From contig CP054182.1 of assembly GCA_015709675.1 (NCBI GenBank), positions 3,017,448 through 3,081,447 of the forward strand: 64,000 bases of DNA, given 5' to 3'. This DNA comes from Ignavibacteriales bacterium (GTDB taxonomy: Bacteria > Bacteroidota > Ignavibacteria > Ignavibacteriales > Ignavibacteriaceae). The translations under genes were made by a program, and so were the position numbers. The notes beneath the pieces were generated by a model that was given only the letters and a program-made list of their open reading frames with translations, was not told where the DNA came from and did no database searches. How positions within the stretch are numbered: position 1 is the first letter of the stretch; every line of letters starts with the position of its first letter. Below are positions 1-64,000 of the stretch, piece after piece.

Positions 1-1116
1 GGAAAACAAATCGGACTTGTCACAAACCATACTGCGGTCTTTAAGAACGGAACACATCTTGCCGATTCACTTTTCAGTCTGGCACCTTATGCCCGTCTTA
101 CCACTCTCTTTGGCCCGGAACATGGTATAAGAGGTGACGCATCGGCAGGTGAGAAAATTGATAATTCAACTGATGCAAAAACCGGTGTCCCGGTTTTTTC
201 TCTTTATGGAGTTCACCGCAAACCAACTAAAGAGATGCTGAAAAATGTTGACCTTTTAATTTTTGATATTCAGGATGTCGGCGCAAGGTTTTATACTTAT
301 ATATCAACGCTGTATTATACCATTGAGGCAGCTGCTGAAAACAATATTCCTGTGATTGTCCTCGACCGGCCAAACCCGATTGCTTTTATGGGCAGTTTTG
401 GTCCTGTCAGAGATACCGGCCTCACATCATTTGTGGGGATAGCTCCGATTCCGGTTGCGCATGGCATGTCAATTGGCGAACTTGCTAATTATTATGCAGG
501 AGAACTTCTTAATGCAAAATCTCCTTCACTGACAGTTATCCCGATGAAAAATTACCGGTATGACGCTCCCCTGTCAGTTACAGCAGAGAATTTTATTAAA
601 CCCTCTCCGAATATCATGTCCCCGGAAACTATGCTGATGTATCCGGGAACCTGTCTTTTCGAAGGTACCAATCTTTCAGAGGGGCGCGGCACATATTTCC
701 CCTTCCTCCTTTTTGGATCGCCCTATCTTGATAACGAAAAGCTTCTGACAGAACTAAAAAAATATCAGTATCAGGATATTTCCTTTGAGGCCGTTGACTT
801 TACTCCTGTGGAGATACAGAATGCAGTCTCAAATCCGAAGCATAAGGATAAAGAATGCAAAGGAATAAAGATTACTCCCCAAAAGAATTTGAAATCAGAT
901 CCTATTCTGCTGACACTCAGAATCCTGCATCATGTAATAAAGATGCATCCGGCAGACTTCAGTTTCCGGGAAAAAAGTTTCAGTATTTTGTCAGGCAAAC
1001 ATGACCTTATGACACGCCTTAAAAGCGGCGAGAATCCTGATGTTATATATAACTCTTACAATCAGGAATTAGTTAATTTTATTAAAATTAAAAAGGGCTA
1101 TCTCCTTTATGAATAA
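1..1116 (+). CDS. namZ: NamZ-type exo-beta-N-acetylmuramidase (DUF1343), 5' end cut
   Basis: The reading frame is open from the first base, so the gene begins upstream of the window; the ATG at 235 is internal. The early residues read GLVTNHTAV and FGPEHGIRG, and later DVGARFYTY, VLDRPNP and EGTNLSEGRGT follow. These are hallmark blocks of DUF1343, the family of NamZ, which removes N-acetylmuramic acid from the non-reducing end of peptidoglycan fragments. The visible part is about 371 residues, close to full family length, so only the N-terminal signal and a few residues are probably missing. The stop overlaps the start of the next gene by 8 nt, which suggests co-transcription. Role in cell-wall recycling is inferred from the family. 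Confidence 0.85.
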   Translation, partial: GKQIGLVTNHTAVFKNGTHLADSLFSLAPYARLTTLFGPEHGIRGDASAGEKIDNSTDAKTGVPVFSLYGVHRKPTKEMLKNVDLLIFDIQDVGARFYTYISTLYYTIEAAAENNIPVIVLDRPNPIAFMGSFGPVRDTGLTSFVGIAPIPVAHGMSIGELANYYAGELLNAKSPSLTVIPMKNYRYDAPLSVTAENFIKPSPNIMSPETMLMYPGTCLFEGTNLSEGRGTYFPFLLFGSPYLDNEKLLTELKKYQYQDISFEAVDFTPVEIQNAVSNPKHKDKECKGIKITPQKNLKSDPILLTLRILHHVIKMHPADFSFREKSFSILSGKHDLMTRLKSGENPDVIYNSYNQELVNFIKIKKGYLLYE

Positions 1117-2170
1117 ATTCAGAAATTTCACACTTACTTTTATTGTAATGGCATTGTTTCTTACTCTGACAGGTTGTGATTCAAAAGAAAAAGAACCGGA
1201 GTCATCAGGATCAGACCTCCTTACTGTTGATACTTCAGAGATTAAAGGAACTCCAATTACAGATAACTCATTTGCTGATTTTGATCTGAGTTATACTGTA
1301 ACTAAAGGAAACACCTACAAGTACAAACTAACTTCAATAACCGAAGAGACACAGTCGTTACAGACTGATACAACGCAGACCATGCGTGCTAAGCAGCAGA
1401 TTTCTTACCTCATTGAAGTAAAGGTTGAGGAAGTAGAAGCTGACAAAACCATGGAACTGAGTTTCAATTTCAAAGAAGTTGCTGTTGACGGAAGTTTTAA
1501 CGAAGAAAAATATAAATACATCTCCAGCGCAAAAAATGATACTTCTGTAGAAGACCGGTTTCTTGAATATCAGGCACTAATAAACAATCCGTTTAACGCA
1601 AGGGTTGACAAACACGGCAATATTTCAGAGATTTACCGGACAACTAAGATTGCTGATAAAATTCTCGAATTGCGTAAAATGAAAGATTCTATCAGCGCTG
1701 AAGAAAAGCAGTCTTTTGTGCAGGATATTACTGACGGGGCATTACGTCCGGTGGTGATGCAGTTATTCAGAAAACTCCCTGAAGCCAAAGTAGCAAAAGA
1801 TTCAACCTGGTATTTCCCCCAGAAGCCGGCAAGTTTTCAGATTTTCGCGATTCAGAATACACATGGCTTTAAATTATCATCGTTTGAAAAAGCCGGTGAT
1901 GATACATATGCAGTAATTGATGCTTCACTTATCAGCACTGCAGAACTCGCACCTGATGCGAAAGCAAATGGTATATCAATGAAGAACACCGGTTATTCCG
2001 GCAGCGGAAAGTTATACTTCAATGTAGGAAAAGGAGTGTTTGAAAAGTCGAAGACGCTCACAACACTTACTGTAGAACTTGATATGAAGGCTCCTCCCGG
2101 TGCACCTTTCAGCTCTGCTAAAAGGAAACAGAATACCAGAACAACAAATATCCTGCAGTTGGTAAAGTAA
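1109..2170 (+). CDS. Predicted lipoprotein of unknown function
   Basis: A 353-residue protein with a type II signal peptide: a basic start (MNKFRN), a hydrophobic stretch and the lipobox LTGC with cysteine at about residue 23. The residues after the cysteine are rich in Ser, Lys and Glu, as in surface-export signals of Bacteroidota lipoproteins. The mature part looks beta-rich (alternating hydrophobic segments such as YTVTKGNTYKYKLTSI) and has no catalytic motif that I recognise; it is reminiscent of uncharacterised DUF6263-like lipoproteins, but this is not certain. It overlaps the muramidase gene by 8 nt and is followed by a strong terminator, so it closes that operon. Envelope location is well supported; function unknown. 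Confidence 0.75.
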   Translation: MNKFRNFTLTFIVMALFLTLTGCDSKEKEPESSGSDLLTVDTSEIKGTPITDNSFADFDLSYTVTKGNTYKYKLTSITEETQSLQTDTTQTMRAKQQISYLIEVKVEEVEADKTMELSFNFKEVAVDGSFNEEKYKYISSAKNDTSVEDRFLEYQALINNPFNARVDKHGNISEIYRTTKIADKILELRKMKDSISAEEKQSFVQDITDGALRPVVMQLFRKLPEAKVAKDSTWYFPQKPASFQIFAIQNTHGFKLSSFEKAGDDTYAVIDASLISTAELAPDAKANGISMKNTGYSGSGKLYFNVGKGVFEKSKTLTTLTVELDMKAPPGAPFSSAKRKQNTRTTNILQLVK

Positions 2171-2189
2171 CCAGATAGTTTAAAATGAA

Positions 2190-2222
2190 AAACCCCTTCA
2201 TACTCTGAGTATGAAGGGGTTT
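2190..2222. terminator. Bidirectional rho-independent terminator
   Basis: A 16-bp perfect inverted repeat (arms 2190-2205 and 2207-2222, stem core ACCCCTTCATACTC) is flanked by A-rich sequence on the left and T-rich sequence on the right. It lies between the convergent lipoprotein and nfeD genes and can terminate both. Confidence 0.9.
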
Positions 2223-2237
2223 TCTTTTTCTGAATAA

Positions 2238-3554
2238 CTAAGAAATCAGTTTAATTACGATTTTAACCCCTTCGGTTCTCACAACCTTTACAGCCTTATT
2301 CTTCTCAATATATTCACCATCTGAAATTGAATCATATTTCTGATCTCCGATTTTGATTGCCCCGGCTGGTCTGTGATCTGTTACCGTAACCGCCTCCATA
2401 CCTACGAGATGAGTGTAGTCACCTCCGGAAGTGAATCCCTTATCAGCTTTTTCTTCAATGTGATGTACAAACTGGTCAAAAGTTTTTGATTTCGGAAGAT
2501 ACTTGAATATAATAAGTATAAGAATCAACCCTCCAATTAACGCACCTGCGAGCTGAATGATTGCCACATTAAGTATATCCCAATCATAATAACCTTCGCC
2601 GTCAAAAAGCGAAAAGAATATTGAACCAATAATCAGCACGATACCTCCTATTCCCGTGAAGCCAAATCCCGGGACGACAAATATTTCCATAGCCAAAAGT
2701 ATTACTCCCACAATAAACAGTATAATTTCTATACTGCTCGCAAGCTGCAGGATGAATGAGGTACCAAAGAAAATTGCGAGCGCGAGTATTCCAATTGTAC
2801 CCGCAATACCCCAGCCGGGAGTTTTAATTTCAGTAAAAAGACCCACCAGCCCGAGCATGATAAGTAATGAAGAGATTACCGGGTGATTGATAAATCGAAC
2901 GACCTCTTCAGCCCAGTTAACTGCTGCATAAGTGACGGTCGCACCCTTAAGATCGAATGCCGCTAGCACTTCTTTCAGATTATTGGCCACCGTGTCACAA
3001 TAACCCCATTTGATTGCTTCGTCTGTAGTGAGAGTGATAAGTTGTGTACTGTCTACCAGTCCTGGCACCACAACCCGCTCATCCACCATTCCCTCGGCTA
3101 TATCAGTCCTTCTGCCGTTTCTTTCAGCAGTTGCTCTCATCTCACCCCGCATATAAGATTGATATTTTTCCGACACCTTGTTGCCCCCTTCATCAACCAC
3201 AGTTGTAGCGCCGATGGAGGAGCCCTTTGCCATCGCAATCTTTTTACAGGAAATAGAGATCAGCGCTCCGGCAGATATAGCACGCTTGTTTACAAAGGCG
3301 ATAGTGAGTATATCACTTTCCACTATTGCATCTTTTATTTGTGTGGCAGCGTCCACTCTCCCGCCAAAGGTATTGATTTCAAAAATTACCGCGTTATAAT
3401 TTTTTTCTTCAGCTTCATTAATTACCCTCTGCACAAATGGTGCAAGCCCCAGGTCAATGGTTCCGTCAATTCTGGCAACCATAACTTTTTTCTTCTGAGG
3501 GAATACAGAGAGTGAAAAGAGGAGAACAAAAAAGAACAGCAAATACTTTTTCAT
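2238..3554 (-). CDS. nfeD: NfeD-family membrane-bound serine protease
   Basis: A 438-residue long-form NfeD protein. It has a signal peptide (residues 1-19), a ClpP/SppA-like protease domain (about 23-190) with the likely nucleophile Ser94 in ISAGALIS and likely general base Lys130 in VSEKYQ, four to five hydrophobic helices (about 225-350), and a C-terminal OB-like domain (about 370-438). The family cleaves stomatin-type membrane proteins and is tied to membrane quality control. It is the last gene of the tgt-yajC-ribBA-nfeD run and its start overlaps the ribBA stop by 4 nt. No stomatin/SPFH partner gene is next to it here, unlike the common nfeD-floA arrangement. Confidence 0.9.
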   Translation of the reverse strand: MKKYLLFFFVLLFSLSVFPQKKKVMVARIDGTIDLGLAPFVQRVINEAEEKNYNAVIFEINTFGGRVDAATQIKDAIVESDILTIAFVNKRAISAGALISISCKKIAMAKGSSIGATTVVDEGGNKVSEKYQSYMRGEMRATAERNGRRTDIAEGMVDERVVVPGLVDSTQLITLTTDEAIKWGYCDTVANNLKEVLAAFDLKGATVTYAAVNWAEEVVRFINHPVISSLLIMLGLVGLFTEIKTPGWGIAGTIGILALAIFFGTSFILQLASSIEIILFIVGVILLAMEIFVVPGFGFTGIGGIVLIIGSIFFSLFDGEGYYDWDILNVAIIQLAGALIGGLILILIIFKYLPKSKTFDQFVHHIEEKADKGFTSGGDYTHLVGMEAVTVTDHRPAGAIKIGDQKYDSISDGEYIEKNKAVKVVRTEGVKIVIKLIS

Positions 3555-4771
3555 GTTGCTTTGTCCTGGAATTCTTCCTGTAAAATGAGGTGCCCCATCT
3601 TATCCCTCTTTGTGCGAAGATAGTTGATGTTCACTGAATTAGGCACTATCTCAAGCGGGATCCTTTGATGTAAATTAAGATCAAATTTTTGTAAAGCTTT
3701 AATCTTGTCCGGATTATTGGTAAGCAGATTAACGCTTTTAACGCCCAGTTCTTTAAGGATTTGTGCTGCAGAAGCATAATTCCTTTCATCAGCCTTAAAT
3801 CCTAAAGCAAGATTGGCCTCAACAGTATCTTTCCCCTCTTCCTGAAGTTTATACGCAAGAAGTTTGTTAACCAGACCAATCCCTCTGCCCTCCTGCCGCA
3901 GATAGATAAGTACTCCCCTTCCTGTCTCATTGATTACATCAAACGACTTCTGAAGCTGCTGCTGACAGTCACACTTCATCGAATGAAAAACATCTCCTGT
4001 CAGACATTCAGAGTGAATTCTTGTAAGTACGGGTTCATTACCGGATATATCCCCTTTTACAAACGCCAGATGTTCTCTCTCCTCAAGCAGTGACTTATAT
4101 AAGTGTACCTGAAAAGTACCAAATTCAGTAGGCAGTTTTAAATCAAGCAATTTCTTTATGATTGATTCCGTACGGAGGCGATGTTCAAAAAGCTGATGAA
4201 CGGTGATGACTTTAAGGCCGAACCTTTCAGCGATTTTAAGAAGTTCCGGTGTGCGTGCCATTGAACCGTCGTGGTTCAGTATTTCACATAAGGCTCCCAC
4301 CGGCTGAAGGCCGGCAAGACGGCACAAATCTACTACAGCTTCAGTGTGTCCGGATCTTTTAAGAACTCCATATCCGGCCGCCCTTAGCGGAAAAATGTGT
4401 CCCGGAATACCGAAATCCTCCCTTGCAGCGGCAGGGTTAGCAAGTTGTCGGATAGTTGCGGCCCGGTCTGCGGCAGATATACCGGTCGTTGTTTCCTTTT
4501 TCAGATCAACAGAAACAGTAAACTGAGTGCCATGCAACGCAGAGTTACTTCCAACCATAAGCGGAATACCAATGCTGTCCAGAACCGTGTCTGCAGCGGC
4601 AACGCAGAGGAGCCCTTTCCCCTCTGTTATCATGAAATTAACTGTTTCAGAAGTGATCAGTTCAGCAGCACAGACAAAATCCCCTTCGTTCTCACGGTCT
4701 TCATCATCAATAATGATGATGGTTCTCCCATTCCGTAATTCAATAATTGCGTCTTCTATACTGCTGAACAT
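3551..4771 (-). CDS. ribBA: Bifunctional DHBP synthase / GTP cyclohydrolase II
   Basis: A 406-residue riboflavin-synthesis fusion. The N-terminal RibB domain (about 1-200) carries the acidic metal-binding block DDEDRENEGD at 22-31 and forms 3,4-dihydroxy-2-butanone 4-phosphate from ribulose 5-phosphate. The C-terminal RibA domain (about 205-400) carries the zinc ligands Cys256, Cys267 and Cys269 in SECLTGDVFHSMKCDC and the RQEGRGIG loop, and opens the GTP ring. Both active sites look intact, so one protein supplies both branches of flavin synthesis. The gene is 14 nt downstream of yajC and overlaps nfeD by 4 nt. No FMN riboswitch space exists upstream, so any regulation must come from the operon promoter. 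Confidence 0.96.
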   Translation of the reverse strand: MFSSIEDAIIELRNGRTIIIIDDEDRENEGDFVCAAELITSETVNFMITEGKGLLCVAAADTVLDSIGIPLMVGSNSALHGTQFTVSVDLKKETTTGISAADRAATIRQLANPAAAREDFGIPGHIFPLRAAGYGVLKRSGHTEAVVDLCRLAGLQPVGALCEILNHDGSMARTPELLKIAERFGLKVITVHQLFEHRLRTESIIKKLLDLKLPTEFGTFQVHLYKSLLEEREHLAFVKGDISGNEPVLTRIHSECLTGDVFHSMKCDCQQQLQKSFDVINETGRGVLIYLRQEGRGIGLVNKLLAYKLQEEGKDTVEANLALGFKADERNYASAAQILKELGVKSVNLLTNNPDKIKALQKFDLNLHQRIPLEIVPNSVNINYLRTKRDKMGHLILQEEFQDKAT

Positions 4772-4785
4772 GATCTGCCGGAAAA

Positions 4786-5085
4786 TTATTTACTGAGTAC
4801 CGTGGTAATGGCTGCTTTTTCAAATTTCAGTTTAACATTATCACTCACCTGAAGAATGATGATGTTATCTTCCATCCCTGCAACTGTGCCATGCAGTCCG
4901 CCGCTGGTAACTACTTTATCACCTTTCTGAACATTGGCAAGCATTTTTTCTCTTTCTTTTGCTCTTTTCTGCTGAGGTCTCATGACCATAAAGTAAAAAA
5001 TGGCGAAGATAGCACCGAACATCACGATGGTGCTGATAAGATTTCCGGTTGGATCCTGTGCCTGCTGGGCGATAAGTATTTTCAT
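4786..5085 (-). CDS. yajC: Sec translocon accessory subunit YajC
   Basis: A 99-residue protein with a short N-terminus, one transmembrane helix (about residues 16-36), then the family signature MRPQQKRAKE at the membrane exit and a small cytoplasmic beta domain containing VQKGDKVVTSGGLHGTV. YajC associates with SecDF and SecYEG in the inner membrane. It sits between tgt and ribBA; the tgt-yajC order is conserved in many bacteria, usually followed by secD/secF, which are absent here. Start at 5085 gives the normal family length. Confidence 0.95.
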   Translation of the reverse strand: MKILIAQQAQDPTGNLISTIVMFGAIFAIFYFMVMRPQQKRAKEREKMLANVQKGDKVVTSGGLHGTVAGMEDNIIILQVSDNVKLKFEKAAITTVLSK

Positions 5086-5097
5086 AGAGTATATACC

Positions 5098-6299
<1,202 letters not shown>

Positions 6300-6316
6300 G
6301 AATGAACCCCTCCCCA

Positions 6317-6715
6317 TTAGAGGAATTTGGCCCTCTCTTCGGGTGACGGAAGCCGGCAGGTCTCTGATTTACCGAAGAGTTTATATCTGTTCCGGGCTAT
6401 CAGATTATACCCTCTATCCCGCAGCCATTGAGGAAACACAATAAACGGATAAAGAAGGCTGAGCGGGAGCCCGAGTCCTTTGGCAACAATCAGACCGGCG
6501 GTTGAGCGGGTGTAATATTTCCCCTTATATTTCAAAATAAATGAATCCGGATCAGAAGCATCAATTCCTGCCTCATTAGCTATCTGAGTTCCCGTTTCAC
6601 TCTGAATTGAGGCAAACCGGAAAAGGTCATTTTTATCCCGGTCAATAATAAAGTTCACCCAGAAATTGCAAAAATTGCATACTCCGTCAAACACAATAAT
6701 ATATTTATCCGGCAT
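6317..6715 (-). CDS. DCC-family thiol-disulfide oxidoreductase-like protein (DUF393)
   Basis: A 132-residue protein with the family's defining FDGVCNFCN motif at residues 9-17, which gives the CxxC-like redox pair Cys13/Cys16, and further conserved blocks RFASIQSETG and STAGLIVAKGLG. DUF393 proteins adopt a thioredoxin-like fold; their substrates are mostly unknown. The start codon overlaps the stop of the upstream CNNM-type gene (TAATG), showing translational coupling. Family assignment is firm, function is only inferred. Confidence 0.88.
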   Translation of the reverse strand: MPDKYIIVFDGVCNFCNFWVNFIIDRDKNDLFRFASIQSETGTQIANEAGIDASDPDSFILKYKGKYYTRSTAGLIVAKGLGLPLSLLYPFIVFPQWLRDRGYNLIARNRYKLFGKSETCRLPSPEERAKFL

Positions 6716-7929
6716 TAATCCTCAATTATCCTAAGACGTGCAAATTCAATCCTTACCTTATTAGCTTTAACAATGCTAAACTGCAAATGTCCGATTTTCA
6801 AAATTTCTCCCTGCTCAGGTATCCTGCCGGTTGAAGAGGTAATAAAGCCTGATAACGTTGTATAATCCCCCGCAGGAAAAGAAATTCCGAACTTTTCTGT
6901 AATGTGATCAAGTTCAACGTTTCCGCTCATTAGGAATGTATCTTCCTTCAGCTTTTTAAGAACCGAATTTTCAGTATCGTACTCATCCCTTATTTCACCA
7001 AACATTTCCTCCAGAACATCCTCCAGGGTAACAAGACCTGCTGTGCCCCCAAATTCATCAATTACAATAGCCATACTGTATTTTTCAGCCATCATCTCAT
7101 TGAGAAGTTCGATGCAGGATTTTGTTTCCGGGACAAATACAACCTCCCTTATCACATCCGAAAGGCTGGCCGGATTGGTAAAAAGATCAAATGCATATAC
7201 AATGCCTTTTATATCATCAAGCGTATCAACGAATACAGGAAGTTTGGAGAATCCGGTCTGAGCAAACTTTTTTAATACTATTTCAAGTTGTGTATCAAGT
7301 TCAACCCCTGCAATTTCGGTCCTGGGTCTCATGACCTCATAAACACGGGTCTCCTTCAATTCAAAAATTCTCTTTATAATCCGCGACTGCTGATCATCCT
7401 GATTTTGCTGTGCCAGTGATTCCCGAACCAAAAGCATTATATCATCTCTCCCCATAACATTTTTGGAAGTATCATCAGCCTGTCCAATAACCTTACGGGA
7501 GACTTTTGCAGTAAAGGTAACCAGAGGTGAGAACACAATGGAAATCATTTTTAGCGGCGATGAAAACCAATAATACATGGTATGAGGAACTTCACCCGCG
7601 AGATACTTTGGAATGAGTTCTCCAAACAGTAAGAGTACCAGTGTTGAAACAACGAGTACCTGCCATTCACTTAAACCGAAAGCCGTAACAAGCACCACAG
7701 CACTCACGGAAGCAAAAGCAATATTAACAATGTTATTCCCGATCAGTACTGTCGAAAAGAAAACCTCCGGGTGATCAAAAAAGAATTTCGAACTTCTTGC
7801 AGTAAAAGAACGTGTTCCCGCACGCAGTTCAAGTTTGATACGGTTGGAAATAATATATGACATTTCTGAGCCGGAAAAAAAACCGCTCATAAGTATCAAA
7901 GCGATTAGAAAAACACTATCCTGTGCCAT
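6715..7929 (-). CDS. CNNM/CorC-HlyC-type membrane protein with CBS domains
   Basis: A 404-residue protein with an N-terminal DUF21 transmembrane domain (about 1-170, three to four helices, motif SGSEMSYI near the start), a tandem CBS pair (about 190-310, including VYEVMRPRTEIAGV and MAIVIDEFGGTAGLVTLED) and a C-terminal CorC_HlyC domain (about 325-404). Such proteins are often labelled hemolysin but are linked to magnesium or cobalt efflux and homeostasis. The gene starts directly after the stop of the lipoprotein gene at 7930 and overlaps the DCC gene by 1 nt, so all three are probably one transcription unit. In Bacteroidota this family often sits near envelope-assembly genes. Confidence 0.92.
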   Translation of the reverse strand: MAQDSVFLIALILMSGFFSGSEMSYIISNRIKLELRAGTRSFTARSSKFFFDHPEVFFSTVLIGNNIVNIAFASVSAVVLVTAFGLSEWQVLVVSTLVLLLFGELIPKYLAGEVPHTMYYWFSSPLKMISIVFSPLVTFTAKVSRKVIGQADDTSKNVMGRDDIMLLVRESLAQQNQDDQQSRIIKRIFELKETRVYEVMRPRTEIAGVELDTQLEIVLKKFAQTGFSKLPVFVDTLDDIKGIVYAFDLFTNPASLSDVIREVVFVPETKSCIELLNEMMAEKYSMAIVIDEFGGTAGLVTLEDVLEEMFGEIRDEYDTENSVLKKLKEDTFLMSGNVELDHITEKFGISFPAGDYTTLSGFITSSTGRIPEQGEILKIGHLQFSIVKANKVRIEFARLRIIED

Positions 7930-8391
7930 CTAATAGACCTTCAGAACAGAAATCCCGGTTCGCCTGACGGATACCTCACCAAATGCACCGGAGATAGTAA
8001 TAACTGCTGTGTAACCATCATATACATCTGCCTCAAATCCCTGATAACCCTGAGCGGAAGATATCCGGTATATATTCCATTTTCCTTTTGTACTGTCAGG
8101 ATATTCTCCGGTTATATCACTCACGGTTGTTTTGAACATAGCGGTTTCCTTCTCATTAAGGTACAGTAAAACTTTATCTATCCGCACTGAATCAGTGCTG
8201 TAAGACAATTTCTGTTCTACTCTTACTAATGAGGTAAAATGGAGAGCCGGTTCACCCCCCGGCATAAGGTTGTGCCATACTTCAAATGAATCAACAATCA
8301 CAAGCGGCTGCTTTTCTGCATCATTATACTTTGAACTGCAGCCGGCAACCCACAACGACAAGAAAAAGATGTGGAGAAGTAACCGGTGCAT
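7930..8391 (-). CDS. Small predicted lipoprotein, unknown function
   Basis: A 153-residue protein with a clear lipoprotein signal: basic start, hydrophobic core and lipobox VAGC with Cys at about residue 18. The mature part is beta-rich and has no motif that I recognise. Its place just upstream of the CNNM gene recalls LptC-like genes seen beside CNNM homologues in Bacteroidota, but the length and sequence do not show a convincing LptC domain, so I do not assign it. The gene begins 5 nt after the acyl-CoA mutase stop and abuts the CNNM start with no gap. Confidence 0.7.
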   Translation of the reverse strand: MHRLLLHIFFLSLWVAGCSSKYNDAEKQPLVIVDSFEVWHNLMPGGEPALHFTSLVRVEQKLSYSTDSVRIDKVLLYLNEKETAMFKTTVSDITGEYPDSTKGKWNIYRISSAQGYQGFEADVYDGYTAVITISGAFGEVSVRRTGISVLKVY

Positions 8392-8396
8392 TCTGA

Positions 8397-10052
8397 TCAG
8401 AAAATCGCTGTTTCCTGATATACTCCGAATACTTCACGGAGTTCTTCCACCATTTCACCAAGTGTTACATAGTTTCTTGCAGCATCCACAAAAACAGGCA
8501 TGAGGTTCTTACCGTCAAGAGCAGCGCTTCTTATTTCCTGCATTGAGCGCTCTACTGCTTCCTGGTTACGGGATGCTTTCATGGCCCGGAGCCGGTCAAC
8601 CTGCTTCTTTTCAACTTCTTTTGAGACGGTCAGAATCGGAATTTCTACCTTTTCATCCTGTTCAACAAATTCGTTTACACCTACGATAATTTTCTCTTTT
8701 TTATCAACTTCTTTCTGATAGTGATAAGCTGCATCAGCAATCTGCTTCTGGAAATAGCCGGTTTCAATGGCTTCAATAACACCGCCAAGTGCATCAATTT
8801 CAGCGAAAATTTCTTCCGCCTGTTTTTCCATTTTATCTGTCAGTGCCTCAACAAAATAACTGCCGCCGAGAGGATCAACGGTATTAATAACTCCTGTCTC
8901 AAAAGCAATTAACTGCTGTGTACGCAATGCAATCTTAACGGCTTTTTCACTTGGAAGCGCAAGAGTTTCATCCATTGAATTGGTATGAAGTGATTGAGTA
9001 CCTCCTAAAACTGCCGCAAGAGCCTGGAAAGCGGTTCTGACGATATTATTTTCCGGCTGCTGAGCGGTTAACGTGCATCCTGCCGTTTGTGTATGGAAAC
9101 GCATCCACCATGATCGCGGACTTTTAGCCCCATAACGGTCTTTCATCCTTTTTGCGTAAATACGTTTAGCGGCACGGAATTTTGCAATCTCTTCAAAAAA
9201 GTCAAGATGCGAATTGAAAAAGAATGAGATTCGCGGCGCGAAATCATCAACAGGTATTCCCCGCTCGATCGCTGCTTCTATATACGCAAATCCATCAGCC
9301 AGAGTATAGGCCAGTTCCTGAGCCGCGGTTGATCCTGCCTCACGAATGTGATATCCGCTTACTGACACCGGGTTCCATTGCGGTACTTCATTCGTGCAGT
9401 ATTCGATCATGTCAATAATAATTCTCATTGAGGGACGCGGAGGGTAAATATATTCCTTCTGAGCGATATATTCTTTAAGAATATCATTCTGAAGAGTTCC
9501 CCGCAGATTTTTAAAATCAACACCCTGCTTCTGCGCCACAGCCAGATAGAAAGCAAAAATCATTGCTGCGGGTGAATTGATGGTCATTGAAGTTGATACT
9601 TTTTCCAACGGAATTTTGTCAAAGAGAATTTCCATATCATCCAGGGAGGAGATAGAAACTCCGCAAATACCTACTTCACCTGCGCTCAAAGGAGCGTCAG
9701 CATCCCAGCCCATCAGAGTCGGGAGATCAAATGCCACGGACAATCCTGTTTGTCCATGGTTTAGGAGATAATGAAACCTCTGATTGGTGTCTTCAGGGGT
9801 GCCAAAACCCGCGAATTGCCTCATCGTCCAGAGTTTACCGCGATAGCCGTTAGGATGAATTCCGCGGGTAAAAGGGAATTCTCCCGGGAATCCTAGATCA
9901 CGTAAATAATCAAATCCTTCAAGGCGGTCAGGACCATAAAACGGATCAATTTTTTCACCCGAAACGGTTGTCCATTTCAGCCCAATATCTTTTGAGGCAT
10001 CAAGCTTTTTGTCAAAGGCCTCTTTTTTCTTGAAATAATCGTGATTTGTCAT
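8397..10052 (-). CDS. icmA: Acyl-CoA mutase large subunit, isobutyryl-CoA-mutase-like
   Basis: A 551-residue TIM-barrel subunit of the B12-dependent methylmalonyl-CoA mutase superfamily, with blocks [29 protein letters not shown] and [18 protein letters not shown]. There is no C-terminal B12-binding domain; the length fits families in which a separate small subunit binds cobalamin. Two residues that set substrate choice read Phe80 (in MRQFAGFG) and Gln198 (in EYIAQKEY). Methylmalonyl-CoA mutases have Tyr and Arg at these places, whereas isobutyryl-CoA mutase has Phe80 and Gln198, so interconversion of isobutyryl-CoA and n-butyryl-CoA is the better prediction. The small subunit and the G-protein chaperone are not in this window. 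No space for a cobalamin riboswitch lies upstream. Confidence 0.85.
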
Positions 10053-10127
10053 TAATTCCTCTTAAATAATTGTTGCAAAGTTAAGAAGCGGACCGGGAAT
10101 AAAAAACTGCTCTTCGGTAAACGGCAT

Positions 10128-11999
10128 CTATGTCCTGCCAAACCGGCGGTCAAATTCTTCAATTGAGATTTTCATTATTATTGGTCTGCCATGCGGACAG
10201 ACATAGGGCATTTCAGTAGCGAAAAGCCGGTCTATCAAAGCTCTCATTTCAGATTCGTTGAGTTTATCCCCCGTTCTGATTGCTGTATGACAGGAGTAAG
10301 ACTTGGCGAGGTTATCAGTTACATCCAGCACCTTTTTTTCCTGCTGATTACGGTAATATTCCGCCAGAATATTGAGTAAGGTTTTATCTTCCTCACCTTC
10401 TTTTACCACCGGAGGCACACCCTCAATAACTGCAGTATTTCCGCTGAAGAATTTAATCGCAAATCCAAGCCGCTCCAGGTAACCGGAAAGTTCCCTGGCA
10501 AGTGCAAAATCTCCGGGGTTCATCTGAAGTGTTTTATGAAATACCAGCAGTTGTGAAAAGGGAGAACTGATTTTAAATAGATTCAAAGCTTCTTCATAGC
10601 GGATTCGTTCATCTGCTGCATGCTGGTCAATAATCATCAGACCGCTTTTTACCTGAGCAAGAATATATTTATTACTTAGCTGAACGATAAAACCACCGCT
10701 AAGTTTTTCACCGCTTCCCTGACTCTGCGGCCGTACAGGATCAGCAGGCCGGGGGGAATTAATCCCCTGCTGAATTTCCCTGAATGACTCACGCGCCGGA
10801 GAACTTTCAAGTTCTTTATCAATCCTGCCGAATAGTAAATCAATTTCTTTTTCGCTTAGTGGTGAGGACTGGCGTGGCTGGCTAAAATCCCTTTCCTGTC
10901 TCGGTGCTGCAGGTCTGTCACTGAAATCATTTTTATCAACGGGTATATAATTGTCTATTCCTATTCTTTCAGTTTCGCCCAGGGGCTTCGTGAATCCGGC
11001 GCTTGGTACCAAATCAAAGTTACTCAGACTTTTTCTTACAACAGCAAGAATAAAAGTATAAATATCCTTTTCATTGTCAAACCGTATTTCCAGCTTGGAC
11101 GGATGAACATTTACATCCACTTTGGAGTAATCAACTTCAAGAAAAAGAACAAAAAAAGGATACTCCCCTTTTTCCATCACATTTTCATACGCTGAAAAAA
11201 CAGCATGATTCATCTGCCGTGAAATAACAAAACGCCTGTTTAGAAAAAGATACTGATCGCCTTTATTTTTCTTCAGCAGGAAGGGTTTGCCAATATATCC
11301 CGTGAGAGTAATGTAATCAGTGACTTCTTTTACCGGAATCACCGCATCAGAAACTTTGTCTATGAATACCTGATCCATTCTTTCCGCAAGTGTGCAGGGA
11401 GTGAAATCCAGAGCCAGATCATCATCAATATAGAGCTTAAAATGAATTTCCGGATATCCGAGAGCAAGCCGGTTGAACGTCTCAACTATGTGTTTCAGTT
11501 CGGTCGTGTCAGTCTTAAGGAAATTCCTTCTTGCAGGCACATTATAAAACAGATTTTTAACTGAAATAGATGTGCCGCGTGCAAATGACCCTTTTTCCAG
11601 AAATATTTCTCCCTGCTCATCAATTCTTAGACTGGTGCCTATAAGATCTCCCGCAGTCTGGGTTTTTATTTCCACCTGTGCAACCGCACTAACTGCCGAA
11701 AGTGCTTCCCCTCTGAATCCCAAAGTTTTAATAGCATCCAGGTCATTTTCTGTTTTCAGTTTACTGGTTGCATGTTTCTGTATGCAGAGAATTGCATCTT
11801 CTTCACTCATTCCTTCGCCGTCATCAATAACCTGAATAAGCTGCTTGCCTGCACGTTTTATCAGAAGTTCAATTCTGGATGCATGAGCGTCAATGGAGTT
11901 TTCCATTAATTCTTTCACAACTGATTCAGGCCGCTGGACAACTTCACCGGCTGCAATCTTTTTTGACAGATTTTCAGGGAGAATGGTGATTTTACTCAA
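10128..11999 (-). CDS. mutL: DNA mismatch repair protein MutL (endonuclease type)
   Basis: A 623-residue MutL. The N-terminal GHKL ATPase (about 1-330) shows AGEVVQRPESVVKELMENS, DDGEGM and GFRGEALSAVSAV. A variable linker follows, rich in Pro, Ser and Arg (about 345-430). The C-terminal dimerisation domain contains the metal-binding endonuclease motif DQHAADERIRYE at 458-469, a CHTAIR block and CPHGRP at 601-606. Those motifs mark the nicking MutL type found where MutH is missing. The start overlaps folA by 8 nt. It acts with MutS, not in this window, to direct mismatch excision. Confidence 0.96.
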   Translation of the reverse strand: MSKITILPENLSKKIAAGEVVQRPESVVKELMENSIDAHASRIELLIKRAGKQLIQVIDDGEGMSEEDAILCIQKHATSKLKTENDLDAIKTLGFRGEALSAVSAVAQVEIKTQTAGDLIGTSLRIDEQGEIFLEKGSFARGTSISVKNLFYNVPARRNFLKTDTTELKHIVETFNRLALGYPEIHFKLYIDDDLALDFTPCTLAERMDQVFIDKVSDAVIPVKEVTDYITLTGYIGKPFLLKKNKGDQYLFLNRRFVISRQMNHAVFSAYENVMEKGEYPFFVLFLEVDYSKVDVNVHPSKLEIRFDNEKDIYTFILAVVRKSLSNFDLVPSAGFTKPLGETERIGIDNYIPVDKNDFSDRPAAPRQERDFSQPRQSSPLSEKEIDLLFGRIDKELESSPARESFREIQQGINSPRPADPVRPQSQGSGEKLSGGFIVQLSNKYILAQVKSGLMIIDQHAADERIRYEEALNLFKISSPFSQLLVFHKTLQMNPGDFALARELSGYLERLGFAIKFFSGNTAVIEGVPPVVKEGEEDKTLLNILAEYYRNQQEKKVLDVTDNLAKSYSCHTAIRTGDKLNESEMRALIDRLFATEMPYVCPHGRPIIMKISIEEFDRRFGRT

Positions 12000-12492
12000 C
12001 AGGTTTTACCTTTCTTTCATAATAAGTAATGGTAAACTGTTCCCTTTCATCAGTCTGAATAATATTCCACTCACTGCGGTCAAATTCCGGGAAATACACT
12101 TCTCCTTCCGCGTTAAAGTGTAAATGTGACAGGATGAGCATATCTGCGCTATGAACAGACTGTTTATATATTTCTCCTCCGCCAATAATAAAAGCTTTTT
12201 CCTGACCGGCTTCCTCAGCTTTAGCATAAGCCTCTTCAAGTGAATGCACAATCGTAATCCCCTCCGAAGATGGCAGGAGTTCCATTCTGTGGGTAATAAC
12301 GATATTAATCCGGTTTTTGAGCGGTTTACCAAGTGCGGCAAATGTTTTTCTGCCCATTATTACCGGAAAACCTAATGTAGTTGCCTTAAAGTGTTTGAAG
12401 TCCTCCGGCAGATGCCACGGAAGGTCACCGTTAGATTTGCCAATCACATTATTCTGAGCAACAGCAGCTATGATGATTATCTTCATGCTCAA
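11992..12492 (-). CDS. folA: Dihydrofolate reductase
   Basis: A 166-residue DHFR that reduces dihydrofolate with NADPH. Signature elements: AAVAQNNVIGKSNGDLPWHL near the N-terminus, the active-site acidic residue in LPEDFKHFK, the GRKTF cofactor loop and FIIGGGEIYKQ. It lies one gene downstream of thyA, whose reaction produces its substrate, but a 3.1-kb sensor kinase gene separates them. It overlaps that kinase gene by 4 nt and mutL by 8 nt, so all are probably translated from one message. Confidence 0.96.
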   Translation of the reverse strand: MSMKIIIIAAVAQNNVIGKSNGDLPWHLPEDFKHFKATTLGFPVIMGRKTFAALGKPLKNRINIVITHRMELLPSSEGITIVHSLEEAYAKAEEAGQEKAFIIGGGEIYKQSVHSADMLILSHLHFNAEGEVYFPEFDRSEWNIIQTDEREQFTITYYERKVKPVE

Positions 12493-15400
12493 AGAGATTC
12501 CTTATGCAGATTGAGTCTGATGGTGAATTCAGCACCGCCCGAACTGCTTTGACTTAATGATATTTCTCCTCCAAGAGCTGTTAGCATTTCTTTAACCAGA
12601 GCTAGCCCAAGACCGGTTGAACTTTCTCCTCCCGTTGGTTTAGCAGAGAGTCTTCTGAAACGTACAAAAAGATTCTTTATATCCCCTGAATTAAAACCGG
12701 GACCATCATCGGATACGCTGAGATATATAGTATGGCGGTCTTTCCAGGCTTTAAGAGCTATATTTTTATTCTGAGGCGAATATTTAACAGCATTGTTAAC
12801 AAGATTATCGAGCGCACGGCGAAGCCAGTCACGGGATGAATTTACCGGCAATTCTTCTTTAGCCGTTACCAGAATTTTCTGATGTTTTTGCTCCGCTCTG
12901 GTGCGGTTATTTTCCGCCACCTCATAAATAATCTCCCTCATATCAAAAATCTCCCTGGTTAACTCCGCTGTTGCGGTATCAAATACAGCCGTCTCAAGCA
13001 GGTCATTAATCTGGAGAATCATTTTATTGGCAGCATCAGCGATAACCTGTGCATATTCTTTAGCAGGATCAATTTCCTGTTCTTCCTGAATCAGATGTGA
13101 CAGCCCTAATATTGACTGAAGTGGGCTCTTTAAATCATGAGCAGCGATGCCGAGCAGTTTTTTAATCTGTTCATTAACAAACTCAACTTCATTTTTAGAC
13201 TTTATTGTATCATTAAGCAGCTTCTCTGCTTCTTTTTTAGCCTCTAGAAGAGCTTTAGTTCTTTCTTCAACCTTCTTCTCGAGAGTTATCCTGCCTTCTT
13301 CCAGTCTTTTAATACGGAAGTTAACGAAAAGATTGATTCCGGAAACAATGACCCCGATAAGTAAAAAAGATCCAAGAATTATTGCTAAAGGTGAAGTGTA
13401 CCAGGAATGAGTAATTGAGAATGAGTAAACCAATGGCTCACTCCAGAGTTTTCCGGATTCTTTTGCGGAGATATAGATAGTATAATTCCCTGCCTGGAGA
13501 TTGGGTAAATAATACATTCCCTGAATCTTAGGGAAAACCCAGTCCGTCTGATCCCCGCCTTTCAACTTTACACGGTAGCGTACTTTATCTGATGGAAAAA
13601 GCGGAGAACTGAAACTAAATCCGACTCCGCTTCCGATCGGAAATTCAGACTGCTCATCTATACTGATCTCTTCCTCATCCTCCCGGTAGCTGATGCCCAG
13701 AATAACCGGGGTGATGGATTTTCTTAAGACAAGGTTTTTACTGCTTAACACAGCCACCCCGTTTACATTTGCAGTATATATGTCTCCATCAGCGGCTTCA
13801 AGAATTCCTCCCCGTACTATTGAGGAACTTTGCAGTCCGCTGAACCGGTCAAATTTAATTGAGTCATTACTGAAAAAAACATGAATCCCCTGTTCCGAAC
13901 CAATCCAGAGTCCTCTCCCTTCAGTTGCAAGTATTGTGGAAGCAACATATTCCGTTGATTTTCCGACTCTTGTTATTCCTGTAAGACGGTTGTCTATCTC
14001 CATTATTCCCCTGTCTGTAGCAAGCATAATTTTCCCCTGCTTTGCATCAATGTCCAGTGCCTGTACGCTCTTGTAATCATGCTTAAATTGGGCGGAGACG
14101 GAGTAAAATGTTTCTGTTTTTTCATCAAACCTGAACACAAAATTATTCTTTGCATTGCCGGCAACAAGTATCTCACCTTTTTCTGTCTCGGCGAATTCAT
14201 TCACATAAAAAACATCATTAAACGGAATGGGAAAAACTTTTATGGAATTATTTCTGTCAATCACAGCAACGGATCTGTTTCTCGCCAGATATGACCATAA
14301 TCTCCCCCTGCTGTCGGTAAACAGTGAATAAAAATGATCATCCGGAAGCTTTTGTGAAGCAATATTCGCGCCCGATCTCAGAGAAGTTTTAATTAACTGC
14401 TGATCGGTAAAAGAAATCCACAATTCTTCTTCTCCGGATGGGACAGCATAAAGGATGGATTTCCCCGGCCGGCTGAAAATCTTTTTCGCTTTATACCCTT
14501 CAGCTGATTTATTAACTAAAAACACACCTTCATTATCATAGAAAAAAACTTTTCCTGCCGCATTGCTGAATATATGTTTAATTGCTCCCCTTTTCTGAGC
14601 AGTTACACCTGATAAATCAACATTTCTGAAAAACCTCTCCTGAAGAATGAATATACCATCATCCGAACAAATCCAGACACTGTTGTCCTTATCAATAAAA
14701 AAATCTTTTACCGAAATCCCCCTGAGCCGGATAAAATCTTTGCCAAAGTCAGTAACTCCGTATTTGCCGATTTTATAAATACCGTCATTATACGTTCCAA
14801 ACCAGATGTTTCCGTTATGATCCCGGGAGACGGTTGATACACTGCTTACTGATGAAAGTTTTACCGTGGAGAATATCTGGTGGAGATTATTAATTCTGAG
14901 CAGATAGAGTCCGTCTGACTGACCGAGAAATAAGGAATCCCCCGTGCAATAAAACGCATGTGTTATTTTACCCTGATTCATTTTTGGCAATGAGAGGAGT
15001 ATCATGCTGTCTTTCACACTGTCATAATAAAACAGATAGCCCTGCCATGAAGTTATATACAGATTACCATTTGCCTCCCCTAAACCAAAAGACTTGAAGA
15101 AACTGTTTGAATGATAGGTAAAATTAAAACTGTACTTTCTGAATATTCCATTTTCCCATTTGCTCACTCCTCCGATATCGGATATCCAGAGTGCCCCTTT
15201 ACTATCAGGATAAATCTCCTTCGGATAATGCAGTTCTGTCTCAGAAAAAGCAGAAGATGACTGCAAAATCATCTTAAAGTCAGGATTGTATCCTTTATGC
15301 CCTACAATGCCTATTCCTTCGTCTGAGGAAACATACATTCCCCCCTGACCGTTGCTCCGTAAATCCTTGATAAACCTTGTATTGAACTTAAACTGGAAAT

Positions 15401-15608
15401 TCTCAAAATCTCTGCCGTTAAAACGGATGAGACCCCCGTCGGTTGCAATCCAGATAAGCCCTCGTGAATCGGCTCCGATTGATTTTGTCAGATTACTTGG
15501 AAGACCTGATTCATTATCTATTTGACTTAGTGTGTATTCCTGTGCGCTGATTTCTGAGGACAGAAAAACAATCAGGGACAGACACAGGTTTACTAACAGA
15601 ATTTTCAA
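12489..15608 (-). CDS. Propeller-Y_Y_Y sensor histidine kinase without receiver
   Basis: A 1039-residue membrane sensor. After a signal peptide (1-22) come many two-component-regulator propeller repeats (motifs such as GLIWIATDGGLIRF and GNIWFGTYNDGIYKI) filling most of about 30-640, a Y_Y_Y domain (about 650-745), one transmembrane helix (about 750-772), a coiled linker and a histidine kinase. The phospho-acceptor is His824 in AAHDLKSPLQ; the N box (ALDNLVNN near 932), SDDGPGF and TGLGLALVKE complete the ATPase. Unlike SusR-type hybrid sensors there is no receiver and no AraC domain, so a separate response regulator is needed; none is adjacent. The signal is probably periplasmic and unknown. 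Confidence 0.92.
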   Translation of the reverse strand: MKILLVNLCLSLIVFLSSEISAQEYTLSQIDNESGLPSNLTKSIGADSRGLIWIATDGGLIRFNGRDFENFQFKFNTRFIKDLRSNGQGGMYVSSDEGIGIVGHKGYNPDFKMILQSSSAFSETELHYPKEIYPDSKGALWISDIGGVSKWENGIFRKYSFNFTYHSNSFFKSFGLGEANGNLYITSWQGYLFYYDSVKDSMILLSLPKMNQGKITHAFYCTGDSLFLGQSDGLYLLRINNLHQIFSTVKLSSVSSVSTVSRDHNGNIWFGTYNDGIYKIGKYGVTDFGKDFIRLRGISVKDFFIDKDNSVWICSDDGIFILQERFFRNVDLSGVTAQKRGAIKHIFSNAAGKVFFYDNEGVFLVNKSAEGYKAKKIFSRPGKSILYAVPSGEEELWISFTDQQLIKTSLRSGANIASQKLPDDHFYSLFTDSRGRLWSYLARNRSVAVIDRNNSIKVFPIPFNDVFYVNEFAETEKGEILVAGNAKNNFVFRFDEKTETFYSVSAQFKHDYKSVQALDIDAKQGKIMLATDRGIMEIDNRLTGITRVGKSTEYVASTILATEGRGLWIGSEQGIHVFFSNDSIKFDRFSGLQSSSIVRGGILEAADGDIYTANVNGVAVLSSKNLVLRKSITPVILGISYREDEEEISIDEQSEFPIGSGVGFSFSSPLFPSDKVRYRVKLKGGDQTDWVFPKIQGMYYLPNLQAGNYTIYISAKESGKLWSEPLVYSFSITHSWYTSPLAIILGSFLLIGVIVSGINLFVNFRIKRLEEGRITLEKKVEERTKALLEAKKEAEKLLNDTIKSKNEVEFVNEQIKKLLGIAAHDLKSPLQSILGLSHLIQEEQEIDPAKEYAQVIADAANKMILQINDLLETAVFDTATAELTREIFDMREIIYEVAENNRTRAEQKHQKILVTAKEELPVNSSRDWLRRALDNLVNNAVKYSPQNKNIALKAWKDRHTIYLSVSDDGPGFNSGDIKNLFVRFRRLSAKPTGGESSTGLGLALVKEMLTALGGEISLSQSSSGGAEFTIRLNLHKESL

Positions 15609-15629
15609 AGCAGATTTATATATTACTTG

Positions 15630-16469
15630 TCAGACTGCTACTTCGAATCTGATCCGGTCATGGCTCTGATAGCCAACCAGTTCAAAATCTTCAAAGGTTA
15701 GTTCATCAATCGGCTTTTTCTTTATTACCAGCCTGGGCAGCGGAAGAGGTTCCCGTTCGAGCTGTTTTTTTAGCCCTTCAAGGTGATCATATTTTTCTGT
15801 GCCGGTTCCTTTGTCGGCTATGTAAATGTGCGCATCAACAATGGTGTGAGAAAAATACCCTAATTCAAGATTTGTCTCCTGGGCAATAATCTGCGTCAAG
15901 ATGGAATAAGCCGCAAGGTTGAAAGGAATCCCGAGAGCGATATCTCCAGATCTCTGTGTGAGATGAGTATTCAGTTTTCCGTTGGCGACATTAAAAACAA
16001 AGGTATAATGGCAGGGCGGAAGTTTGCTTGTAGTGGCATTCCCCGGTTCCCATGCAGATACAACAAGCCGTCTTGAATAGGGCTTATTTTTAATCTCGTC
16101 AATTACGTAACGGATCTGGTCAACTTCCCTGACCTCCCACTCCCCTTTGTCATTTTTTTTGGCACTGGGGAATTTTCGCCAGTAGTAGCCGTATGCTGTT
16201 TCCAGTTTACCGTTTTCATCAGCCCAGGCATCCCAGATCTTGGTGTGCTGCCTGAGATTTCTGATATGGTCATCACCGGAAAGATACCACAAAACCTCAT
16301 GGAGAAGTGATTTCCATTCCATTTTTTTGGTTGTCAGTAAGGGAAACCCTTTGGCAAGATCTACTCTGTAATGAGCAGAAAAATAGGACAGCGTATCAAC
16401 CCCTGTACGGGAATATTTTCTTTCCCCCTGCTCAATTACAAGACGGACTAAATCTAGATATTCTTTCAT
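15630..16469 (-). CDS. thyA: Thymidylate synthase
   Basis: A 279-residue ThyA that methylates dUMP with methylene-tetrahydrofolate and releases dihydrofolate. The active-site cysteine is in LPPCHYTF; the downstream block HLTQRSGDIALGIPFNL binds dUMP and folate. The N-terminal part LVIEQGERKYSRTGVDTLS and the C-terminal end RFEVAV are typical, so the gene is complete. It stands 21 nt upstream of the sensor kinase gene and 51 nt downstream of the glycerate kinase gene. Presence of thyA plus folA indicates the classical rather than ThyX route. Confidence 0.97.
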   Translation of the reverse strand: MKEYLDLVRLVIEQGERKYSRTGVDTLSYFSAHYRVDLAKGFPLLTTKKMEWKSLLHEVLWYLSGDDHIRNLRQHTKIWDAWADENGKLETAYGYYWRKFPSAKKNDKGEWEVREVDQIRYVIDEIKNKPYSRRLVVSAWEPGNATTSKLPPCHYTFVFNVANGKLNTHLTQRSGDIALGIPFNLAAYSILTQIIAQETNLELGYFSHTIVDAHIYIADKGTGTEKYDHLEGLKKQLEREPLPLPRLVIKKKPIDELTFEDFELVGYQSHDRIRFEVAV

Positions 16470-16520
16470 TATTCACACAAAAATGGGAAATAGTAACTTA
16501 CAAAAATAGCCAAAATGCCC

Positions 16521-17639
16521 CTATTTCAGTCCGGCATAAATTGCTTTGACACATTTTTGTAGACCGAGCTCTGCATGCAGAATTGATTCCTGAATACTGC
16601 CTCCAAAAAACCCGGCTAACTCAAAAATTTTGGTGCCCCTGCCCGTCAGATAATGTTTCACTTCCTCTTCGGCTGAGCCACAAATGATGATAAGAGGCTT
16701 CCTGTGTTCCAGGCATTTTGACTCTATAACTGAAACTGATTTATTCAGAAGACTTGTGCGGTCTAATTTTCCTTCTGTTGTTATAACCAGGTCTGTATTT
16801 GGAAGAAAGGATTTCAGGTCAAGGAATTCCCAGACAAACTCTGCCGAATGAGAAAGCGAAATCTCATGCAAGGCATCCAATCCGACAGCCAGTCCTCCCC
16901 CTGCTCCCATAGCCTTGCTCCTGTATTCTTTTCCTGTGGTAGCTTCAAGGGAGCCAACCAGTTCATTCAATTGGTGTCTGAGCATCTCAGTTTGTTCCTG
17001 TTTCAGACCTTTCTGTGCTCCGAACTCTGTGACCATATCTTCCTGACCCATGACTGCCACTTTAACATCCAATACAAGTTCTATATGAGGGCATCCAAGT
17101 TCTTTAATTTTAAGCAGTTGTGCAACCTCAGCAGAGTCTGTTCTTAGTATTGGTTTAGTAAGATTATGGCCTGCAAGAACCAAAGATGCTCCCAAACCAA
17201 GGTCAATTGTGGCTGTCCCCCCCACTCCAATTACCACCTTGTTTACCTGTTTACCTGATACCTCTAAGACCTTACATACTCTTTTTATGAATGCTCCCAG
17301 ACAGCGGGAGTCATAAGTGAATACGTCCCGTTGGGGAGCAGGGATCAGTTTTAGACCTATAAGCGAAGCCGACTCTGTAAAAAGTACTCCCGATTGCTCA
17401 TCAAAAAGATATTCCGCATCTCCAAAAGTACCATTTATAAGCTGAGCATTAATTCTGGATTTAGTAATTCCCTTATGGAATGCCAGGACATCAATAAACC
17501 CGTCACCGCCGTCTGAAATGGGAAATTGCTGATACTGGTGGTGTGGGGCTAAGGCATTGAAATTATTAAAGAGTATACCGCTGATGGTACGGGCACTCAG
17601 AGATTCCTTAAATGCATTTGGAGCGAAAAGAATTCTCAC
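16521..17639 (-). CDS. glxK: Glycerate kinase (GlxK/GarK family)
   Basis: A 372-residue member of the GK-I glycerate kinase family, with N-terminal MRILFAPNAFKESLSA, ISDGGDGF, the glycine-rich GVGGTATIDLGLGAS and GAGGGLAVGLDAL, and TEGKLDRTS near residue 285. The family phosphorylates D-glycerate, usually to 2-phosphoglycerate, feeding it into glycolysis. Its start overlaps the stop of the upstream GT9 gene by 4 nt. The metabolic source of glycerate cannot be told from this window. Confidence 0.92.
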   Translation of the reverse strand: MRILFAPNAFKESLSARTISGILFNNFNALAPHHQYQQFPISDGGDGFIDVLAFHKGITKSRINAQLINGTFGDAEYLFDEQSGVLFTESASLIGLKLIPAPQRDVFTYDSRCLGAFIKRVCKVLEVSGKQVNKVVIGVGGTATIDLGLGASLVLAGHNLTKPILRTDSAEVAQLLKIKELGCPHIELVLDVKVAVMGQEDMVTEFGAQKGLKQEQTEMLRHQLNELVGSLEATTGKEYRSKAMGAGGGLAVGLDALHEISLSHSAEFVWEFLDLKSFLPNTDLVITTEGKLDRTSLLNKSVSVIESKCLEHRKPLIIICGSAEEEVKHYLTGRGTKIFELAGFFGGSIQESILHAELGLQKCVKAIYAGLK

Positions 17640-18658
17640 ACAATCTGCTGCCTGAGTATGTCTGCAACCCTCTCAGCATCTATACCGCCTTTTCCTGAAA
17701 AGGTACAGATATGGGGATCACCGGGACACTCTCTTGCGCAGTAACCTTCATCGGGCAGAATAAATCTTGCTGCAGGATTCATCGGTCCCCACAGAGCTGG
17801 CTGACAGGCAGGTAACGGGCAAAACAGTGAAAGAGTCCTTACTCCAAGTGCCGCTGAAACATGCATCGGCCCGGTGCTCGCAGAGATTAGCCAGTCTAAC
17901 GCAGCGTAATTAAGGATTGACTCACGGAGCGTTGTTCCTCTGTTAATATAATCAACTTCGGGAAGATCCTTCATCCCGGATACTTTTTCCAGATCTGTAT
18001 TCACAACAGCCAGATCTCCGTAACCGGAGAGTTTTTCCAGGAGTAACTGATACTCCTCCGGTTTCAGATTGGGTGCTGAGTTGCCGCTGGTTACATGCAC
18101 ACCTACAATGGCTTTTTTACCTGTCCCAAGCGCTGCCTTTTTTTCGGCAATAATCTTTTTTTCAGCATCACTCAGATAAATACGCGGCAGAGGGTTCTCA
18201 ACAGGTATTCCAATTTTTCTTAAATGATCAAGACAGTAATCCCCTTCATTTCTGGACTGCTCATATTTCCTCCGGTAGACACTTTTAGTATTGGTGAGAA
18301 ACTGGAAGAGTTTATTTCCGACCCCCGAGCGATACGGAATTCCTGCAAGGAACATTGCATAGGTTATCTGCTCATTCGGAATTAATTGAAAAGCATGTGT
18401 AATCCCTAAAGGCCTGAGTTGTTTTGCCAGCGTAAAAATCGTCTCTGATTTTTTATTTTTGGACTCAAAAAACAGTATTTTATCCACATAAGGATTATTC
18501 TCAAACACAGCAGCCGTCTGCTCCCTTACTAAATAGTATACCTCACTTTCAGGAAAAGCGTTCTTGAGAACCGAGGCAAACGGAGTAGAAAGAGTTACAT
18601 CACCAAGACGGTCGGGGCGGCAGACTAAAAACCTGTTACTGTGTAATTCAAGATTCAT
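17636..18658 (-). CDS. Glycosyltransferase family 9 (heptosyltransferase-like)
   Basis: A 340-residue GT9 protein, the ADP-heptose:LPS heptosyltransferase fold. Seen: the N-terminal RPDRLGDVTLSTPF, the nucleotide-sugar region HVTSGNSAPNLK and the C-terminal STGPMHVSAALGVRT. The C-terminal part has a cysteine cluster (CPLPAC and YCARECPGDPHIC) as in many heptosyltransferases. A role in lipopolysaccharide core assembly is likely. Its ATG lies only 2 bp from the ATG of the divergent glycosyltransferase gene, and it overlaps the glycerate kinase gene by 4 nt. Confidence 0.9.
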   Translation of the reverse strand: MNLELHSNRFLVCRPDRLGDVTLSTPFASVLKNAFPESEVYYLVREQTAAVFENNPYVDKILFFESKNKKSETIFTLAKQLRPLGITHAFQLIPNEQITYAMFLAGIPYRSGVGNKLFQFLTNTKSVYRRKYEQSRNEGDYCLDHLRKIGIPVENPLPRIYLSDAEKKIIAEKKAALGTGKKAIVGVHVTSGNSAPNLKPEEYQLLLEKLSGYGDLAVVNTDLEKVSGMKDLPEVDYINRGTTLRESILNYAALDWLISASTGPMHVSAALGVRTLSLFCPLPACQPALWGPMNPAARFILPDEGYCARECPGDPHICTFSGKGGIDAERVADILRQQIV

Positions 18659-18660
18659 AT

Positions 18661-19773
18661 ATGAAAACTATTTGTCTTATTTCTTCCGGACATCAGCCGG
18701 AAGATGAACGTATTTTTGAAAAATTTTCTTTGTCCCTGAAAGATAATGGATTCAGAGTCATTATCATACTGACAACCGTTGATTTAATCGAATCCCGTGA
18801 AGGAGTTCAATTTGACTGCTTTTATGCGGGAAAAGGGATATTATCCAAAATAACCGGAGTTAAGGATAGGCTGAGGAAGTACAATCCTCAACTGGTGATA
18901 GCAAGTCAGCCCATAATGGCATTTATTGCAAAACTAACTCTTCCCTATGCCAGGGTTATCTCTGATGTGACCGAATGGTACCCCGAAAATGTGACCTACC
19001 GTAAACCGCCGGTAATCAGACAACTACTCTACGGAGTTTACACAGTTTTGAATGCTGCTGCCTCGTTCATATCAGATGGCTTTATCTTCGGGGAGAAAAG
19101 GAAATCAGAGCGTTACAGAATTTTCGGCAAAAAATCTGAGATTATAACTTACTATCCGGTATCCCGATACTTCAGGTATCTGCACTCAGCAACAGGGCCT
19201 GGTTACCTGAATCTCCTTTTCGCGGGATATATCTCTCCTGAACGGGGTGCTAACAACCTTCTCAGGGTTCTTAAGTTTATTGAAAAAAGCGATTTTGGTA
19301 TTGAACTCTCATTGCGGCTGGCGGTAAAATTTCAGAATGTCGCCTATGAGAATTTTTTCCGGTATGAATTAAGCTGCCTGAGAAAGACAACAGTCTCATT
19401 TGTACCCTGGCAGCCTTACAGGGAAATGGAAAAACTTTACAAGGATATTGATCTTTATATTGACCTGAGGGATAAAAACTTTATTTATGACAACTCCCTT
19501 CCGATAAAGTTATTCGAATCTCTGGCATTTGGTGTGCCTGTGCTTTATAATGATTTGAGGGTTTTCCGTGAGGACTTTCCTCTGTCAGCATTCGGTTATA
19601 CTGTGAATGCTGAAGATGCCGGAGCCACAGCAGAACTACTGCGGAGTATTGCCTTTGACAAAAAAGAGCTGATTACAAAATCTCAGAACACGAGGGATGC
19701 AGTAAAGAATTTATATAACTGGGAAAAGGAATCAGGAAAGCTTGTCAGATTTGTTAAGGAATTCATTCAATAA
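18661..19773 (+). CDS. Glycosyltransferase family 4-like
   Basis: A 370-residue GT-B protein. The N-terminus (CLISSGHQPEDERIFEK) matches the typical GT4 acceptor-domain start with the D/ERIF motif, which confirms the ATG at 18661; the C-terminal domain has SLPIKLFESLAFGVPVLYND, the donor-binding E-x7-E-like region. It is the only plus-strand gene amid envelope genes and is divergent from the GT9 gene with 2 bp between start codons. Its last 42 nt overlap the end of the convergent flippase gene. It probably contributes to cell-surface polysaccharide; donor and acceptor are unknown. Confidence 0.85.
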   Translation: MKTICLISSGHQPEDERIFEKFSLSLKDNGFRVIIILTTVDLIESREGVQFDCFYAGKGILSKITGVKDRLRKYNPQLVIASQPIMAFIAKLTLPYARVISDVTEWYPENVTYRKPPVIRQLLYGVYTVLNAAASFISDGFIFGEKRKSERYRIFGKKSEIITYYPVSRYFRYLHSATGPGYLNLLFAGYISPERGANNLLRVLKFIEKSDFGIELSLRLAVKFQNVAYENFFRYELSCLRKTTVSFVPWQPYREMEKLYKDIDLYIDLRDKNFIYDNSLPIKLFESLAFGVPVLYNDLRVFREDFPLSAFGYTVNAEDAGATAELLRSIAFDKKELITKSQNTRDAVKNLYNWEKESGKLVRFVKEFIQ

Positions 19774-21195
19774 CCCCTGCGGCCAAAGCAATTGCAGCCT
19801 GATTCCGCCGTAATAGATCAGCAGGCCGATTCCGGAAATCAGAACTCCTGAAAGAACAAATATATTCTCAATTAAATAAAAACTGCTGTAACCAACTGAA
19901 AGTATCAAAAGCGGGACCGTTACATCTGATAGTCTGATTGACTCAGAAACACTGCGTAATGATACTCTGCTGATATACAGAAATACTGACATAAATGCCA
20001 TCAAAGTTGCCACGGCTGCTCCATAAATACCGATAAGCGGAATGAGCAGAAAATTTAATCCGGCATTAATCACAATCCCGGTCAGATCCATCTTCAGAAA
20101 GTAATTCCCTTTTGCGAGAGTATAAGGATAAATAGAAAAATAAGAAACCAATCCGCTGAAAATATATGCAGTGAGCAGAATGGGAATCAGTCCAATACCG
20201 CTGCCATAGTTTCCCGCAAAAAACTGGCCCAGACCAGGTATATGAGTAAATCCTGCTTTACTTAAAAGAAGAAAAGCAAGTGACAGCAATACCAGTATAT
20301 TAATAAGATTTCTGAAAACCCGGGGTGACTTTTCGCTGTATTCTCCGTTTCGCATAAGTTCTATTCCGGCCGGAGTCCATGCCGTTCTGAATGCAATCAC
20401 AAATACGTTAAGTCCTAGCGCAATACGGTACATGAAAGAGTATATCCCTACTTCCTCCTCGCTCAGATAGTAAAGCAGAATAAAGCGGTCAGAGACATCA
20501 AGCAGTGTCGAAAATAAAGCTCCTGCAACTACCGGCATTCCAAAAACCAGAACCGGTTTCAGGGGAATATGACCTGAGTTCATGGTAAGCTGACCTCTGA
20601 TAAGGAAAATTCCCATTGGCAGAATTATCAGCGGCGAAACAAGATGAGCGGAAGCAAAAGAGAAAATGTTGTTAAAACCGGTAAGAAGCATGGTAACAAG
20701 TACTGCAACATGAACCAGAGTGGATGCAAACTGCAGCAAAGCAACTGTTCGCGCCTGCTGCTCTGTTCTGAAGTACTGAATTATAGTCATGCTCACTGTT
20801 TCAACAGCGGCAGCCAGGAAAAGCATCTGATAATAGACAGTATAATTCCCGTTCCCATGAACAAGACGGGCAATGCTTTCTGAAAATGTGAATAACAGGA
20901 AGAAGAGAATCCCCGCCCAGATGATATATCTGAAAAAGAAAAGTGACAGAACCTTCCCTGAGCCATGTATGTCTTTATATTCGAGATAAAACTTCGGAAA
21001 GATGGTCTGCATCCCTAACTGGAAGAACACAGCAGCAGTTACGGAAACACCCATCATCAGGGATGCAATGCCGAATTCTTCCGCAGAAAAGAAGTAAGAA
21101 TAAAAAGGAAGGAGTAAAAAGCTGATTCCTTTTACAGTAAATCCTGTCAGAGTATAAAGAAACGTTGAAAATCCAAGTGACGATTTTTGTGACAC
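19732..21195 (-). CDS. Wzx-type polysaccharide flippase
   Basis: A 487-residue polytopic membrane protein with about 12-14 hydrophobic helices and the typical MOP-family start (FLYTLTGFTVKGISFLLLPF, SAEEFGIASLMMG). Such proteins flip undecaprenyl-linked oligosaccharides across the inner membrane. It is the last gene of the long envelope operon that begins near 33217 and starts directly after the stop of the glycosyltransferase gene at 21196. Its 3' end overlaps the opposite-strand GT4 gene by 42 nt. Substrate is not predictable. Confidence 0.9.
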   Translation of the reverse strand: MSQKSSLGFSTFLYTLTGFTVKGISFLLLPFYSYFFSAEEFGIASLMMGVSVTAAVFFQLGMQTIFPKFYLEYKDIHGSGKVLSLFFFRYIIWAGILFFLLFTFSESIARLVHGNGNYTVYYQMLFLAAAVETVSMTIIQYFRTEQQARTVALLQFASTLVHVAVLVTMLLTGFNNIFSFASAHLVSPLIILPMGIFLIRGQLTMNSGHIPLKPVLVFGMPVVAGALFSTLLDVSDRFILLYYLSEEEVGIYSFMYRIALGLNVFVIAFRTAWTPAGIELMRNGEYSEKSPRVFRNLINILVLLSLAFLLLSKAGFTHIPGLGQFFAGNYGSGIGLIPILLTAYIFSGLVSYFSIYPYTLAKGNYFLKMDLTGIVINAGLNFLLIPLIGIYGAAVATLMAFMSVFLYISRVSLRSVSESIRLSDVTVPLLILSVGYSSFYLIENIFVLSGVLISGIGLLIYYGGIRLQLLWPQGLLNEFLNKSDKLS

Positions 21196-22272
21196 TCAGA
21201 TTATTCCTTTTTCTCTGTACAGGCTCTTCAGCGCAGAATTAACAGATTCAAAGGAATGGTATTTTTCAACCCACGTTTTCCCCTTCTCACCTTTTGCAAG
21301 CCGGAACTCTTTATCATCAATCAGCCGCATAAGCTGTTCAAACAATTCACGTTCGTTATTTGCAACAACAAACGGATTTTCAGGAAGCCAATCTTCATAT
21401 TCTTTGGTTATATTAGTCAGCGTCGGAATGCCCATACCAAGTGTCTCAAGTCCGGCCTTTCCGTAACCTGTTCCTCCCATCTTGCCCCCTACCTGGTCAA
21501 TGGATATATCACAATCAGCTTTGATTTCCAGTAATTCTCCCCTGGGAACTCCTTCACAGAGGATAAACTCAATATCCCGCTGTTTTTTAACTTTTTCGAT
21601 AACTTCAAGAATCAGATCAGTCCCCTTATATTTCCTGTTAGTCGGAGAATGGATAATTTTTAATTTTTTTCTCTCTCTTGTAACAGGTTCCGGAAGTTCC
21701 GCCGTTGAATAGGGATAAAATAAATAGTGCAGATCATTCTTCATTGCCAGATGATCATATTCGGATGTGATATTCAGATCGGAGATTTCATCAAGTTCAC
21801 GGATTACCCCGCGCAGCCGGAGATCACTGCCGTAATAGCAGCATACGATTTTTTTCCCGGCCTGTTTCCACTTAAGAGCCTGCCTCGGATAGCGGTAGAA
21901 ATCCAGCCCGGCATCAAAGTGAATAATGTCAAATGAATCAAGTTCATAGTCTCTGATAACTCTGTTGATCACAGGCCTTCTTATTGTATCATTCAGAAAG
22001 AAATAGAGTTTCTCAGCAGCATTGGAGGGAGTAAAGTAATGCGGATAGTTTATTACAGTTTTCGCAGTTTGTTCTGCCTTTTTTCTACGCCACAATCTGG
22101 CAGCAGAAAAAACGGGCAAAGGCAGTTCAAGGCAGATATCCTCTGGAAACTGAAGCGGATTTTTATGAAGTGTAATAATCCTGGAATAATCACCGCACGC
22201 ATTATGCATTTCATAAAAGCTGTAAGGTACACCGGCATAATTCTGCGGAGCAATATGCAGGATGCGAAGCAT
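21196..22272 (-). CDS. Glycosyltransferase (GT-B fold, GT4-like)
   Basis: A 358-residue protein with weak but recognisable GT-B features: KLKIIHSPTNRKYKGTDLILEVI in two parts at the start of the C-terminal domain, and GYGKAGLETLGMGIPTLTN as the donor-binding loop, followed by ELFEQLMRLIDDKEFRLAKGE-type helices. The N-terminal domain is less typical, with HIAPQNYAGVPYSFYEMHN at the start. The ATG overlaps the preceding gene by one base (22272) and its stop abuts the flippase start. Together with the neighbouring flippase it probably builds a surface glycan. Confidence 0.82.
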   Translation of the reverse strand: MLRILHIAPQNYAGVPYSFYEMHNACGDYSRIITLHKNPLQFPEDICLELPLPVFSAARLWRRKKAEQTAKTVINYPHYFTPSNAAEKLYFFLNDTIRRPVINRVIRDYELDSFDIIHFDAGLDFYRYPRQALKWKQAGKKIVCCYYGSDLRLRGVIRELDEISDLNITSEYDHLAMKNDLHYLFYPYSTAELPEPVTRERKKLKIIHSPTNRKYKGTDLILEVIEKVKKQRDIEFILCEGVPRGELLEIKADCDISIDQVGGKMGGTGYGKAGLETLGMGIPTLTNITKEYEDWLPENPFVVANNERELFEQLMRLIDDKEFRLAKGEKGKTWVEKYHSFESVNSALKSLYREKGII

Positions 22273-23246
22273 CAGAGCTCTATATAAAAAGTATCTCTGA
22301 AGATTCCCCGTGCGCCAAAGTTTTCCTTAAATCTCCCCAATCCCCAATTCGGCTCCATATTTACGGTAAAGATGCCAAAGTCCAGGAATTTAAATCCTTC
22401 ATCCCGTGAACGATTCATGATTTCATAAAACAGCAGATTAACCGGGCGGTACATCTGATATTCTTCATCATGGCTTATATAAAAAGCAAGAACAACATTA
22501 TTATTCGCGGAAAAATTGCAAACCCCCGCAAGTAATGTTTCATCCTTAAATGCTCCCCACAAGCGGATTTTAGCAGGATACATTTGCTTCAGGCGCTTTA
22601 ATTCTTCGAGCGTGTGAGTAGGATTAACATTATGACGCATCCGCAGATTCTTTTTCAGAATTTCGTAGTATTCATCAAACCGTTCAGTTTCGGCGATTTC
22701 AACACCAAGACTCTGTGCTTTCTTTAATGCAGTACGCGCCTCGGGCCGGTAGGAGGCAAGAATTGACTCCCTGCCGCCGCTTAGTTCCACCACACTGGAG
22801 ACTTCTCTTTTGAGATAACTGAATCCGTTTCGGAACAATGCAAAATCAAGATAGTTAGAGTAACTGGACGCATAAATTATTGGCGGGAGGGTGAGCTGAA
22901 TTGCATCAAACCCGTTGTTCTTTGCGAACTCAAGAGTTTGTTCAACAACAGTAAATGCTTCCTTGAGATTAAAGGAACTTTTATATACGAATCCTCCGTA
23001 CGATGCTCCAGAGTGGGAAGAAAGTACTCTTTTTCCGTTTCTGTTTATCGCGACTGCGGGAAGTAAAGAGAGAGGTTTGCCATCTTTGAAGAACAGTAGT
23101 GAAGTGTCCTCAAATCTGCCTTCAGGATGATAAGAAAGAAATTTCCTTGTATGAAAAATTGTACCATTGTCAGATTTTTCAACAAACTCATCCCATTCAG
23201 CGGAGGAGAGTTCTGTGTCACTCAGCTTTTTATAATCGAATACCAT
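22272..23246 (-). CDS. GNAT/FemAB-like acyl- or aminoacyltransferase
   Basis: A 324-residue protein of the BioF2-like/FemAB GNAT type (Acetyltransf_6). The C-terminal half shows YRPEARTALKKAQSLGVEI, LLAGVCNFSANNNVVLAFYIS and a final FLDFGIF, GLGRFKENFGA block that is characteristic of these enzymes. In glycan clusters such proteins decorate sugars or lipid carriers with acyl or aminoacyl groups. It overlaps both neighbours by one base, so it is translationally coupled to the PorV-like gene upstream and to the glycosyltransferase downstream. Exact reaction unknown. Confidence 0.82.
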   Translation of the reverse strand: MVFDYKKLSDTELSSAEWDEFVEKSDNGTIFHTRKFLSYHPEGRFEDTSLLFFKDGKPLSLLPAVAINRNGKRVLSSHSGASYGGFVYKSSFNLKEAFTVVEQTLEFAKNNGFDAIQLTLPPIIYASSYSNYLDFALFRNGFSYLKREVSSVVELSGGRESILASYRPEARTALKKAQSLGVEIAETERFDEYYEILKKNLRMRHNVNPTHTLEELKRLKQMYPAKIRLWGAFKDETLLAGVCNFSANNNVVLAFYISHDEEYQMYRPVNLLFYEIMNRSRDEGFKFLDFGIFTVNMEPNWGLGRFKENFGARGIFRDTFYIEL

Positions 23247-24133
23247 CAGAAACGATAATTTAGTGAGATTAAATGTCCGGCTCCGAGATCTTCAGCAAAA
23301 GGGGTAAATCCGTAATCAATTCGTATGCCGCTGATGTTGAATCCTAAACCTGCCGTTAAATAATTTGAATCATTAAGCGGCAGGGTGCCAAACCGCATGG
23401 CCACCATATTGTCATAAACAATCTCAGCGCCTGCATTCAAACCAAAAATACCTGATGTAAGCTGCTGCTGAACTTCAGCACTCGCGGAAACATCAAACTG
23501 CGGAAAGATGGAAGCAAAAGATTTATTAATTCCTGCTCTGAATGCTGCCGGCAGTTTGGTCGGGTTATTTTTGAGATTATTCATACTTCCGATATTACTG
23601 AGTGCCGCAGAAACGCGAAAACCTGAGAATGTATAAACTGCTCCTACATCAAAGGCAAAACCATCGGCCTGATCAGCAAGATAATCCTCATATAAATATT
23701 TAATGGTGACACCTGACTGCCAGTTTTCAGCCGGTGAAAAAGCAGCACCAATACTAACAGTCATTGCGTGAGCATTAAACGTCCCCTCCGGATCACCGGG
23801 TTTGTTTCTTATTTCAATATCATCTACTGAACTTATGCTCAATCCGGCAGCGGCTGTTAAACCCCAGAATGAACTCTTCGCTGCAAAATACTCCGATGAT
23901 ACCCCTTGAATCCATTGATTGTGGAATATGAACACCTCAGGTGCAGAGGACTCATTCAATGAAGCAGGATTATAGAATAATGCCGTAACATCCGAAGCAG
24001 ATGAAACCCCGGTATTACCCAGTGAGGCATTTCTGGCTCCGACCGGCAGTTTCAGAGTTGCAAAACCTGTTTTACCGGCATCTTGTCCGTAAACACTCAT
24101 CGAGAAAAGCAGGAGAAAAATAATTTTTTTCAT
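23246..24133 (-). CDS. PorV/PorQ-family outer-membrane protein
   Basis: A 295-residue protein with a signal peptide (1-16) and the family hallmark near the mature N-terminus: TGFATLKLPVGARNASLGNTG split by short steps, then ALFYNPASL and WGLTAAAGLSIS. The rest alternates hydrophobic and polar residues and ends in ISLNYRF, an aromatic terminus typical of outer-membrane beta-barrels. PorV/PorQ proteins (FadL-like barrels) shuttle or anchor cargo of the type IX secretion system. It lies 3 nt downstream of a second, divergent member of the same family. Confidence 0.88.
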   Translation of the reverse strand: MKKIIFLLLFSMSVYGQDAGKTGFATLKLPVGARNASLGNTGVSSASDVTALFYNPASLNESSAPEVFIFHNQWIQGVSSEYFAAKSSFWGLTAAAGLSISSVDDIEIRNKPGDPEGTFNAHAMTVSIGAAFSPAENWQSGVTIKYLYEDYLADQADGFAFDVGAVYTFSGFRVSAALSNIGSMNNLKNNPTKLPAAFRAGINKSFASIFPQFDVSASAEVQQQLTSGIFGLNAGAEIVYDNMVAMRFGTLPLNDSNYLTAGLGFNISGIRIDYGFTPFAEDLGAGHLISLNYRF

Positions 24134-24136
24134 TGG

Positions 24137-25132
24137 TTAAAAATTTAATGAAATTCCAAAATAATGACGCAATCCTGAAGAAAACTGTTCAGGTGCTGCG
24201 GCATAGTCAATTCCTGATGCAAGCCCCGCCAGAGCAAACTGATAACTGAATCCGAATGACGGAACAACCGCTTCATCAGAATTCTTAAGATGCCATTTAT
24301 CAAATCCGGCTCTTAGCAGGAATTCAGGTATTAGTGCATACTCCCCTCCTATTCTGAGGAGTTTTCTTTCCATATTGTTAAATTCATATTCTGCGGAAAG
24401 ATGGAGCGGTAAATCCGTAAACGTATAAGCGAAGCCGAACTTCTTTGCAACCGGAAAGCGGTCTGTGGTAGTGGTGCCCGAATTGCCGTATAATTCTGAT
24501 GTGTCCCATTTATAAGCTGAGTTGATATCCTGTATCACCGCTGAAAAACTCAGATTATCTGAATAGGTATATACAATACCGATATCAAATCCCAATGAGC
24601 TTGCAGAAGCTTTTTCGTAGAGATCAAAGTAATAAAATTTTACTCCGATTCCTGCGGAAAATTTTTCAGAAAACTTGTTGGCAAACGCAAGAAAAAACTG
24701 ATTCTCGGATATAGAAAGATCCTTTGTTTTAAGTCCCTGATTGTCCCTGCCGTCAATATTAGAGATTCCAAAGTTAATTATTCCTGCGGAAATACCAGCA
24801 GTTGACCGGGGTTTTCTGTTTTCCAGGGTATCATCTTTTGCAAAAAACTCAAATCTTCTGGTAAAGCCGAGTGTATTAAGCATCCGGTCATACGAAAGCA
24901 CAGCACTGGAAACCGAAGTAAAATTATCCTTCTGAAAAACAACCAAAGCCGGGTTATAGTAGGATGTAATGTTGCCAGTTTTAAGAGCGGATACTGAATT
25001 CCCCATAGCAATACCGCGAGGTCCAAATCCATAACGCGCAAACTCTCCCGGCGCTGAATTAGTTCTTTCAAATTTTGGCTGAGCAAAAACGGATACAGCA
25101 AAAAGAATCATGCTTAAGAAAATTTTTATCAT
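24137..25132 (-). CDS. Second PorV/PorQ-family outer-membrane protein
   Basis: A 331-residue protein with a signal peptide (1-17) and a family-like mature start (EFARYGFGPRGIAMGNSVSA, then SYYNPALVVFQ), a beta-strand-rich body with motifs such as AGIGVKFYYFDLY and GFDIGIVYTYSDNLSFSA, and an aromatic C-terminal end (YFGISLNF) expected for BamA-dependent barrels. It overlaps the upstream propeller gene by 4 nt and precedes the other PorV-like gene by 3 nt. The pair may be an old tandem duplication that has diverged widely. Role in type IX secretion or surface attachment is inferred. Confidence 0.8.
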   Translation of the reverse strand: MIKIFLSMILFAVSVFAQPKFERTNSAPGEFARYGFGPRGIAMGNSVSALKTGNITSYYNPALVVFQKDNFTSVSSAVLSYDRMLNTLGFTRRFEFFAKDDTLENRKPRSTAGISAGIINFGISNIDGRDNQGLKTKDLSISENQFFLAFANKFSEKFSAGIGVKFYYFDLYEKASASSLGFDIGIVYTYSDNLSFSAVIQDINSAYKWDTSELYGNSGTTTTDRFPVAKKFGFAYTFTDLPLHLSAEYEFNNMERKLLRIGGEYALIPEFLLRAGFDKWHLKNSDEAVVPSFGFSYQFALAGLASGIDYAAAPEQFSSGLRHYFGISLNF

Positions 25133-26751
25133 TGCAGCACCATGATCTTTCCGAACTGCGGTTCTCCGCCATTAATCTCGACCGTATAAAAATACACACC
25201 GTTAGCGGCCGTATTCCCCTGATCATCTTTGCCGTCCCAGTAATCAATTACCCCCGCAGGGTCATTTTTATCTATTGTGTGAATCACATCCCCTCTTTCA
25301 GCATTCTGAATAACCGTTCTAATATACTGCATACCGGAGTTATATATTCTAATCGTGACAGAAGCTCTCACGCCGCCGGTTGAGTATTTAATCTTGCAGG
25401 TTTCAACCTTTGGTGAAAAAGGATTCGGGAATGCATATGTGGCTGAACGGGACTCCAGCTTCTGTGACGCAAAAAATACTTTCCAGTTATCCGGCCAGAG
25501 ATCACCTATACCCGTGTTTAACACCAGACCATCATCCGAACCAAGCCAGAGTTCATTGCCTGCTGCATTGTATCCGGCGGAATAAAACGCTGTTGTCTGC
25601 AGTTTGATTTTAGTTTCGGAATCAGAGATGTTTACCGGAAGAAGCCAAGACCTTCCGCCATCAAATGAACGGAATGGTCCGTTATCAGCTGCAGCGATAA
25701 CCCTTGATGAGAAATTTGTGAAGTTATGTGCTTTTTCATCACGCAGACTGGTGCTCCAGTTCAGCCCGCCATCAGAGGATGAACTTACTGCATAAAACTC
25801 ACTGCTCCCTTCCGCCTTCCAGGTTGCAGCCCAAAGAGTATTTGTTGAGGGAGCATAATTCATTGCAACGATAAAATTTCCGCTGATGGGATTAGTCTGA
25901 TTCTGATGGCTGAATTTTTCCCAGCGCAGATTTTTACTCGTATCAGCTATCAAAGCATCGGTGGTTTTATTGATACCACCCGCAGTTCCGGCATATACAA
26001 TAGAATCATTTACTGCAATGATTGAAAATCCTCTGTAGTTAAGATTGTTATCACTGCAGAATCTCCCAGCAACCGGTGTAATACAAAAGTTGTATAACGA
26101 ATCAGGATGCACTGCGTCAAGTCTGTCCGGCGGGAGTACTACTCTGTCCCATTTCTTACTTGTATTCACCAGCAGACTGTCTATTCTGCATTTTCTGATA
26201 CCACCCGCAAAAGCGGCAATCCAGACGGTATTCTTTGTGATGGCTATATCGTATATAATGTTCTGTACTGCCACTGTCACTGGAAGCGCCCTTAAGGAAC
26301 TAACTCCGTAAACTTCAACCGTATCATTTTCAGCATCAAGAGGCTGAGGAATGGTTATCCAGGTACTGCCGTTATCCGAACTTACCCGGATACCGCTACC
26401 TTCCGGCAGACGCTGCCCGGTTATCTCACGTGTATGAGCAGTTGAAGCCCATATAGTGCCGGTGTTTTTATCATAAGCAAGAGCAGTAATACTTTCAGTA
26501 CCAAATTCCGGAGTTCCGTAATAATTTTTCCAGCTCGCGCCTTTATCAGTTGTGCGGCTCAATCCCCTTGTGGTGGCAAGCCAAACAGTATCACCTACCA
26601 CTAAAAGATCATTAATGCCGTTCGAGAGAGGTTTTTCATCAAGAGAGATCTTCGCGAAAGCTTCATCAGTCTGAAGATAAAAATTTCCCGGACCGCTCTG
26701 TGGCATTACGGTACTGCATAATATTAAAAATAATAAAGCTGATCGGTTCAT
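25129..26751 (-). CDS. Secreted Asp-box propeller protein with FlgD-like C-terminal domain
   Basis: A 540-residue protein with a signal peptide (about 1-18). The body contains repeated BNR/Asp-box motifs of the S-x-D-x-G-x-x-W type (TDKGASWKNYY, SDNGSTWITI, SSDGGLNWSTS, FDGGRSWLLP), typical of a beta-propeller. The last 100 residues begin with YAFPNPFSPK and contain DYWDGKDDQGNTAANGVYFY, a FlgD-Ig-like domain that acts as or resembles a type IX sorting domain. It is coupled (4-nt overlap) to the lipoprotein gene upstream and the PorV-like gene downstream, which suits a cargo or surface protein. Ligand unknown. Confidence 0.82.
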   Translation of the reverse strand: MNRSALLFLILCSTVMPQSGPGNFYLQTDEAFAKISLDEKPLSNGINDLLVVGDTVWLATTRGLSRTTDKGASWKNYYGTPEFGTESITALAYDKNTGTIWASTAHTREITGQRLPEGSGIRVSSDNGSTWITIPQPLDAENDTVEVYGVSSLRALPVTVAVQNIIYDIAITKNTVWIAAFAGGIRKCRIDSLLVNTSKKWDRVVLPPDRLDAVHPDSLYNFCITPVAGRFCSDNNLNYRGFSIIAVNDSIVYAGTAGGINKTTDALIADTSKNLRWEKFSHQNQTNPISGNFIVAMNYAPSTNTLWAATWKAEGSSEFYAVSSSSDGGLNWSTSLRDEKAHNFTNFSSRVIAAADNGPFRSFDGGRSWLLPVNISDSETKIKLQTTAFYSAGYNAAGNELWLGSDDGLVLNTGIGDLWPDNWKVFFASQKLESRSATYAFPNPFSPKVETCKIKYSTGGVRASVTIRIYNSGMQYIRTVIQNAERGDVIHTIDKNDPAGVIDYWDGKDDQGNTAANGVYFYTVEINGGEPQFGKIMVLQ

Positions 26752-27536
26752 CTGATTGTAATAAAATAATTTACCGGTGTGCTGTTAAGTTTTCCACGGT
26801 CTCTCGCCTTAAATTCAAAACGATAGGTACCCTTCTGATTCGTGCTGTCCACCTTAATACCGCGCGACCAGATACCGTCTCCGGCTGTGGCATCCCCTTC
26901 AATCCCTCTGTCATTCATCTCATAGAGGAAACCGTTTGTTGATCCGTCCGGACGGTATGTCTGAAAATATACTCTCTCTATATCATCGCTTCCGTTTGAA
27001 TCAGCAACCTCGGCTGCAAGGATAAAAGGAAAAACTCCGGTTACGGTTATCGTATCAGGCGCAATAATCCTGTTAATGACAGGCGCGATATTAGCCGCGC
27101 CGTTATCGTATATAAAACTTTCCGAACCGGCTTTTCTTGACTCACCCGAACTCAACGTAAGATAATATTCAATGCGGTACAGGCCGTTCACCTGACTTTG
27201 TCCCAGCGTGATTCTATTGGTGAAGATGCCATCGAGAGCAGTCTGATCACCATAAAGAAAACTGCCGTCATCATGTAAACTGAGAGGAAATGGCTGAACC
27301 CGGTTGTTAAGCGGATTATATATTTCTGCCCTTACTGAAGTAACACTGCTGAAACGGGTAAGCTGCAGTTTGATAGTAATTACGCTATCTTCAGGTGTTC
27401 TTCTGAAAGTGCCAATCGCGGAAAGTGAGGTAACGGAGGGGGAAACTTCTGTGGGATCAAAGGTCCCTGAAAAATCCTTGTCACAGCCCGTAAAAAAGGC
27501 AGCGGTCAGGATCAGTAATGAGAGTACTCTTTTCAT
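26748..27536 (-). CDS. Predicted lipoprotein with Ig-like/choice-of-anchor repeats
   Basis: A 262-residue lipoprotein: hydrophobic signal and lipobox FTGC at about residues 15-18. The mature protein shows two related segments, each with a phrase like DDGSFLYGDQTALDGIFTNR or MNDRGIEGDATAGDGIWSRG followed by a YRIEYY/YRFEFKA strand. Such D-x-G-rich repeats occur in choice-of-anchor X-type beta-sandwich domains of extracellular proteins. Its stop overlaps the propeller gene by 4 nt. It is probably a surface or periplasmic partner of that protein; function unknown. Confidence 0.75.
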   Translation of the reverse strand: MKRVLSLLILTAAFFTGCDKDFSGTFDPTEVSPSVTSLSAIGTFRRTPEDSVITIKLQLTRFSSVTSVRAEIYNPLNNRVQPFPLSLHDDGSFLYGDQTALDGIFTNRITLGQSQVNGLYRIEYYLTLSSGESRKAGSESFIYDNGAANIAPVINRIIAPDTITVTGVFPFILAAEVADSNGSDDIERVYFQTYRPDGSTNGFLYEMNDRGIEGDATAGDGIWSRGIKVDSTNQKGTYRFEFKARDRGKLNSTPVNYFITIR

Positions 27537-27540
27537 TCTG

Positions 27541-28539
27541 CTATATAATTAAAATCGGACTTGGTGTAAAGGTCAAAATGAATATCAGAACCGAGAAATA
27601 CCCCAAAGCCATTCTCCTGCTGTCAATAGGAGCATCATCAGGTACAGGGGGGTGATTCACTTTTATGACAAAATACAGGATACCTGCCCAGACCAGCCAT
27701 CCTGCCCATCCAAAAGCGAGTCCCGGCAGCAAAAACTGCCTGACAACTCCAAGAATACCCATGATGATAAGGGCAATCATTGCAACCGAGGCAATCTTTT
27801 TATGATTTCTCAGACCGAACATGCCATAAACGATATGACCGCCGTCAAGCTGCCCGACCGGAATCAGATTCATGGAGGTTACAAACATGCCGAACCACCC
27901 CACGCAAAGAAACGGATAATGGTATATCTCAGACATCGGGGGGATGAACACCCCGGGTCTGTTAAAAAATGAACGGAGCACCATGGTTATCAGATTATCA
28001 CCGAACACCAGAGAAAGTGCGTTTTTGCCGTACTCCGGCGAGAAATAATCCGGATGAATTCCCAGCAGATACTCCGGACCGGGCAGGGTTGCAAAACCAT
28101 AAATATACACTCCGAGACAGGCGATAAAACCCGCAACCGGGCCATAGACACCAATATCAAAGAGAGCTTTACGGGTATATATAACAGACCGCGTCCGTAT
28201 GACCGCTCCCATGGTTCCAAAGCTGAGAAAGATTCCCTCAAACGATAAAAACGGTATAAAATAAGGAAGACTGGTTTTTACCCTGTGATATATCGCCGCA
28301 AAGTAATGACCAAACTCATGCACCCCGAGGACAAAAAGTATTGCCATAGAATAAGGCAGTCCTTTTGCCAGCTCAGAGATTTCAATGACGGCGGAGGACC
28401 TTCCCACCCAGTCAACACCCGCAAAGGTGGTTGTTATAAAGGTTATGATAAAAAGCAGAATCGAGTAAAAAATTCCCTGTCTCCGCTTTTTTCGCTCTTC
28501 AGCGGTACGGTCATATTCAGCTGACTGATAATCTTCCAT
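27541..28539 (-). CDS. Site-2 protease family metalloprotease (M50)
   Basis: A 332-residue polytopic protein with the intramembrane zinc motif HEFGH (His74, Glu75, His78) and the second ligand motif NLIPVGQLDGGH (Asn224 to Asp232). There are about seven hydrophobic segments. No PDZ domain is visible, so it belongs to the short archaeal/plant EGY-like branch rather than RseP. S2P enzymes cleave membrane-embedded regulators or signal-peptide remnants. It starts 6 nt after the barrel-like gene's stop and ends 4 nt before the lipoprotein gene. Its substrate could be an envelope stress regulator, but none is visible here. Confidence 0.92.
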   Translation of the reverse strand: MEDYQSAEYDRTAEERKKRRQGIFYSILLFIITFITTTFAGVDWVGRSSAVIEISELAKGLPYSMAILFVLGVHEFGHYFAAIYHRVKTSLPYFIPFLSFEGIFLSFGTMGAVIRTRSVIYTRKALFDIGVYGPVAGFIACLGVYIYGFATLPGPEYLLGIHPDYFSPEYGKNALSLVFGDNLITMVLRSFFNRPGVFIPPMSEIYHYPFLCVGWFGMFVTSMNLIPVGQLDGGHIVYGMFGLRNHKKIASVAMIALIIMGILGVVRQFLLPGLAFGWAGWLVWAGILYFVIKVNHPPVPDDAPIDSRRMALGYFSVLIFILTFTPSPILII

Positions 28540-28545
28540 GAGGGA

Positions 28546-29385
28546 CTATAAATCCACGTTAAAACCGACTGAAGAATATGATTCTGCGGTATTAAAAAAC
28601 ATTCCGTGAACACTCTTGCCGGAGAGATAATTATAATAAAACGAGATGCCGCCCCCGTGTGCATTCCCCATTTTAATTCCTGCAGTAATACTGTTGTGAC
28701 CCGTGTAGGATTCATTGCCCGCGAGCTCAAATCCATAATAGACAAACGGCGTTACTGACTCAGATAAAAGCCCGTCAAAATATTTTTCAGCACCTGTTTG
28801 CAGAATGAACGGCTTCACTTCTTCAGGTATGGTATGGAATATATATGTTACACCGCCGTAAACCCTGAATGATTTATTAAAATACACCGCCGGAAAAATT
28901 TCAATAAACTCCCTGCTGTAGACAAAAGGAAGCTGACCATCTCTCCACACAAGCGTTTTATCATCAAACTGCCCGTCAACCAGATGAGCGCTGATATGGC
29001 TGAAGCGAAATCTTATCCCTGCGTCGTATCCCGAGAGCTTAAAATTATACGATGCATTAAGACCAAAAAGATAATCCACGGCCATGACGGGGAATTTAAA
29101 GTCATCATTTTTTCTCAGGCGGGTCCAGGTAAAGAAATCCCCTCCGAAGGAAAATTTTTCTCCGCCGGGATAATCAATCCTCAAAAAATCTGCAGTGGTA
29201 CCGATATCAAGACGCAGGCGGTTTTCACCCAGCATAAAAGAACTGCCGGCTCTTGCTTCAAGAAGATTGCTGTAAAGCGGTTTAAAAGTAACTCCCTGCG
29301 GGAAATAGGTTGTTGTGTTCTGAGATAAAGTCCAATTAAAAAATCCTGCGAATAAAAGAACAAAACCAGCGAGTATTTTTATCAT
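28546..29385 (-). CDS. Outer-membrane-like protein, possibly DUF1207 family
   Basis: A 279-residue protein with an N-terminal signal peptide (about 1-21), then FPQGVTFKPLYSNLLEARAG, a pattern similar to the N-terminal block of DUF1207 proteins. The rest is dominated by amphipathic beta-strands (for example YDAGIRFRFSHISAHLV and FEIFPAVYF-like segments) and ends VGFNVDL. I read it as an outer-membrane beta-barrel or a related periplasmic protein. It lies within the envelope operon between a GT2 gene and the site-2 protease gene. Family assignment is tentative. Confidence 0.65.
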   Translation of the reverse strand: MIKILAGFVLLFAGFFNWTLSQNTTTYFPQGVTFKPLYSNLLEARAGSSFMLGENRLRLDIGTTADFLRIDYPGGEKFSFGGDFFTWTRLRKNDDFKFPVMAVDYLFGLNASYNFKLSGYDAGIRFRFSHISAHLVDGQFDDKTLVWRDGQLPFVYSREFIEIFPAVYFNKSFRVYGGVTYIFHTIPEEVKPFILQTGAEKYFDGLLSESVTPFVYYGFELAGNESYTGHNSITAGIKMGNAHGGGISFYYNYLSGKSVHGMFFNTAESYSSVGFNVDL

Positions 29386-29403
29386 TAATTGAATTTTGAA
29401 AAG

Positions 29404-30492
29404 TTAACGGAAGTATCTTCCTTTCCATGTAATTCCCTTTGAAAACGGGAGAATTAACGGAAAAATGATAACATAAACTGACAAATATAACTCAAAGGGA
29501 AGAAAATATCTCAATACCCCCCGCATTTTTACCTTATGCAAAAGATTATGGAGAAGTAAAAAGTCGGCCAGAAACTTCAGCAGGGGGAGCAGAAGACAAT
29601 ACCCCTGCAGCATAAAAGGAGCGATAAAAAGTCCGGCAGAAGCGAGCCATGCAGCGAAAAACAGAAGGTAAAAGACCGGCGGGCTTTTCAGTCCTCCCGC
29701 AGCCCAGCGTTTCTTTTGGCTGAACAGTCCCCCAAAATCATTGACCGGCAGTGTTCTGACCGAGGTTCCTTCTGAAGCAATGTGCACCACTTTTTCCCCT
29801 TGCTGTAAAAAAGCCCTGGTCAGCTGAAAATCTTCAGTCACCGAAAACCCCAGTTTTTCAAATCCCCCGGTCTTCAGATATGAATCTTTTTTATAGGACA
29901 TGTTGTTGCCCATTCCTGCTAACGGCACCCTTATCCCTGAAAATCCCGCCGCCACCCCATGAAGAAATGCAAAATCAAGTGTCTGCACCCCGCTCAACCA
30001 TCCCCTTCCTTCCGGCAAGGTTACCCCGTTAACCATTGAAACACGGTTATGGTAGTATGAAACAAGGGAGGAAATCCAATCTTCCGGCACAATGCAGTCA
30101 GCATCGGTATTCAGGATAATATCCCCTTTAGCCAGACGGATACCCGATTCGAGCGCGCAGGACTTACCCGGGGGCAGCGCGATATCATTCCGGCTATCAG
30201 TTACAATAATTCTCGAATCTATTTTTTGATATTCACTCACTATCTGTTTTGTCCTGTCCTCTGAGCCGTCATTGACGATGATTATCTCAAAAAGATAAAC
30301 CGGATATTTCTGACTGAGAAGAGATTCAATGCAGGCACCTATATTACCTTCTTCATTTCTGGCAGGGACGATTACAGAAACAAAGATAGGATCCGTACTC
30401 CCCGATTCATGCCTCCTCATCAGTCCTGCAACGGCAGCAATAACGAGTAAAGCATAAAACGAAAAGACGGATAGTACTACTGCTTCAGGCAT
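29404..30492 (-). CDS. Membrane glycosyltransferase family 2
   Basis: A 362-residue GT2 protein. An N-terminal transmembrane helix (about 3-22) is followed by the catalytic domain with VSVIVPARNEEGNIGACIES, IIIVNDGSEDRT, the DxD-like NTDADCIVP and the acceptor motif QKKRWAAGG; two to three hydrophobic helices close the C-terminus. This layout is that of processive or lipid-linked sugar transferases. Its start lies inside the polysaccharide deacetylase gene (16-nt overlap). A second GT2 of similar layout stands just beyond that deacetylase gene, indicating a joint pathway, perhaps carotenoid/lipid glycosylation or a surface glycan. Confidence 0.88.
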   Translation of the reverse strand: MPEAVVLSVFSFYALLVIAAVAGLMRRHESGSTDPIFVSVIVPARNEEGNIGACIESLLSQKYPVYLFEIIIVNDGSEDRTKQIVSEYQKIDSRIIVTDSRNDIALPPGKSCALESGIRLAKGDIILNTDADCIVPEDWISSLVSYYHNRVSMVNGVTLPEGRGWLSGVQTLDFAFLHGVAAGFSGIRVPLAGMGNNMSYKKDSYLKTGGFEKLGFSVTEDFQLTRAFLQQGEKVVHIASEGTSVRTLPVNDFGGLFSQKKRWAAGGLKSPPVFYLLFFAAWLASAGLFIAPFMLQGYCLLLPLLKFLADFLLLHNLLHKVKMRGVLRYFLPFELYLSVYVIIFPLILPFSKGITWKGRYFR

Positions 30493-31112
30493 GCGGCCGG
30501 ATCTCCGATCCTCAGGTTTTTCGATATGATTTTTGAATAAGTAAAATCCAGAATCTCTTTAATCTTCGGACTGGTATTCGGGTTATTATGAAACACCATG
30601 ATGTTACCCGTTTTAATATACCGATCAATAATCCGCGTTACGGACTTTACCTCATGGCGGAAGTCCCAGCTCAGCAATGACCACATAACCGTCTTCATCA
30701 GAAGTTTCCTCATCATGTGAGCCATTCCAAAAAACGGTATGCCGTATGGAGGCCGGAAATATCTGCATTCAATGCCGGATATATTCGAAATCAGGTCGTT
30801 TGTTTCGATCAGTGATTTTTCAATCTCTTTTCTGCTCATGAAAAGTGCCCTTCTGTGTGTTCCCAGATGATTTGAAAGCAGATGGCCGCTCTGCGCAATT
30901 TCACGCAATGCTCCCCGGTCTCCCGTTGCATTAATGAAAAACTGTGCTTTAATCTTTTTTTCATCGAGCCATTGCAGAATTATTTCTGTACTCTCAGGAT
31001 AAGGCCCGTCATCAAAAGTAAAAAGCACGGAACCATCATTGGTTTCCCAGATCGTTTCAGAAAAAAAGCTCCGGATGAAACTGGGCGGAGAGATAAAAGG
31101 ACTGACAGGCAT
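30477..31112 (-). CDS. Polysaccharide deacetylase (NodB domain)
   Basis: A 211-residue carbohydrate esterase family 4 domain. Motif 1 is FTFDDGPYPE (catalytic base and metal Asp), motif 2 is NHLGTHR (HxxxH metal ligands), motif 3 is RPPYG, and VMWSLLSWDFRH provides motif 4. All metal ligands are present. There is no signal peptide or transmembrane segment, so it may act in the cytoplasm on a precursor or lack a recognised export signal. It lies between two GT2 genes (16-nt overlap on one side, 5-nt gap on the other), which suggests removal of an N-acetyl group from the sugar that they add. Confidence 0.9.
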   Translation of the reverse strand: MPVSPFISPPSFIRSFFSETIWETNDGSVLFTFDDGPYPESTEIILQWLDEKKIKAQFFINATGDRGALREIAQSGHLLSNHLGTHRRALFMSRKEIEKSLIETNDLISNISGIECRYFRPPYGIPFFGMAHMMRKLLMKTVMWSLLSWDFRHEVKSVTRIIDRYIKTGNIMVFHNNPNTSPKIKEILDFTYSKIISKNLRIGDPAACLKQ

Positions 31113-31117
31113 TACTT

Positions 31118-32242
31118 TTATTTCCTGTGATCTCTTTTTTTCCAGGTAAATCCCGAAAATACTCCCGCAAGCACAGAATAAATGATATACAATGGGTGCA
31201 GTAATTCAGCCGGAAGCAGAACACCCGGGGAGAGTTTTTCCATATATATTCCAACCCCCTGCCTCAGTACCATAAAGTCAGCCGCGGTTTTGAGCAAAAA
31301 TACCGCAAGAAAAAACAGTGTGTATTGTGCCGGATCATGCACAGCAGCCGCAAACAGCGCTATATATGCAATAAAAAAAAGGAAAAGAGGCGAAAGCATC
31401 AGTATTGTCTGGATACGGTAATTCAGACTTTTGCTGGCCCATCTTCTTCTCTGCTGTAAGAACTCCGCTGTTCTCTTTTCAGGAATTGTTGTCACCAGAC
31501 AGCGCTTGTCAAAGAGAAATACAACCTTTTTCTTCTCCTGATAGAATATCTTATGCATAAGCTGTTCATCATCGCCAGATGTAAGAGTTTTGGCGGCATC
31601 AAATCCGTTTATCTTCTCAAATAAAGATTTGCGATAAGCTATGTTTGCACCGCTGCAGATGACCGGATGATTTGTACCGATTAGTCCGGCTCCCGAGAGT
31701 GAAAGTCCCGCGTGTTCCAAGCGCTGCATCCGTTCAAATATCCCCTTCCCCTCTGCAATTGTCACCGGACCGGTAACCATTCCGGTTGTACTGTCAAATG
31801 CCGCCGAAAGTGTGCTCAGCCATTCCGGCGAATGAACACAATCCGCATCCGTCCCTGCTATAATTTCCCCACGAGCATGTGAAACGCCATAAGTAATAGC
31901 GCTTTTTTTTCCCGTAACGCCATCGGGCAAATGCAGGAGTGTAACAGAAATTTCCCCCGTATATGCCTGAATTATCTTAACGCTGCTGTCATCTGAGTGA
32001 TCGTTGATCAATAGTATTTCAAATGAATCCTTTGGATATTTCTGCCCCTCAAGTGAAGCTATCAGCCGCGGGATATTTTTCTCTTCATTCCTGAACGGTA
32101 TGATGACTGACACATACGGTACAGAGTCGTTCGCTTTTTCACTGCTGATTCTTTTTAACCGGACTATCCCTCTGCATACTCTGAAAAGAAACGCAGCGTA
32201 ATAAAAAAGCAGAATACCCGCAGAAAGAGGAAGGTAATCCAT
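31118..32242 (-). CDS. Membrane glycosyltransferase family 2
   Basis: A 374-residue GT2 protein with an N-terminal helix (about 3-22), VSVIIPFRNEEKNIPRLIAS, LLINDHSDDSS, TDADCVHSPEWLS and QQRRRWASKS, then three C-terminal hydrophobic segments (about 275-365). It is related in layout to the GT2 gene at 29404 but clearly different in sequence. It starts immediately after the stop of the gene at 32243 and is followed by the deacetylase gene after 5 nt. Together the three genes look like a unit that transfers and deacetylates a sugar on a lipid or glycan. Confidence 0.88.
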   Translation of the reverse strand: MDYLPLSAGILLFYYAAFLFRVCRGIVRLKRISSEKANDSVPYVSVIIPFRNEEKNIPRLIASLEGQKYPKDSFEILLINDHSDDSSVKIIQAYTGEISVTLLHLPDGVTGKKSAITYGVSHARGEIIAGTDADCVHSPEWLSTLSAAFDSTTGMVTGPVTIAEGKGIFERMQRLEHAGLSLSGAGLIGTNHPVICSGANIAYRKSLFEKINGFDAAKTLTSGDDEQLMHKIFYQEKKKVVFLFDKRCLVTTIPEKRTAEFLQQRRRWASKSLNYRIQTILMLSPLFLFFIAYIALFAAAVHDPAQYTLFFLAVFLLKTAADFMVLRQGVGIYMEKLSPGVLLPAELLHPLYIIYSVLAGVFSGFTWKKRDHRK

Positions 32243-33217
32243 TTATTTATTTCTCAGCAGAAACCAGACACCAGGGAGTGAGGGTAAAAATATATTAATT
32301 AAGAATAAGAAGAGGGAGGCATTAAAACCAACCGCTTCGGAAAGGCCGAATGAGGTAAGATAAAAAATTGACACCGCTTCCCTGACGCCCAGTTCTCCCC
32401 AGGTAAAAGCCGGAATAAAAGATTTTGTATAAAAGAAAAGAGCAGCTCCCCATACATAATTCAGAATATCATTCTGACCGCTGAAAGACATCACCAGGAG
32501 TGCATACTGAAGCAAAATAATGATATAAATTCCCCCTGAATAAAGCATCAGGCGGCTGATCAGACTTTTATCCAGATCCTTCAGTATCAGAAACCGCTCA
32601 CGGTAATTTTTAAGGAACCGGAACTTTGATATATATTTTACAACGGAATTGTTCCACCAGATCTCGCTTATCAGCAGATGCATGAAAAGAAAAAAGAGTA
32701 TTGCGATAGTAACAAAGAGTGCGGTCGCTGCTATTGCGGGAACCTCAATAGTTACATAGAGAAAAAGTGTCAGTGAGAGTGCCCCTACACCGGCAATAAA
32801 AAAGAGATTAAAAATTTTATCCAGAAACGTAACTATCGTTACCTCAAGAAGCCCTTCATCTTTAAGGGCAAGCTTTCTTCCGAGATATTCACCCAGTCTC
32901 CCCGGAGTGAAAGAGCCGAAGAGAATTCCCATAAAAAAGGCCTTGCCAAGTTCGGCATCCTCCCGGGTTCCCACAACCTGTTTTGCCAGAAACTTCCACT
33001 TCTGGAACTGCATGGTAATATTGGGCACCATGAGCAAAATGGCAAGCCCCATATAGACCATATCAGCGGATACGATAACCTCCCAAAGATTTACACCTCC
33101 GACTTTGCCCGTAAGAAAACTGACCAGCCAGACGGTGGCTATCAGTTTAACGGCTACTATCCATTTCCCTTTATGGCGGGGTATGCTTTTTACAATCTGC
33201 TGAACAATGGAGATCAA
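32243..33217 (-). CDS. LPG-synthase-TM-like flippase domain protein (UPF0104)
   Basis: A 324-residue integral membrane protein with about eight helices. It contains family-like segments QKWKFLAKQV, the block FMGILFGSFTPGRLGEY and a late FTWGELGVREAVSIF. This matches the transmembrane flippase domain of MprF-type lysylphosphatidylglycerol synthases and the related AglD-like family, which occurs alone in many lineages. It is the first gene of the long minus-strand envelope run and is divergent from bshC. A part in moving a lipid-linked substrate is likely; the substrate is unknown. Confidence 0.85.
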   Translation of the reverse strand: MISIVQQIVKSIPRHKGKWIVAVKLIATVWLVSFLTGKVGGVNLWEVIVSADMVYMGLAILLMVPNITMQFQKWKFLAKQVVGTREDAELGKAFFMGILFGSFTPGRLGEYLGRKLALKDEGLLEVTIVTFLDKIFNLFFIAGVGALSLTLFLYVTIEVPAIAATALFVTIAILFFLFMHLLISEIWWNNSVVKYISKFRFLKNYRERFLILKDLDKSLISRLMLYSGGIYIIILLQYALLVMSFSGQNDILNYVWGAALFFYTKSFIPAFTWGELGVREAVSIFYLTSFGLSEAVGFNASLFLFLINIFLPSLPGVWFLLRNK

Positions 33218-33321
33218 AAATCTCCCCCTGTCAGCCGCGTATTACGGTATCGCTCTGCTCTGTCTGTCATTCGAATTGGTTACATTTACAGGTTAGTTTT
33301 ATTTAATTTTTGAGCCGGTTA

Positions 33322-34953
33322 ATGTTTGTAAAATTCTCTGAAATTGGTGGTTTTTCTAAACTTTTCACAGATTACATTGAAAATTATCAAAAAATAAGCA
33401 ATTATTTTGCGGCCGATTACCGGAACGCAGAAGGTTTCCCTCCCCTTTTCCGGGATATTTCCTCCACGAAGAGGAATCATGCCGCCGCCCTTAAAGAAAT
33501 AATTACTTCCCAATATAAAAAATTAACCCCGTCCCTTAAGACGTTTCATAATCTTAACCTGCTGGACAAAAAAAATACCCTGTTCATCACCACCGGACAG
33601 CAGCTTGGCATGTTCGGCGGACCGCTTTATACCCTCTATAAAACCATAACAGCCATTAAACTGGCAGATCAGCTTTCTGCCGACTTCCCTGAGTACAGCT
33701 TCGTTCCCCTTTTCTGGCTTGAGGGAGATGATCATGATATTGATGAAGTGGATTTTGTTCAGGTTTTTGATGAGGCCGGGCAGACCGTTCGGCTCCTCTA
33801 CCCTTCCGAACTTGCCGGACCGGACAAGCGCCTGACCGTAGGAGAGATCAGGTTTGATGATCAGATTTATCAGCTCTTTGATGAACTGGATAAAAATCTG
33901 CGCAATACCGATTTTAAGGAACGGCTTATGGAACTGCTACGTTCCTGCTATTTCCCCGGCAATAGTTTTAAGGAGGCATTTAAGGCGCTCATGTTTGAGC
34001 TCTTTGATGAGAAGGGGCTCATCATCTTTGACCCGATAGATTCCCGGGTAAAGGAGCTGCTCAAACCGGTATTCAAAAACGAGATTGAAAACTACCGCAC
34101 CCACATGGAAAAGCTCATCCGTGTTTCTGCAAAACTGGATGAGGAGTATCATGCACAGGTTAAAATCCGGCCCGTCAATCTTTTTATGAAGCAGGATAAC
34201 GAACGCTTCGCGCTAGAGCCGGATGATAACGGCGGATTCCGTCTCAGAAGAAAAAAATTCTCTGCCTCAAAGGAAGAACTGCTTAGCGCCATCGAAAACA
34301 CTCCGGAACTGTTCAGCCCCAATGTTTTATTAAGACCTGTTTGCCAGGACTTCCTTTTCCCAACCGCATTTTATGTTGGCGGTCCCGGGGAGGTAAGTTA
34401 TTTCGCTCAGGTTTCTGTGCTTTATGAAGAGTTCAACCTTCAGATGCCGGTTATATATCCGCGTGCATCAGCAACGATATTCGAAAAAGGAATTACCAAT
34501 ACCCTGGCTAAATTCGGATTTACTCCGCAGGAAGTTTTTGTTCTTGGGGACGCACTTATTGAAGCCGGACTAAAGCAGGTGTCTGAATTAAATCTCTCGG
34601 GACATTTTGACCGGACCAATGAAACAATTGACCAGGCAATGGCTCAGCTCCGGGCAGCAATTGCATCAGTAGATAAAACGATTGCAGATGCTTCCGAGAC
34701 AACCCGAAAAAAAATGCTGGGATATTTAGGTGAACTCCGCTCCAAAGCATCAGAAGCGGAAAAAAGGAAACATGAAACTTCGGTAAGGCAGCTCAATAAA
34801 GTGCTTTCAACCGTATATCCTGAAAAGAGTCTGCAGGAGCGTGAAATCAGCTTTATCTACTATGCGAATAAATACGGCATGGATTCAGTTAAGATGCTCT
34901 TTAACGAACTCAAACACGATGAGTTTGGGCATCAGATAATTACGCTGGGGTAA
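33322..34953 (+). CDS. bshC: Bacillithiol biosynthesis cysteine-adding enzyme BshC
   Basis: A protein of 543 residues from the ATG at 33322; a TTG four codons upstream is the longer alternative. Family marks include FITTGQQLGMFGGPLYTLYK and PLFWLEGDDHDIDEV, then RPVCQDFLFPTAFYVGGPGE and a late coiled-coil region (about 440-505). BshC ligates cysteine to glucosaminyl-malate, the last step of bacillithiol synthesis. Bacillithiol or its N-methyl form is known from Bacillota and from Bacteroidota/Chlorobi. The partners BshA and BshB are not recognisable here, although glycosyltransferase and deacetylase genes lie nearby. The gene stands alone between a divergent operon and a convergent ABC gene. 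Confidence 0.93.
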   Translation: MFVKFSEIGGFSKLFTDYIENYQKISNYFAADYRNAEGFPPLFRDISSTKRNHAAALKEIITSQYKKLTPSLKTFHNLNLLDKKNTLFITTGQQLGMFGGPLYTLYKTITAIKLADQLSADFPEYSFVPLFWLEGDDHDIDEVDFVQVFDEAGQTVRLLYPSELAGPDKRLTVGEIRFDDQIYQLFDELDKNLRNTDFKERLMELLRSCYFPGNSFKEAFKALMFELFDEKGLIIFDPIDSRVKELLKPVFKNEIENYRTHMEKLIRVSAKLDEEYHAQVKIRPVNLFMKQDNERFALEPDDNGGFRLRRKKFSASKEELLSAIENTPELFSPNVLLRPVCQDFLFPTAFYVGGPGEVSYFAQVSVLYEEFNLQMPVIYPRASATIFEKGITNTLAKFGFTPQEVFVLGDALIEAGLKQVSELNLSGHFDRTNETIDQAMAQLRAAIASVDKTIADASETTRKKMLGYLGELRSKASEAEKRKHETSVRQLNKVLSTVYPEKSLQEREISFIYYANKYGMDSVKMLFNELKHDEFGHQIITLG

Positions 34954-35052
34954 AACTTATAGCTGGTTAAAAATATCGCGCAAAGATCACTCCGATCCTC
35001 TCCAATCCGCTCTGCGAAGCATTCGTACAATCAGCGGGCTAATGAGAATCGG

Positions 35053-35078
35053 TAGGGACAGGTCGCGACCTGTCCTTA
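35053..35078. repeat. Perfect 20-bp palindrome in the bshC/malK gap
   Basis: Positions 35056-35075 read the same on both strands (arm GGACAGGTCG), and the symmetry extends to 35053-35078 with one mismatch. The layout tag-GGACA...TGTCC-tta resembles the palindrome heads at 55634, 55902 and 56169. It lies between convergent genes; there is no T-run, so it is more likely a dispersed palindromic repeat than a classical terminator, though it could stop transcription. Confidence 0.7.
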
Positions 35079-35097
35079 GGGTAAAACCGCAGAGAAA

Positions 35098-36207
35098 TTA
35101 CACTAACAGTGATTTCTCATCAGCCGCATCAAAGAAATTCAGCTTGCTCAGGTCCATATATAAGGGGTGTTTGGTTCTGGGGCTCAGGCGCTCTCTTGTG
35201 GGGATGCGTGCGGTTATCTGTATACCCTCCTGGGTAAAATAAAGGAATACTTCATTGCCCATCGGTTCTACAACTTCAAGCTCAGGTGTCAGTTCGTAAT
35301 ACTCTGTCCCCTCTTTTTTGGTAGAGATATCAAAGAAATCCTCCGGACGGATACCCATCACAACGTTCTTTCCGGCATGACCTTTCAGTTTTTCCGAATA
35401 TACTCCGTTCAGCGGGAAATGAAATGCTTTATCATTGCTGGTAAACTGAAGACTTCCCTCATGAAGAAGTCTTCCGGGAATAAAGTTCATAGCCGGGCTC
35501 CCGATAAAACCTGCTACAAATTTATTAACCGGATGATTATACAGATTTAACGGAGAATCTATCTGCTGAACAAATCCATCCTTCATCACAACTATTTTAT
35601 CCCCCATGGTCATTGCTTCAACCTGATCGTGGGTGACATAGACCATAGTTGCTTCAAGGCGCTGATGCAGTTTGGAGATTTCCGTTCTCATCTGCACTCT
35701 CAGTTTTGCGTCAAGGTTGCTGAGGGGTTCATCAAAAAGAAACACTTTTGGTTTTCTTACGATTGCCCGGCCCACTGCCACTCTCTGTCTCTGTCCTCCT
35801 GAGAGCGCTTTTGGTTTCCGTTCAAGATACTCTTCAAGTCCCAGTATTTTTGCAGCTTCCGATACTCTGCTGTGTATCTCCTCTTTGCTGAATTTTCTGA
35901 GTTTAAGTCCGAATGCCATGTTTTCGTAAACGGACATATGGGGGTAGAGCGCGTAGTTCTGGAAAACCATTGCGATGTCTCTGTCCTTGGGGGAAACGGT
36001 GTTCACCACTTTACCGTCTATGATAAGTTCACCGCTGGAGATATCTTCCAGGCCGGCAATCATCCTGAGCGTGGTTGACTTTCCGCAGCCGGAGGGGCCG
36101 ACCAGCACTACAAACTCTTTATCCTTTATCTCAATATTAACATCTTTAACTGCGGTATTTCCGCCTTCATACATTTTGGATACATTTACGAGACGCACAT
36201 CAGCCAT
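35098..36207 (-). CDS. Sugar ABC transporter ATP-binding protein (MalK/UgpC type)
   Basis: A 369-residue ATPase with Walker [10 protein letters not shown] near residue 37, Q-loop [13 protein letters not shown], signature [14 protein letters not shown], Walker [17 protein letters not shown] and H-loop [10 protein letters not shown]. After residue about 235 comes the OB/TOBE regulatory domain of the MalK/UgpC group (MGIRPEDF). Such ATPases can serve several sugar importers. No permease or binding-protein gene is adjacent, so it may act with transporters encoded elsewhere. It is the last gene of the ymdB-folD-deoC-hicB-trmH-aroA run, 2 nt after aroA. Confidence 0.92.
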
Positions 36208-36209
36208 AT

Positions 36210-37493
36210 TTAACCTGTAATCAGAGACAATTGATTAATGAAATCGGGATTTGATATTTTAACGCAGTCAAAATTATCAATTTTACCCCCTTCTTCCAAC
36301 AGTAAAGAATAAATTGCAAACGCCATTGCAATTCGGTGATCATGAAAACTCTCAAATACCGGACTTGCTGTCTCCCTGCCCCTGCTCATTCTGAAGCCAT
36401 CAGGGAATTCTTCAATCCGAGCCCCGGCAGCTTTGAAATTATGAAGAAGTGCCGCTATCCGGTCCGATTCCTTCACCCTCAGTTCCTCCGCTCCGCGTAC
36501 TTCAAAATCACCTTTCGAAAAATATCCCGCCACGGCAAGGATGGGAATCTCATCAATAAGATTGGGAATCAACTCTGGTGCGATGGGAACGTTCTTTAAC
36601 TCTCCCGCACGAATCCTGATATTACCATAAGGTTCACTGGCCGAAGTCCTGATATCCTCAAAACTGATATCCGCCCCCATCTCGTGAAGATGGCGGATAT
36701 ATCCGGTACGGGTTGGGTTAACAGTCACATTATTGATCAGGAGTTCACTGCCCGGAATCAGAAGCGCCGCAACTACAAAAAAAGCGGCCGATGAAATATC
36801 CCCCGGAACAAAATACGTTTCGGGTTCAGGGAGAAATTCAGATGATGAACTGATAAACCTTACTCCATTTACCTCAGAAAACGGAAGCTGAAGCATCCGC
36901 TCGGTATGGTCTCTGCTCTGAATTTTCTCAATAACCTGGCTTCTCTCCTCAAGCCCGAGACCTGCAAGCAGCACTGCGCTTTTTATCTGAGCACTGGCAA
37001 CGGGAAGCTCATAACGGACAGAGCTTAGTTTTTTAGCGGGAATTATCTTCAGCGGAAGCCGGTCTCCCTCAGCAGCTTCAAACCTCGTTCCGAATAACGA
37101 GAGGGGCTGCATAACCCGTTTCATTGGTCTCCTCGAAAGTGATTCATCCCCCGTAATGACACTCTCAAAAGGGAGTACCGCTAAGATGCCCGCAAGCAGA
37201 CGGGCAGTGGTTCCGGAGTTGCCTGCATAAAGCTCTCCCCCGGGTTTTGTGAAACCGCTGAGTCCCGGACTGCTTATACTGTATATACCATCATGAAAAT
37301 TACACTCAGCACCGAGAGCACGGATGCAGCTGATGGAGGACTGCACATCCTCAGCACGGGAGAGATTCCTGATTGTTGACTCCCCCTGAGCAAGCGCTGA
37401 AAACAGCACCGCACGGTGAGAAATGGATTTATCCCCCGGCAGTGTCAGTTCACCTCTTATTACTCCGGGTCTCTTAAATTCTGCTCTGTTCAT
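36210..37493 (-). CDS. aroA: 3-phosphoshikimate 1-carboxyvinyltransferase
   Basis: A 427-residue EPSP synthase, sixth step of the shikimate pathway, joining PEP and shikimate-3-phosphate. Seen: [20 protein letters not shown] at the start with the PEP/S3P-binding Lys and Ser, [14 protein letters not shown], the middle motif [11 protein letters not shown] and [11 protein letters not shown], and [11 protein letters not shown] near the end. Full length. It starts 2 nt after the trmH stop and ends 2 nt before the ABC ATPase gene, so it is embedded in an operon without other aromatic amino-acid genes. Confidence 0.96.
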
Positions 37494-37495
37494 AT

Positions 37496-38074
37496 TTACC
37501 GTTTAGACCATTCCTGTATCAATGCTTCAAGTTCCTGACCGCTTAAATCACTCCGCTCAAACATCTGTTTCACCATCCTCTGCCGTGCTGCTTCATACAG
37601 CATAATGGCCGCGGAGACCGAAACATTCAAGCTCTGTATCATGCCGAACATGGGAATATATACGGTTGAGTCGGCCAGTTTTTCTGCCTCGGCTGAAATA
37701 CCGCGGTGTTCGTTTCCGATTACGATGGCTGTCTTTCGGGTTAAATCAAAATCATAGAAGTTTTTGGAAGTATCATTCAGCGAAGAGGCAAGAATAGTAA
37801 AACCCTGGCTTCTCAGTGTGGTGTAACATGCCTCAACAGTATCAAATTTCTCACGGTCAACCCACTTAAACGCCGAAGCGGATGATTTCTTCCCGATACG
37901 GGGGAATTTTTCATAATTATATATAAGTGAGACTTTGGGCACCCCTGCCGCATCGCAGGAGCGGAGTATAGCGCTTACGTTATGAGGGTCATGTATATTC
38001 TCCAGCACCAGATGCAATGACTGCTGTCTGGTTCTGGCAACACGGGTAAGTTTTTTCAGACGTTCTTCGGTAAT
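37496..38074 (-). CDS. trmH: SpoU-family tRNA 2'-O-methyltransferase (TrmH), likely AUU start
   Basis: A 192-residue SPOUT enzyme if started at the ATT at 38074. Motifs: HDPHNVSAILRSCDAAG, VIGNEHRGIS and MFGMIQSLNVSVSAAIMLYE, the knot that binds SAM; the family methylates G18 of tRNAs. The only other start is a TTG at 38017, but this cuts into the conserved N-terminal helix (TEERLKKLTRVARTRQQS), which in homologues begins Met-x-x-Glu-Arg. The upstream stop is a TAG at 38092-38090 and no ATG, GTG or TTG lies between. A GGAG at 38083-38080 is spaced 5 nt from the ATT. The tail after residue 165 is a short extension. Confidence 0.85.
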   Translation of the reverse strand: MTEERLKKLTRVARTRQQSLHLVLENIHDPHNVSAILRSCDAAGVPKVSLIYNYEKFPRIGKKSSASAFKWVDREKFDTVEACYTTLRSQGFTILASSLNDTSKNFYDFDLTRKTAIVIGNEHRGISAEAEKLADSTVYIPMFGMIQSLNVSVSAAIMLYEAARQRMVKQMFERSDLSGQELEALIQEWSKR

Positions 38075-38083
38075 GGGAACTCC
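38072..38083 (-). promoter_or_regulatory. Ribosome-binding site and AUU start codon of trmH
   Basis: Reading the minus strand: GGAG (38083-38080), a 5-nt spacer TTCCC and ATT (38074-38072), followed by codons for T-E-E-R. The Shine-Dalgarno core sits at an optimal distance from ATT. This supports initiation at a non-canonical AUU codon. Confidence 0.6.
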
Positions 38084-38089
38084 GCGGTT

Positions 38090-38350
38090 CTAAAAAATCA
38101 GACGGTAGTGAAGCGTATTTCCTTCACGTTCTTTCAGGTCAGTTTTTATTTTTTTTGATGGGGGCAGTTTCATATAATAGCGCGCCAGTTCGGTTATCTT
38201 CTCAATAACTTCTTCTTCTGTATGAGCCCATGACTCACACCCCGGCAGTGTTGGTATCTCAGCATTAAAACCATCCCCTTCATTGGTGATTATTAAAGGA
38301 AGAACCACGTAATCAGTAACCTTTGGATTCTTCTCCGGCACCGGAGACAA
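38090..38350 (-). CDS. Solo HicB-like (UPF0150) protein
   Basis: A protein of up to 86 residues with the HicB/UPF0150 fold: [20 protein letters not shown], then [18 protein letters not shown] and a helix ending YYMKL. The C-terminal DNA-binding domain seen in many HicB antitoxins is missing. The first possible start is a TTG at 38350; GTG codons at 38341 and 38308 are alternatives, the last lying just after the deoC stop and giving a protein of about 72 residues. No HicA toxin gene is adjacent. The gene lies between deoC and trmH in an operon of housekeeping genes, so an orphan or retained domain is more likely than an active toxin-antitoxin pair. Confidence 0.75.
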
Positions 38351-39182
38351 TTTTCACGCTTGCACTTGCACCAATCCGGTCTGCGCCGCTTGCGATCATC
38401 GCATCTGCATCTTCTCTGGTTCTTATACCGCCTGATGCTTTAACACCGACTGCCGAACCAACCACTCTTCTCATCAGAGCGATATCACCCACGGTTGCCC
38501 CGCCTTTGGAAAATCCCGTTGAAGTTTTTACAAAGTCAGCACCCGCATCTTTGCATATTACACAAGCCTTTACTTTTTCTTCATCAGTAAGGAGTGAAGT
38601 CTCAAGAATTACTTTTGTAAGCACCCGTTTTGGTTTTGCAGCAAGCACAACCTGCTGCACATCATTAAACACATAGGAATACTCCCCCTGTTTCAGCCGG
38701 CCGACATTAATGACCATATCAATTTCCGTTGCGCCGTTTTTAATCGCCTGCTCAGCTTCAAAACGCTTTACTTCTGTGGTTGTTGCCCCTAACGGGAAAC
38801 CGATGACCGTGCAAACCTTTACTCGGGTTCCTCTGAGCATATCAGAGCAGAGAGATACAAAACCGGGATTAACGCATACCGAAGCGAATGAAAACTTTTT
38901 TGCCTCTTCGCAGAGTTTAATTACTTCTTCAGGAGTTGCATCGGGTTTCAGAAGCGTATGGTCAATATATCCGGCTATCCCCCGGTCAGGCAGCGTTTCA
39001 CCAACACCAATGCCAGCGGCAATACGCTCCGCACCGGCATCAACAATCTGACGGACAGTTTTTTCACGCGTTAGGACGTCAACTTCCCACCCTTTGCAGG
39101 AGCCGTCCGCGCAATAAAAATCACGCAGCGTCTTTTCAAGAAAAACCTGATTTATTACTCTTGATATATCTGATTCATTCAT
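38313..39182 (-). CDS. deoC: Deoxyribose-phosphate aldolase with N-terminal extension
   Basis: A 289-residue class I aldolase cleaving 2-deoxyribose 5-phosphate to glyceraldehyde 3-phosphate and acetaldehyde. The catalytic core starts near residue 70 ([12 protein letters not shown]) and includes [20 protein letters not shown], the Schiff-base region [12 protein letters not shown] and [13 protein letters not shown]. About 68 extra residues precede the core: an amphipathic-looking helix ([16 protein letters not shown]) and a CADGSC pair. Ordinary DeoC proteins are about 220 residues long. The start overlaps the folD stop by 4 nt. The extension could be a targeting or interaction segment. Confidence 0.93.
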
Positions 39183-40060
39183 GATACTATCTCTTTCGAA
39201 AATGCTTTCCAGGTATTGCTTAGTAACATTGCTATCGTCATAGGACCAACTCCGCCGGGGACGGGGGTGATATACGAGGCCTTAGCTGAAACCTCATCAT
39301 ACTTTACATCACCGGTAACTTTATATCCTTTCGGCAGCGATGCATCCTCAACTCTGTTTATACCGACATCAATAACGCATGCGCCTTCTTTTACCATATC
39401 TCCTGTTATAAAATCCGCCTTCCCGATTGCCGCAATAAGGATATCGGCACTGCGGGTATAATCCGCTATATTTTTAACGGCAGAGTGAACAACCGTAACA
39501 GCACAGTTGGCTCCTTCTTTTTTCTGCATCAGGATGTTAGCAATCGGCTTGCCTACGATATTGCTTCTGCCAACCACTACCGCATGCTTGCCGGAGGTTG
39601 GTATCTTATATCTGAGCAGCAGTTCATGAATTCCCGCCGGTGTGCAGGGAACCAGTGTATCCTCACCATTTACCAGTTTGCCTGTATTTACGGGATGAAA
39701 TCCGTCCACATCCTTATCCGGCGAAATGGCGCTGATAACATCCTGCTCATTCAGCCCCTTGGGCAATGGGAGCTGAACCAGAATGCCGTGTATGGTTTCA
39801 TCATGATTATATTTTTCTATAAGAGCAAGCAATTCAGACTGTGAAAGGGATGCATCCCTTTTCTCAACCACGGATTTCATCCCGATCTCAAGGCATGCTT
39901 TTGCTTTGCTGTTAACGTAAATTTCGCTCGCCGCATCACTCCCCACAAGGATCACTGCAATACCGGGTACTTTTCCGCTCTGCTGTTTTTCCGCAGCGAT
40001 TTTTCCGGCAAGTTCTTTACGAATCTGTTTTGCTGTTTCTTTTCCGTCTAATATTATCAT
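39179..40060 (-). CDS. folD: Methylenetetrahydrofolate dehydrogenase/cyclohydrolase
   Basis: A 293-residue bifunctional FolD that interconverts methylene-, methenyl- and formyl-tetrahydrofolate with NADP. Seen: [14 protein letters not shown] with the catalytic Lys, [20 protein letters not shown], the Rossmann motif [11 protein letters not shown] and [11 protein letters not shown]. Length and motifs are complete. It overlaps deoC by 4 nt and follows the ymdB-like gene after 26 nt. It supplies the folate used by ThyA, whose gene lies in another operon of the window. Confidence 0.97.
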
Positions 40061-40086
40061 TCTGGTATAGTCTTATGTATTCACTC

Positions 40087-40893
40087 TCAGAGCCGTGATT
40101 TTTCAAACTCCGGCAGAAGAATTCTCTCAATGAAAACCGACTTTCCGGTATCGGTATCCACTTTGCTGTATATACCGCAAAGATGCACATCATTCTGCGC
40201 TGTTTCATATTTCTGCGGTGTCTGATAAAGAAACCTGTTCACCGCCGCGACCGTTTTCATTCCGATTACCGATTCATAAGGGCCGGTCATGCCCACATCA
40301 GTTATAAACGCTGTCCCGTTTGGCAGGATTCTCTCGTCCCCGGTCTGCACATGGGTATGTGTTCCTACCACTACGGAAACCTTGCCGTCAAGAAAATGAG
40401 CGAGTGCTGTTTTTTCCGCTGTTGCCTCTGCATGGAAATCAACAAAGATGATATTGGTTTCCTGCTTCACTTTTGAGATAACCCATTCAGCTGCTCTGAA
40501 CGGACAGTCGATAGCTGCCATAAAAGTTCTTCCCTGCAGATTCATAACGGCAACTTTTTTGCCGCTTTTAGTTTCAACTATACAGTGTCCCGTGCCGTGT
40601 GTGCCGCGGGGATAATTCTGCGGGCGGAGTACATTTGCTTTTGATTTAAGGTAATCCTGTGACTGAGGCCGGTCCCATGTATGATTTCCGCCGGTAATAA
40701 CATGTGCCCCAAGTCCGAAAATTACTTCTCCTTCTTTATCCGTGCACCCTTTGCCGTCCGCGGCGTTTTCACCGTTAACAATTACCAGATCGGGTTTGTA
40801 TTTATTGAGCAGAGGGGGCATCCAGGTTCTCAGCATATCGAGACCCGGTTTTCCGATGATATCCCCTATAAACAGGATTCCTAATGTGTTCAT
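40087..40893 (-). CDS. YmdB-family metallophosphoesterase (TIGR00282)
   Basis: A 268-residue calcineurin-like phosphoesterase of the YmdB/TIGR00282 group. Metal ligands appear in GDIIGKPG, VNGENAADGKG, GGNHTWD, DFHAEATAEK and GTHTHVQTGDE. The Bacillus homologue hydrolyses 2',3'-cyclic nucleotides and affects biofilm and motility decisions; the role here is inferred only. It is the first gene of the minus-strand run ending in the ABC ATPase gene. Its start is 10-90 nt from the divergent exonuclease gene, depending on that gene's start. Confidence 0.92.
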   Translation of the reverse strand: MNTLGILFIGDIIGKPGLDMLRTWMPPLLNKYKPDLVIVNGENAADGKGCTDKEGEVIFGLGAHVITGGNHTWDRPQSQDYLKSKANVLRPQNYPRGTHGTGHCIVETKSGKKVAVMNLQGRTFMAAIDCPFRAAEWVISKVKQETNIIFVDFHAEATAEKTALAHFLDGKVSVVVGTHTHVQTGDERILPNGTAFITDVGMTGPYESVIGMKTVAAVNRFLYQTPQKYETAQNDVHLCGIYSKVDTDTGKSVFIERILLPEFEKSRL

Positions 40894-40981
40894 ATCTTAA
40901 AAAATGTTAAAAATTAATATATTTATTTTAGGGGTAACTAAAAAGAATGAGGATTATCCATTTTTTCATATTTTCCGCCCC

Positions 40982-42688
40982 ATGTTCAATTTGCATATAA
41001 AAGACGTGACTTTCTCGGTTGTGGACGTTGAGACCACCGGTTTACGCCCAACTTATGAAAGAATTATTGAAATAGGTATAGTACGTTACCGGAACGGGGA
41101 GATTATTGATTCATTTCAGTCATTTGTCAATCCCGGGCGTTCAATTTCCACCTTTATAACCAACTATACCGGCATCTCTGATGATATGGTCGAAGATGCT
41201 CCCTACTTTGAAGAGATACTGCCAAAACTTCAGGACTATTTTGATGGAACCGTTCTGGCAGGACATAATCTTCAGTTTGATATGGGTTTTATCCGGGCGG
41301 AGTTCCAAAGGGCCGGCAATCCCGGCTTCAGGCCCATTAAGGTCTGCACCCTTAAACTTGCCAGACGCATGTACCCATTCCTCAAAAGCAAAAGTCTGAG
41401 CAATGTGGCAGCGCACCTGAAAGTCCGATCAGCCGGCGCGCATAGGGCGATTTACGATGCGGAGACCACTGCCCGGGTGCTTGACCGGATGCTTAAAGCG
41501 AAAATTTCAGAAAACCCGGATTTCCGGCTGAATGATCTGATCGCGTTTGAGACAAGCGCAAAACCGACCCCGGCCCGCCTGCAGGTAAACCAGAATCTTG
41601 TGGAAACTATCAGCAGTGTTCCCGATGCTCCCGGAGTTTATTACTTTCTTGACCGCACAAATAAGCCGGTCTATATCGGTAAGGCAAAATCTCTGCGTGA
41701 CAGGCTGAAATCCTATTTCTCCGGTACCGCTCCTTCGAAAAGTAAAAAACTCTTAAGAACAGCTAAAAAACTTAAAATAGAGCCGTGCAATACCGAGCTC
41801 ACAGCATTTCTGACAGAAGCGGAAATGATAAAAGCACTTAAGCCGAAACATAACGTAATGCTTAGAGAATACGGCAATAAGTATTATCTTCGCATGAGAA
41901 GGGATATCCCCTTCCCCCGGCCGGAAATAGCAAGTTCCTTTGACTTTGACGGTAATGATTATTTCGGGCTGTTCGTCTCCCGTAAGAAGGCACAGCAGGT
42001 TCTCGAAATTATTGATAAAGCTTTTCAGCTGAGAGAGTGCAAAGAAAGTGAGCTAAAAAAAGGAAGAAGGTGTTATCTTGCGGAAATAGAACGGTGCACC
42101 GCCCCCTGTGAAAATAAGAATCAGGATCTCTACTCTGAAGAGATCCGGGCTGTTTATGATTTTCTTGAGGGTAAAAACAATGACCGTCTGTCACTTCTGA
42201 TCAGCAAAATGAAGCGCCTTTCAGACGCTCTTCTGTTTGAGCAGGCTGGTGAACTGAAAGCCGTAATTGAACTGATGCTGGCTCAGATTCATAAATCATC
42301 ACTGCTTTCAGAACCGGTGAACGCGGCAAATGTGCTGGTGCTGGTTGACGGGCAGACCGCGCAGGATTTTATACTTTTCCTCGAGGGGAAAGTATATATC
42401 AAGGACTATCTGCTGAGTGACAGCAGGGAGTTTTTTAACGCACTCGATGATTATTTTGCCGGGGTCATTCAGACATACAGCGTACCGGATGATGAAGACC
42501 TGGAAAAACTTAAAATCTGCATGAATTGGATGATAAAAAACAAAAACCAGATAAAAACCTATTATCTGAAAAATTACCGCTCAAAGGAAGAACTGTTCTC
42601 CTTAGTCAGCAAAATGAAAAAAACCGCCTCTCCCGAAGGTGAATATATATTTGATATTAAAGATGTAATAAATGAATTTGAACAGTAA
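40982..42688 (+). CDS. DnaQ-like exonuclease fused to UvrC-like GIY-YIG nuclease
   Basis: A fusion of 568 residues from the ATG at 40982; the ATG at 40904 adds 26 residues of AT-rich, unconserved sequence. Domain 1 (about 5-180) is a DEDDh exonuclease: FSVVDVETTGL, GHNLQFDMGF and HRAIYDAETT hold the acidic residues and His. Domain 2 (about 205-300) is a GIY-YIG nuclease: PGVYYFLDRTNKPVYIGKAK. Then follow a cysteine cluster CYLAEIERCTAPC and a UVR-like helix pair (about 400-435), as in UvrC, but there is no UvrC RNase H or HhH domain. It resembles the Cho/DnaQ fusions known in other phyla and probably acts in DNA repair. Confidence 0.9.
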   Translation: MFNLHIKDVTFSVVDVETTGLRPTYERIIEIGIVRYRNGEIIDSFQSFVNPGRSISTFITNYTGISDDMVEDAPYFEEILPKLQDYFDGTVLAGHNLQFDMGFIRAEFQRAGNPGFRPIKVCTLKLARRMYPFLKSKSLSNVAAHLKVRSAGAHRAIYDAETTARVLDRMLKAKISENPDFRLNDLIAFETSAKPTPARLQVNQNLVETISSVPDAPGVYYFLDRTNKPVYIGKAKSLRDRLKSYFSGTAPSKSKKLLRTAKKLKIEPCNTELTAFLTEAEMIKALKPKHNVMLREYGNKYYLRMRRDIPFPRPEIASSFDFDGNDYFGLFVSRKKAQQVLEIIDKAFQLRECKESELKKGRRCYLAEIERCTAPCENKNQDLYSEEIRAVYDFLEGKNNDRLSLLISKMKRLSDALLFEQAGELKAVIELMLAQIHKSSLLSEPVNAANVLVLVDGQTAQDFILFLEGKVYIKDYLLSDSREFFNALDDYFAGVIQTYSVPDDEDLEKLKICMNWMIKNKNQIKTYYLKNYRSKEELFSLVSKMKKTASPEGEYIFDIKDVINEFEQ

Positions 42689-42707
42689 ACAGGAAAAAAG
42701 AAATCCC

Positions 42708-45260
42708 ATGAAACCCGGCTTCATTTACTTTATTCTATGTATTTTATTTTTAAGCACAGCTGTCATCCCGCAGAATACCGGAGAACCGGAAAAAATTCTT
42801 CAGTCTGAGTATTTCGCGGTTCCTCAGCCGGTTGTTAAAAAACAGAACGGACTGAGCGAACAGATTGCCCTGCTGCTTAAGCAGACAGAAATTGATCTGG
42901 AGGCAATTGATCCGGTTACCGGCAGCCAGTCCAACCGGATATATACATCATGGAAAGAAACATCAGCATCAAGAAACGGAACATTTTCCCTGAAAAATAC
43001 CACGGGCGCTCTGGCAGAGGTATGGCTGTGTCTCTTTATAGTTTCGGATGCATTTATGCCCGTTACGGTTGAAGCAGAATCAGATGCCAGTTTCACCCTG
43101 TTTCTGAATGAAAAAGCGCTCATCACATCCAAATCCGGCTTGCCTGATTCGCTTGTCAGAAATTCGGAGAAAACCCAGCTGACCAATGGCACCCACAGGG
43201 CAGTAATCCGCTGTATCCTACCCGCTGATAATAAAGAACGAAGCATATCACTCGCGGTGAATACGGAAGAGGCATTCGCAGAGGATTTCACTTTTGCTCT
43301 GAAACCGGTTAAACGTCTTACCACGCTGCAGCTCCTTGATGATGATAAAGTCTCCTCTGCAAGTATATCCAGAAGCGGTAAATATGCTGTTGTTTCAGTC
43401 AGCCGCTATAATACCGTGAACAAAAAGACCGATTATTCACTCCGCCTTTATGATGCGCAGAGCCAGAAACTGACGGCTGTTTTTCCTCAGTCATCAGTCA
43501 TGAGCCGCCTCCGCTGGATGGCTTCACAGCCGGAAAGCTTTATATATACCGAATCAAACAGCTCAGAAACCAATATCCGCCAGTATTTTCCGGCAACGGG
43601 GAATAATCTGGTACTTTACAGAGGAATTTCAGATTTGGAATCCTATCAGATATCTGAAGACGGTAAACTGCTCTATATCCTAAAATCAGTCAGGACTAAG
43701 GAAGAAAGCAAATCATACAAGCGCTATCAAAATCCGAATGACCGCTGGCCCTGGGCTAACAGCAAAAACAAGCTTATTCTGCTTGATCTGAATTCAGGAC
43801 AGGAGCACCTGCTTGCTGATTTTGATAATTCACTTCGCCTGCATGATATATCCCCTGACGGGAAAAGACTTCTCATCAGTTTCAGTGAAGATCATTTTGA
43901 TAACAGGCCGTTTTCACGAACCTATTCAGCCGAACTGAATCCTGCCACCGGAGAAATAGATACCATCAGGGTATTTGACTGGTACCGCTCCGCGCAATAT
44001 CTCTCTGATGACGAAATCATTTATTCGGGCGGACCTTCCATGTTCGGCAAAGAGGGGGTAAATGTGCCCGACTCTCTTATTCCAAACGAATATGATACTC
44101 AGATATATCTTTATAGCATTAAAAAAGGCAGTGTCAGTCCCATTACAAAGAATTTTAATCCGGCAATAAACAGCATCTATGCAAACCAGAAAAAGAGAAT
44201 ACTGCATCTAACGGTCACGGAAGGGAGTATGCAGTTTTATTACGAGTATGATATAAAAAGCGGCAGTTTTAAGAGAGTACCTCTTGCGATTGAAGTGGTG
44301 AATGATATTTCCGTTTCTGATGCAGGACAGGTTGTATATACCGGTTCCGGTGCTACCGTGCACGAAAAAGCCTATTATTATCATAACGGAGTCTCTAAAA
44401 TACTTCATGATCCCGCGCCTCATCAGACTCAGTTTGGCAAAGGGAAAACCAAAGTGTTCAATTATACCACCCCTGCGGGTAAAAGCATTGACGGTCTTCT
44501 CTACTATCCTGTTGATTTTGATCCGGAGAAAAAATACCCCTGTATCGTAAATTATTATGGCGGCACTTCACCAGTCTCCCAGGATTTTGAAGGCCGTTAC
44601 CCAAAAAATCTCTGGACCAGCAACGGTTATTTTGTTTATGTAGTTCAGCCCTCCGGCGCAACCGGGTACGGGCAGGAGTTCTCGGCAATTCACGTGAATG
44701 ACTGGGGTAAAACCACATCCGATGAAATCATAGGCGCGGTGAATAATCTGACTGCCAGCCATGAATATATCGCAAAGGATAAAATCGGCTGTATCGGCGC
44801 CTCCTATGGAGGGTTTATGACCATGACCCTTCTCACCAGAACAGATATATTCGCGGCAGGTATCTCTCACGCAGGCATCAGTCTCCTCCCCTCCTATTGG
44901 GGTGAAGGCTACTGGGGATATCTCTATTCCGCGATTGCCACTGCTGAGAGTTACCCCTGGAACCGGAAGGATATTTATGTTGATCAGAGTCCCATTTTTC
45001 ATGCTGATAAAGTAAATACACCGCTTCTGCTTCTGCATGGCAATTCAGATACAAACGTTCCTCCGGGTGAAAGTATGCAGTTTTACACGGCACTGAAAAT
45101 ACTGGGGAAAGAAGTTGAACTGGTTGAAATTGACAAACAGGATCACCATATTCTGGAGCATGACAAGCGCGATTTCTGGACCCGGCTGATTATTGCATGG
45201 TTTGACAAACAACTCAAACGGCAGCCTGGTTATTGGGAGCACTTATTTAAGCAAAAATAA
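42708..45260 (+). CDS. Secreted S9-family prolyl oligopeptidase-like peptidase
   Basis: A protein of 850 residues from the ATG at 42708, which puts a signal peptide (MKPGFIYFILCILFLSTAV) at the very start; the ATG at 42672 is less likely because it adds a charged leader and overlaps the upstream gene. A long beta-propeller part (about 70-580) precedes an alpha/beta hydrolase domain with the nucleophile Ser699 in GASYGGFM, the acidic residue in HGNSDTNVPP and the His in KQDHHILEHD. It probably cleaves oligopeptides in the periplasm or outside the cell. The gene follows the nuclease gene by 19 nt. Confidence 0.92.
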   Translation: MKPGFIYFILCILFLSTAVIPQNTGEPEKILQSEYFAVPQPVVKKQNGLSEQIALLLKQTEIDLEAIDPVTGSQSNRIYTSWKETSASRNGTFSLKNTTGALAEVWLCLFIVSDAFMPVTVEAESDASFTLFLNEKALITSKSGLPDSLVRNSEKTQLTNGTHRAVIRCILPADNKERSISLAVNTEEAFAEDFTFALKPVKRLTTLQLLDDDKVSSASISRSGKYAVVSVSRYNTVNKKTDYSLRLYDAQSQKLTAVFPQSSVMSRLRWMASQPESFIYTESNSSETNIRQYFPATGNNLVLYRGISDLESYQISEDGKLLYILKSVRTKEESKSYKRYQNPNDRWPWANSKNKLILLDLNSGQEHLLADFDNSLRLHDISPDGKRLLISFSEDHFDNRPFSRTYSAELNPATGEIDTIRVFDWYRSAQYLSDDEIIYSGGPSMFGKEGVNVPDSLIPNEYDTQIYLYSIKKGSVSPITKNFNPAINSIYANQKKRILHLTVTEGSMQFYYEYDIKSGSFKRVPLAIEVVNDISVSDAGQVVYTGSGATVHEKAYYYHNGVSKILHDPAPHQTQFGKGKTKVFNYTTPAGKSIDGLLYYPVDFDPEKKYPCIVNYYGGTSPVSQDFEGRYPKNLWTSNGYFVYVVQPSGATGYGQEFSAIHVNDWGKTTSDEIIGAVNNLTASHEYIAKDKIGCIGASYGGFMTMTLLTRTDIFAAGISHAGISLLPSYWGEGYWGYLYSAIATAESYPWNRKDIYVDQSPIFHADKVNTPLLLLHGNSDTNVPPGESMQFYTALKILGKEVELVEIDKQDHHILEHDKRDFWTRLIIAWFDKQLKRQPGYWEHLFKQK

Positions 45261-45401
45261 GACTTCTCAGACGTTAGAATCGGTAAAAGCTATTGGTATA
45301 GTACAAGTGATTGCCGTAATTTAGTTGTTTGGGAATGTAATATTTTTTTCCGGGGGAGCAGTGTGTCAGTATTGTATGTTTAATTAATCAGAATTATCGT
45401 C

Positions 45402-46637
45402 ATGGCAAATTTGAGTCTGATCGCAGTTTTCTCTGATAACCGGGAAACAGAGAGCATCTACCTTGGAGTAGCGAACTCAACCGGCGCGAAGGTTTTATTT
45501 AAAGAAAAAAACCGGACGGCGCTTGAGTCCATGCTCGGCCTCCATTTTGATGCCGTAATCGTTGAAATCACCCAGCCAGTGATGTCGGAGATTGATTTTG
45601 TTGATCAGCTCAGCGGCCTTTTGCCCGATACACCCCTTATTGTGATATCACAGTTTTTTTATGATACCAGGGATATTGTATTCGGTGAAAAGATATCTGA
45701 CTTCATCCTTAAGCCCCTTACACTGGACAAGATGGAGGAATCCATCGGCAAAATTGCTCCCGGATTTATGCCTGCTGAAAAGGTTGCAGAAATTGTATCT
45801 GCACCTGCTGCTCCTGAACCCAGGGTTTCAAATGTCGCATATGAAGGTAAAAAGCTCTCGGTTCTGCTTGAAATGTCCCGTGACCTTAATTCAGTCAAGG
45901 ATTTTGACGATCTCCTTCACCGGATAATTGTGCTGGCAACAGACGCCCTGAATGCTGAACGGGCTACACTTTTCATTGTAGATAAGAAAAAGAAAGAACT
46001 CTGGTCAAGAACCGGCATTGGTATTGAAAAACAGGAAATTCGCTTCCCGATGGACAGAGGCATTGCCGGAGAAGTTGCCCTTTCAGGTGAAGCACAGATT
46101 ATAGATGACCCTTATTCCCATCCAAAGTTTAATAAAGAAATTGATATAAAAACCGGTTTCGTTACCCGGAATATCCTTACCCTCGCGATGAAGAATATCT
46201 CCGGAGATGTGATAGGAGTTTTCCAGATTCTGAACAAGAAAGATGGAAGCTTTACAAAGGAGGATCAGAGCTTTCTTTCAGCCATGGCAGTAAACACCGG
46301 AATCGCTCTGGAAAATGCCCTGCTCAGGGAAGAACTGAAAAAGCAGCTCGATGATGTAAAACGTGCTTATGACGAGCTTTACATTGCTCAGAATGCAATA
46401 CTGAAGGAGACCAAAATTGTCACCTATTCAGAAATTGAATCCATCATCCGGGGTCTTTCACCGGGTGAGAGCAGCAGCGAGGGTGACACAGCTAAAATCA
46501 CCAAAGAAATCCGCAGGATTTATCCCTTTGACCCTCAGCTTAAAAAATACCTTGACCAGATTGACTCTGCTAAAGGCGGAAACTCTCAGCTGATCATTGA
46601 TATCCTTGAGGAAAAGAGAAAATCACTCCTGCAGTGA
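45402..46637 (+). CDS. Pseudo-receiver plus GAF domain protein
   Basis: A 411-residue cytoplasmic protein. Residues 1-125 have a CheY-like layout (AVFSDNRETE, FDAVIVEITQPVMSEIDF, VISQFF, FILKPLTLDKM). The Asp that is normally phosphorylated is a Glu here (VIVEITQP), while the conserved Lys of the K-P pair is kept. A GAF domain (about 165-315: ERATLFIVDKKKKELWSR, GIAGEVALSGEAQII, GVFQILNKKDGSFTKED) and a coiled coil (about 315-345) follow, then a helical tail. No output domain such as a kinase or GGDEF is present. It may be a ligand-sensing adaptor with a constitutively active-like receiver. There is a 141-nt leader with no clear regulatory motif. Confidence 0.85.
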   Translation: MANLSLIAVFSDNRETESIYLGVANSTGAKVLFKEKNRTALESMLGLHFDAVIVEITQPVMSEIDFVDQLSGLLPDTPLIVISQFFYDTRDIVFGEKISDFILKPLTLDKMEESIGKIAPGFMPAEKVAEIVSAPAAPEPRVSNVAYEGKKLSVLLEMSRDLNSVKDFDDLLHRIIVLATDALNAERATLFIVDKKKKELWSRTGIGIEKQEIRFPMDRGIAGEVALSGEAQIIDDPYSHPKFNKEIDIKTGFVTRNILTLAMKNISGDVIGVFQILNKKDGSFTKEDQSFLSAMAVNTGIALENALLREELKKQLDDVKRAYDELYIAQNAILKETKIVTYSEIESIIRGLSPGESSSEGDTAKITKEIRRIYPFDPQLKKYLDQIDSAKGGNSQLIIDILEEKRKSLLQ

Positions 46638-46750
46638 TTTTATTCACATGGAAAGAAAATCTGAGGATTTTTTAAATAAATCCGCCGGATTTCTGGAACT
46701 AAACCTGCCCGGGTACGCTATAATCATCATAGAATTTATAAATAATCATT

Positions 46751-48523
46751 ATGGAGAATAACATGCTGTTTTCATTCAGAGCAAAAGCACTTCTGCTTTT
46801 ACTGATGCTCATTACCATTTCTGTTTACCCGCAGAAAAAAGATGAGTTTAACTGGAATGACCTGGATAAATATGTGGAACAGGAATTCGGCAAAATCATT
46901 AAAGGTACCGCCGAAGATAAAATGATTCAGGATATCGCTAAAAATATCAGTAAATATATTTATACGAACGAACACACCCTTACCATTAAGCTGATTGACA
47001 ATGACGAACCCAATGCATTCGCGTTCGGCAACGGAAGTATGTATGTGCTCAAGGGTTTGTTCAAGACTACCGAGTCCGTTAATGAACTTGCGTTCGTTAT
47101 CGCTCATGAGTTTTCACACGTGCTTCTTAAGCACTCAGACGAAGCTGAAGAATTTAAATCCAGATTTAATATATCCAGCCATGATGACCATAAAATGAAG
47201 GCTTTCACCCGTGAGCAGGAGTATGAAGCTGACAAATACGGCATTCTTTACGCACTCCGCGCCGGTTACTCCCCTCTCGGAAGCGTGAACTGGTTCAATA
47301 AAATGACCAACCTCGGCTACGAATATCCCCCGCTTTATGTTGATTACTCTGATCATCCTAACTTCACCCAGCGTGTGGTTCAGGCGTTTATCAATATCGG
47401 CGCTTATTATGAATACGCAAAGCATTTTGATTACGGACTTCTCTATATCTCCATGGGCAACTATCCGGAGGCTGCTGAGGCATTTGGCAAGTTCCTGGAA
47501 AAATATCCGAATTACAAAGAAGCGTACAATAACATTGCGGTTGCCCAGATGATAAATGTGGTGGCGGAAAAAGATGTGACGCTTGACCTCTGGATTTCGG
47601 CCTCGCTAAGTAAAGTCTCTCTTTTCGCCGATAATTTTGATAAACCGGTCAGAGGAAATTATACATTCCAAACAAGGGATTTTGCCGAGGCGATAGAGAA
47701 TATCCAGGCCGCTACAAAACTTGACCCTAAGTATGCACAGCCCTATGTAAATCTTGCGCTAATTAATATATTCACCAAGGATTATGCAAAAGCGAAGTCA
47801 AACCTCGATTTAGCAATTAAATATAATGCTGATCTTTTTGAAGCACATATTGCAAAAGGATTTCTTCAGGTAGAGCAAAACAACTTGAAAGATGCAATCA
47901 AATCTTTTGATAACGCTATCCAGATTGATAATCAGAATCCGCAGGGCTATTACAACCTCGCGTGGGCTTATCAGTGGAACAAGCAGAATGACCTGGCTAT
48001 TCAGGCATGGCAGCGGTTCCTCGTTCTGATGCCCGAAGGCAGTTATGCAGATATCGCCCGCCAGAATCTTGAAGCCCTCAAGACCGGCAATGCGCCAACC
48101 ATAACCAAGAATGACAATAATCCGAAAGACAAAACTGTATATTCAACCAATAACCTTGGCCTGGCAGGTGTTGAACTTAACGATGACCAGACTGAGGTGA
48201 AGAATACGTTGCAGTCCCCTGACAATAAAACCGCTGACAAAAGCGGCGATGTCTGGGAATATCTGACTCCGAACATCACCGTTGGTTTTGATAAAGCCGG
48301 AAAAGTTGAATATGTGCTGGTTTTTGACAGAATTGAAAAAGGTCTTGAGTCTGTCGGGAACATAAATGTTGGTTCATCAGTAGAAGAAGTAATAAACAAA
48401 TTCGGCAGACCGATACAGGTCCTCACCGAAGGCGGATACCTGGTTTACAATTATCAGAATCTCGGAATCGCATTCTGGATTCTTGACGGCAGAGTAAAAG
48501 GTATCGGAATTTACAGAATCTAA
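46751..48523 (+). CDS. M48-family metalloprotease with TPR repeats
   Basis: A 590-residue protein with a signal peptide (start at 46751 or the ATG at 46763) and an M48 protease domain: zinc motif HEFSH (His119, Glu120, His123) and third ligand near Glu159 in REQEYEADKYG. From about residue 235 to 445 there are several TPR-like helix pairs (YLEAAEAFGKFLEKYPNYKE-like units, AQPYVNLALINIFTKDYAKA). The last 120 residues form a small domain ending GIGIYRI that I cannot name. It resembles BepA, a periplasmic protease and chaperone for outer-membrane assembly. The next gene starts 15 nt downstream. Confidence 0.9.
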   Translation: MENNMLFSFRAKALLLLLMLITISVYPQKKDEFNWNDLDKYVEQEFGKIIKGTAEDKMIQDIAKNISKYIYTNEHTLTIKLIDNDEPNAFAFGNGSMYVLKGLFKTTESVNELAFVIAHEFSHVLLKHSDEAEEFKSRFNISSHDDHKMKAFTREQEYEADKYGILYALRAGYSPLGSVNWFNKMTNLGYEYPPLYVDYSDHPNFTQRVVQAFINIGAYYEYAKHFDYGLLYISMGNYPEAAEAFGKFLEKYPNYKEAYNNIAVAQMINVVAEKDVTLDLWISASLSKVSLFADNFDKPVRGNYTFQTRDFAEAIENIQAATKLDPKYAQPYVNLALINIFTKDYAKAKSNLDLAIKYNADLFEAHIAKGFLQVEQNNLKDAIKSFDNAIQIDNQNPQGYYNLAWAYQWNKQNDLAIQAWQRFLVLMPEGSYADIARQNLEALKTGNAPTITKNDNNPKDKTVYSTNNLGLAGVELNDDQTEVKNTLQSPDNKTADKSGDVWEYLTPNITVGFDKAGKVEYVLVFDRIEKGLESVGNINVGSSVEEVINKFGRPIQVLTEGGYLVYNYQNLGIAFWILDGRVKGIGIYRI

Positions 48524-48538
48524 ATAAAAGTCAGCAAA

Positions 48539-49561
48539 ATGAAGAAGTTCAGATTTTATCTAATCGCAGGGGCAGCAGCGCTGCTCCTGAATTTTATGAT
48601 GGTGCTTCAATCATCAACGGTGGCGCTTATAACCGGTGTTGAAGGAGATGTGACACTTTTCCGCTCCGGAAGCGAAACCAAAGAAACCGTAACACTGGGA
48701 ACTGAGCTTGGCAAAGATGATCTGCTGATGGCAGGTAAAAACGGTAAAGCCACTATCTATTTTATGGATGGAGTTGTTGTCGTACTTAATGCTTCCGAGC
48801 AGATAACCATAGGCAGCAGTTCATCAGACAGCAAAAAGAATGACGGCTCAACAACCCGCTCCGTGACCGATACCGATGTTTCTCTTAAAACCAAAAACGG
48901 TTTTAATAACCTCAGAAAAAATGAAATCGCTTCACTCACTCCGGCTAACTTCAGAGGTGAAGGTGTGAATGCAGTATTCCCAATGGGTTTCATTAGCACA
49001 ACCAATCCTTATTTCGGATGGGTTGACTCCTCAAACGCCGGTGCCGCACCTGAGGAAAGGGACTACGTGCTTATTATCCTCAATGCTGATGAAGAAGTTG
49101 TTCTTAGAAAAGAGCTGAAAGGAAGAAGTCTTATTCTGAATATGGTTCAGATACCTGAGCTTGCTCTCACTCTGAGTGACGAAATGCAGGAGTTCAACTG
49201 GGATATATATCCAAAAGAGAAAGCTCCGGCAAAACCGGATATCAGCCGTGTGAACAATCAGTTCACCTTGTTTGATGCGGGAAGAAGTGAAAAAATAAAC
49301 ACAACACTTGCTGAGTATGAGAACAGTCTTAAATCAGGCAAGATTGACAAAAGCACGTATCTGATCGTTACAGGTTACTACCTGAAAGACCAGAAGCTAT
49401 TTTCTCAGGCAATTGCAGCATTTGAAGAATTAGCTTTGATGAAACAGGGAGTCAGCTTCACTTTTCAGGAACTTGCTCTTCTTTACAGCGCTCAGGGTAA
49501 CCGTACCGGATTTATGGTTAACTATTATCTGAATAAAATAAAATCTCTTTCTGCCAAATAA
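48539..49561 (+). CDS. FecR-like secreted or periplasmic protein
   Basis: A 340-residue protein with a signal peptide (about 1-24). Residues 28-90 have the FecR layout: ALITGVEGDVTLFRSG, a TLGTELGKDDLLMAG stretch and IYFMDGVVVVLNASEQITIG. A Ser/Lys/Asp-rich linker and a second beta domain (about 140-215) follow, then helices at the C-terminus (about 245-335) that look TPR-like (YYLKDQKLFSQAIAAFEELA). No sigma factor or TonB receptor gene is nearby, so it is not a classical FecI-FecR pair. It is 15 nt from the M48 gene and followed by a terminator. Confidence 0.75.
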   Translation: MKKFRFYLIAGAAALLLNFMMVLQSSTVALITGVEGDVTLFRSGSETKETVTLGTELGKDDLLMAGKNGKATIYFMDGVVVVLNASEQITIGSSSSDSKKNDGSTTRSVTDTDVSLKTKNGFNNLRKNEIASLTPANFRGEGVNAVFPMGFISTTNPYFGWVDSSNAGAAPEERDYVLIILNADEEVVLRKELKGRSLILNMVQIPELALTLSDEMQEFNWDIYPKEKAPAKPDISRVNNQFTLFDAGRSEKINTTLAEYENSLKSGKIDKSTYLIVTGYYLKDQKLFSQAIAAFEELALMKQGVSFTFQELALLYSAQGNRTGFMVNYYLNKIKSLSAK

Positions 49562-49607
49562 TTCTCCATAATTGCCGGTAAAATTCCGGCAGTACAAATT
49601 CTATACA

Positions 49608-49631
49608 AAACCCCGGCTAAGACCGGGGTTT
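49608..49631 (+). terminator. Rho-independent terminator after the FecR-like gene
   Basis: A 9-bp stem (AAACCCCGG at 49608-49616 with CCGGGGTTT at 49623-49631) and a 6-nt loop are followed by a T-rich tract. It lies 47 nt after the FecR-like stop and ends that plus-strand operon. Confidence 0.88.
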
Positions 49632-49687
49632 TTATTTTTATTCCTGACTTCTCAGGTTGGCACAAGGGCATAAAATTGGTTAGTTTA

Positions 49688-49920
49688 AAAACTCTGCCTA
49701 ACTAAGCTTACTTTGCGTTTAGTTTGCTGTGTAAGCCGCCTTCAAACTCACCCCCAAACCCCCTCTCTTTCCGTCAAACAATATTCTGGTATTACTACGG
49801 CTTTTTTGAATTATGATAGATTTTCTGTAATAGGAATTGGTTCGGAAAAAGAGGGGGCTTAAAAAGAATTGATTTAAACTCTGCGTAACTTCGCGCTAAA
49901 CTTTGCTTACTTTGCGTTTA
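49688..49920. repeat. Direct repeats flanking an inverted repeat
   Basis: Within the 395-nt gap from 49562 to 49956 there are two direct copies of an element reading aactctgc.taact...cttactttgcgttta (49688-49721 and 49876-49920); the second holds about 12 extra bases in its middle. Between them lies an inverted repeat with 15-bp arms (49759-49773, CCCCCTCTCTTTCCG, and 49843-49857) with one mismatch. No ORF fills the gap. The layout suggests an intergenic repeat or a decayed non-autonomous element; outside it the gap holds only the terminator at 49608. Confidence 0.6.
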
Positions 49921-49956
49921 AAGGTCGCCCCCTGTGAACTCGCCACACACTCTTTC

Positions 49957-50577
49957 TCACTTCGCATTTGATATGGTAAACAATATCTCCCCGCCGTAAA
50001 AGCTCCTTATGCTATTCAGGTTACCATAAATGCTTATTCCGAAACCAAATTCATCTGCGAATCTGAATAACCCATAAACTTGCGTCTGAATACCAATAGT
50101 TCTGAAGGGTTCCGGCTCTTCCCCTCTTTTTATCTTCCCATTTATATAAGATATCCCTGCAAAATAACCTGACATAAACCATTCAGACATTTCTCTCCTG
50201 CCGATGGATATATCATACTCTTCAAATCTGAGTCCGTCCTTACCAACACCTTTGCCAAGCAGACCTCCCCGCCCTAATGCACCCACTTTATAAAAATAAT
50301 CACCTATCGAAAAGTTATAACTAAATGAACTGCTGGCAAACGCTTTCGGATGCAAAAAAATACCTGACGCGAGCCAGTACTTGTAGTCATCAGTCAAACC
50401 TGAATCCGCACTCTCAGAATTTGTATTATTGTAACCTGAGTTCTGATGTGATAGAAAATAGGAATTTTGCATCTTTTCCGGTAACGATTGTGTTCTGCCG
50501 AGATAACAAGTAATGCAGAGAATCACAACGATGAAATTGAGTAGGTTAAAATCCCAGAATAAATATTTTCTTTTCAT
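49957..50577 (-). CDS. Hypothetical envelope protein, possible small beta-barrel
   Basis: A 206-residue protein that I cannot assign to a family. The N-terminus (MKRKYLFWDFNLLNFIVVIL) acts as a signal peptide or anchor, followed by a polar, Asn/Ser-rich stretch (about 40-60). From residue 70 on there are amphipathic strands with Gly and aromatic residues (FSYNFSIGDYFYKVGALGRG, YFAGISYINGK, GFGISIYGNLNSI), which suggests an outer-membrane or beta-sandwich protein. It lies 5 nt after the propeller lipoprotein gene and next to a repeat-bearing gap, so both genes may form an accessory pair. Confidence 0.55.
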   Translation of the reverse strand: MKRKYLFWDFNLLNFIVVILCITCYLGRTQSLPEKMQNSYFLSHQNSGYNNTNSESADSGLTDDYKYWLASGIFLHPKAFASSSFSYNFSIGDYFYKVGALGRGGLLGKGVGKDGLRFEEYDISIGRREMSEWFMSGYFAGISYINGKIKRGEEPEPFRTIGIQTQVYGLFRFADEFGFGISIYGNLNSIRSFYGGEILFTISNAK

Positions 50578-50582
50578 TTGTA

Positions 50583-51869
50583 TTAATACATTTTTCCTAG
50601 TGCGATAAAACCGAGTGAATTCTTATAACCAGCAATAACAACCATTTTCTCAGTTACGTGTAATCCATAGAAAGCAGTACCACTTCCGAATATCCTGTAG
50701 TTTTTCCAACTGACCCCATTAAAATGTGCGACCAGTCCCAGATGACCAACAGCGAATATGTTGTTATGTCCCGTCCCTCTTATTCGTTCACTATATAAAT
50801 AATCAATTTCAGGCAGTAATTTCCATCCATTTTTATAAACATGAACTCCCGACCCGGCTGCATACAAACGCATTTCTGAAGGACCCCATACCGATGTTAC
50901 ATCCAAACTTTCCGGCCATTCAAAATAATTTAATTGATTATCCGCCATAAGGCGAAATATCTTCTTCTCTCCGGTAGTTGAAAGACTATTAGTAGCTGCA
51001 CCGTAAATAATATATCTATTATTTTTATCCCATATCCCGTAAATATCTTGTAAATCAGAATTTACACCACTATTTAGTTTTATCCATGTTCCGTTACGAT
51101 ATTGTGCAAGGTTACCATAGTCTCCGGCTATGTAAAAATTATCAGGAGATGTTCCCCATATTTTATTAATATGAGCTGGGAAATCAATGTTTAACGGAGG
51201 AATTGATTCAAAACGTTTTCCGTTCCATCTGGTTCCATTAGAGAAAAAAATATTATCATGAGTACTGGGATGTAATGATCGGATTTGAGCAAACGAGAAT
51301 CCTTGCTGAGTTTGATATAATATTCTTTTTTCCTCCCACTTAACGCCGTTCCACTGTAATGCATTATGGGAATCGCCATTATAATAGTAATGTCCTGTTA
51401 CCCAAATATTGTTTTCATCAAAGATAAATCCATCATAGAGTATTGCAGTCGGACCACCTGCACCAAATGTCCACGTCTGCCAGGTAAAATTGTGGGAGGT
51501 GGTATCCATAGTTCTCACCTGCACAGTATTGCTTATTTTATCATCCTTACCCTCATAGCGGATTATTGCGCGGAATGAGTAATTGGCGGAGGGTTCTAGG
51601 TCTTCAATAACTAAGAAGGTGTCACGGTTGAGTGAGAGCAGCCGGAGGTGATCTTTGCCATCCATCTGAATTGCCACATTTGCCGGCTGGGTAAGATTGC
51701 TGAACTTAAGCTCAAGCCATACCTCGGTACAGGAGGCATCAAGTGCGGTCAGGGTAATATCAGTCTGCCCATACGGGCTGGCTGGTTCTGAGCAGGAGTA
51801 AGCGGAGAGGGCAATAAGCGAGAGTGCTGCCCAAAGGTGCAGTTGAAGCATAAATTTTTTTTGAACCAT
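50583..51869 (-). CDS. Predicted lipoprotein with Ig-like and propeller-like repeats
   Basis: A protein of 428 residues from the ATG at 51869, chosen over the ATG at 51896 because a strong AAGGAGG lies just upstream. The signal peptide ends near Cys in SAYSCSEP, a plausible but non-ideal lipobox. Residues about 35-125 form a fibronectin-like domain (ITLTALDASCTEVWLELKFS). The rest has repeated W-G-x-S/P and N-x-x-A-G motifs (KIWGTSPDNFYIAGDYG, SVWGPSEMRLYAAGSG, NNIFAVGHLGLVAHFNG), a propeller pattern seen in FCB surface proteins often misnamed glucosyltransferase. Ligand unknown. Confidence 0.72.
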   Translation of the reverse strand: MVQKKFMLQLHLWAALSLIALSAYSCSEPASPYGQTDITLTALDASCTEVWLELKFSNLTQPANVAIQMDGKDHLRLLSLNRDTFLVIEDLEPSANYSFRAIIRYEGKDDKISNTVQVRTMDTTSHNFTWQTWTFGAGGPTAILYDGFIFDENNIWVTGHYYYNGDSHNALQWNGVKWEEKRILYQTQQGFSFAQIRSLHPSTHDNIFFSNGTRWNGKRFESIPPLNIDFPAHINKIWGTSPDNFYIAGDYGNLAQYRNGTWIKLNSGVNSDLQDIYGIWDKNNRYIIYGAATNSLSTTGEKKIFRLMADNQLNYFEWPESLDVTSVWGPSEMRLYAAGSGVHVYKNGWKLLPEIDYLYSERIRGTGHNNIFAVGHLGLVAHFNGVSWKNYRIFGSGTAFYGLHVTEKMVVIAGYKNSLGFIALGKMY

Positions 51870-51880
51870 GGCTCCTCCTT
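51867..51880 (-). promoter_or_regulatory. Strong Shine-Dalgarno deciding the lipoprotein start
   Basis: On the minus strand AAGGAGG (51880-51874) is followed by AGCC and the ATG at 51869-51867. A full-strength Shine-Dalgarno is unusual in this window, where most genes have weak or no such site. Confidence 0.7.
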
Positions 51881-52188
51881 CCAATAGTCTTGGCAAATTA
51901 TCCGGTCTTGATTGAAAAGTGTTCCCCTCTTTGGCTTTTAAGTTCGTTACCCGGGGGAGTTAACTCCGTTTCACTGACCAGTGGAAAAAACATTTCCGCG
52001 ATGGGCAATATAAACAAACCTAACGATCCGATCTCAAACTGAATATTTAAGCGCAGATTGTTTGTCATGCCTCCTGTGCAGTCTCACCGGACAAGGAAAT
52101 TGACCGGTGACTCAATAAAATTCCGGCCGGTTTATGATTCTCTCTCATTTTTCTTATTTTTAACTTTTACTTACAACTCATTATTGTT
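51870..52188. other. Divergent intergenic region with small dyads
   Basis: A 319-nt gap between divergent genes, so it must hold two promoters, but I cannot place them. It contains a perfect 12-bp palindrome GGAGTTAACTCC at 51956-51967, a short dyad CACTG-ac-CAGTG at 51972-51983 and a 7-bp inverted repeat TCACCGG/CCGGTGA at 52084-52110. The first two lie close together and might be regulator-binding sites. No ORF or RNA gene is evident. Confidence 0.35.
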
Positions 52189-54075
52189 ATGATGAAAAAT
52201 ATCGCAGCTTTTTTACTTCTTTTCACACTATGCTCTTCCGCACAGACACTTTATACACCATACGATGTGCAAAAGGCCTATAAAAATGGCACCCGCACTC
52301 CTGAGGGTAACCCCGGTTCCAAATACTGGCAGAATCATGCATCCTATACCATGTATGTATCACTTACACCACCGGACGCGCAGCTTCAGGGTCAGAGCCA
52401 GATAACTTATTTTAATAACAGCCCGGATACACTCAAGGAAATCGTGTTCCGGTTATATCCCAATTTGTATAAACTGGGTGCTGAGCGTGATTTCTCACTT
52501 TCGGCTGAGGATCTGCATCCGGGAGTTGATTTTACTTCATTTAAAGTCAGAGGTAAAGAGCAGCTAACTGATGAAAATACATCCTTCCGGCAGAGTGAAA
52601 CTGTTCTTACCATTAAACTTGAGGAACATCTTCCCCCTGCTTCCTCTGTGAATTTTGAAATTGCATGGAATTATCCTCTCCCCTCAAAATCAAATGTGCG
52701 CATGGGCAGGTATGATTCAACATCATGGTTTGTGGCTTACTGGTATCCGCAGATTGCTGTGTATGATGATGTATTTGGCTGGGATAAAATTCCTTATACA
52801 GGTCAGAAGGAGTATTATAATAATTTCAATGATTATACTGTAACCATAGATCTGCCGGAATCATTCTGCGCCTGGGCTACCGGAGAGTTGCAAAATGCCG
52901 CCGATATTATGCCAGATGCACTATTGGAAAAGTTCACTGCAGCTCATACTTCAGAAAAGGTTATTAACCTTATCACAAAAGAAGAAGCGGAGAAAGGGTA
53001 CAAAATGAAGGGACGCGAGGGGCGTGTGCAGTGGAATTTTACCGCGATGAATGTCCCCGACTTCGCCTTTGCCTTAAGCGATCATTATCTGTGGGATGCA
53101 GTAAGCGTTGTGGTTGACAGCACTACCATGAGAAGAGCTCTGGTTAATGCTGCTTATAAAAAAACTTCAAAAGACTATTACGAAGTTGCAGATTTCAGCC
53201 GGACTATAATGGCATACTTTTCACATGTTCTGCCCGGTGTTCCATACCCATATCCTGTGATGACGGTATATAACGGACAAGGGGGGATGGAATTCCCCAT
53301 GATGTGCAACAATGGGTCTACAAGCAGAGGAGGAGCATTCAGTCTGGCTGCGCATGAAATAGCACACACATACTTCCCGTTTTATATGGGCATTAATGAA
53401 AAGCGCTACGCATGGATGGATGAGGGTTGGGCTGTGATGCTCCCGATGGATTTAGTCCTTGAGCATTTTCCCGATATAGACCTAAGAAACAGAAATGCTA
53501 AAGCATTTAATACCGTTGCAGGAACGGAATTCGAAATTCCCCTCTATATCCCCTCTCAGCAGACAAGCGGTTCTGCATACCGGATCCATGCTTATACCCG
53601 CCCGGGAATGGCCTACTATATACTCCGTGATGCACTCGGCAAGGATAATTTTGACAAGGCGCTTCGTGAATACATGAAACGCTGGAGAGGAAAACATCCC
53701 CTCCCGAACGACTTTTTCTATTCATTCAATAATTATCTGAAGGATGATATCTCCTGGTTCTGGAAACCGTGGTTCTTTGAATCAGGATATGCAGAGCTGT
53801 TTATTAAATCAGCAGTGCAGAAGAAAAATGACCTCACCATAATCGTAGAACGGGAAGGAAATCTCCCGGTTCCGGTTAAGCTGCTCATTACACTTGAAGA
53901 CGGCACAACCATCAGCAAGTATGAAACAGCCGCGGTATGGAAAACAGGTCTGAAAGAGAAAAAATATACCTTTAAAGTATCCGGAAAAGTGGAATCGGTA
54001 TTACTAGGAGATTTGATAATTCCGGATAAGGTCGCAGAAAATAATTTCGTAAAATTAAGCAGCACAAAAAAGTAA
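52189..54075 (+). CDS. Secreted M1-family metallopeptidase
   Basis: A 628-residue protein with a signal peptide (about 1-18). The gluzincin motif is complete: HEIAH (His389, Glu390, His393) and Glu412 in WMDEGWA, with the exact 18-residue spacing. The exopeptidase motif is GGMEFP rather than GAMEN, as in a divergent branch of the family common in Bacteroidota. An N-terminal beta domain (about 45-230) precedes the thermolysin-like domain; the C-terminal part (about 540-620) is a beta-sandwich. It probably cleaves peptides in the periplasm. It is followed by a MmcQ-type gene after 21 nt. Confidence 0.93.
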   Translation: MMKNIAAFLLLFTLCSSAQTLYTPYDVQKAYKNGTRTPEGNPGSKYWQNHASYTMYVSLTPPDAQLQGQSQITYFNNSPDTLKEIVFRLYPNLYKLGAERDFSLSAEDLHPGVDFTSFKVRGKEQLTDENTSFRQSETVLTIKLEEHLPPASSVNFEIAWNYPLPSKSNVRMGRYDSTSWFVAYWYPQIAVYDDVFGWDKIPYTGQKEYYNNFNDYTVTIDLPESFCAWATGELQNAADIMPDALLEKFTAAHTSEKVINLITKEEAEKGYKMKGREGRVQWNFTAMNVPDFAFALSDHYLWDAVSVVVDSTTMRRALVNAAYKKTSKDYYEVADFSRTIMAYFSHVLPGVPYPYPVMTVYNGQGGMEFPMMCNNGSTSRGGAFSLAAHEIAHTYFPFYMGINEKRYAWMDEGWAVMLPMDLVLEHFPDIDLRNRNAKAFNTVAGTEFEIPLYIPSQQTSGSAYRIHAYTRPGMAYYILRDALGKDNFDKALREYMKRWRGKHPLPNDFFYSFNNYLKDDISWFWKPWFFESGYAELFIKSAVQKKNDLTIIVEREGNLPVPVKLLITLEDGTTISKYETAAVWKTGLKEKKYTFKVSGKVESVLLGDLIIPDKVAENNFVKLSSTKK

Positions 54076-54096
54076 TAACCTGCAAAAGAGATCATC

Positions 54097-54447
54097 GTGT
54101 TCCCTGACGAAATAAGGATATACTGCCTTAAAAAACCGGGCACCTCAGAGAGTTTTCCCTTTGATGAGGTTTCACCGGTATATAAGGTTGTAGATAAAAT
54201 TTTCTGTATTGTATCCTTAGAACCGCCTCTCTCTGTCAATTTAAAATGTGACCCTGAGAGGGCTGTTGATCTGAGGGAACACTACTCTGCCATCACACCC
54301 GGCTGGCATATGAATAAAACCCACTGGAATACAGTATATCTTCAGCAGGGTATGCCTGATTCACTTGTCAGGGAACTCATTGACCACTCATACGATCTGA
54401 TCGTTTCTAAACTGAAGAAATCAGACCGGGAGCGTCTTAAAAAATAA
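54097..54447 (+). CDS. MmcQ/YjbR family protein
   Basis: A 116-residue protein of the MmcQ/YjbR (DUF419, CyaY-like fold) family: YCLKKPGTSESFPFDE near the start, VYKVVDKIFCIV, SLNVLK-like VNLKCDPERAVDLRE and the conserved GWHMNKTHWNTVYL. It begins with GTG at 54097. These proteins have a double-wing fold and have been called DNA-binding, but their role is unproven. It precedes the aminotransferase gene by 10 nt and may be co-transcribed. Confidence 0.85.
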   Translation: MFPDEIRIYCLKKPGTSESFPFDEVSPVYKVVDKIFCIVSLEPPLSVNLKCDPERAVDLREHYSAITPGWHMNKTHWNTVYLQQGMPDSLVRELIDHSYDLIVSKLKKSDRERLKK

Positions 54448-54457
54448 AAGAAAAAAT

Positions 54458-55609
54458 ATGAACAATAGACCGACAGACAAACTGCCCGCCTCAGGAGAAA
54501 GTATTTTTGCTACCATGTCCCGCATGGCTCTTGAGCATAATGCGATTAATCTCTCTCAGGGTTTCCCTGATTTTGAATGTCCTGAAAAACTGAAAGAACT
54601 GGTTGACTATTATATAAAAAAAGGATTTAACCAGTACGCTCCTATGCCGGGTGTCCCCCGTCTCCGTGAGGAAATCCGGGAAAAAACCCTGCGTATGTAT
54701 GGCAGTCACTACAATGCAGATACGGAAATTACCGTCACGGCGGGAGCAACTCAGGCATTATATACAGCTATAACAGCTATCACCTCTCCGGGTGATGAGT
54801 GCATCGTATTTGAACCCGCGTATGACAGCTATATGCCTGCGATACAGCTTTCAGGGGGCAATATTAAACCGCTTAAACTGAAAAGCGGTGATTTTTCCCT
54901 GCCATGGGATGAAATCAGAAACACCGTCACGGAGAAAACCAGATTTCTGCTGCTGAACACTCCTCAGAATCCGGGGGGAAGCGTTATTACAGCGGACGAC
55001 AGAAAACAGTTTGAAGAACTCGCGGTAAAATATCCCGGTCTCATATTTATCTGCGATGATGTTTATGAAAATATTCTGTTTGACGGCAGAGTACATTATT
55101 CTTTTACCCAATCTAACGTGCTTAAGCCAAGATCAATTGTTATTTCTTCATTCGGTAAATCCTATCACACTACCGGATGGAAGATGGGATACATATTGGC
55201 ACCTGAATATTATACAAAGTTGATCAGGAAGATTCATCAGTTCCTTGTCTTTTCTGTAAATACTCCCATGCAGCATGCATTTGCAGACTTCCTGAAAGAT
55301 GATGATCACACCCGCGAACTTTCACCATTTTATCAGAGAAAAAGAGATTTATTCAACTCACTGGTCAGCGGGTCGAAATTCAAACTGCGTCCGGCAGAAG
55401 GCACCTATTTCCAGTTATTAGATTACTCTGCCATATCCGGTGAAAATGACAGAAAATTTGCTGAACGGCTGACGAAGGAATACGGAGTGGCAGTTATTCC
55501 CCTCTCTCCATTTTACGGAGATGATCACCAGACAGGAATGATCAGGGTATGTTTTGCCAAAAGAGATGAAGTTTTAACCGCAGCAGCGGAAAAATTATGT
55601 AAGATCTGA
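54458..55609 (+). CDS. PLP-dependent class I/II aminotransferase (methionine/kynurenine type)
   Basis: A 383-residue fold type I aminotransferase. Seen: NLSQGFPDFECPEKL near the N-terminus, ITVTAGATQALYTAITA, NTPQNPGGSV, CDDVYENILFDG and the Schiff-base Lys in SSFGKSYHTTGWKMGY; the C-terminal Arg that binds the substrate carboxylate is in MIRVCFAKRDEVL. The pattern fits the methionine aminotransferase (YbdL) and kynurenine aminotransferase branch, which often acts in methionine salvage or cleanup of keto acids. No methionine-salvage genes are adjacent. It is the last gene before the hairpin array. Confidence 0.9.
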   Translation: MNNRPTDKLPASGESIFATMSRMALEHNAINLSQGFPDFECPEKLKELVDYYIKKGFNQYAPMPGVPRLREEIREKTLRMYGSHYNADTEITVTAGATQALYTAITAITSPGDECIVFEPAYDSYMPAIQLSGGNIKPLKLKSGDFSLPWDEIRNTVTEKTRFLLLNTPQNPGGSVITADDRKQFEELAVKYPGLIFICDDVYENILFDGRVHYSFTQSNVLKPRSIVISSFGKSYHTTGWKMGYILAPEYYTKLIRKIHQFLVFSVNTPMQHAFADFLKDDDHTRELSPFYQRKRDLFNSLVSGSKFKLRPAEGTYFQLLDYSAISGENDRKFAERLTKEYGVAVIPLSPFYGDDHQTGMIRVCFAKRDEVLTAAAEKLCKI

Positions 55610-55633
55610 TTCTCGTTAACTTAAGACTTGTAT

Positions 55634-56188
55634 AGACACGCCGCGGCGTGTCTCTACGAATGTATTGTTCTGAATCCGGAGGATTCACAGATTGGTAGAA
55701 ACATATGTACCAACAAATCCAAAAATGAACCGCGCTAGCGGTGACCGACTAATAGAAAACAAATTTACCAACCCCACCCTTGAATCGCGTTAGCGGTGAC
55801 CCATTAATAATATCTCTCAAAATAAAATCAATAAACCCGCAGCGCGGGTGACCCATTTCTCAATCCATTATTTGGATTTTACCTAACATTTACATTTGAT
55901 GAGACACGCCGCGGCGTGTCTTTACGAACGCATTGGTAATGAATCCGACGGATTCACAGATTGGTAAAAAATATGTACCAACAAATCCAAAAATGAACCG
56001 CGCTAGCGGTGACCTATTAATAGAAAACAAATTTACCAATCCCACCCTTGAACCGCGTTAGCGGTGACCCATTAATAATATCTCTCAAAATAAAATCAAT
56101 AAACTCGCAGTGCGGGTGACCCATTTTTCACTATATATTTGAGTATTACCTAATTTATAAATTTGTACAGACACGCCGCGGCGTGTCT
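55634..56188. repeat. Tandem array of REP-like hairpins (two ~268-bp units plus a third head)
   Basis: The 594-nt gap between the convergent aminotransferase and yjbQ genes is filled by a tandem repeat with a 268-bp period. Each unit has five dyads: a 20-bp perfect palindrome (55634-55653, 55902-55921, and again alone at 56169-56188), GAATCC/GGATTC (55672, 55941), CCGCGCTAGCGG (55730, 55998), YCGCGTTAGCGG (55785, 56053) and AYCCGC-type AYYCGC/GCGGGT (55835, 56103). The last three dyads share the 3' tail TGACC. Single-base differences between units keep the stems. I see no protein gene. Not a CRISPR array: the period is too long and there are no spacers. Confidence 0.85.
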
Positions 56189-56203
56189 CTACGAATGATT
56201 ATC

Positions 56204-56617
56204 CTACTCCCCCATCACCTTCAGTAATACCCGCTTCTTTCTCATTCCGTCAAACTCAGCGTAATATATCTGCTGCCACGGACCAAGATCAAGCCGCCCG
56301 TCGGTAACAGGCACTATCACTTCATGATGAACCAGCAGACTCTTCAGATGCGCATCACCGTTATCCTCACCGGTGTGATGATGCCGGTAATCAGCCCTGA
56401 AAGGTGCCAGTTTTTCCGGCCATTCATCTATATCCTGAATCAGGCCATGTTCGGCATCATTCACATATACACCAGCTGTTATATGCATCGCTGAAACCAG
56501 AATCATCCCCTCCCGGATTCCGCTTTTCTTAAGTATGCTTTCCACCTCACTGGTGATGTTTATATATTCACGCCGTTTCTTAGTGTAAAACCAGAGATAC
56601 TCCGTTAAGAACTTCAT
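56204..56617 (-). CDS. yjbQ: YjbQ/UPF0047 family protein (secondary thiamine-phosphate synthase)
   Basis: A 137-residue protein with the family's blocks [14 protein letters not shown], the [13 protein letters not shown] stretch, [17 protein letters not shown] and [13 protein letters not shown]. The conserved His and Asp residues are all present. YjbQ homologues show weak thiamine-phosphate synthase activity, but their physiological role is unclear. The start overlaps the prfB stop by 4 nt, so it is translated from the prfB message. Its stop lies 15 nt from the last palindrome of the repeat array. Confidence 0.92.
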
Positions 56618-57733
56618 TTGTTCTCCCTGTGAAGATTTCCGGACATATACAGCAGAAATGCTTTTACGAACCGGTCAATTTCTCCATCCATCACTGCCTG
56701 TGTGTCAGATGTTTCTTCATCAGTGCGATGGTCTTTAACCAGGTTATACGGATGAAAAACATACGAGCGGATCTGTGAACCCCACTCGATTTTCATCTTA
56801 CCTTTTTCCACTTCATCACGCTCCGCTTCAAGCTTTTCCATTTCAATTGCATAGAGCTTGGATTTGAGCATTTTCATGGCAGTTTCCTTGTTCTGCCCCT
56901 GTGAACGCTGGCTCTGGCAGGCAGCCACTACTCCGGTAGGAATATGAGTAATACGCACCGCGGTCTCAACTTTATTTACGTTCTGACCTCCTTTACCCCC
57001 TGAGCGATAGGTATCAATACGCAAATCAGCCGGATTGATTTCGATTTCAATCTCATCATCAATCTCCGGTATTGCAAAGACGGATGCAAATGATGTATGC
57101 CTCCGCTTGTTTGAATCAAACGGGGAGATTCTCACAAGGCGGTGCACGCCATTCTCTGCCTTCAGATAGCCATAAGCAAATTCGCCGCTGACAGAAAGAG
57201 TTGCATTCTTGATTCCTGCTCCGTCACCATCAAGGATTTCCTGAATTTCCACCTTAAATCCTTTTTTCTCACAGTAGCGCAAATACATTCTAAGAAGCAT
57301 TTCAGACCAGTCCTGTGCTTCTGTGCCCCCCGCACCTGAGTTGATGGTCAGAATACAATTCTTAGTGTCATTTTTACCGCTGAGCATATTCCTGAACTCT
57401 AGAGACTCAACTCCCTCTTTCAGATTCGCAAGTTCACTTCGTATATCCTCTTTAAATGATTCATCTTTTTCTTCCTCAGCAAGATTTATAATCTCACTGA
57501 TATTATTAGAAGAATCATAGATAGCACGCCAGGAGTCAACCCACTCCTGCATCTGCTTTATAGACTGAAGTATTCCCTGTGCTTTTTTCTGATCATTCCA
57601 GAAAGAGTCCTCACCTGATTTTGCCTGTAGTTCCTGTATCCTGTTTTCCTTGACATCCAAGTCAAAGAAAACCTCGTAGATTGGTGATACGGATATTCAG
57701 TTCTTTCAACTGACGCAATTCATCTTCGTACAT
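56614..57733 (-). CDS. prfB: Peptide chain release factor 2 with programmed +1 frameshift
   Basis: RF2 recognises UGA and UAA stop codons. The gene begins at ATG 57733 with an AAGGAG 6 nt upstream, reads 23 codons ([20 protein letters not shown], then GFL), meets an in-frame TGA at 57664-57662 and continues in the +1 frame as [13 protein letters not shown]. The product is 372 residues long, as in the family. The codon-recognition motif SPF is in [13 protein letters not shown], and the peptidyl-hydrolysis motif GGQ is in [11 protein letters not shown]. Annotating only the long frame from the TTG at 57660 would lose the N-terminus. The gene overlaps yjbQ by 4 nt. Confidence 0.96.
57661..57676 (-). 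promoter_or_regulatory. RF2 autoregulatory frameshift site
   Basis: The minus strand reads CGAGGTTTTCTTTGAC. CTT TGA C is the conserved slip site, and AGG just upstream is the internal Shine-Dalgarno-like stimulator. When RF2 is scarce, the ribosome pauses at UGA and shifts to +1 to make more RF2. Confidence 0.95.
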
Positions 57734-57751
57734 ATGGTACTCCTTTATTCT

Positions 57752-58096
57752 TTATTTTTTAAAAAATTCTTTGTACTGTTCACCGGTTATTTCAACCTCA
57801 AGCCGGAGCAGTGCTGCTGCAAGAGTTTTCCCCTGCGCATCAAGTTTCAGCGAAACGGTTCCGCCGCCGCCTAAAGTGTTGTTAAGCAGAAAGTTCAGAG
57901 CATAGATATTCGGCAGTTCATACCGTTTCACATCACCAAAGCATACTCCAGCAAAATAATCTTTCACAAACTTTTCAGTAAGCAGTCCGGATATATAATC
58001 ATAACCAGCCTGATTATAGGCAATGATACCAACATTTGCCGCATCACCTTTATCACCGCTTCGGCCGTGGCAGAATTCAATTAGCTTAGTTTTCAT
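57752..58096 (-). CDS. AtuA-associated ferredoxin-fold-like small protein
   Basis: A 114-residue protein with the typical start IEFCHGRSGDKGDAANVGII and the block ALNFLLNNTLGGGGTVSLKLD. The same domain is fused to the C-terminus of some AtuA-type proteins or is encoded right after them, as here (4-nt overlap with the AtuA-like gene). The combination is found in acyclic terpene/short-chain acyl catabolism gene sets, but the biochemical role is not established. The gene ends 19 nt before the prfB start. Confidence 0.82.
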   Translation of the reverse strand: MKTKLIEFCHGRSGDKGDAANVGIIAYNQAGYDYISGLLTEKFVKDYFAGVCFGDVKRYELPNIYALNFLLNNTLGGGGTVSLKLDAQGKTLAAALLRLEVEITGEQYKEFFKK

Positions 58097-59463
58097 GGCT
58101 TAACCTCCATTACAGTTACCTGAGGCGTAACCTGATCTTTTTCTATAAGTGCAGGCCAGTAAGCAACCACATCCTGCGGTTTAGGGCGTCCCCCTGCAAA
58201 TCCGGTTACAGCAGGCGGACCGGTTAAAATTAACGGGGCAATTTCCATTCCGAAACGCTCTATTGCCTTTTTGTCTTTACCTCTCACGCCGATGCGCATG
58301 GTTATTTCATTAATTGAATCTTCATCAAGTTCTTTTGCAATTGGACCGTGACATGCATTATATCCGGCAAATTCCGTTCTCATTTCATCAAATTTCAGTC
58401 CCAGATTTTTTAATCTTCTTCTCAGGATTTCATCCGCTTTTTTGGCTTTGGTTAATGCCAGCGGCCATGAGTAGGTTAATTGACCGAATGCCGAGTATCC
58501 GTCAGCATACGCACAGGAGACTTTATAAAAAGGTGTGGCTGCTGAACCGGTTATTGAATGTACCTTTACGCGGTCTTTTCCTTCCTGCTCAAGTTTTATT
58601 GAGGTGAAATCTGCAACGCAGTCAGGGGTTATATACTGTTTCGGGTCGCCTATTTCATAAAGAAGCTGCTCTGATACCGTCGCAACACTGACTTTGCCTC
58701 CCAGACTTTCATGCTTGGTTATATAAAACGTACCATCCGGATATGCTTCGCAAATCGGGAATCCCGGCTTTTCAAAATTCTCAACAGACTGCCAGTCACC
58801 AAGGAAATTTCCACCTGTTGCCTGCATTCCGCATTCGAGGATATGCCCCGCAATTGTTCCGGCTGAAAGTTTATTATAATCATCCTTAGCCCAGCCAAAT
58901 TCATATATCATAGGAGCCAGAGTAAGACCGGTATCGGTTGTTCTTCCTGTAATGACGATATCAGCACCTTTTTCAAGTCCTTCAACTATCGGAAATGCTC
59001 CAAAATAGGTATTGGCGGAAAGAATCTTATCTTTTACCACGGTTATCGGCTCACCGGTTTCCATATTCCTGAGTTCAGAACCAGAAGCAACCAGTTCATC
59101 AAGACTGCCGAGTATATCATCACCGGTAACCACGGCTATCTTAACAGTTATTCCGAGTTCTTTTGCAACTTCAAGAACTGCTTCGGCGCATCCAAGCGGA
59201 TTTACACCTCCGCCATTGGTTATAATTTTAATATTCCGCTTTTTGCATTCAGGGAGAATTTTTTTCATCAGTCCCGGTATATCCTTAGCATAGCCCAGCT
59301 TCGGATCACGAAGCTGCTGCTTCTTAAGGATGGACATGGTCACCTCAGCAAGGTAGTCCATCACCAGATAATCTATCGGTCCGCTGAATACCTGGTAAAC
59401 AGGCGCATCAATCAGGTCACCCCAGAAGCCCTGCCCTGACGCAATTCGGATGTTAGGTTTCAT
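58093..59463 (-). CDS. AtuA family protein (DUF1446)
   Basis: A protein of 456 residues from the ATG at 59463; the longer frame to 59505 adds 14 residues inside miaA and is less likely. The start reads IRIASGQGFWGDLID, followed by VMDYLAEVTMSIL, ITNGGGVNPLGCAEAV, VVTGDDILG and ADIVITGRTTDTGLTLAPM, all typical of DUF1446. AtuA is needed for growth on citronellol-type terpenes in Pseudomonas, but many homologues sit in acyl-CoA degradation clusters. Here it stands with its small partner between miaA and prfB, without other catabolic genes. It overlaps miaA by 11 nt. Confidence 0.85.
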   Translation of the reverse strand: MKPNIRIASGQGFWGDLIDAPVYQVFSGPIDYLVMDYLAEVTMSILKKQQLRDPKLGYAKDIPGLMKKILPECKKRNIKIITNGGGVNPLGCAEAVLEVAKELGITVKIAVVTGDDILGSLDELVASGSELRNMETGEPITVVKDKILSANTYFGAFPIVEGLEKGADIVITGRTTDTGLTLAPMIYEFGWAKDDYNKLSAGTIAGHILECGMQATGGNFLGDWQSVENFEKPGFPICEAYPDGTFYITKHESLGGKVSVATVSEQLLYEIGDPKQYITPDCVADFTSIKLEQEGKDRVKVHSITGSAATPFYKVSCAYADGYSAFGQLTYSWPLALTKAKKADEILRRRLKNLGLKFDEMRTEFAGYNACHGPIAKELDEDSINEITMRIGVRGKDKKAIERFGMEIAPLILTGPPAVTGFAGGRPKPQDVVAYWPALIEKDQVTPQVTVMEVKP

Positions 59464-60388
59464 TCTGTTGTCTTTCATTAAAATCATCTGCAATATATTG
59501 TGCAATCAGTTCACTGTCATAACAGGCGCTCGTTTGTATATAGTGAACTTCCTCCATACTCCGGAACCAGGTATACTGCCTCTTTGCAAAATGCCTGGTA
59601 TTTCTCTGAATCAGCCGGATCATCTCATCTTTGCTAATCTCACTCTTAAGATACGAGATGGTTTCTTTATATCCCACCGTATTCAGGGAGTTCACCCCTT
59701 CGGGATAAAGTGCGAGCAGTTTTTCAGTCTCGGCAATCAGACCCCTTTCAACCATTTCTGCCGCCCGCTTGTTGATTCTGCCGTATAAATATTCCCGCTC
59801 CGGCATCAGGCAATAAATAACAAAATTTAAATCATCATGCTTTTTTTGATTTTCCATCTGCCTCAAAATGGATTCACCGGTCACATGCATCACCTCAAGA
59901 GCGCGGGCTACTCTTTTATAGGTAGCTGACGGAATTCTTTCCGCGGCATCAGGATCGTTTTTTTTCAACTCATTGTGAAGTCCCTCTGCTCCGGATTTTT
60001 CGAAAATTTCCTTCAGATACTTCCGGTACTCCTGATCAGCCTCAACAGGAATTATTCCTTCCCGGAGGGCCTGTATATATAACCCCGTTCCGCCGCACAC
60101 AATCGGCAATTTCCCCTCATTGAGCAGATCACGGCAGACTCTCCTCCCCTCCTGCTCAAACCTGCCGGCACTGAAAACCTCATCCGGCTCAAGATAATCA
60201 ACGAAGTGATGTTTAACCTCCTGAAGAATGGGTTTTTCCGGTTTGGCCGTTCCTATATCCAGATACTTATAAACCTGCCGGCTGTCTGCAGAAATAATTT
60301 CCGTGCCCCATGCTCTGGCAAGAAGGACCGCTGCATCAGATTTACCTGAGGCAGTGGGTCCTGTAATTACAGGTATTAGTTGTCCCAA
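59453..60388 (-). CDS. miaA: tRNA dimethylallyltransferase
   Basis: A 311-residue MiaA, which prenylates A37 of tRNAs that read UNN codons. Seen: the P-loop ITGPTASGKSDAAV, SADSRQVYKYLDIGTAKP, the CGGTGLYIQAL block, ERIPSATYKRVARALEV and the late RNTRHFAKRQYTWFR. Complete in length. Its start overlaps the pcm stop by 13 nt and its end overlaps the AtuA-like gene by 11 nt, giving a tightly packed pcm-miaA-atuA-small protein-prfB-yjbQ run. Confidence 0.96.
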   Translation of the reverse strand: MGQLIPVITGPTASGKSDAAVLLARAWGTEIISADSRQVYKYLDIGTAKPEKPILQEVKHHFVDYLEPDEVFSAGRFEQEGRRVCRDLLNEGKLPIVCGGTGLYIQALREGIIPVEADQEYRKYLKEIFEKSGAEGLHNELKKNDPDAAERIPSATYKRVARALEVMHVTGESILRQMENQKKHDDLNFVIYCLMPEREYLYGRINKRAAEMVERGLIAETEKLLALYPEGVNSLNTVGYKETISYLKSEISKDEMIRLIQRNTRHFAKRQYTWFRSMEEVHYIQTSACYDSELIAQYIADDFNERQQNET

Positions 60389-61011
60389 CCTTCTTTCCCG
60401 ATCAGAGGTACAAATTTGAATCCCGGAATTACGGTCTCTTTGAATTCCGTTTCATCAACTCTTTCAACAACAAAGAGTTTCTGGGAACTTCTGTCCCCGA
60501 CAGGAACAACCAGTTTCCCACCCGGTTTTAATTGTTTTTTTAATGTGCCAGGCAACGAGGGTGCACCTGCAGTAACAATAATTCCGTCATAAGGCGCAAA
60601 TTCATTCCAGCCAATGGTTCCGTCTCCGTATCTGGTAGCAACCGCATATCCGAGATGCTGAAGCAGCCGGTTCGTTTCCTTATAAAGGTCAAATTCCCGC
60701 TCAACGCTGTAAACCTTAATCCCCATCACACAGAGAATTGCCGCCTGATATCCGGAGCCTGTTCCGATTTCCAAAACTTTGCCCCCCTTTTTGACTCCAA
60801 GTTTTTCGGTCATAAAAGCCACAGTATAGGGCTGGCTGATGGTCTGCTGTGAACCAATAGGGAGCGGATTATCAGCATAGGCCAGATGCCAGAGAGTTTT
60901 GTTAATAAATTCGTGCCTGGGAACTGTGTTAATTGCCTGCAGCACCGCCTCGTCTCTGATCCCCTTACGTCTGAGTGATCCGGTTAATTCTGCCCTCTCT
61001 TTCTCAAACAT
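60376..61011 (-). CDS. pcm: Protein-L-isoaspartate O-methyltransferase
   Basis: A 211-residue PCMT that methylates isoaspartyl residues of damaged proteins using SAM. Seen: VPRHEFINK, LPIGSQQTISQPYTVAFMTE across two blocks, the SAM motif VLEIGTGSGYQAAILC, VYSVEREFDLY and GGKLVVPVGDRSSQ. It is the first gene of the minus-strand run that ends at yjbQ. The 128-nt gap upstream, shared with the divergent UPF0316 gene, is AT-rich and must hold both promoters; I cannot define them. Confidence 0.94.
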   Translation of the reverse strand: MFEKERAELTGSLRRKGIRDEAVLQAINTVPRHEFINKTLWHLAYADNPLPIGSQQTISQPYTVAFMTEKLGVKKGGKVLEIGTGSGYQAAILCVMGIKVYSVEREFDLYKETNRLLQHLGYAVATRYGDGTIGWNEFAPYDGIIVTAGAPSLPGTLKKQLKPGGKLVVPVGDRSSQKLFVVERVDETEFKETVIPGFKFVPLIGKEGWDN

Positions 61012-61139
61012 TATTTATTATATCCGTTAAACAGGCTTAAAATGTTAAAAATTGAAGCAATTTTTCTTAAATTTAGAACTCAAAATAAGCACTTTTGACC
61101 ATTCTGTTCACTAAATTCAAGGTAGTTTTCTGAAACCCT

Positions 61140-61664
61140 ATGATATTTGATTCTCCTTATTTCGGTCCGGTGCTTATAGCCCTGATGCGTGTCTGTGACG
61201 TGAGTATTGGAACTGTCAGAACCATTCTTGTTGTTCAAGGTCGCAGATACTATGCTACATTTGCCGGTTTCTTTGAGGTGCTCATTTGGGTCTTTGCCAT
61301 ACGCTTCATTTTTCAGCACCTTGATAATACCGCTAATTTGTTCGGTTACGCAATAGGATTTGCCCTTGGCAATTTTTTCGGAATTACTATTGAACGGTGG
61401 ATTGGTCTCGGACATGCAAATATCAACGTAATTTCCAAGTTCAATACTGATAAAATTGCAAGCGCACTCAGAATGGCCGGATATGGAGTGACCATAATTC
61501 CCGGCGAAGGAGGCAGTGGTGGTGTTTCAATAATTAACTGTATTCTTCCAAGAAAAAAGCTGCAAAACTTTATTAAGCTTGTCGAGTCTATTGATAAGGA
61601 AGCTTTTATTCATTTGCAGTCATCAATTCCCTACCGGGGTTTTATGCATGGCTCAAGGAAGTAG
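61140..61664 (+). CDS. UPF0316/DUF2179-type membrane protein
   Basis: A 174-residue protein with three transmembrane helices in the first 80 residues and the family's block MRVCDVSIGTVRTILVVQGR, then FGYAIGFALGNFFGITIERW. The C-terminal half (about 90-174) is a cytoplasmic DUF2179-like domain (ALRMAGYGVTIIPGEGGSG, INCILPRKKL). DUF2179 domains in other proteins bind cyclic nucleotides such as c-di-AMP; a role here is only inferred. It is 81 nt upstream of the P-type ATPase gene, which could make it a functional partner. Confidence 0.88.
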   Translation: MIFDSPYFGPVLIALMRVCDVSIGTVRTILVVQGRRYYATFAGFFEVLIWVFAIRFIFQHLDNTANLFGYAIGFALGNFFGITIERWIGLGHANINVISKFNTDKIASALRMAGYGVTIIPGEGGSGGVSIINCILPRKKLQNFIKLVESIDKEAFIHLQSSIPYRGFMHGSRK

Positions 61665-61745
61665 CAACAGCATTAGCGCACAGTGTGATCAAATTTAATA
61701 GGTTATTTTATAATTTTGTTTTTAAACGATTGAGAGCGGATCTAT

Positions 61746-64000
61746 ATGTCAGAATATAAACCTGGAGCTTTGACGAAGGAATTATCACAATGGTACCATT
61801 CCCAGGTTAAAGATGTATTTGTTGAACTACAAACCGGTAATAATGGCCTGACTTCAGAAGAAGCAGCTCAGCGCCTTGAGAATTACGGCCCCAATGCTCT
61901 GGATGCGGAAAAGAAGGATCCGGCCTGGCTTTTACTGGTTCGTCAGTTCACAAGCCTGCTTATTGTGATTCTGTTTGCGGCGGCAGTCATCGCGGCTTTT
62001 ATGGGAGACGTAGTTGAAGCCGTAGCCATCATCGTAATTGTAGTTCTGGCTGGTGTGACTGGTTTTATTCAGGAATTTCAGGCAGGCAAGGCGATTGAAT
62101 CCCTTAAAAAGATGGCGGCACCGCAAGCTCATGTAATAAGGGACGGCGTCGAAAAAGTTGTAAACTCAGAAGATCTGGTTCCTGGTGATGTTGTTGTCCT
62201 GAAAACCGGTGATAAAATTCCTGCAGATGCGCGCCTCATAGAAGCACAAAACCTGAGAGTCGAGGAAGCTTCTCTCACGGGAGAATCTCTGGCAGTTGAA
62301 AAACATACACATGAAATTTTAGAGCTTGATGTACCCCTCGGAGACCGTAAAAATATGGTTTATATGGGGACATCCATTTCCTACGGCCGCGGCAAGGCAA
62401 TCGTAACTGATACCGGAATGAAAACTGAGTTTGGTAAGATTGCTTCCCTTCTGCAGAATACTGAAAACCGTAAAACCCCGCTCCAGCAGAATCTTGATGA
62501 ACTCGGAAAGAAAATCGGTATTTTTTCAATTATCCTGGCGGGTGCAATGTCCGTTCTTGGAGTATTCCAGGGACATACGATTGTTGAAATGTTCGTCTGG
62601 GGTGTTGCTGTTGCAGTAGCTGTTATTCCAGAAGCATTGCCGGCAGTTGTGACCATTTCTCTGGCCCTTGGTGTCAGAAGAATGGTTAAAAGAAGAGCAC
62701 TTATCCGCAAACTTCCCGCTGTTGAAACCCTTGGGGCAATTAATATCATCTGCTCAGATAAAACCGGTACGCTTACTCAGGATGAAATGACCATCCGTAA
62801 AATTTACAGCGGCGGAGAGGTTTTTGATCTGACCGGAGTTGGCTATAATCCTGCCGGTGAATTTCACATTAATGGTACAAAAACAGACGTAAGCGGTAAA
62901 ACCGATCTGATGGCACTGCTGACCTATGGCTCTCTCTGTAACGATACAAAAATCGTGAAAGATGACGAGGGATGGGATGTGCTTGGCGATCCGACAGAAG
63001 GCGGAATCGTTGTTGCTGCAGAAAAAGCCGGTATCAAAGTTGAGGACATTCGCGGCAAACATGAACGAATTCATGAGATCCCATTCTCCTCAGAAACAAA
63101 GCGTATGTCAACCGTTCATAACGTTAACGGCACCAGAATGGTTTCAAGCAAGGGAGCAGTCGAGGTTATCCTTGATTCCTGCACCTACTACGCTGAGGGC
63201 GGTAAATCCGTTCCGCTGACTCCTGAAAAACGTTCACAGATCCTTGATGTCGCAACCGGGTTTGGCGAAAATGCACTCAGAGTGCTGGGAATATCCTATA
63301 AAGAAATGCCGAACACTGCGGATGATTACAGCGGCGGTGAAAATGCTGAGGCATTCAAAGATATTGAAAAGGATATGACCTTTGCCGGTTTAGTCGGCAT
63401 GATTGATCCTCCAAGAATGGAAGTTAAAGATTCCATTAAAACCTGTTTCTCAGCCGGTATTAAACCAATCATGATTACCGGTGATCATAAAATCACCGCT
63501 GTGGCTGTAGCAAAAGAGCTTGGCATTCTCCGTAACGGACGTGCAATTTCAGGTACAGAACTTGAAAAAATGAGCGACAAAGAATTCGAAATGAGCGTTG
63601 ATAACACAGAAGTGTATGCACGTATTTCTCCCGCTCACAAGCTGAAGATCGTTGAATCACTTATGAAAAAGGGCAATATCGTTGCGATGACCGGTGACGG
63701 AGTTAACGATGCCCCTTCTCTCAAAAAAGCTGATATCGGTGTCGCGATGGGCATCACCGGTACGGACGTGAGCAAGGAAGCAGCAGATATGATTCTGACT
63801 GATGATAACTTTGCTTCGATTGTTAATGCAGTAGAAGAAGGCAGAAGCATCTTTGAAAATATCCGCAAATATCTGGTATATCTTCTCAGCGGAAATATGG
63901 GTACTGTATTCGCGATGATCATTACTCTGCTTGCTACCCTTCCTCTGCCGCTTCATGCAGTGCAGATCTTATTCATCAACTTTATTATGGACGGGCTTAT
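61746..64000 (+). CDS. P2-type cation-transporting ATPase, 3' end cut
   Basis: An open frame from the ATG at 61746 to the window end (751 codons). Cation_ATPase_N residues (about 10-80: [16 protein letters not shown]) are followed by actuator motif SLTGES, the TM4 ion-binding motif VIPEALPAV, the phosphorylation site Asp338 in [12 protein letters not shown], the nucleotide-binding domain and [20 protein letters not shown]. These mark a P2A/P2-type pump, most likely for calcium. Transmembrane helices 7-10 lie beyond the window. A TAATTTTG at 61711 matches a Bacteroidota -7 element, but no -33 element is seen at the right distance. Confidence 0.94.

Follow-up and report, generated by a model that had tools for sequence, protein, structure and literature searches.

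The window analysed here, a stretch of 64,000 nucleotides of an Ignavibacteriales bacterium whose genome is a single contig of 4.2 Mb, carries a gene for a TrmH-like protein and raises the question of where the translation of this gene begins. TrmH is a tRNA (guanosine-18 2'-O) methyltransferase. On the minus strand, the 5' region of the gene reads TAG (38092-38090) AAC CGC GGA GTT CCC ATT (38074-38072) ACC GAA GAA CGT CTG, and the frame remains open for 197 codons past the TAG. An earlier reading of the sequence alone (hereafter the sequence-only reading) had claimed that no standard start (ATG, GTG or TTG) lies between this TAG and a TTG at 38017, and that the ATT is preceded at 5 nt by a GGAG. 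Both statements are borne out by the minus strand: the trmH frame contains none of the three codons between the TAG and TTG 38017-38015, and the five bases TTCCC separate the GGAG (38083-38080) from the ATT. The 3' end of the host 16S rRNA was found in the genome (CACCTCCTT) and its terminus, TGGATCACCTCCTT, includes the anti-Shine-Dalgarno. Folding of the RNA around the trmH start is nothing out of the ordinary (z 0.25). We consider it very probable, from the comparisons presented below, that translation of trmH begins at the AUU (38074-38072), a codon with which bacterial genes seldom start; it would be a weak start disfavoured by IF3 and located by the GGAG; this start is deduced by exclusion of the other candidates. 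The features of the locus are listed in Table 1.

Table 1. Features of the trmH locus, in coordinates of the window
Feature	Position	Strand	Basis or remark
ATT, proposed trmH start codon	38072..38074	-	no standard start; five genomes share ATT or ATC in this column
GGAG, Shine-Dalgarno five bases before the ATT	38080..38083	-	kept in the sister species; 16S 3' end
trmH coding region, ATT to stop codon	37496..38074	-	frame and domain/model matches
Small hicB-like ORF upstream of trmH, ending with TAG 38092-38090	38090..38350	-	5' end uncertain
TTG, first standard start in the trmH frame, read as a conserved Leu codon	38015..38017	-	Leu in 137/142 relatives; CTG in the sister species

The product harbors a SpoU methylase domain (PF00588, 128.3 bits for a cut-off of 29.7). 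The best of 11 models is NCBIfam NF008295 (TrmH) with 182.5 bits, under its equivalog cut-off of 227, so that the name TrmH is given by best match only and the substrate is putative. Position 2 of this model aligns to residue 7 of the stop-to-stop frame, which makes the ATT model position 1. The proposal that the ATT lies where homologues have their Met therefore holds for NF008295, as well as for 9 of 40 genomes of the same class outside the order, where the start falls in the ATT column. It does not hold for most of the order itself, where 111/139 genomes have their nearest standard start four codons before this column.

The count for the order comes from a survey of its 164 genomes, of which 148 have a trmH match. 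Start regions were scanned in 145 of them (the contig begins at or inside the gene in G116, G092 and G051) and scored in 144, the contig of G128 ending short. A standard trmH start is present in 139/144 genomes, most relatives using an upstream GTG, ATG or TTG, and absent in 5/144. The sequence-only reading had advised looking up the codon in relatives: all five genomes without a standard start have ATT (the host, G000, and G084) or ATC (the sister species, G001, and also G021 and G083) in exactly the same column. ATT, ATC or ATA also occurs in this column in 14 of the 139 standard-start genomes, where it is a plain Ile codon except in G007 and G082. These two members of one genus (loci L108 and L193) have a TTG directly before the ATT or ATC of the start column, and their trmH was counted as having a standard start. 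A tree was built from the TrmH proteins of full length (57 sequences), with the N-terminus removed. On it the start label needs three changes, at least two of them forced by well supported branches, and the five genomes thus represent only about three independent cases. Outside the order, none of 40 genomes of the same class, picked from the matches mostly for short upstream open frames, lacks a standard trmH start.

The first standard start in the frame is the TTG at 38017, from which a protein of 173 residues would be made. This alternative is extremely improbable, since such a protein would lose Arg10, Lys13, Arg21 and Gln22, which are encoded in the segment from the ATT to the TTG and are found in 142, 128, 140 and 142, respectively, of 142 relatives (the 144 scored genomes of the order minus the host and the sister species); Thr7 of the same segment is shared by 114/142. 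The conserved N-terminus thus reaches upstream of the TTG, as had been supposed. The TTG column is read as Leu nearly throughout (Table 1), and in the sister species, which has CTG there, the first standard start is located even further inside.

This sister species, a metagenome-assembled genome (Ignavibacteriaceae bacterium isolate SJ115, locus L035) with a TrmH protein 92% identical to that of the host, harbors an ATC in the ATT column, preceded by GCGGAG and a five-base spacer as in the host. Its trmH frame contains no standard start, although the upstream stop is 25 codons off. A single base change would be enough to give the host gene an ordinary start, and the ATT might therefore stem from faulty sequencing, or mark a decaying gene that has lost its start recently. 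The former is unlikely because the separately assembled sister has ATC, and decay is at odds with the intact frame and the 92% identity of the proteins; with three further genomes in the same state, having ATT or ATC and no standard start, we regard this explanation as highly improbable.

Another non-standard codon could serve instead, either the GTT two codons upstream of the ATT or the CTG five codons inside. A precedent for such a codon is the GTC start of sigR in Streptomyces (PMC5472188). The sister species, in contrast, has GCT and CTT at the two positions, and neither codon is seen again in the remaining three genomes, while all five share ATT or ATC; the probability of this alternative is very small.

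The proposed AUU and AUC starts also differ from the standard ones in their Shine-Dalgarno sequences. Matches of four or more bases at working distance precede 5/5 of the ATT or ATC starts of trmH versus 28/139 of the standard starts, each of these genes being represented by its best candidate, and the duplex energies range from -5.2 to -7.1 kcal/mol in the five genomes versus a median of +0.4. Fisher's test gives a P of 0.0005 with genomes as units; with the three lineages as units, the probability is roughly 0.2 cubed, or 0.008. The host match itself comprises four bases only, and Ile is an ordinary residue of the ATT column in some relatives; both points count against the AUU start. With the standard starts excluded, a CTG at the TTG column of the sister and ATT or ATC accompanied by a Shine-Dalgarno in five genomes, the AUU start put forward by the sequence-only reading is well supported.

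In 142/144 genomes of the order, trmH is directly preceded by a small hicB-like gene. The Pfam family HicB_lk_antitox matches the host ORF only below its cut-off (E 0.001). In standard-start genomes, the distance from the stop of this gene to the trmH start is -4 in 43/137 and -1 in 24/137, with a median of -1, and falls between -10 and 30 bases in 122/137. Such common overlap or abutment suggests translational coupling of the two genes. In the AUU and AUC lineages, trmH lies a bit further from the hicB-like stop (15 bases in the host, 17 in the sister, and 7, 9 and 7 in the other three) and has a Shine-Dalgarno. In the host, the trmH frame continues that of the hicB-like gene after a single TAG, and a fusion of the two proteins through readthrough of this TAG or frameshifting might be imagined. 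Such a fusion is hardly credible, because the frames are out of phase in the sister and only two of the five genomes have them in phase, leaving no shared route by which they could be joined.

Initiation at the AUU would then proceed as follows. The GGAG five bases upstream would place the ribosome on the AUU, probably with the help of ribosomes completing the hicB-like gene, whose stop is 15 bases away. As AUU is weak and discriminated by IF3, the level of TrmH would be low, and lower still when IF3 is plentiful, as expected from established IF3 biology; insertion of Met at the AUU, the low output and the discrimination by IF3 are all predicted in this scheme, and IF3 control of the host gene is plausible by analogy. 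In most relatives the upstream start overlaps or directly adjoins the stop of the hicB-like gene, usually with no Shine-Dalgarno, and in about three lineages it appears to have been replaced by AUU or AUC with a Shine-Dalgarno a few bases past that stop. The pattern is seen by comparison of the genomes and the direction of the change is the one that we infer from it. That a few relatives, some close and some less so, also begin trmH with AUU or AUC suggests a benefit of the weak start and not an accident. A broader proposal, which we advance only tentatively and consider improbable, is that trmH and infC form an IF3-controlled set in several lineages of the order, with AUU or AUC and an own Shine-Dalgarno arising about three times in place of the hicB-like coupling, tying tRNA methylation to the level of IF3.

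The lack of a standard start was also looked for in other genes. No case was found among rpmI, rplT, pheS, folD and trmD (0/30 genomes each), nor among the hicB-like genes (0/142 scored loci; 146 loci were matched, a few genomes twice, and 4 were cut by the locus end). The gene infC behaves differently, with no standard start in 27/30 genomes. The three remaining genomes were not counted as lacking one: G009 has an upstream TTG, and in G028 and G030 a TTG lies a few codons into the gene and an ATC immediately precedes the aligned part. The infC start is ATC in the host, the sister and G021; in the host (L080) it follows AGAGGT and no standard start is present, as expected of infC. ATC in the absence of a standard start is likewise found in the infC of G084, and no infC was found in G083.

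Known genes of this kind offer several points of comparison. The infC gene, coding for IF3, starts with AUU, AUC or AUA and is autoregulated by IF3. The trmH gene resembles it in its AUU or AUC start with a Shine-Dalgarno, the host infC itself having ATC without a standard start, but the state is near-universal in the order for infC (27/30) and rare for trmH (5/144), and the putative feedback of IF3 on trmH would not be autoregulation. The pcnB gene of E. coli also has an AUU start and, like trmH, belongs to the RNA-modifying or RNA-processing genes, although enzyme and lineage are unrelated.

Repression by IF3 of starts other than ATG, GTG and TTG has been demonstrated for Streptomyces sigR, where the protein decreases with additional IF3 and increases in infC fidelity mutants (PMC5472188). 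As proposed for trmH, the non-standard start belongs here to a gene that is not infC; the sigR start is GTC rather than AUU or AUC, the gene codes for a sigma factor, and the effect of IF3 is tested there and predicted for trmH. The cvfC1 (AUU) and ccpN (AUA) genes of S. aureus have conserved non-standard starts that, combined with strong Shine-Dalgarno sequences, reduce initiation and lower reporter output (PMC13009471). The conserved non-standard start and the compensating Shine-Dalgarno are shared with trmH, but the latter is long and extended in S. aureus versus four to five bases in trmH, and the S. aureus starts were mapped by ribosome profiling, whereas that of trmH is proposed from sequence. 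A close parallel is the pncA gene (bbe22) of Borrelia burgdorferi, also an enzyme gene with an AUU start, whose protein is listed in databases in a form shortened to a later standard start; the gene is unrelated and its start was proven by genetics, biochemistry and structure (PMC13398362). Moreover, extra IF3 in E. coli also inhibits re-initiation without a Shine-Dalgarno (PMC2268962), and the coupled trmH of the relatives could thus be IF3-sensitive too. The AUU-start trmH is best read as belonging with infC, Streptomyces sigR, Borrelia pncA and Staphylococcus ccpN and cvfC1.

In the open-licence literature on trmH or on Ignavibacter start codons, no report of a recurrent AUU or AUC start of trmH was found, and what is new here is that such a start, accompanied by a Shine-Dalgarno, apparently recurs in about three lineages. 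These lineages would represent a natural experiment on the evolution of weak starts, and trmH a case in which to test whether the level of IF3 governs genes other than infC. The start annotation of trmH would also be corrected in these genomes.

Finally, the window was compared with the sister species, where 55 of its 60 long ORFs were comparable. Leaving aside ORFs truncated at the end of the window or of a contig, overlaps with neighbours and stretches leading to a shared standard start, three ORFs stand out: trmH, prfB and the ORF 49957-50622. The latter, on the minus strand, has an ATG at 50577-50575 in the host and an ATT in the sister, with conserved adjacent residues. It may represent a second ATT start in the genus, judging from this alignment. 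This result counts against a special place of trmH, as start changes of this type may occur in other genes of the genus too. The number of synonymous changes located upstream of the first starts of both species does not set trmH apart from the other window ORFs (2 versus 0-1, a range that excludes the ORF 1-1116, cut by the window edge), and the case for trmH consequently rests on conservation across the order. The prfB gene (57696-56614, minus strand) harbors CTTTGAC at 57667-57661, the known +1 frameshift site of the release factor 2 (RF2) gene. In addition, short stretches around 49864-49923, 51455-51846, 55624-55746 and 55994-56203 match many contigs of the sister and are dispersed repeats.
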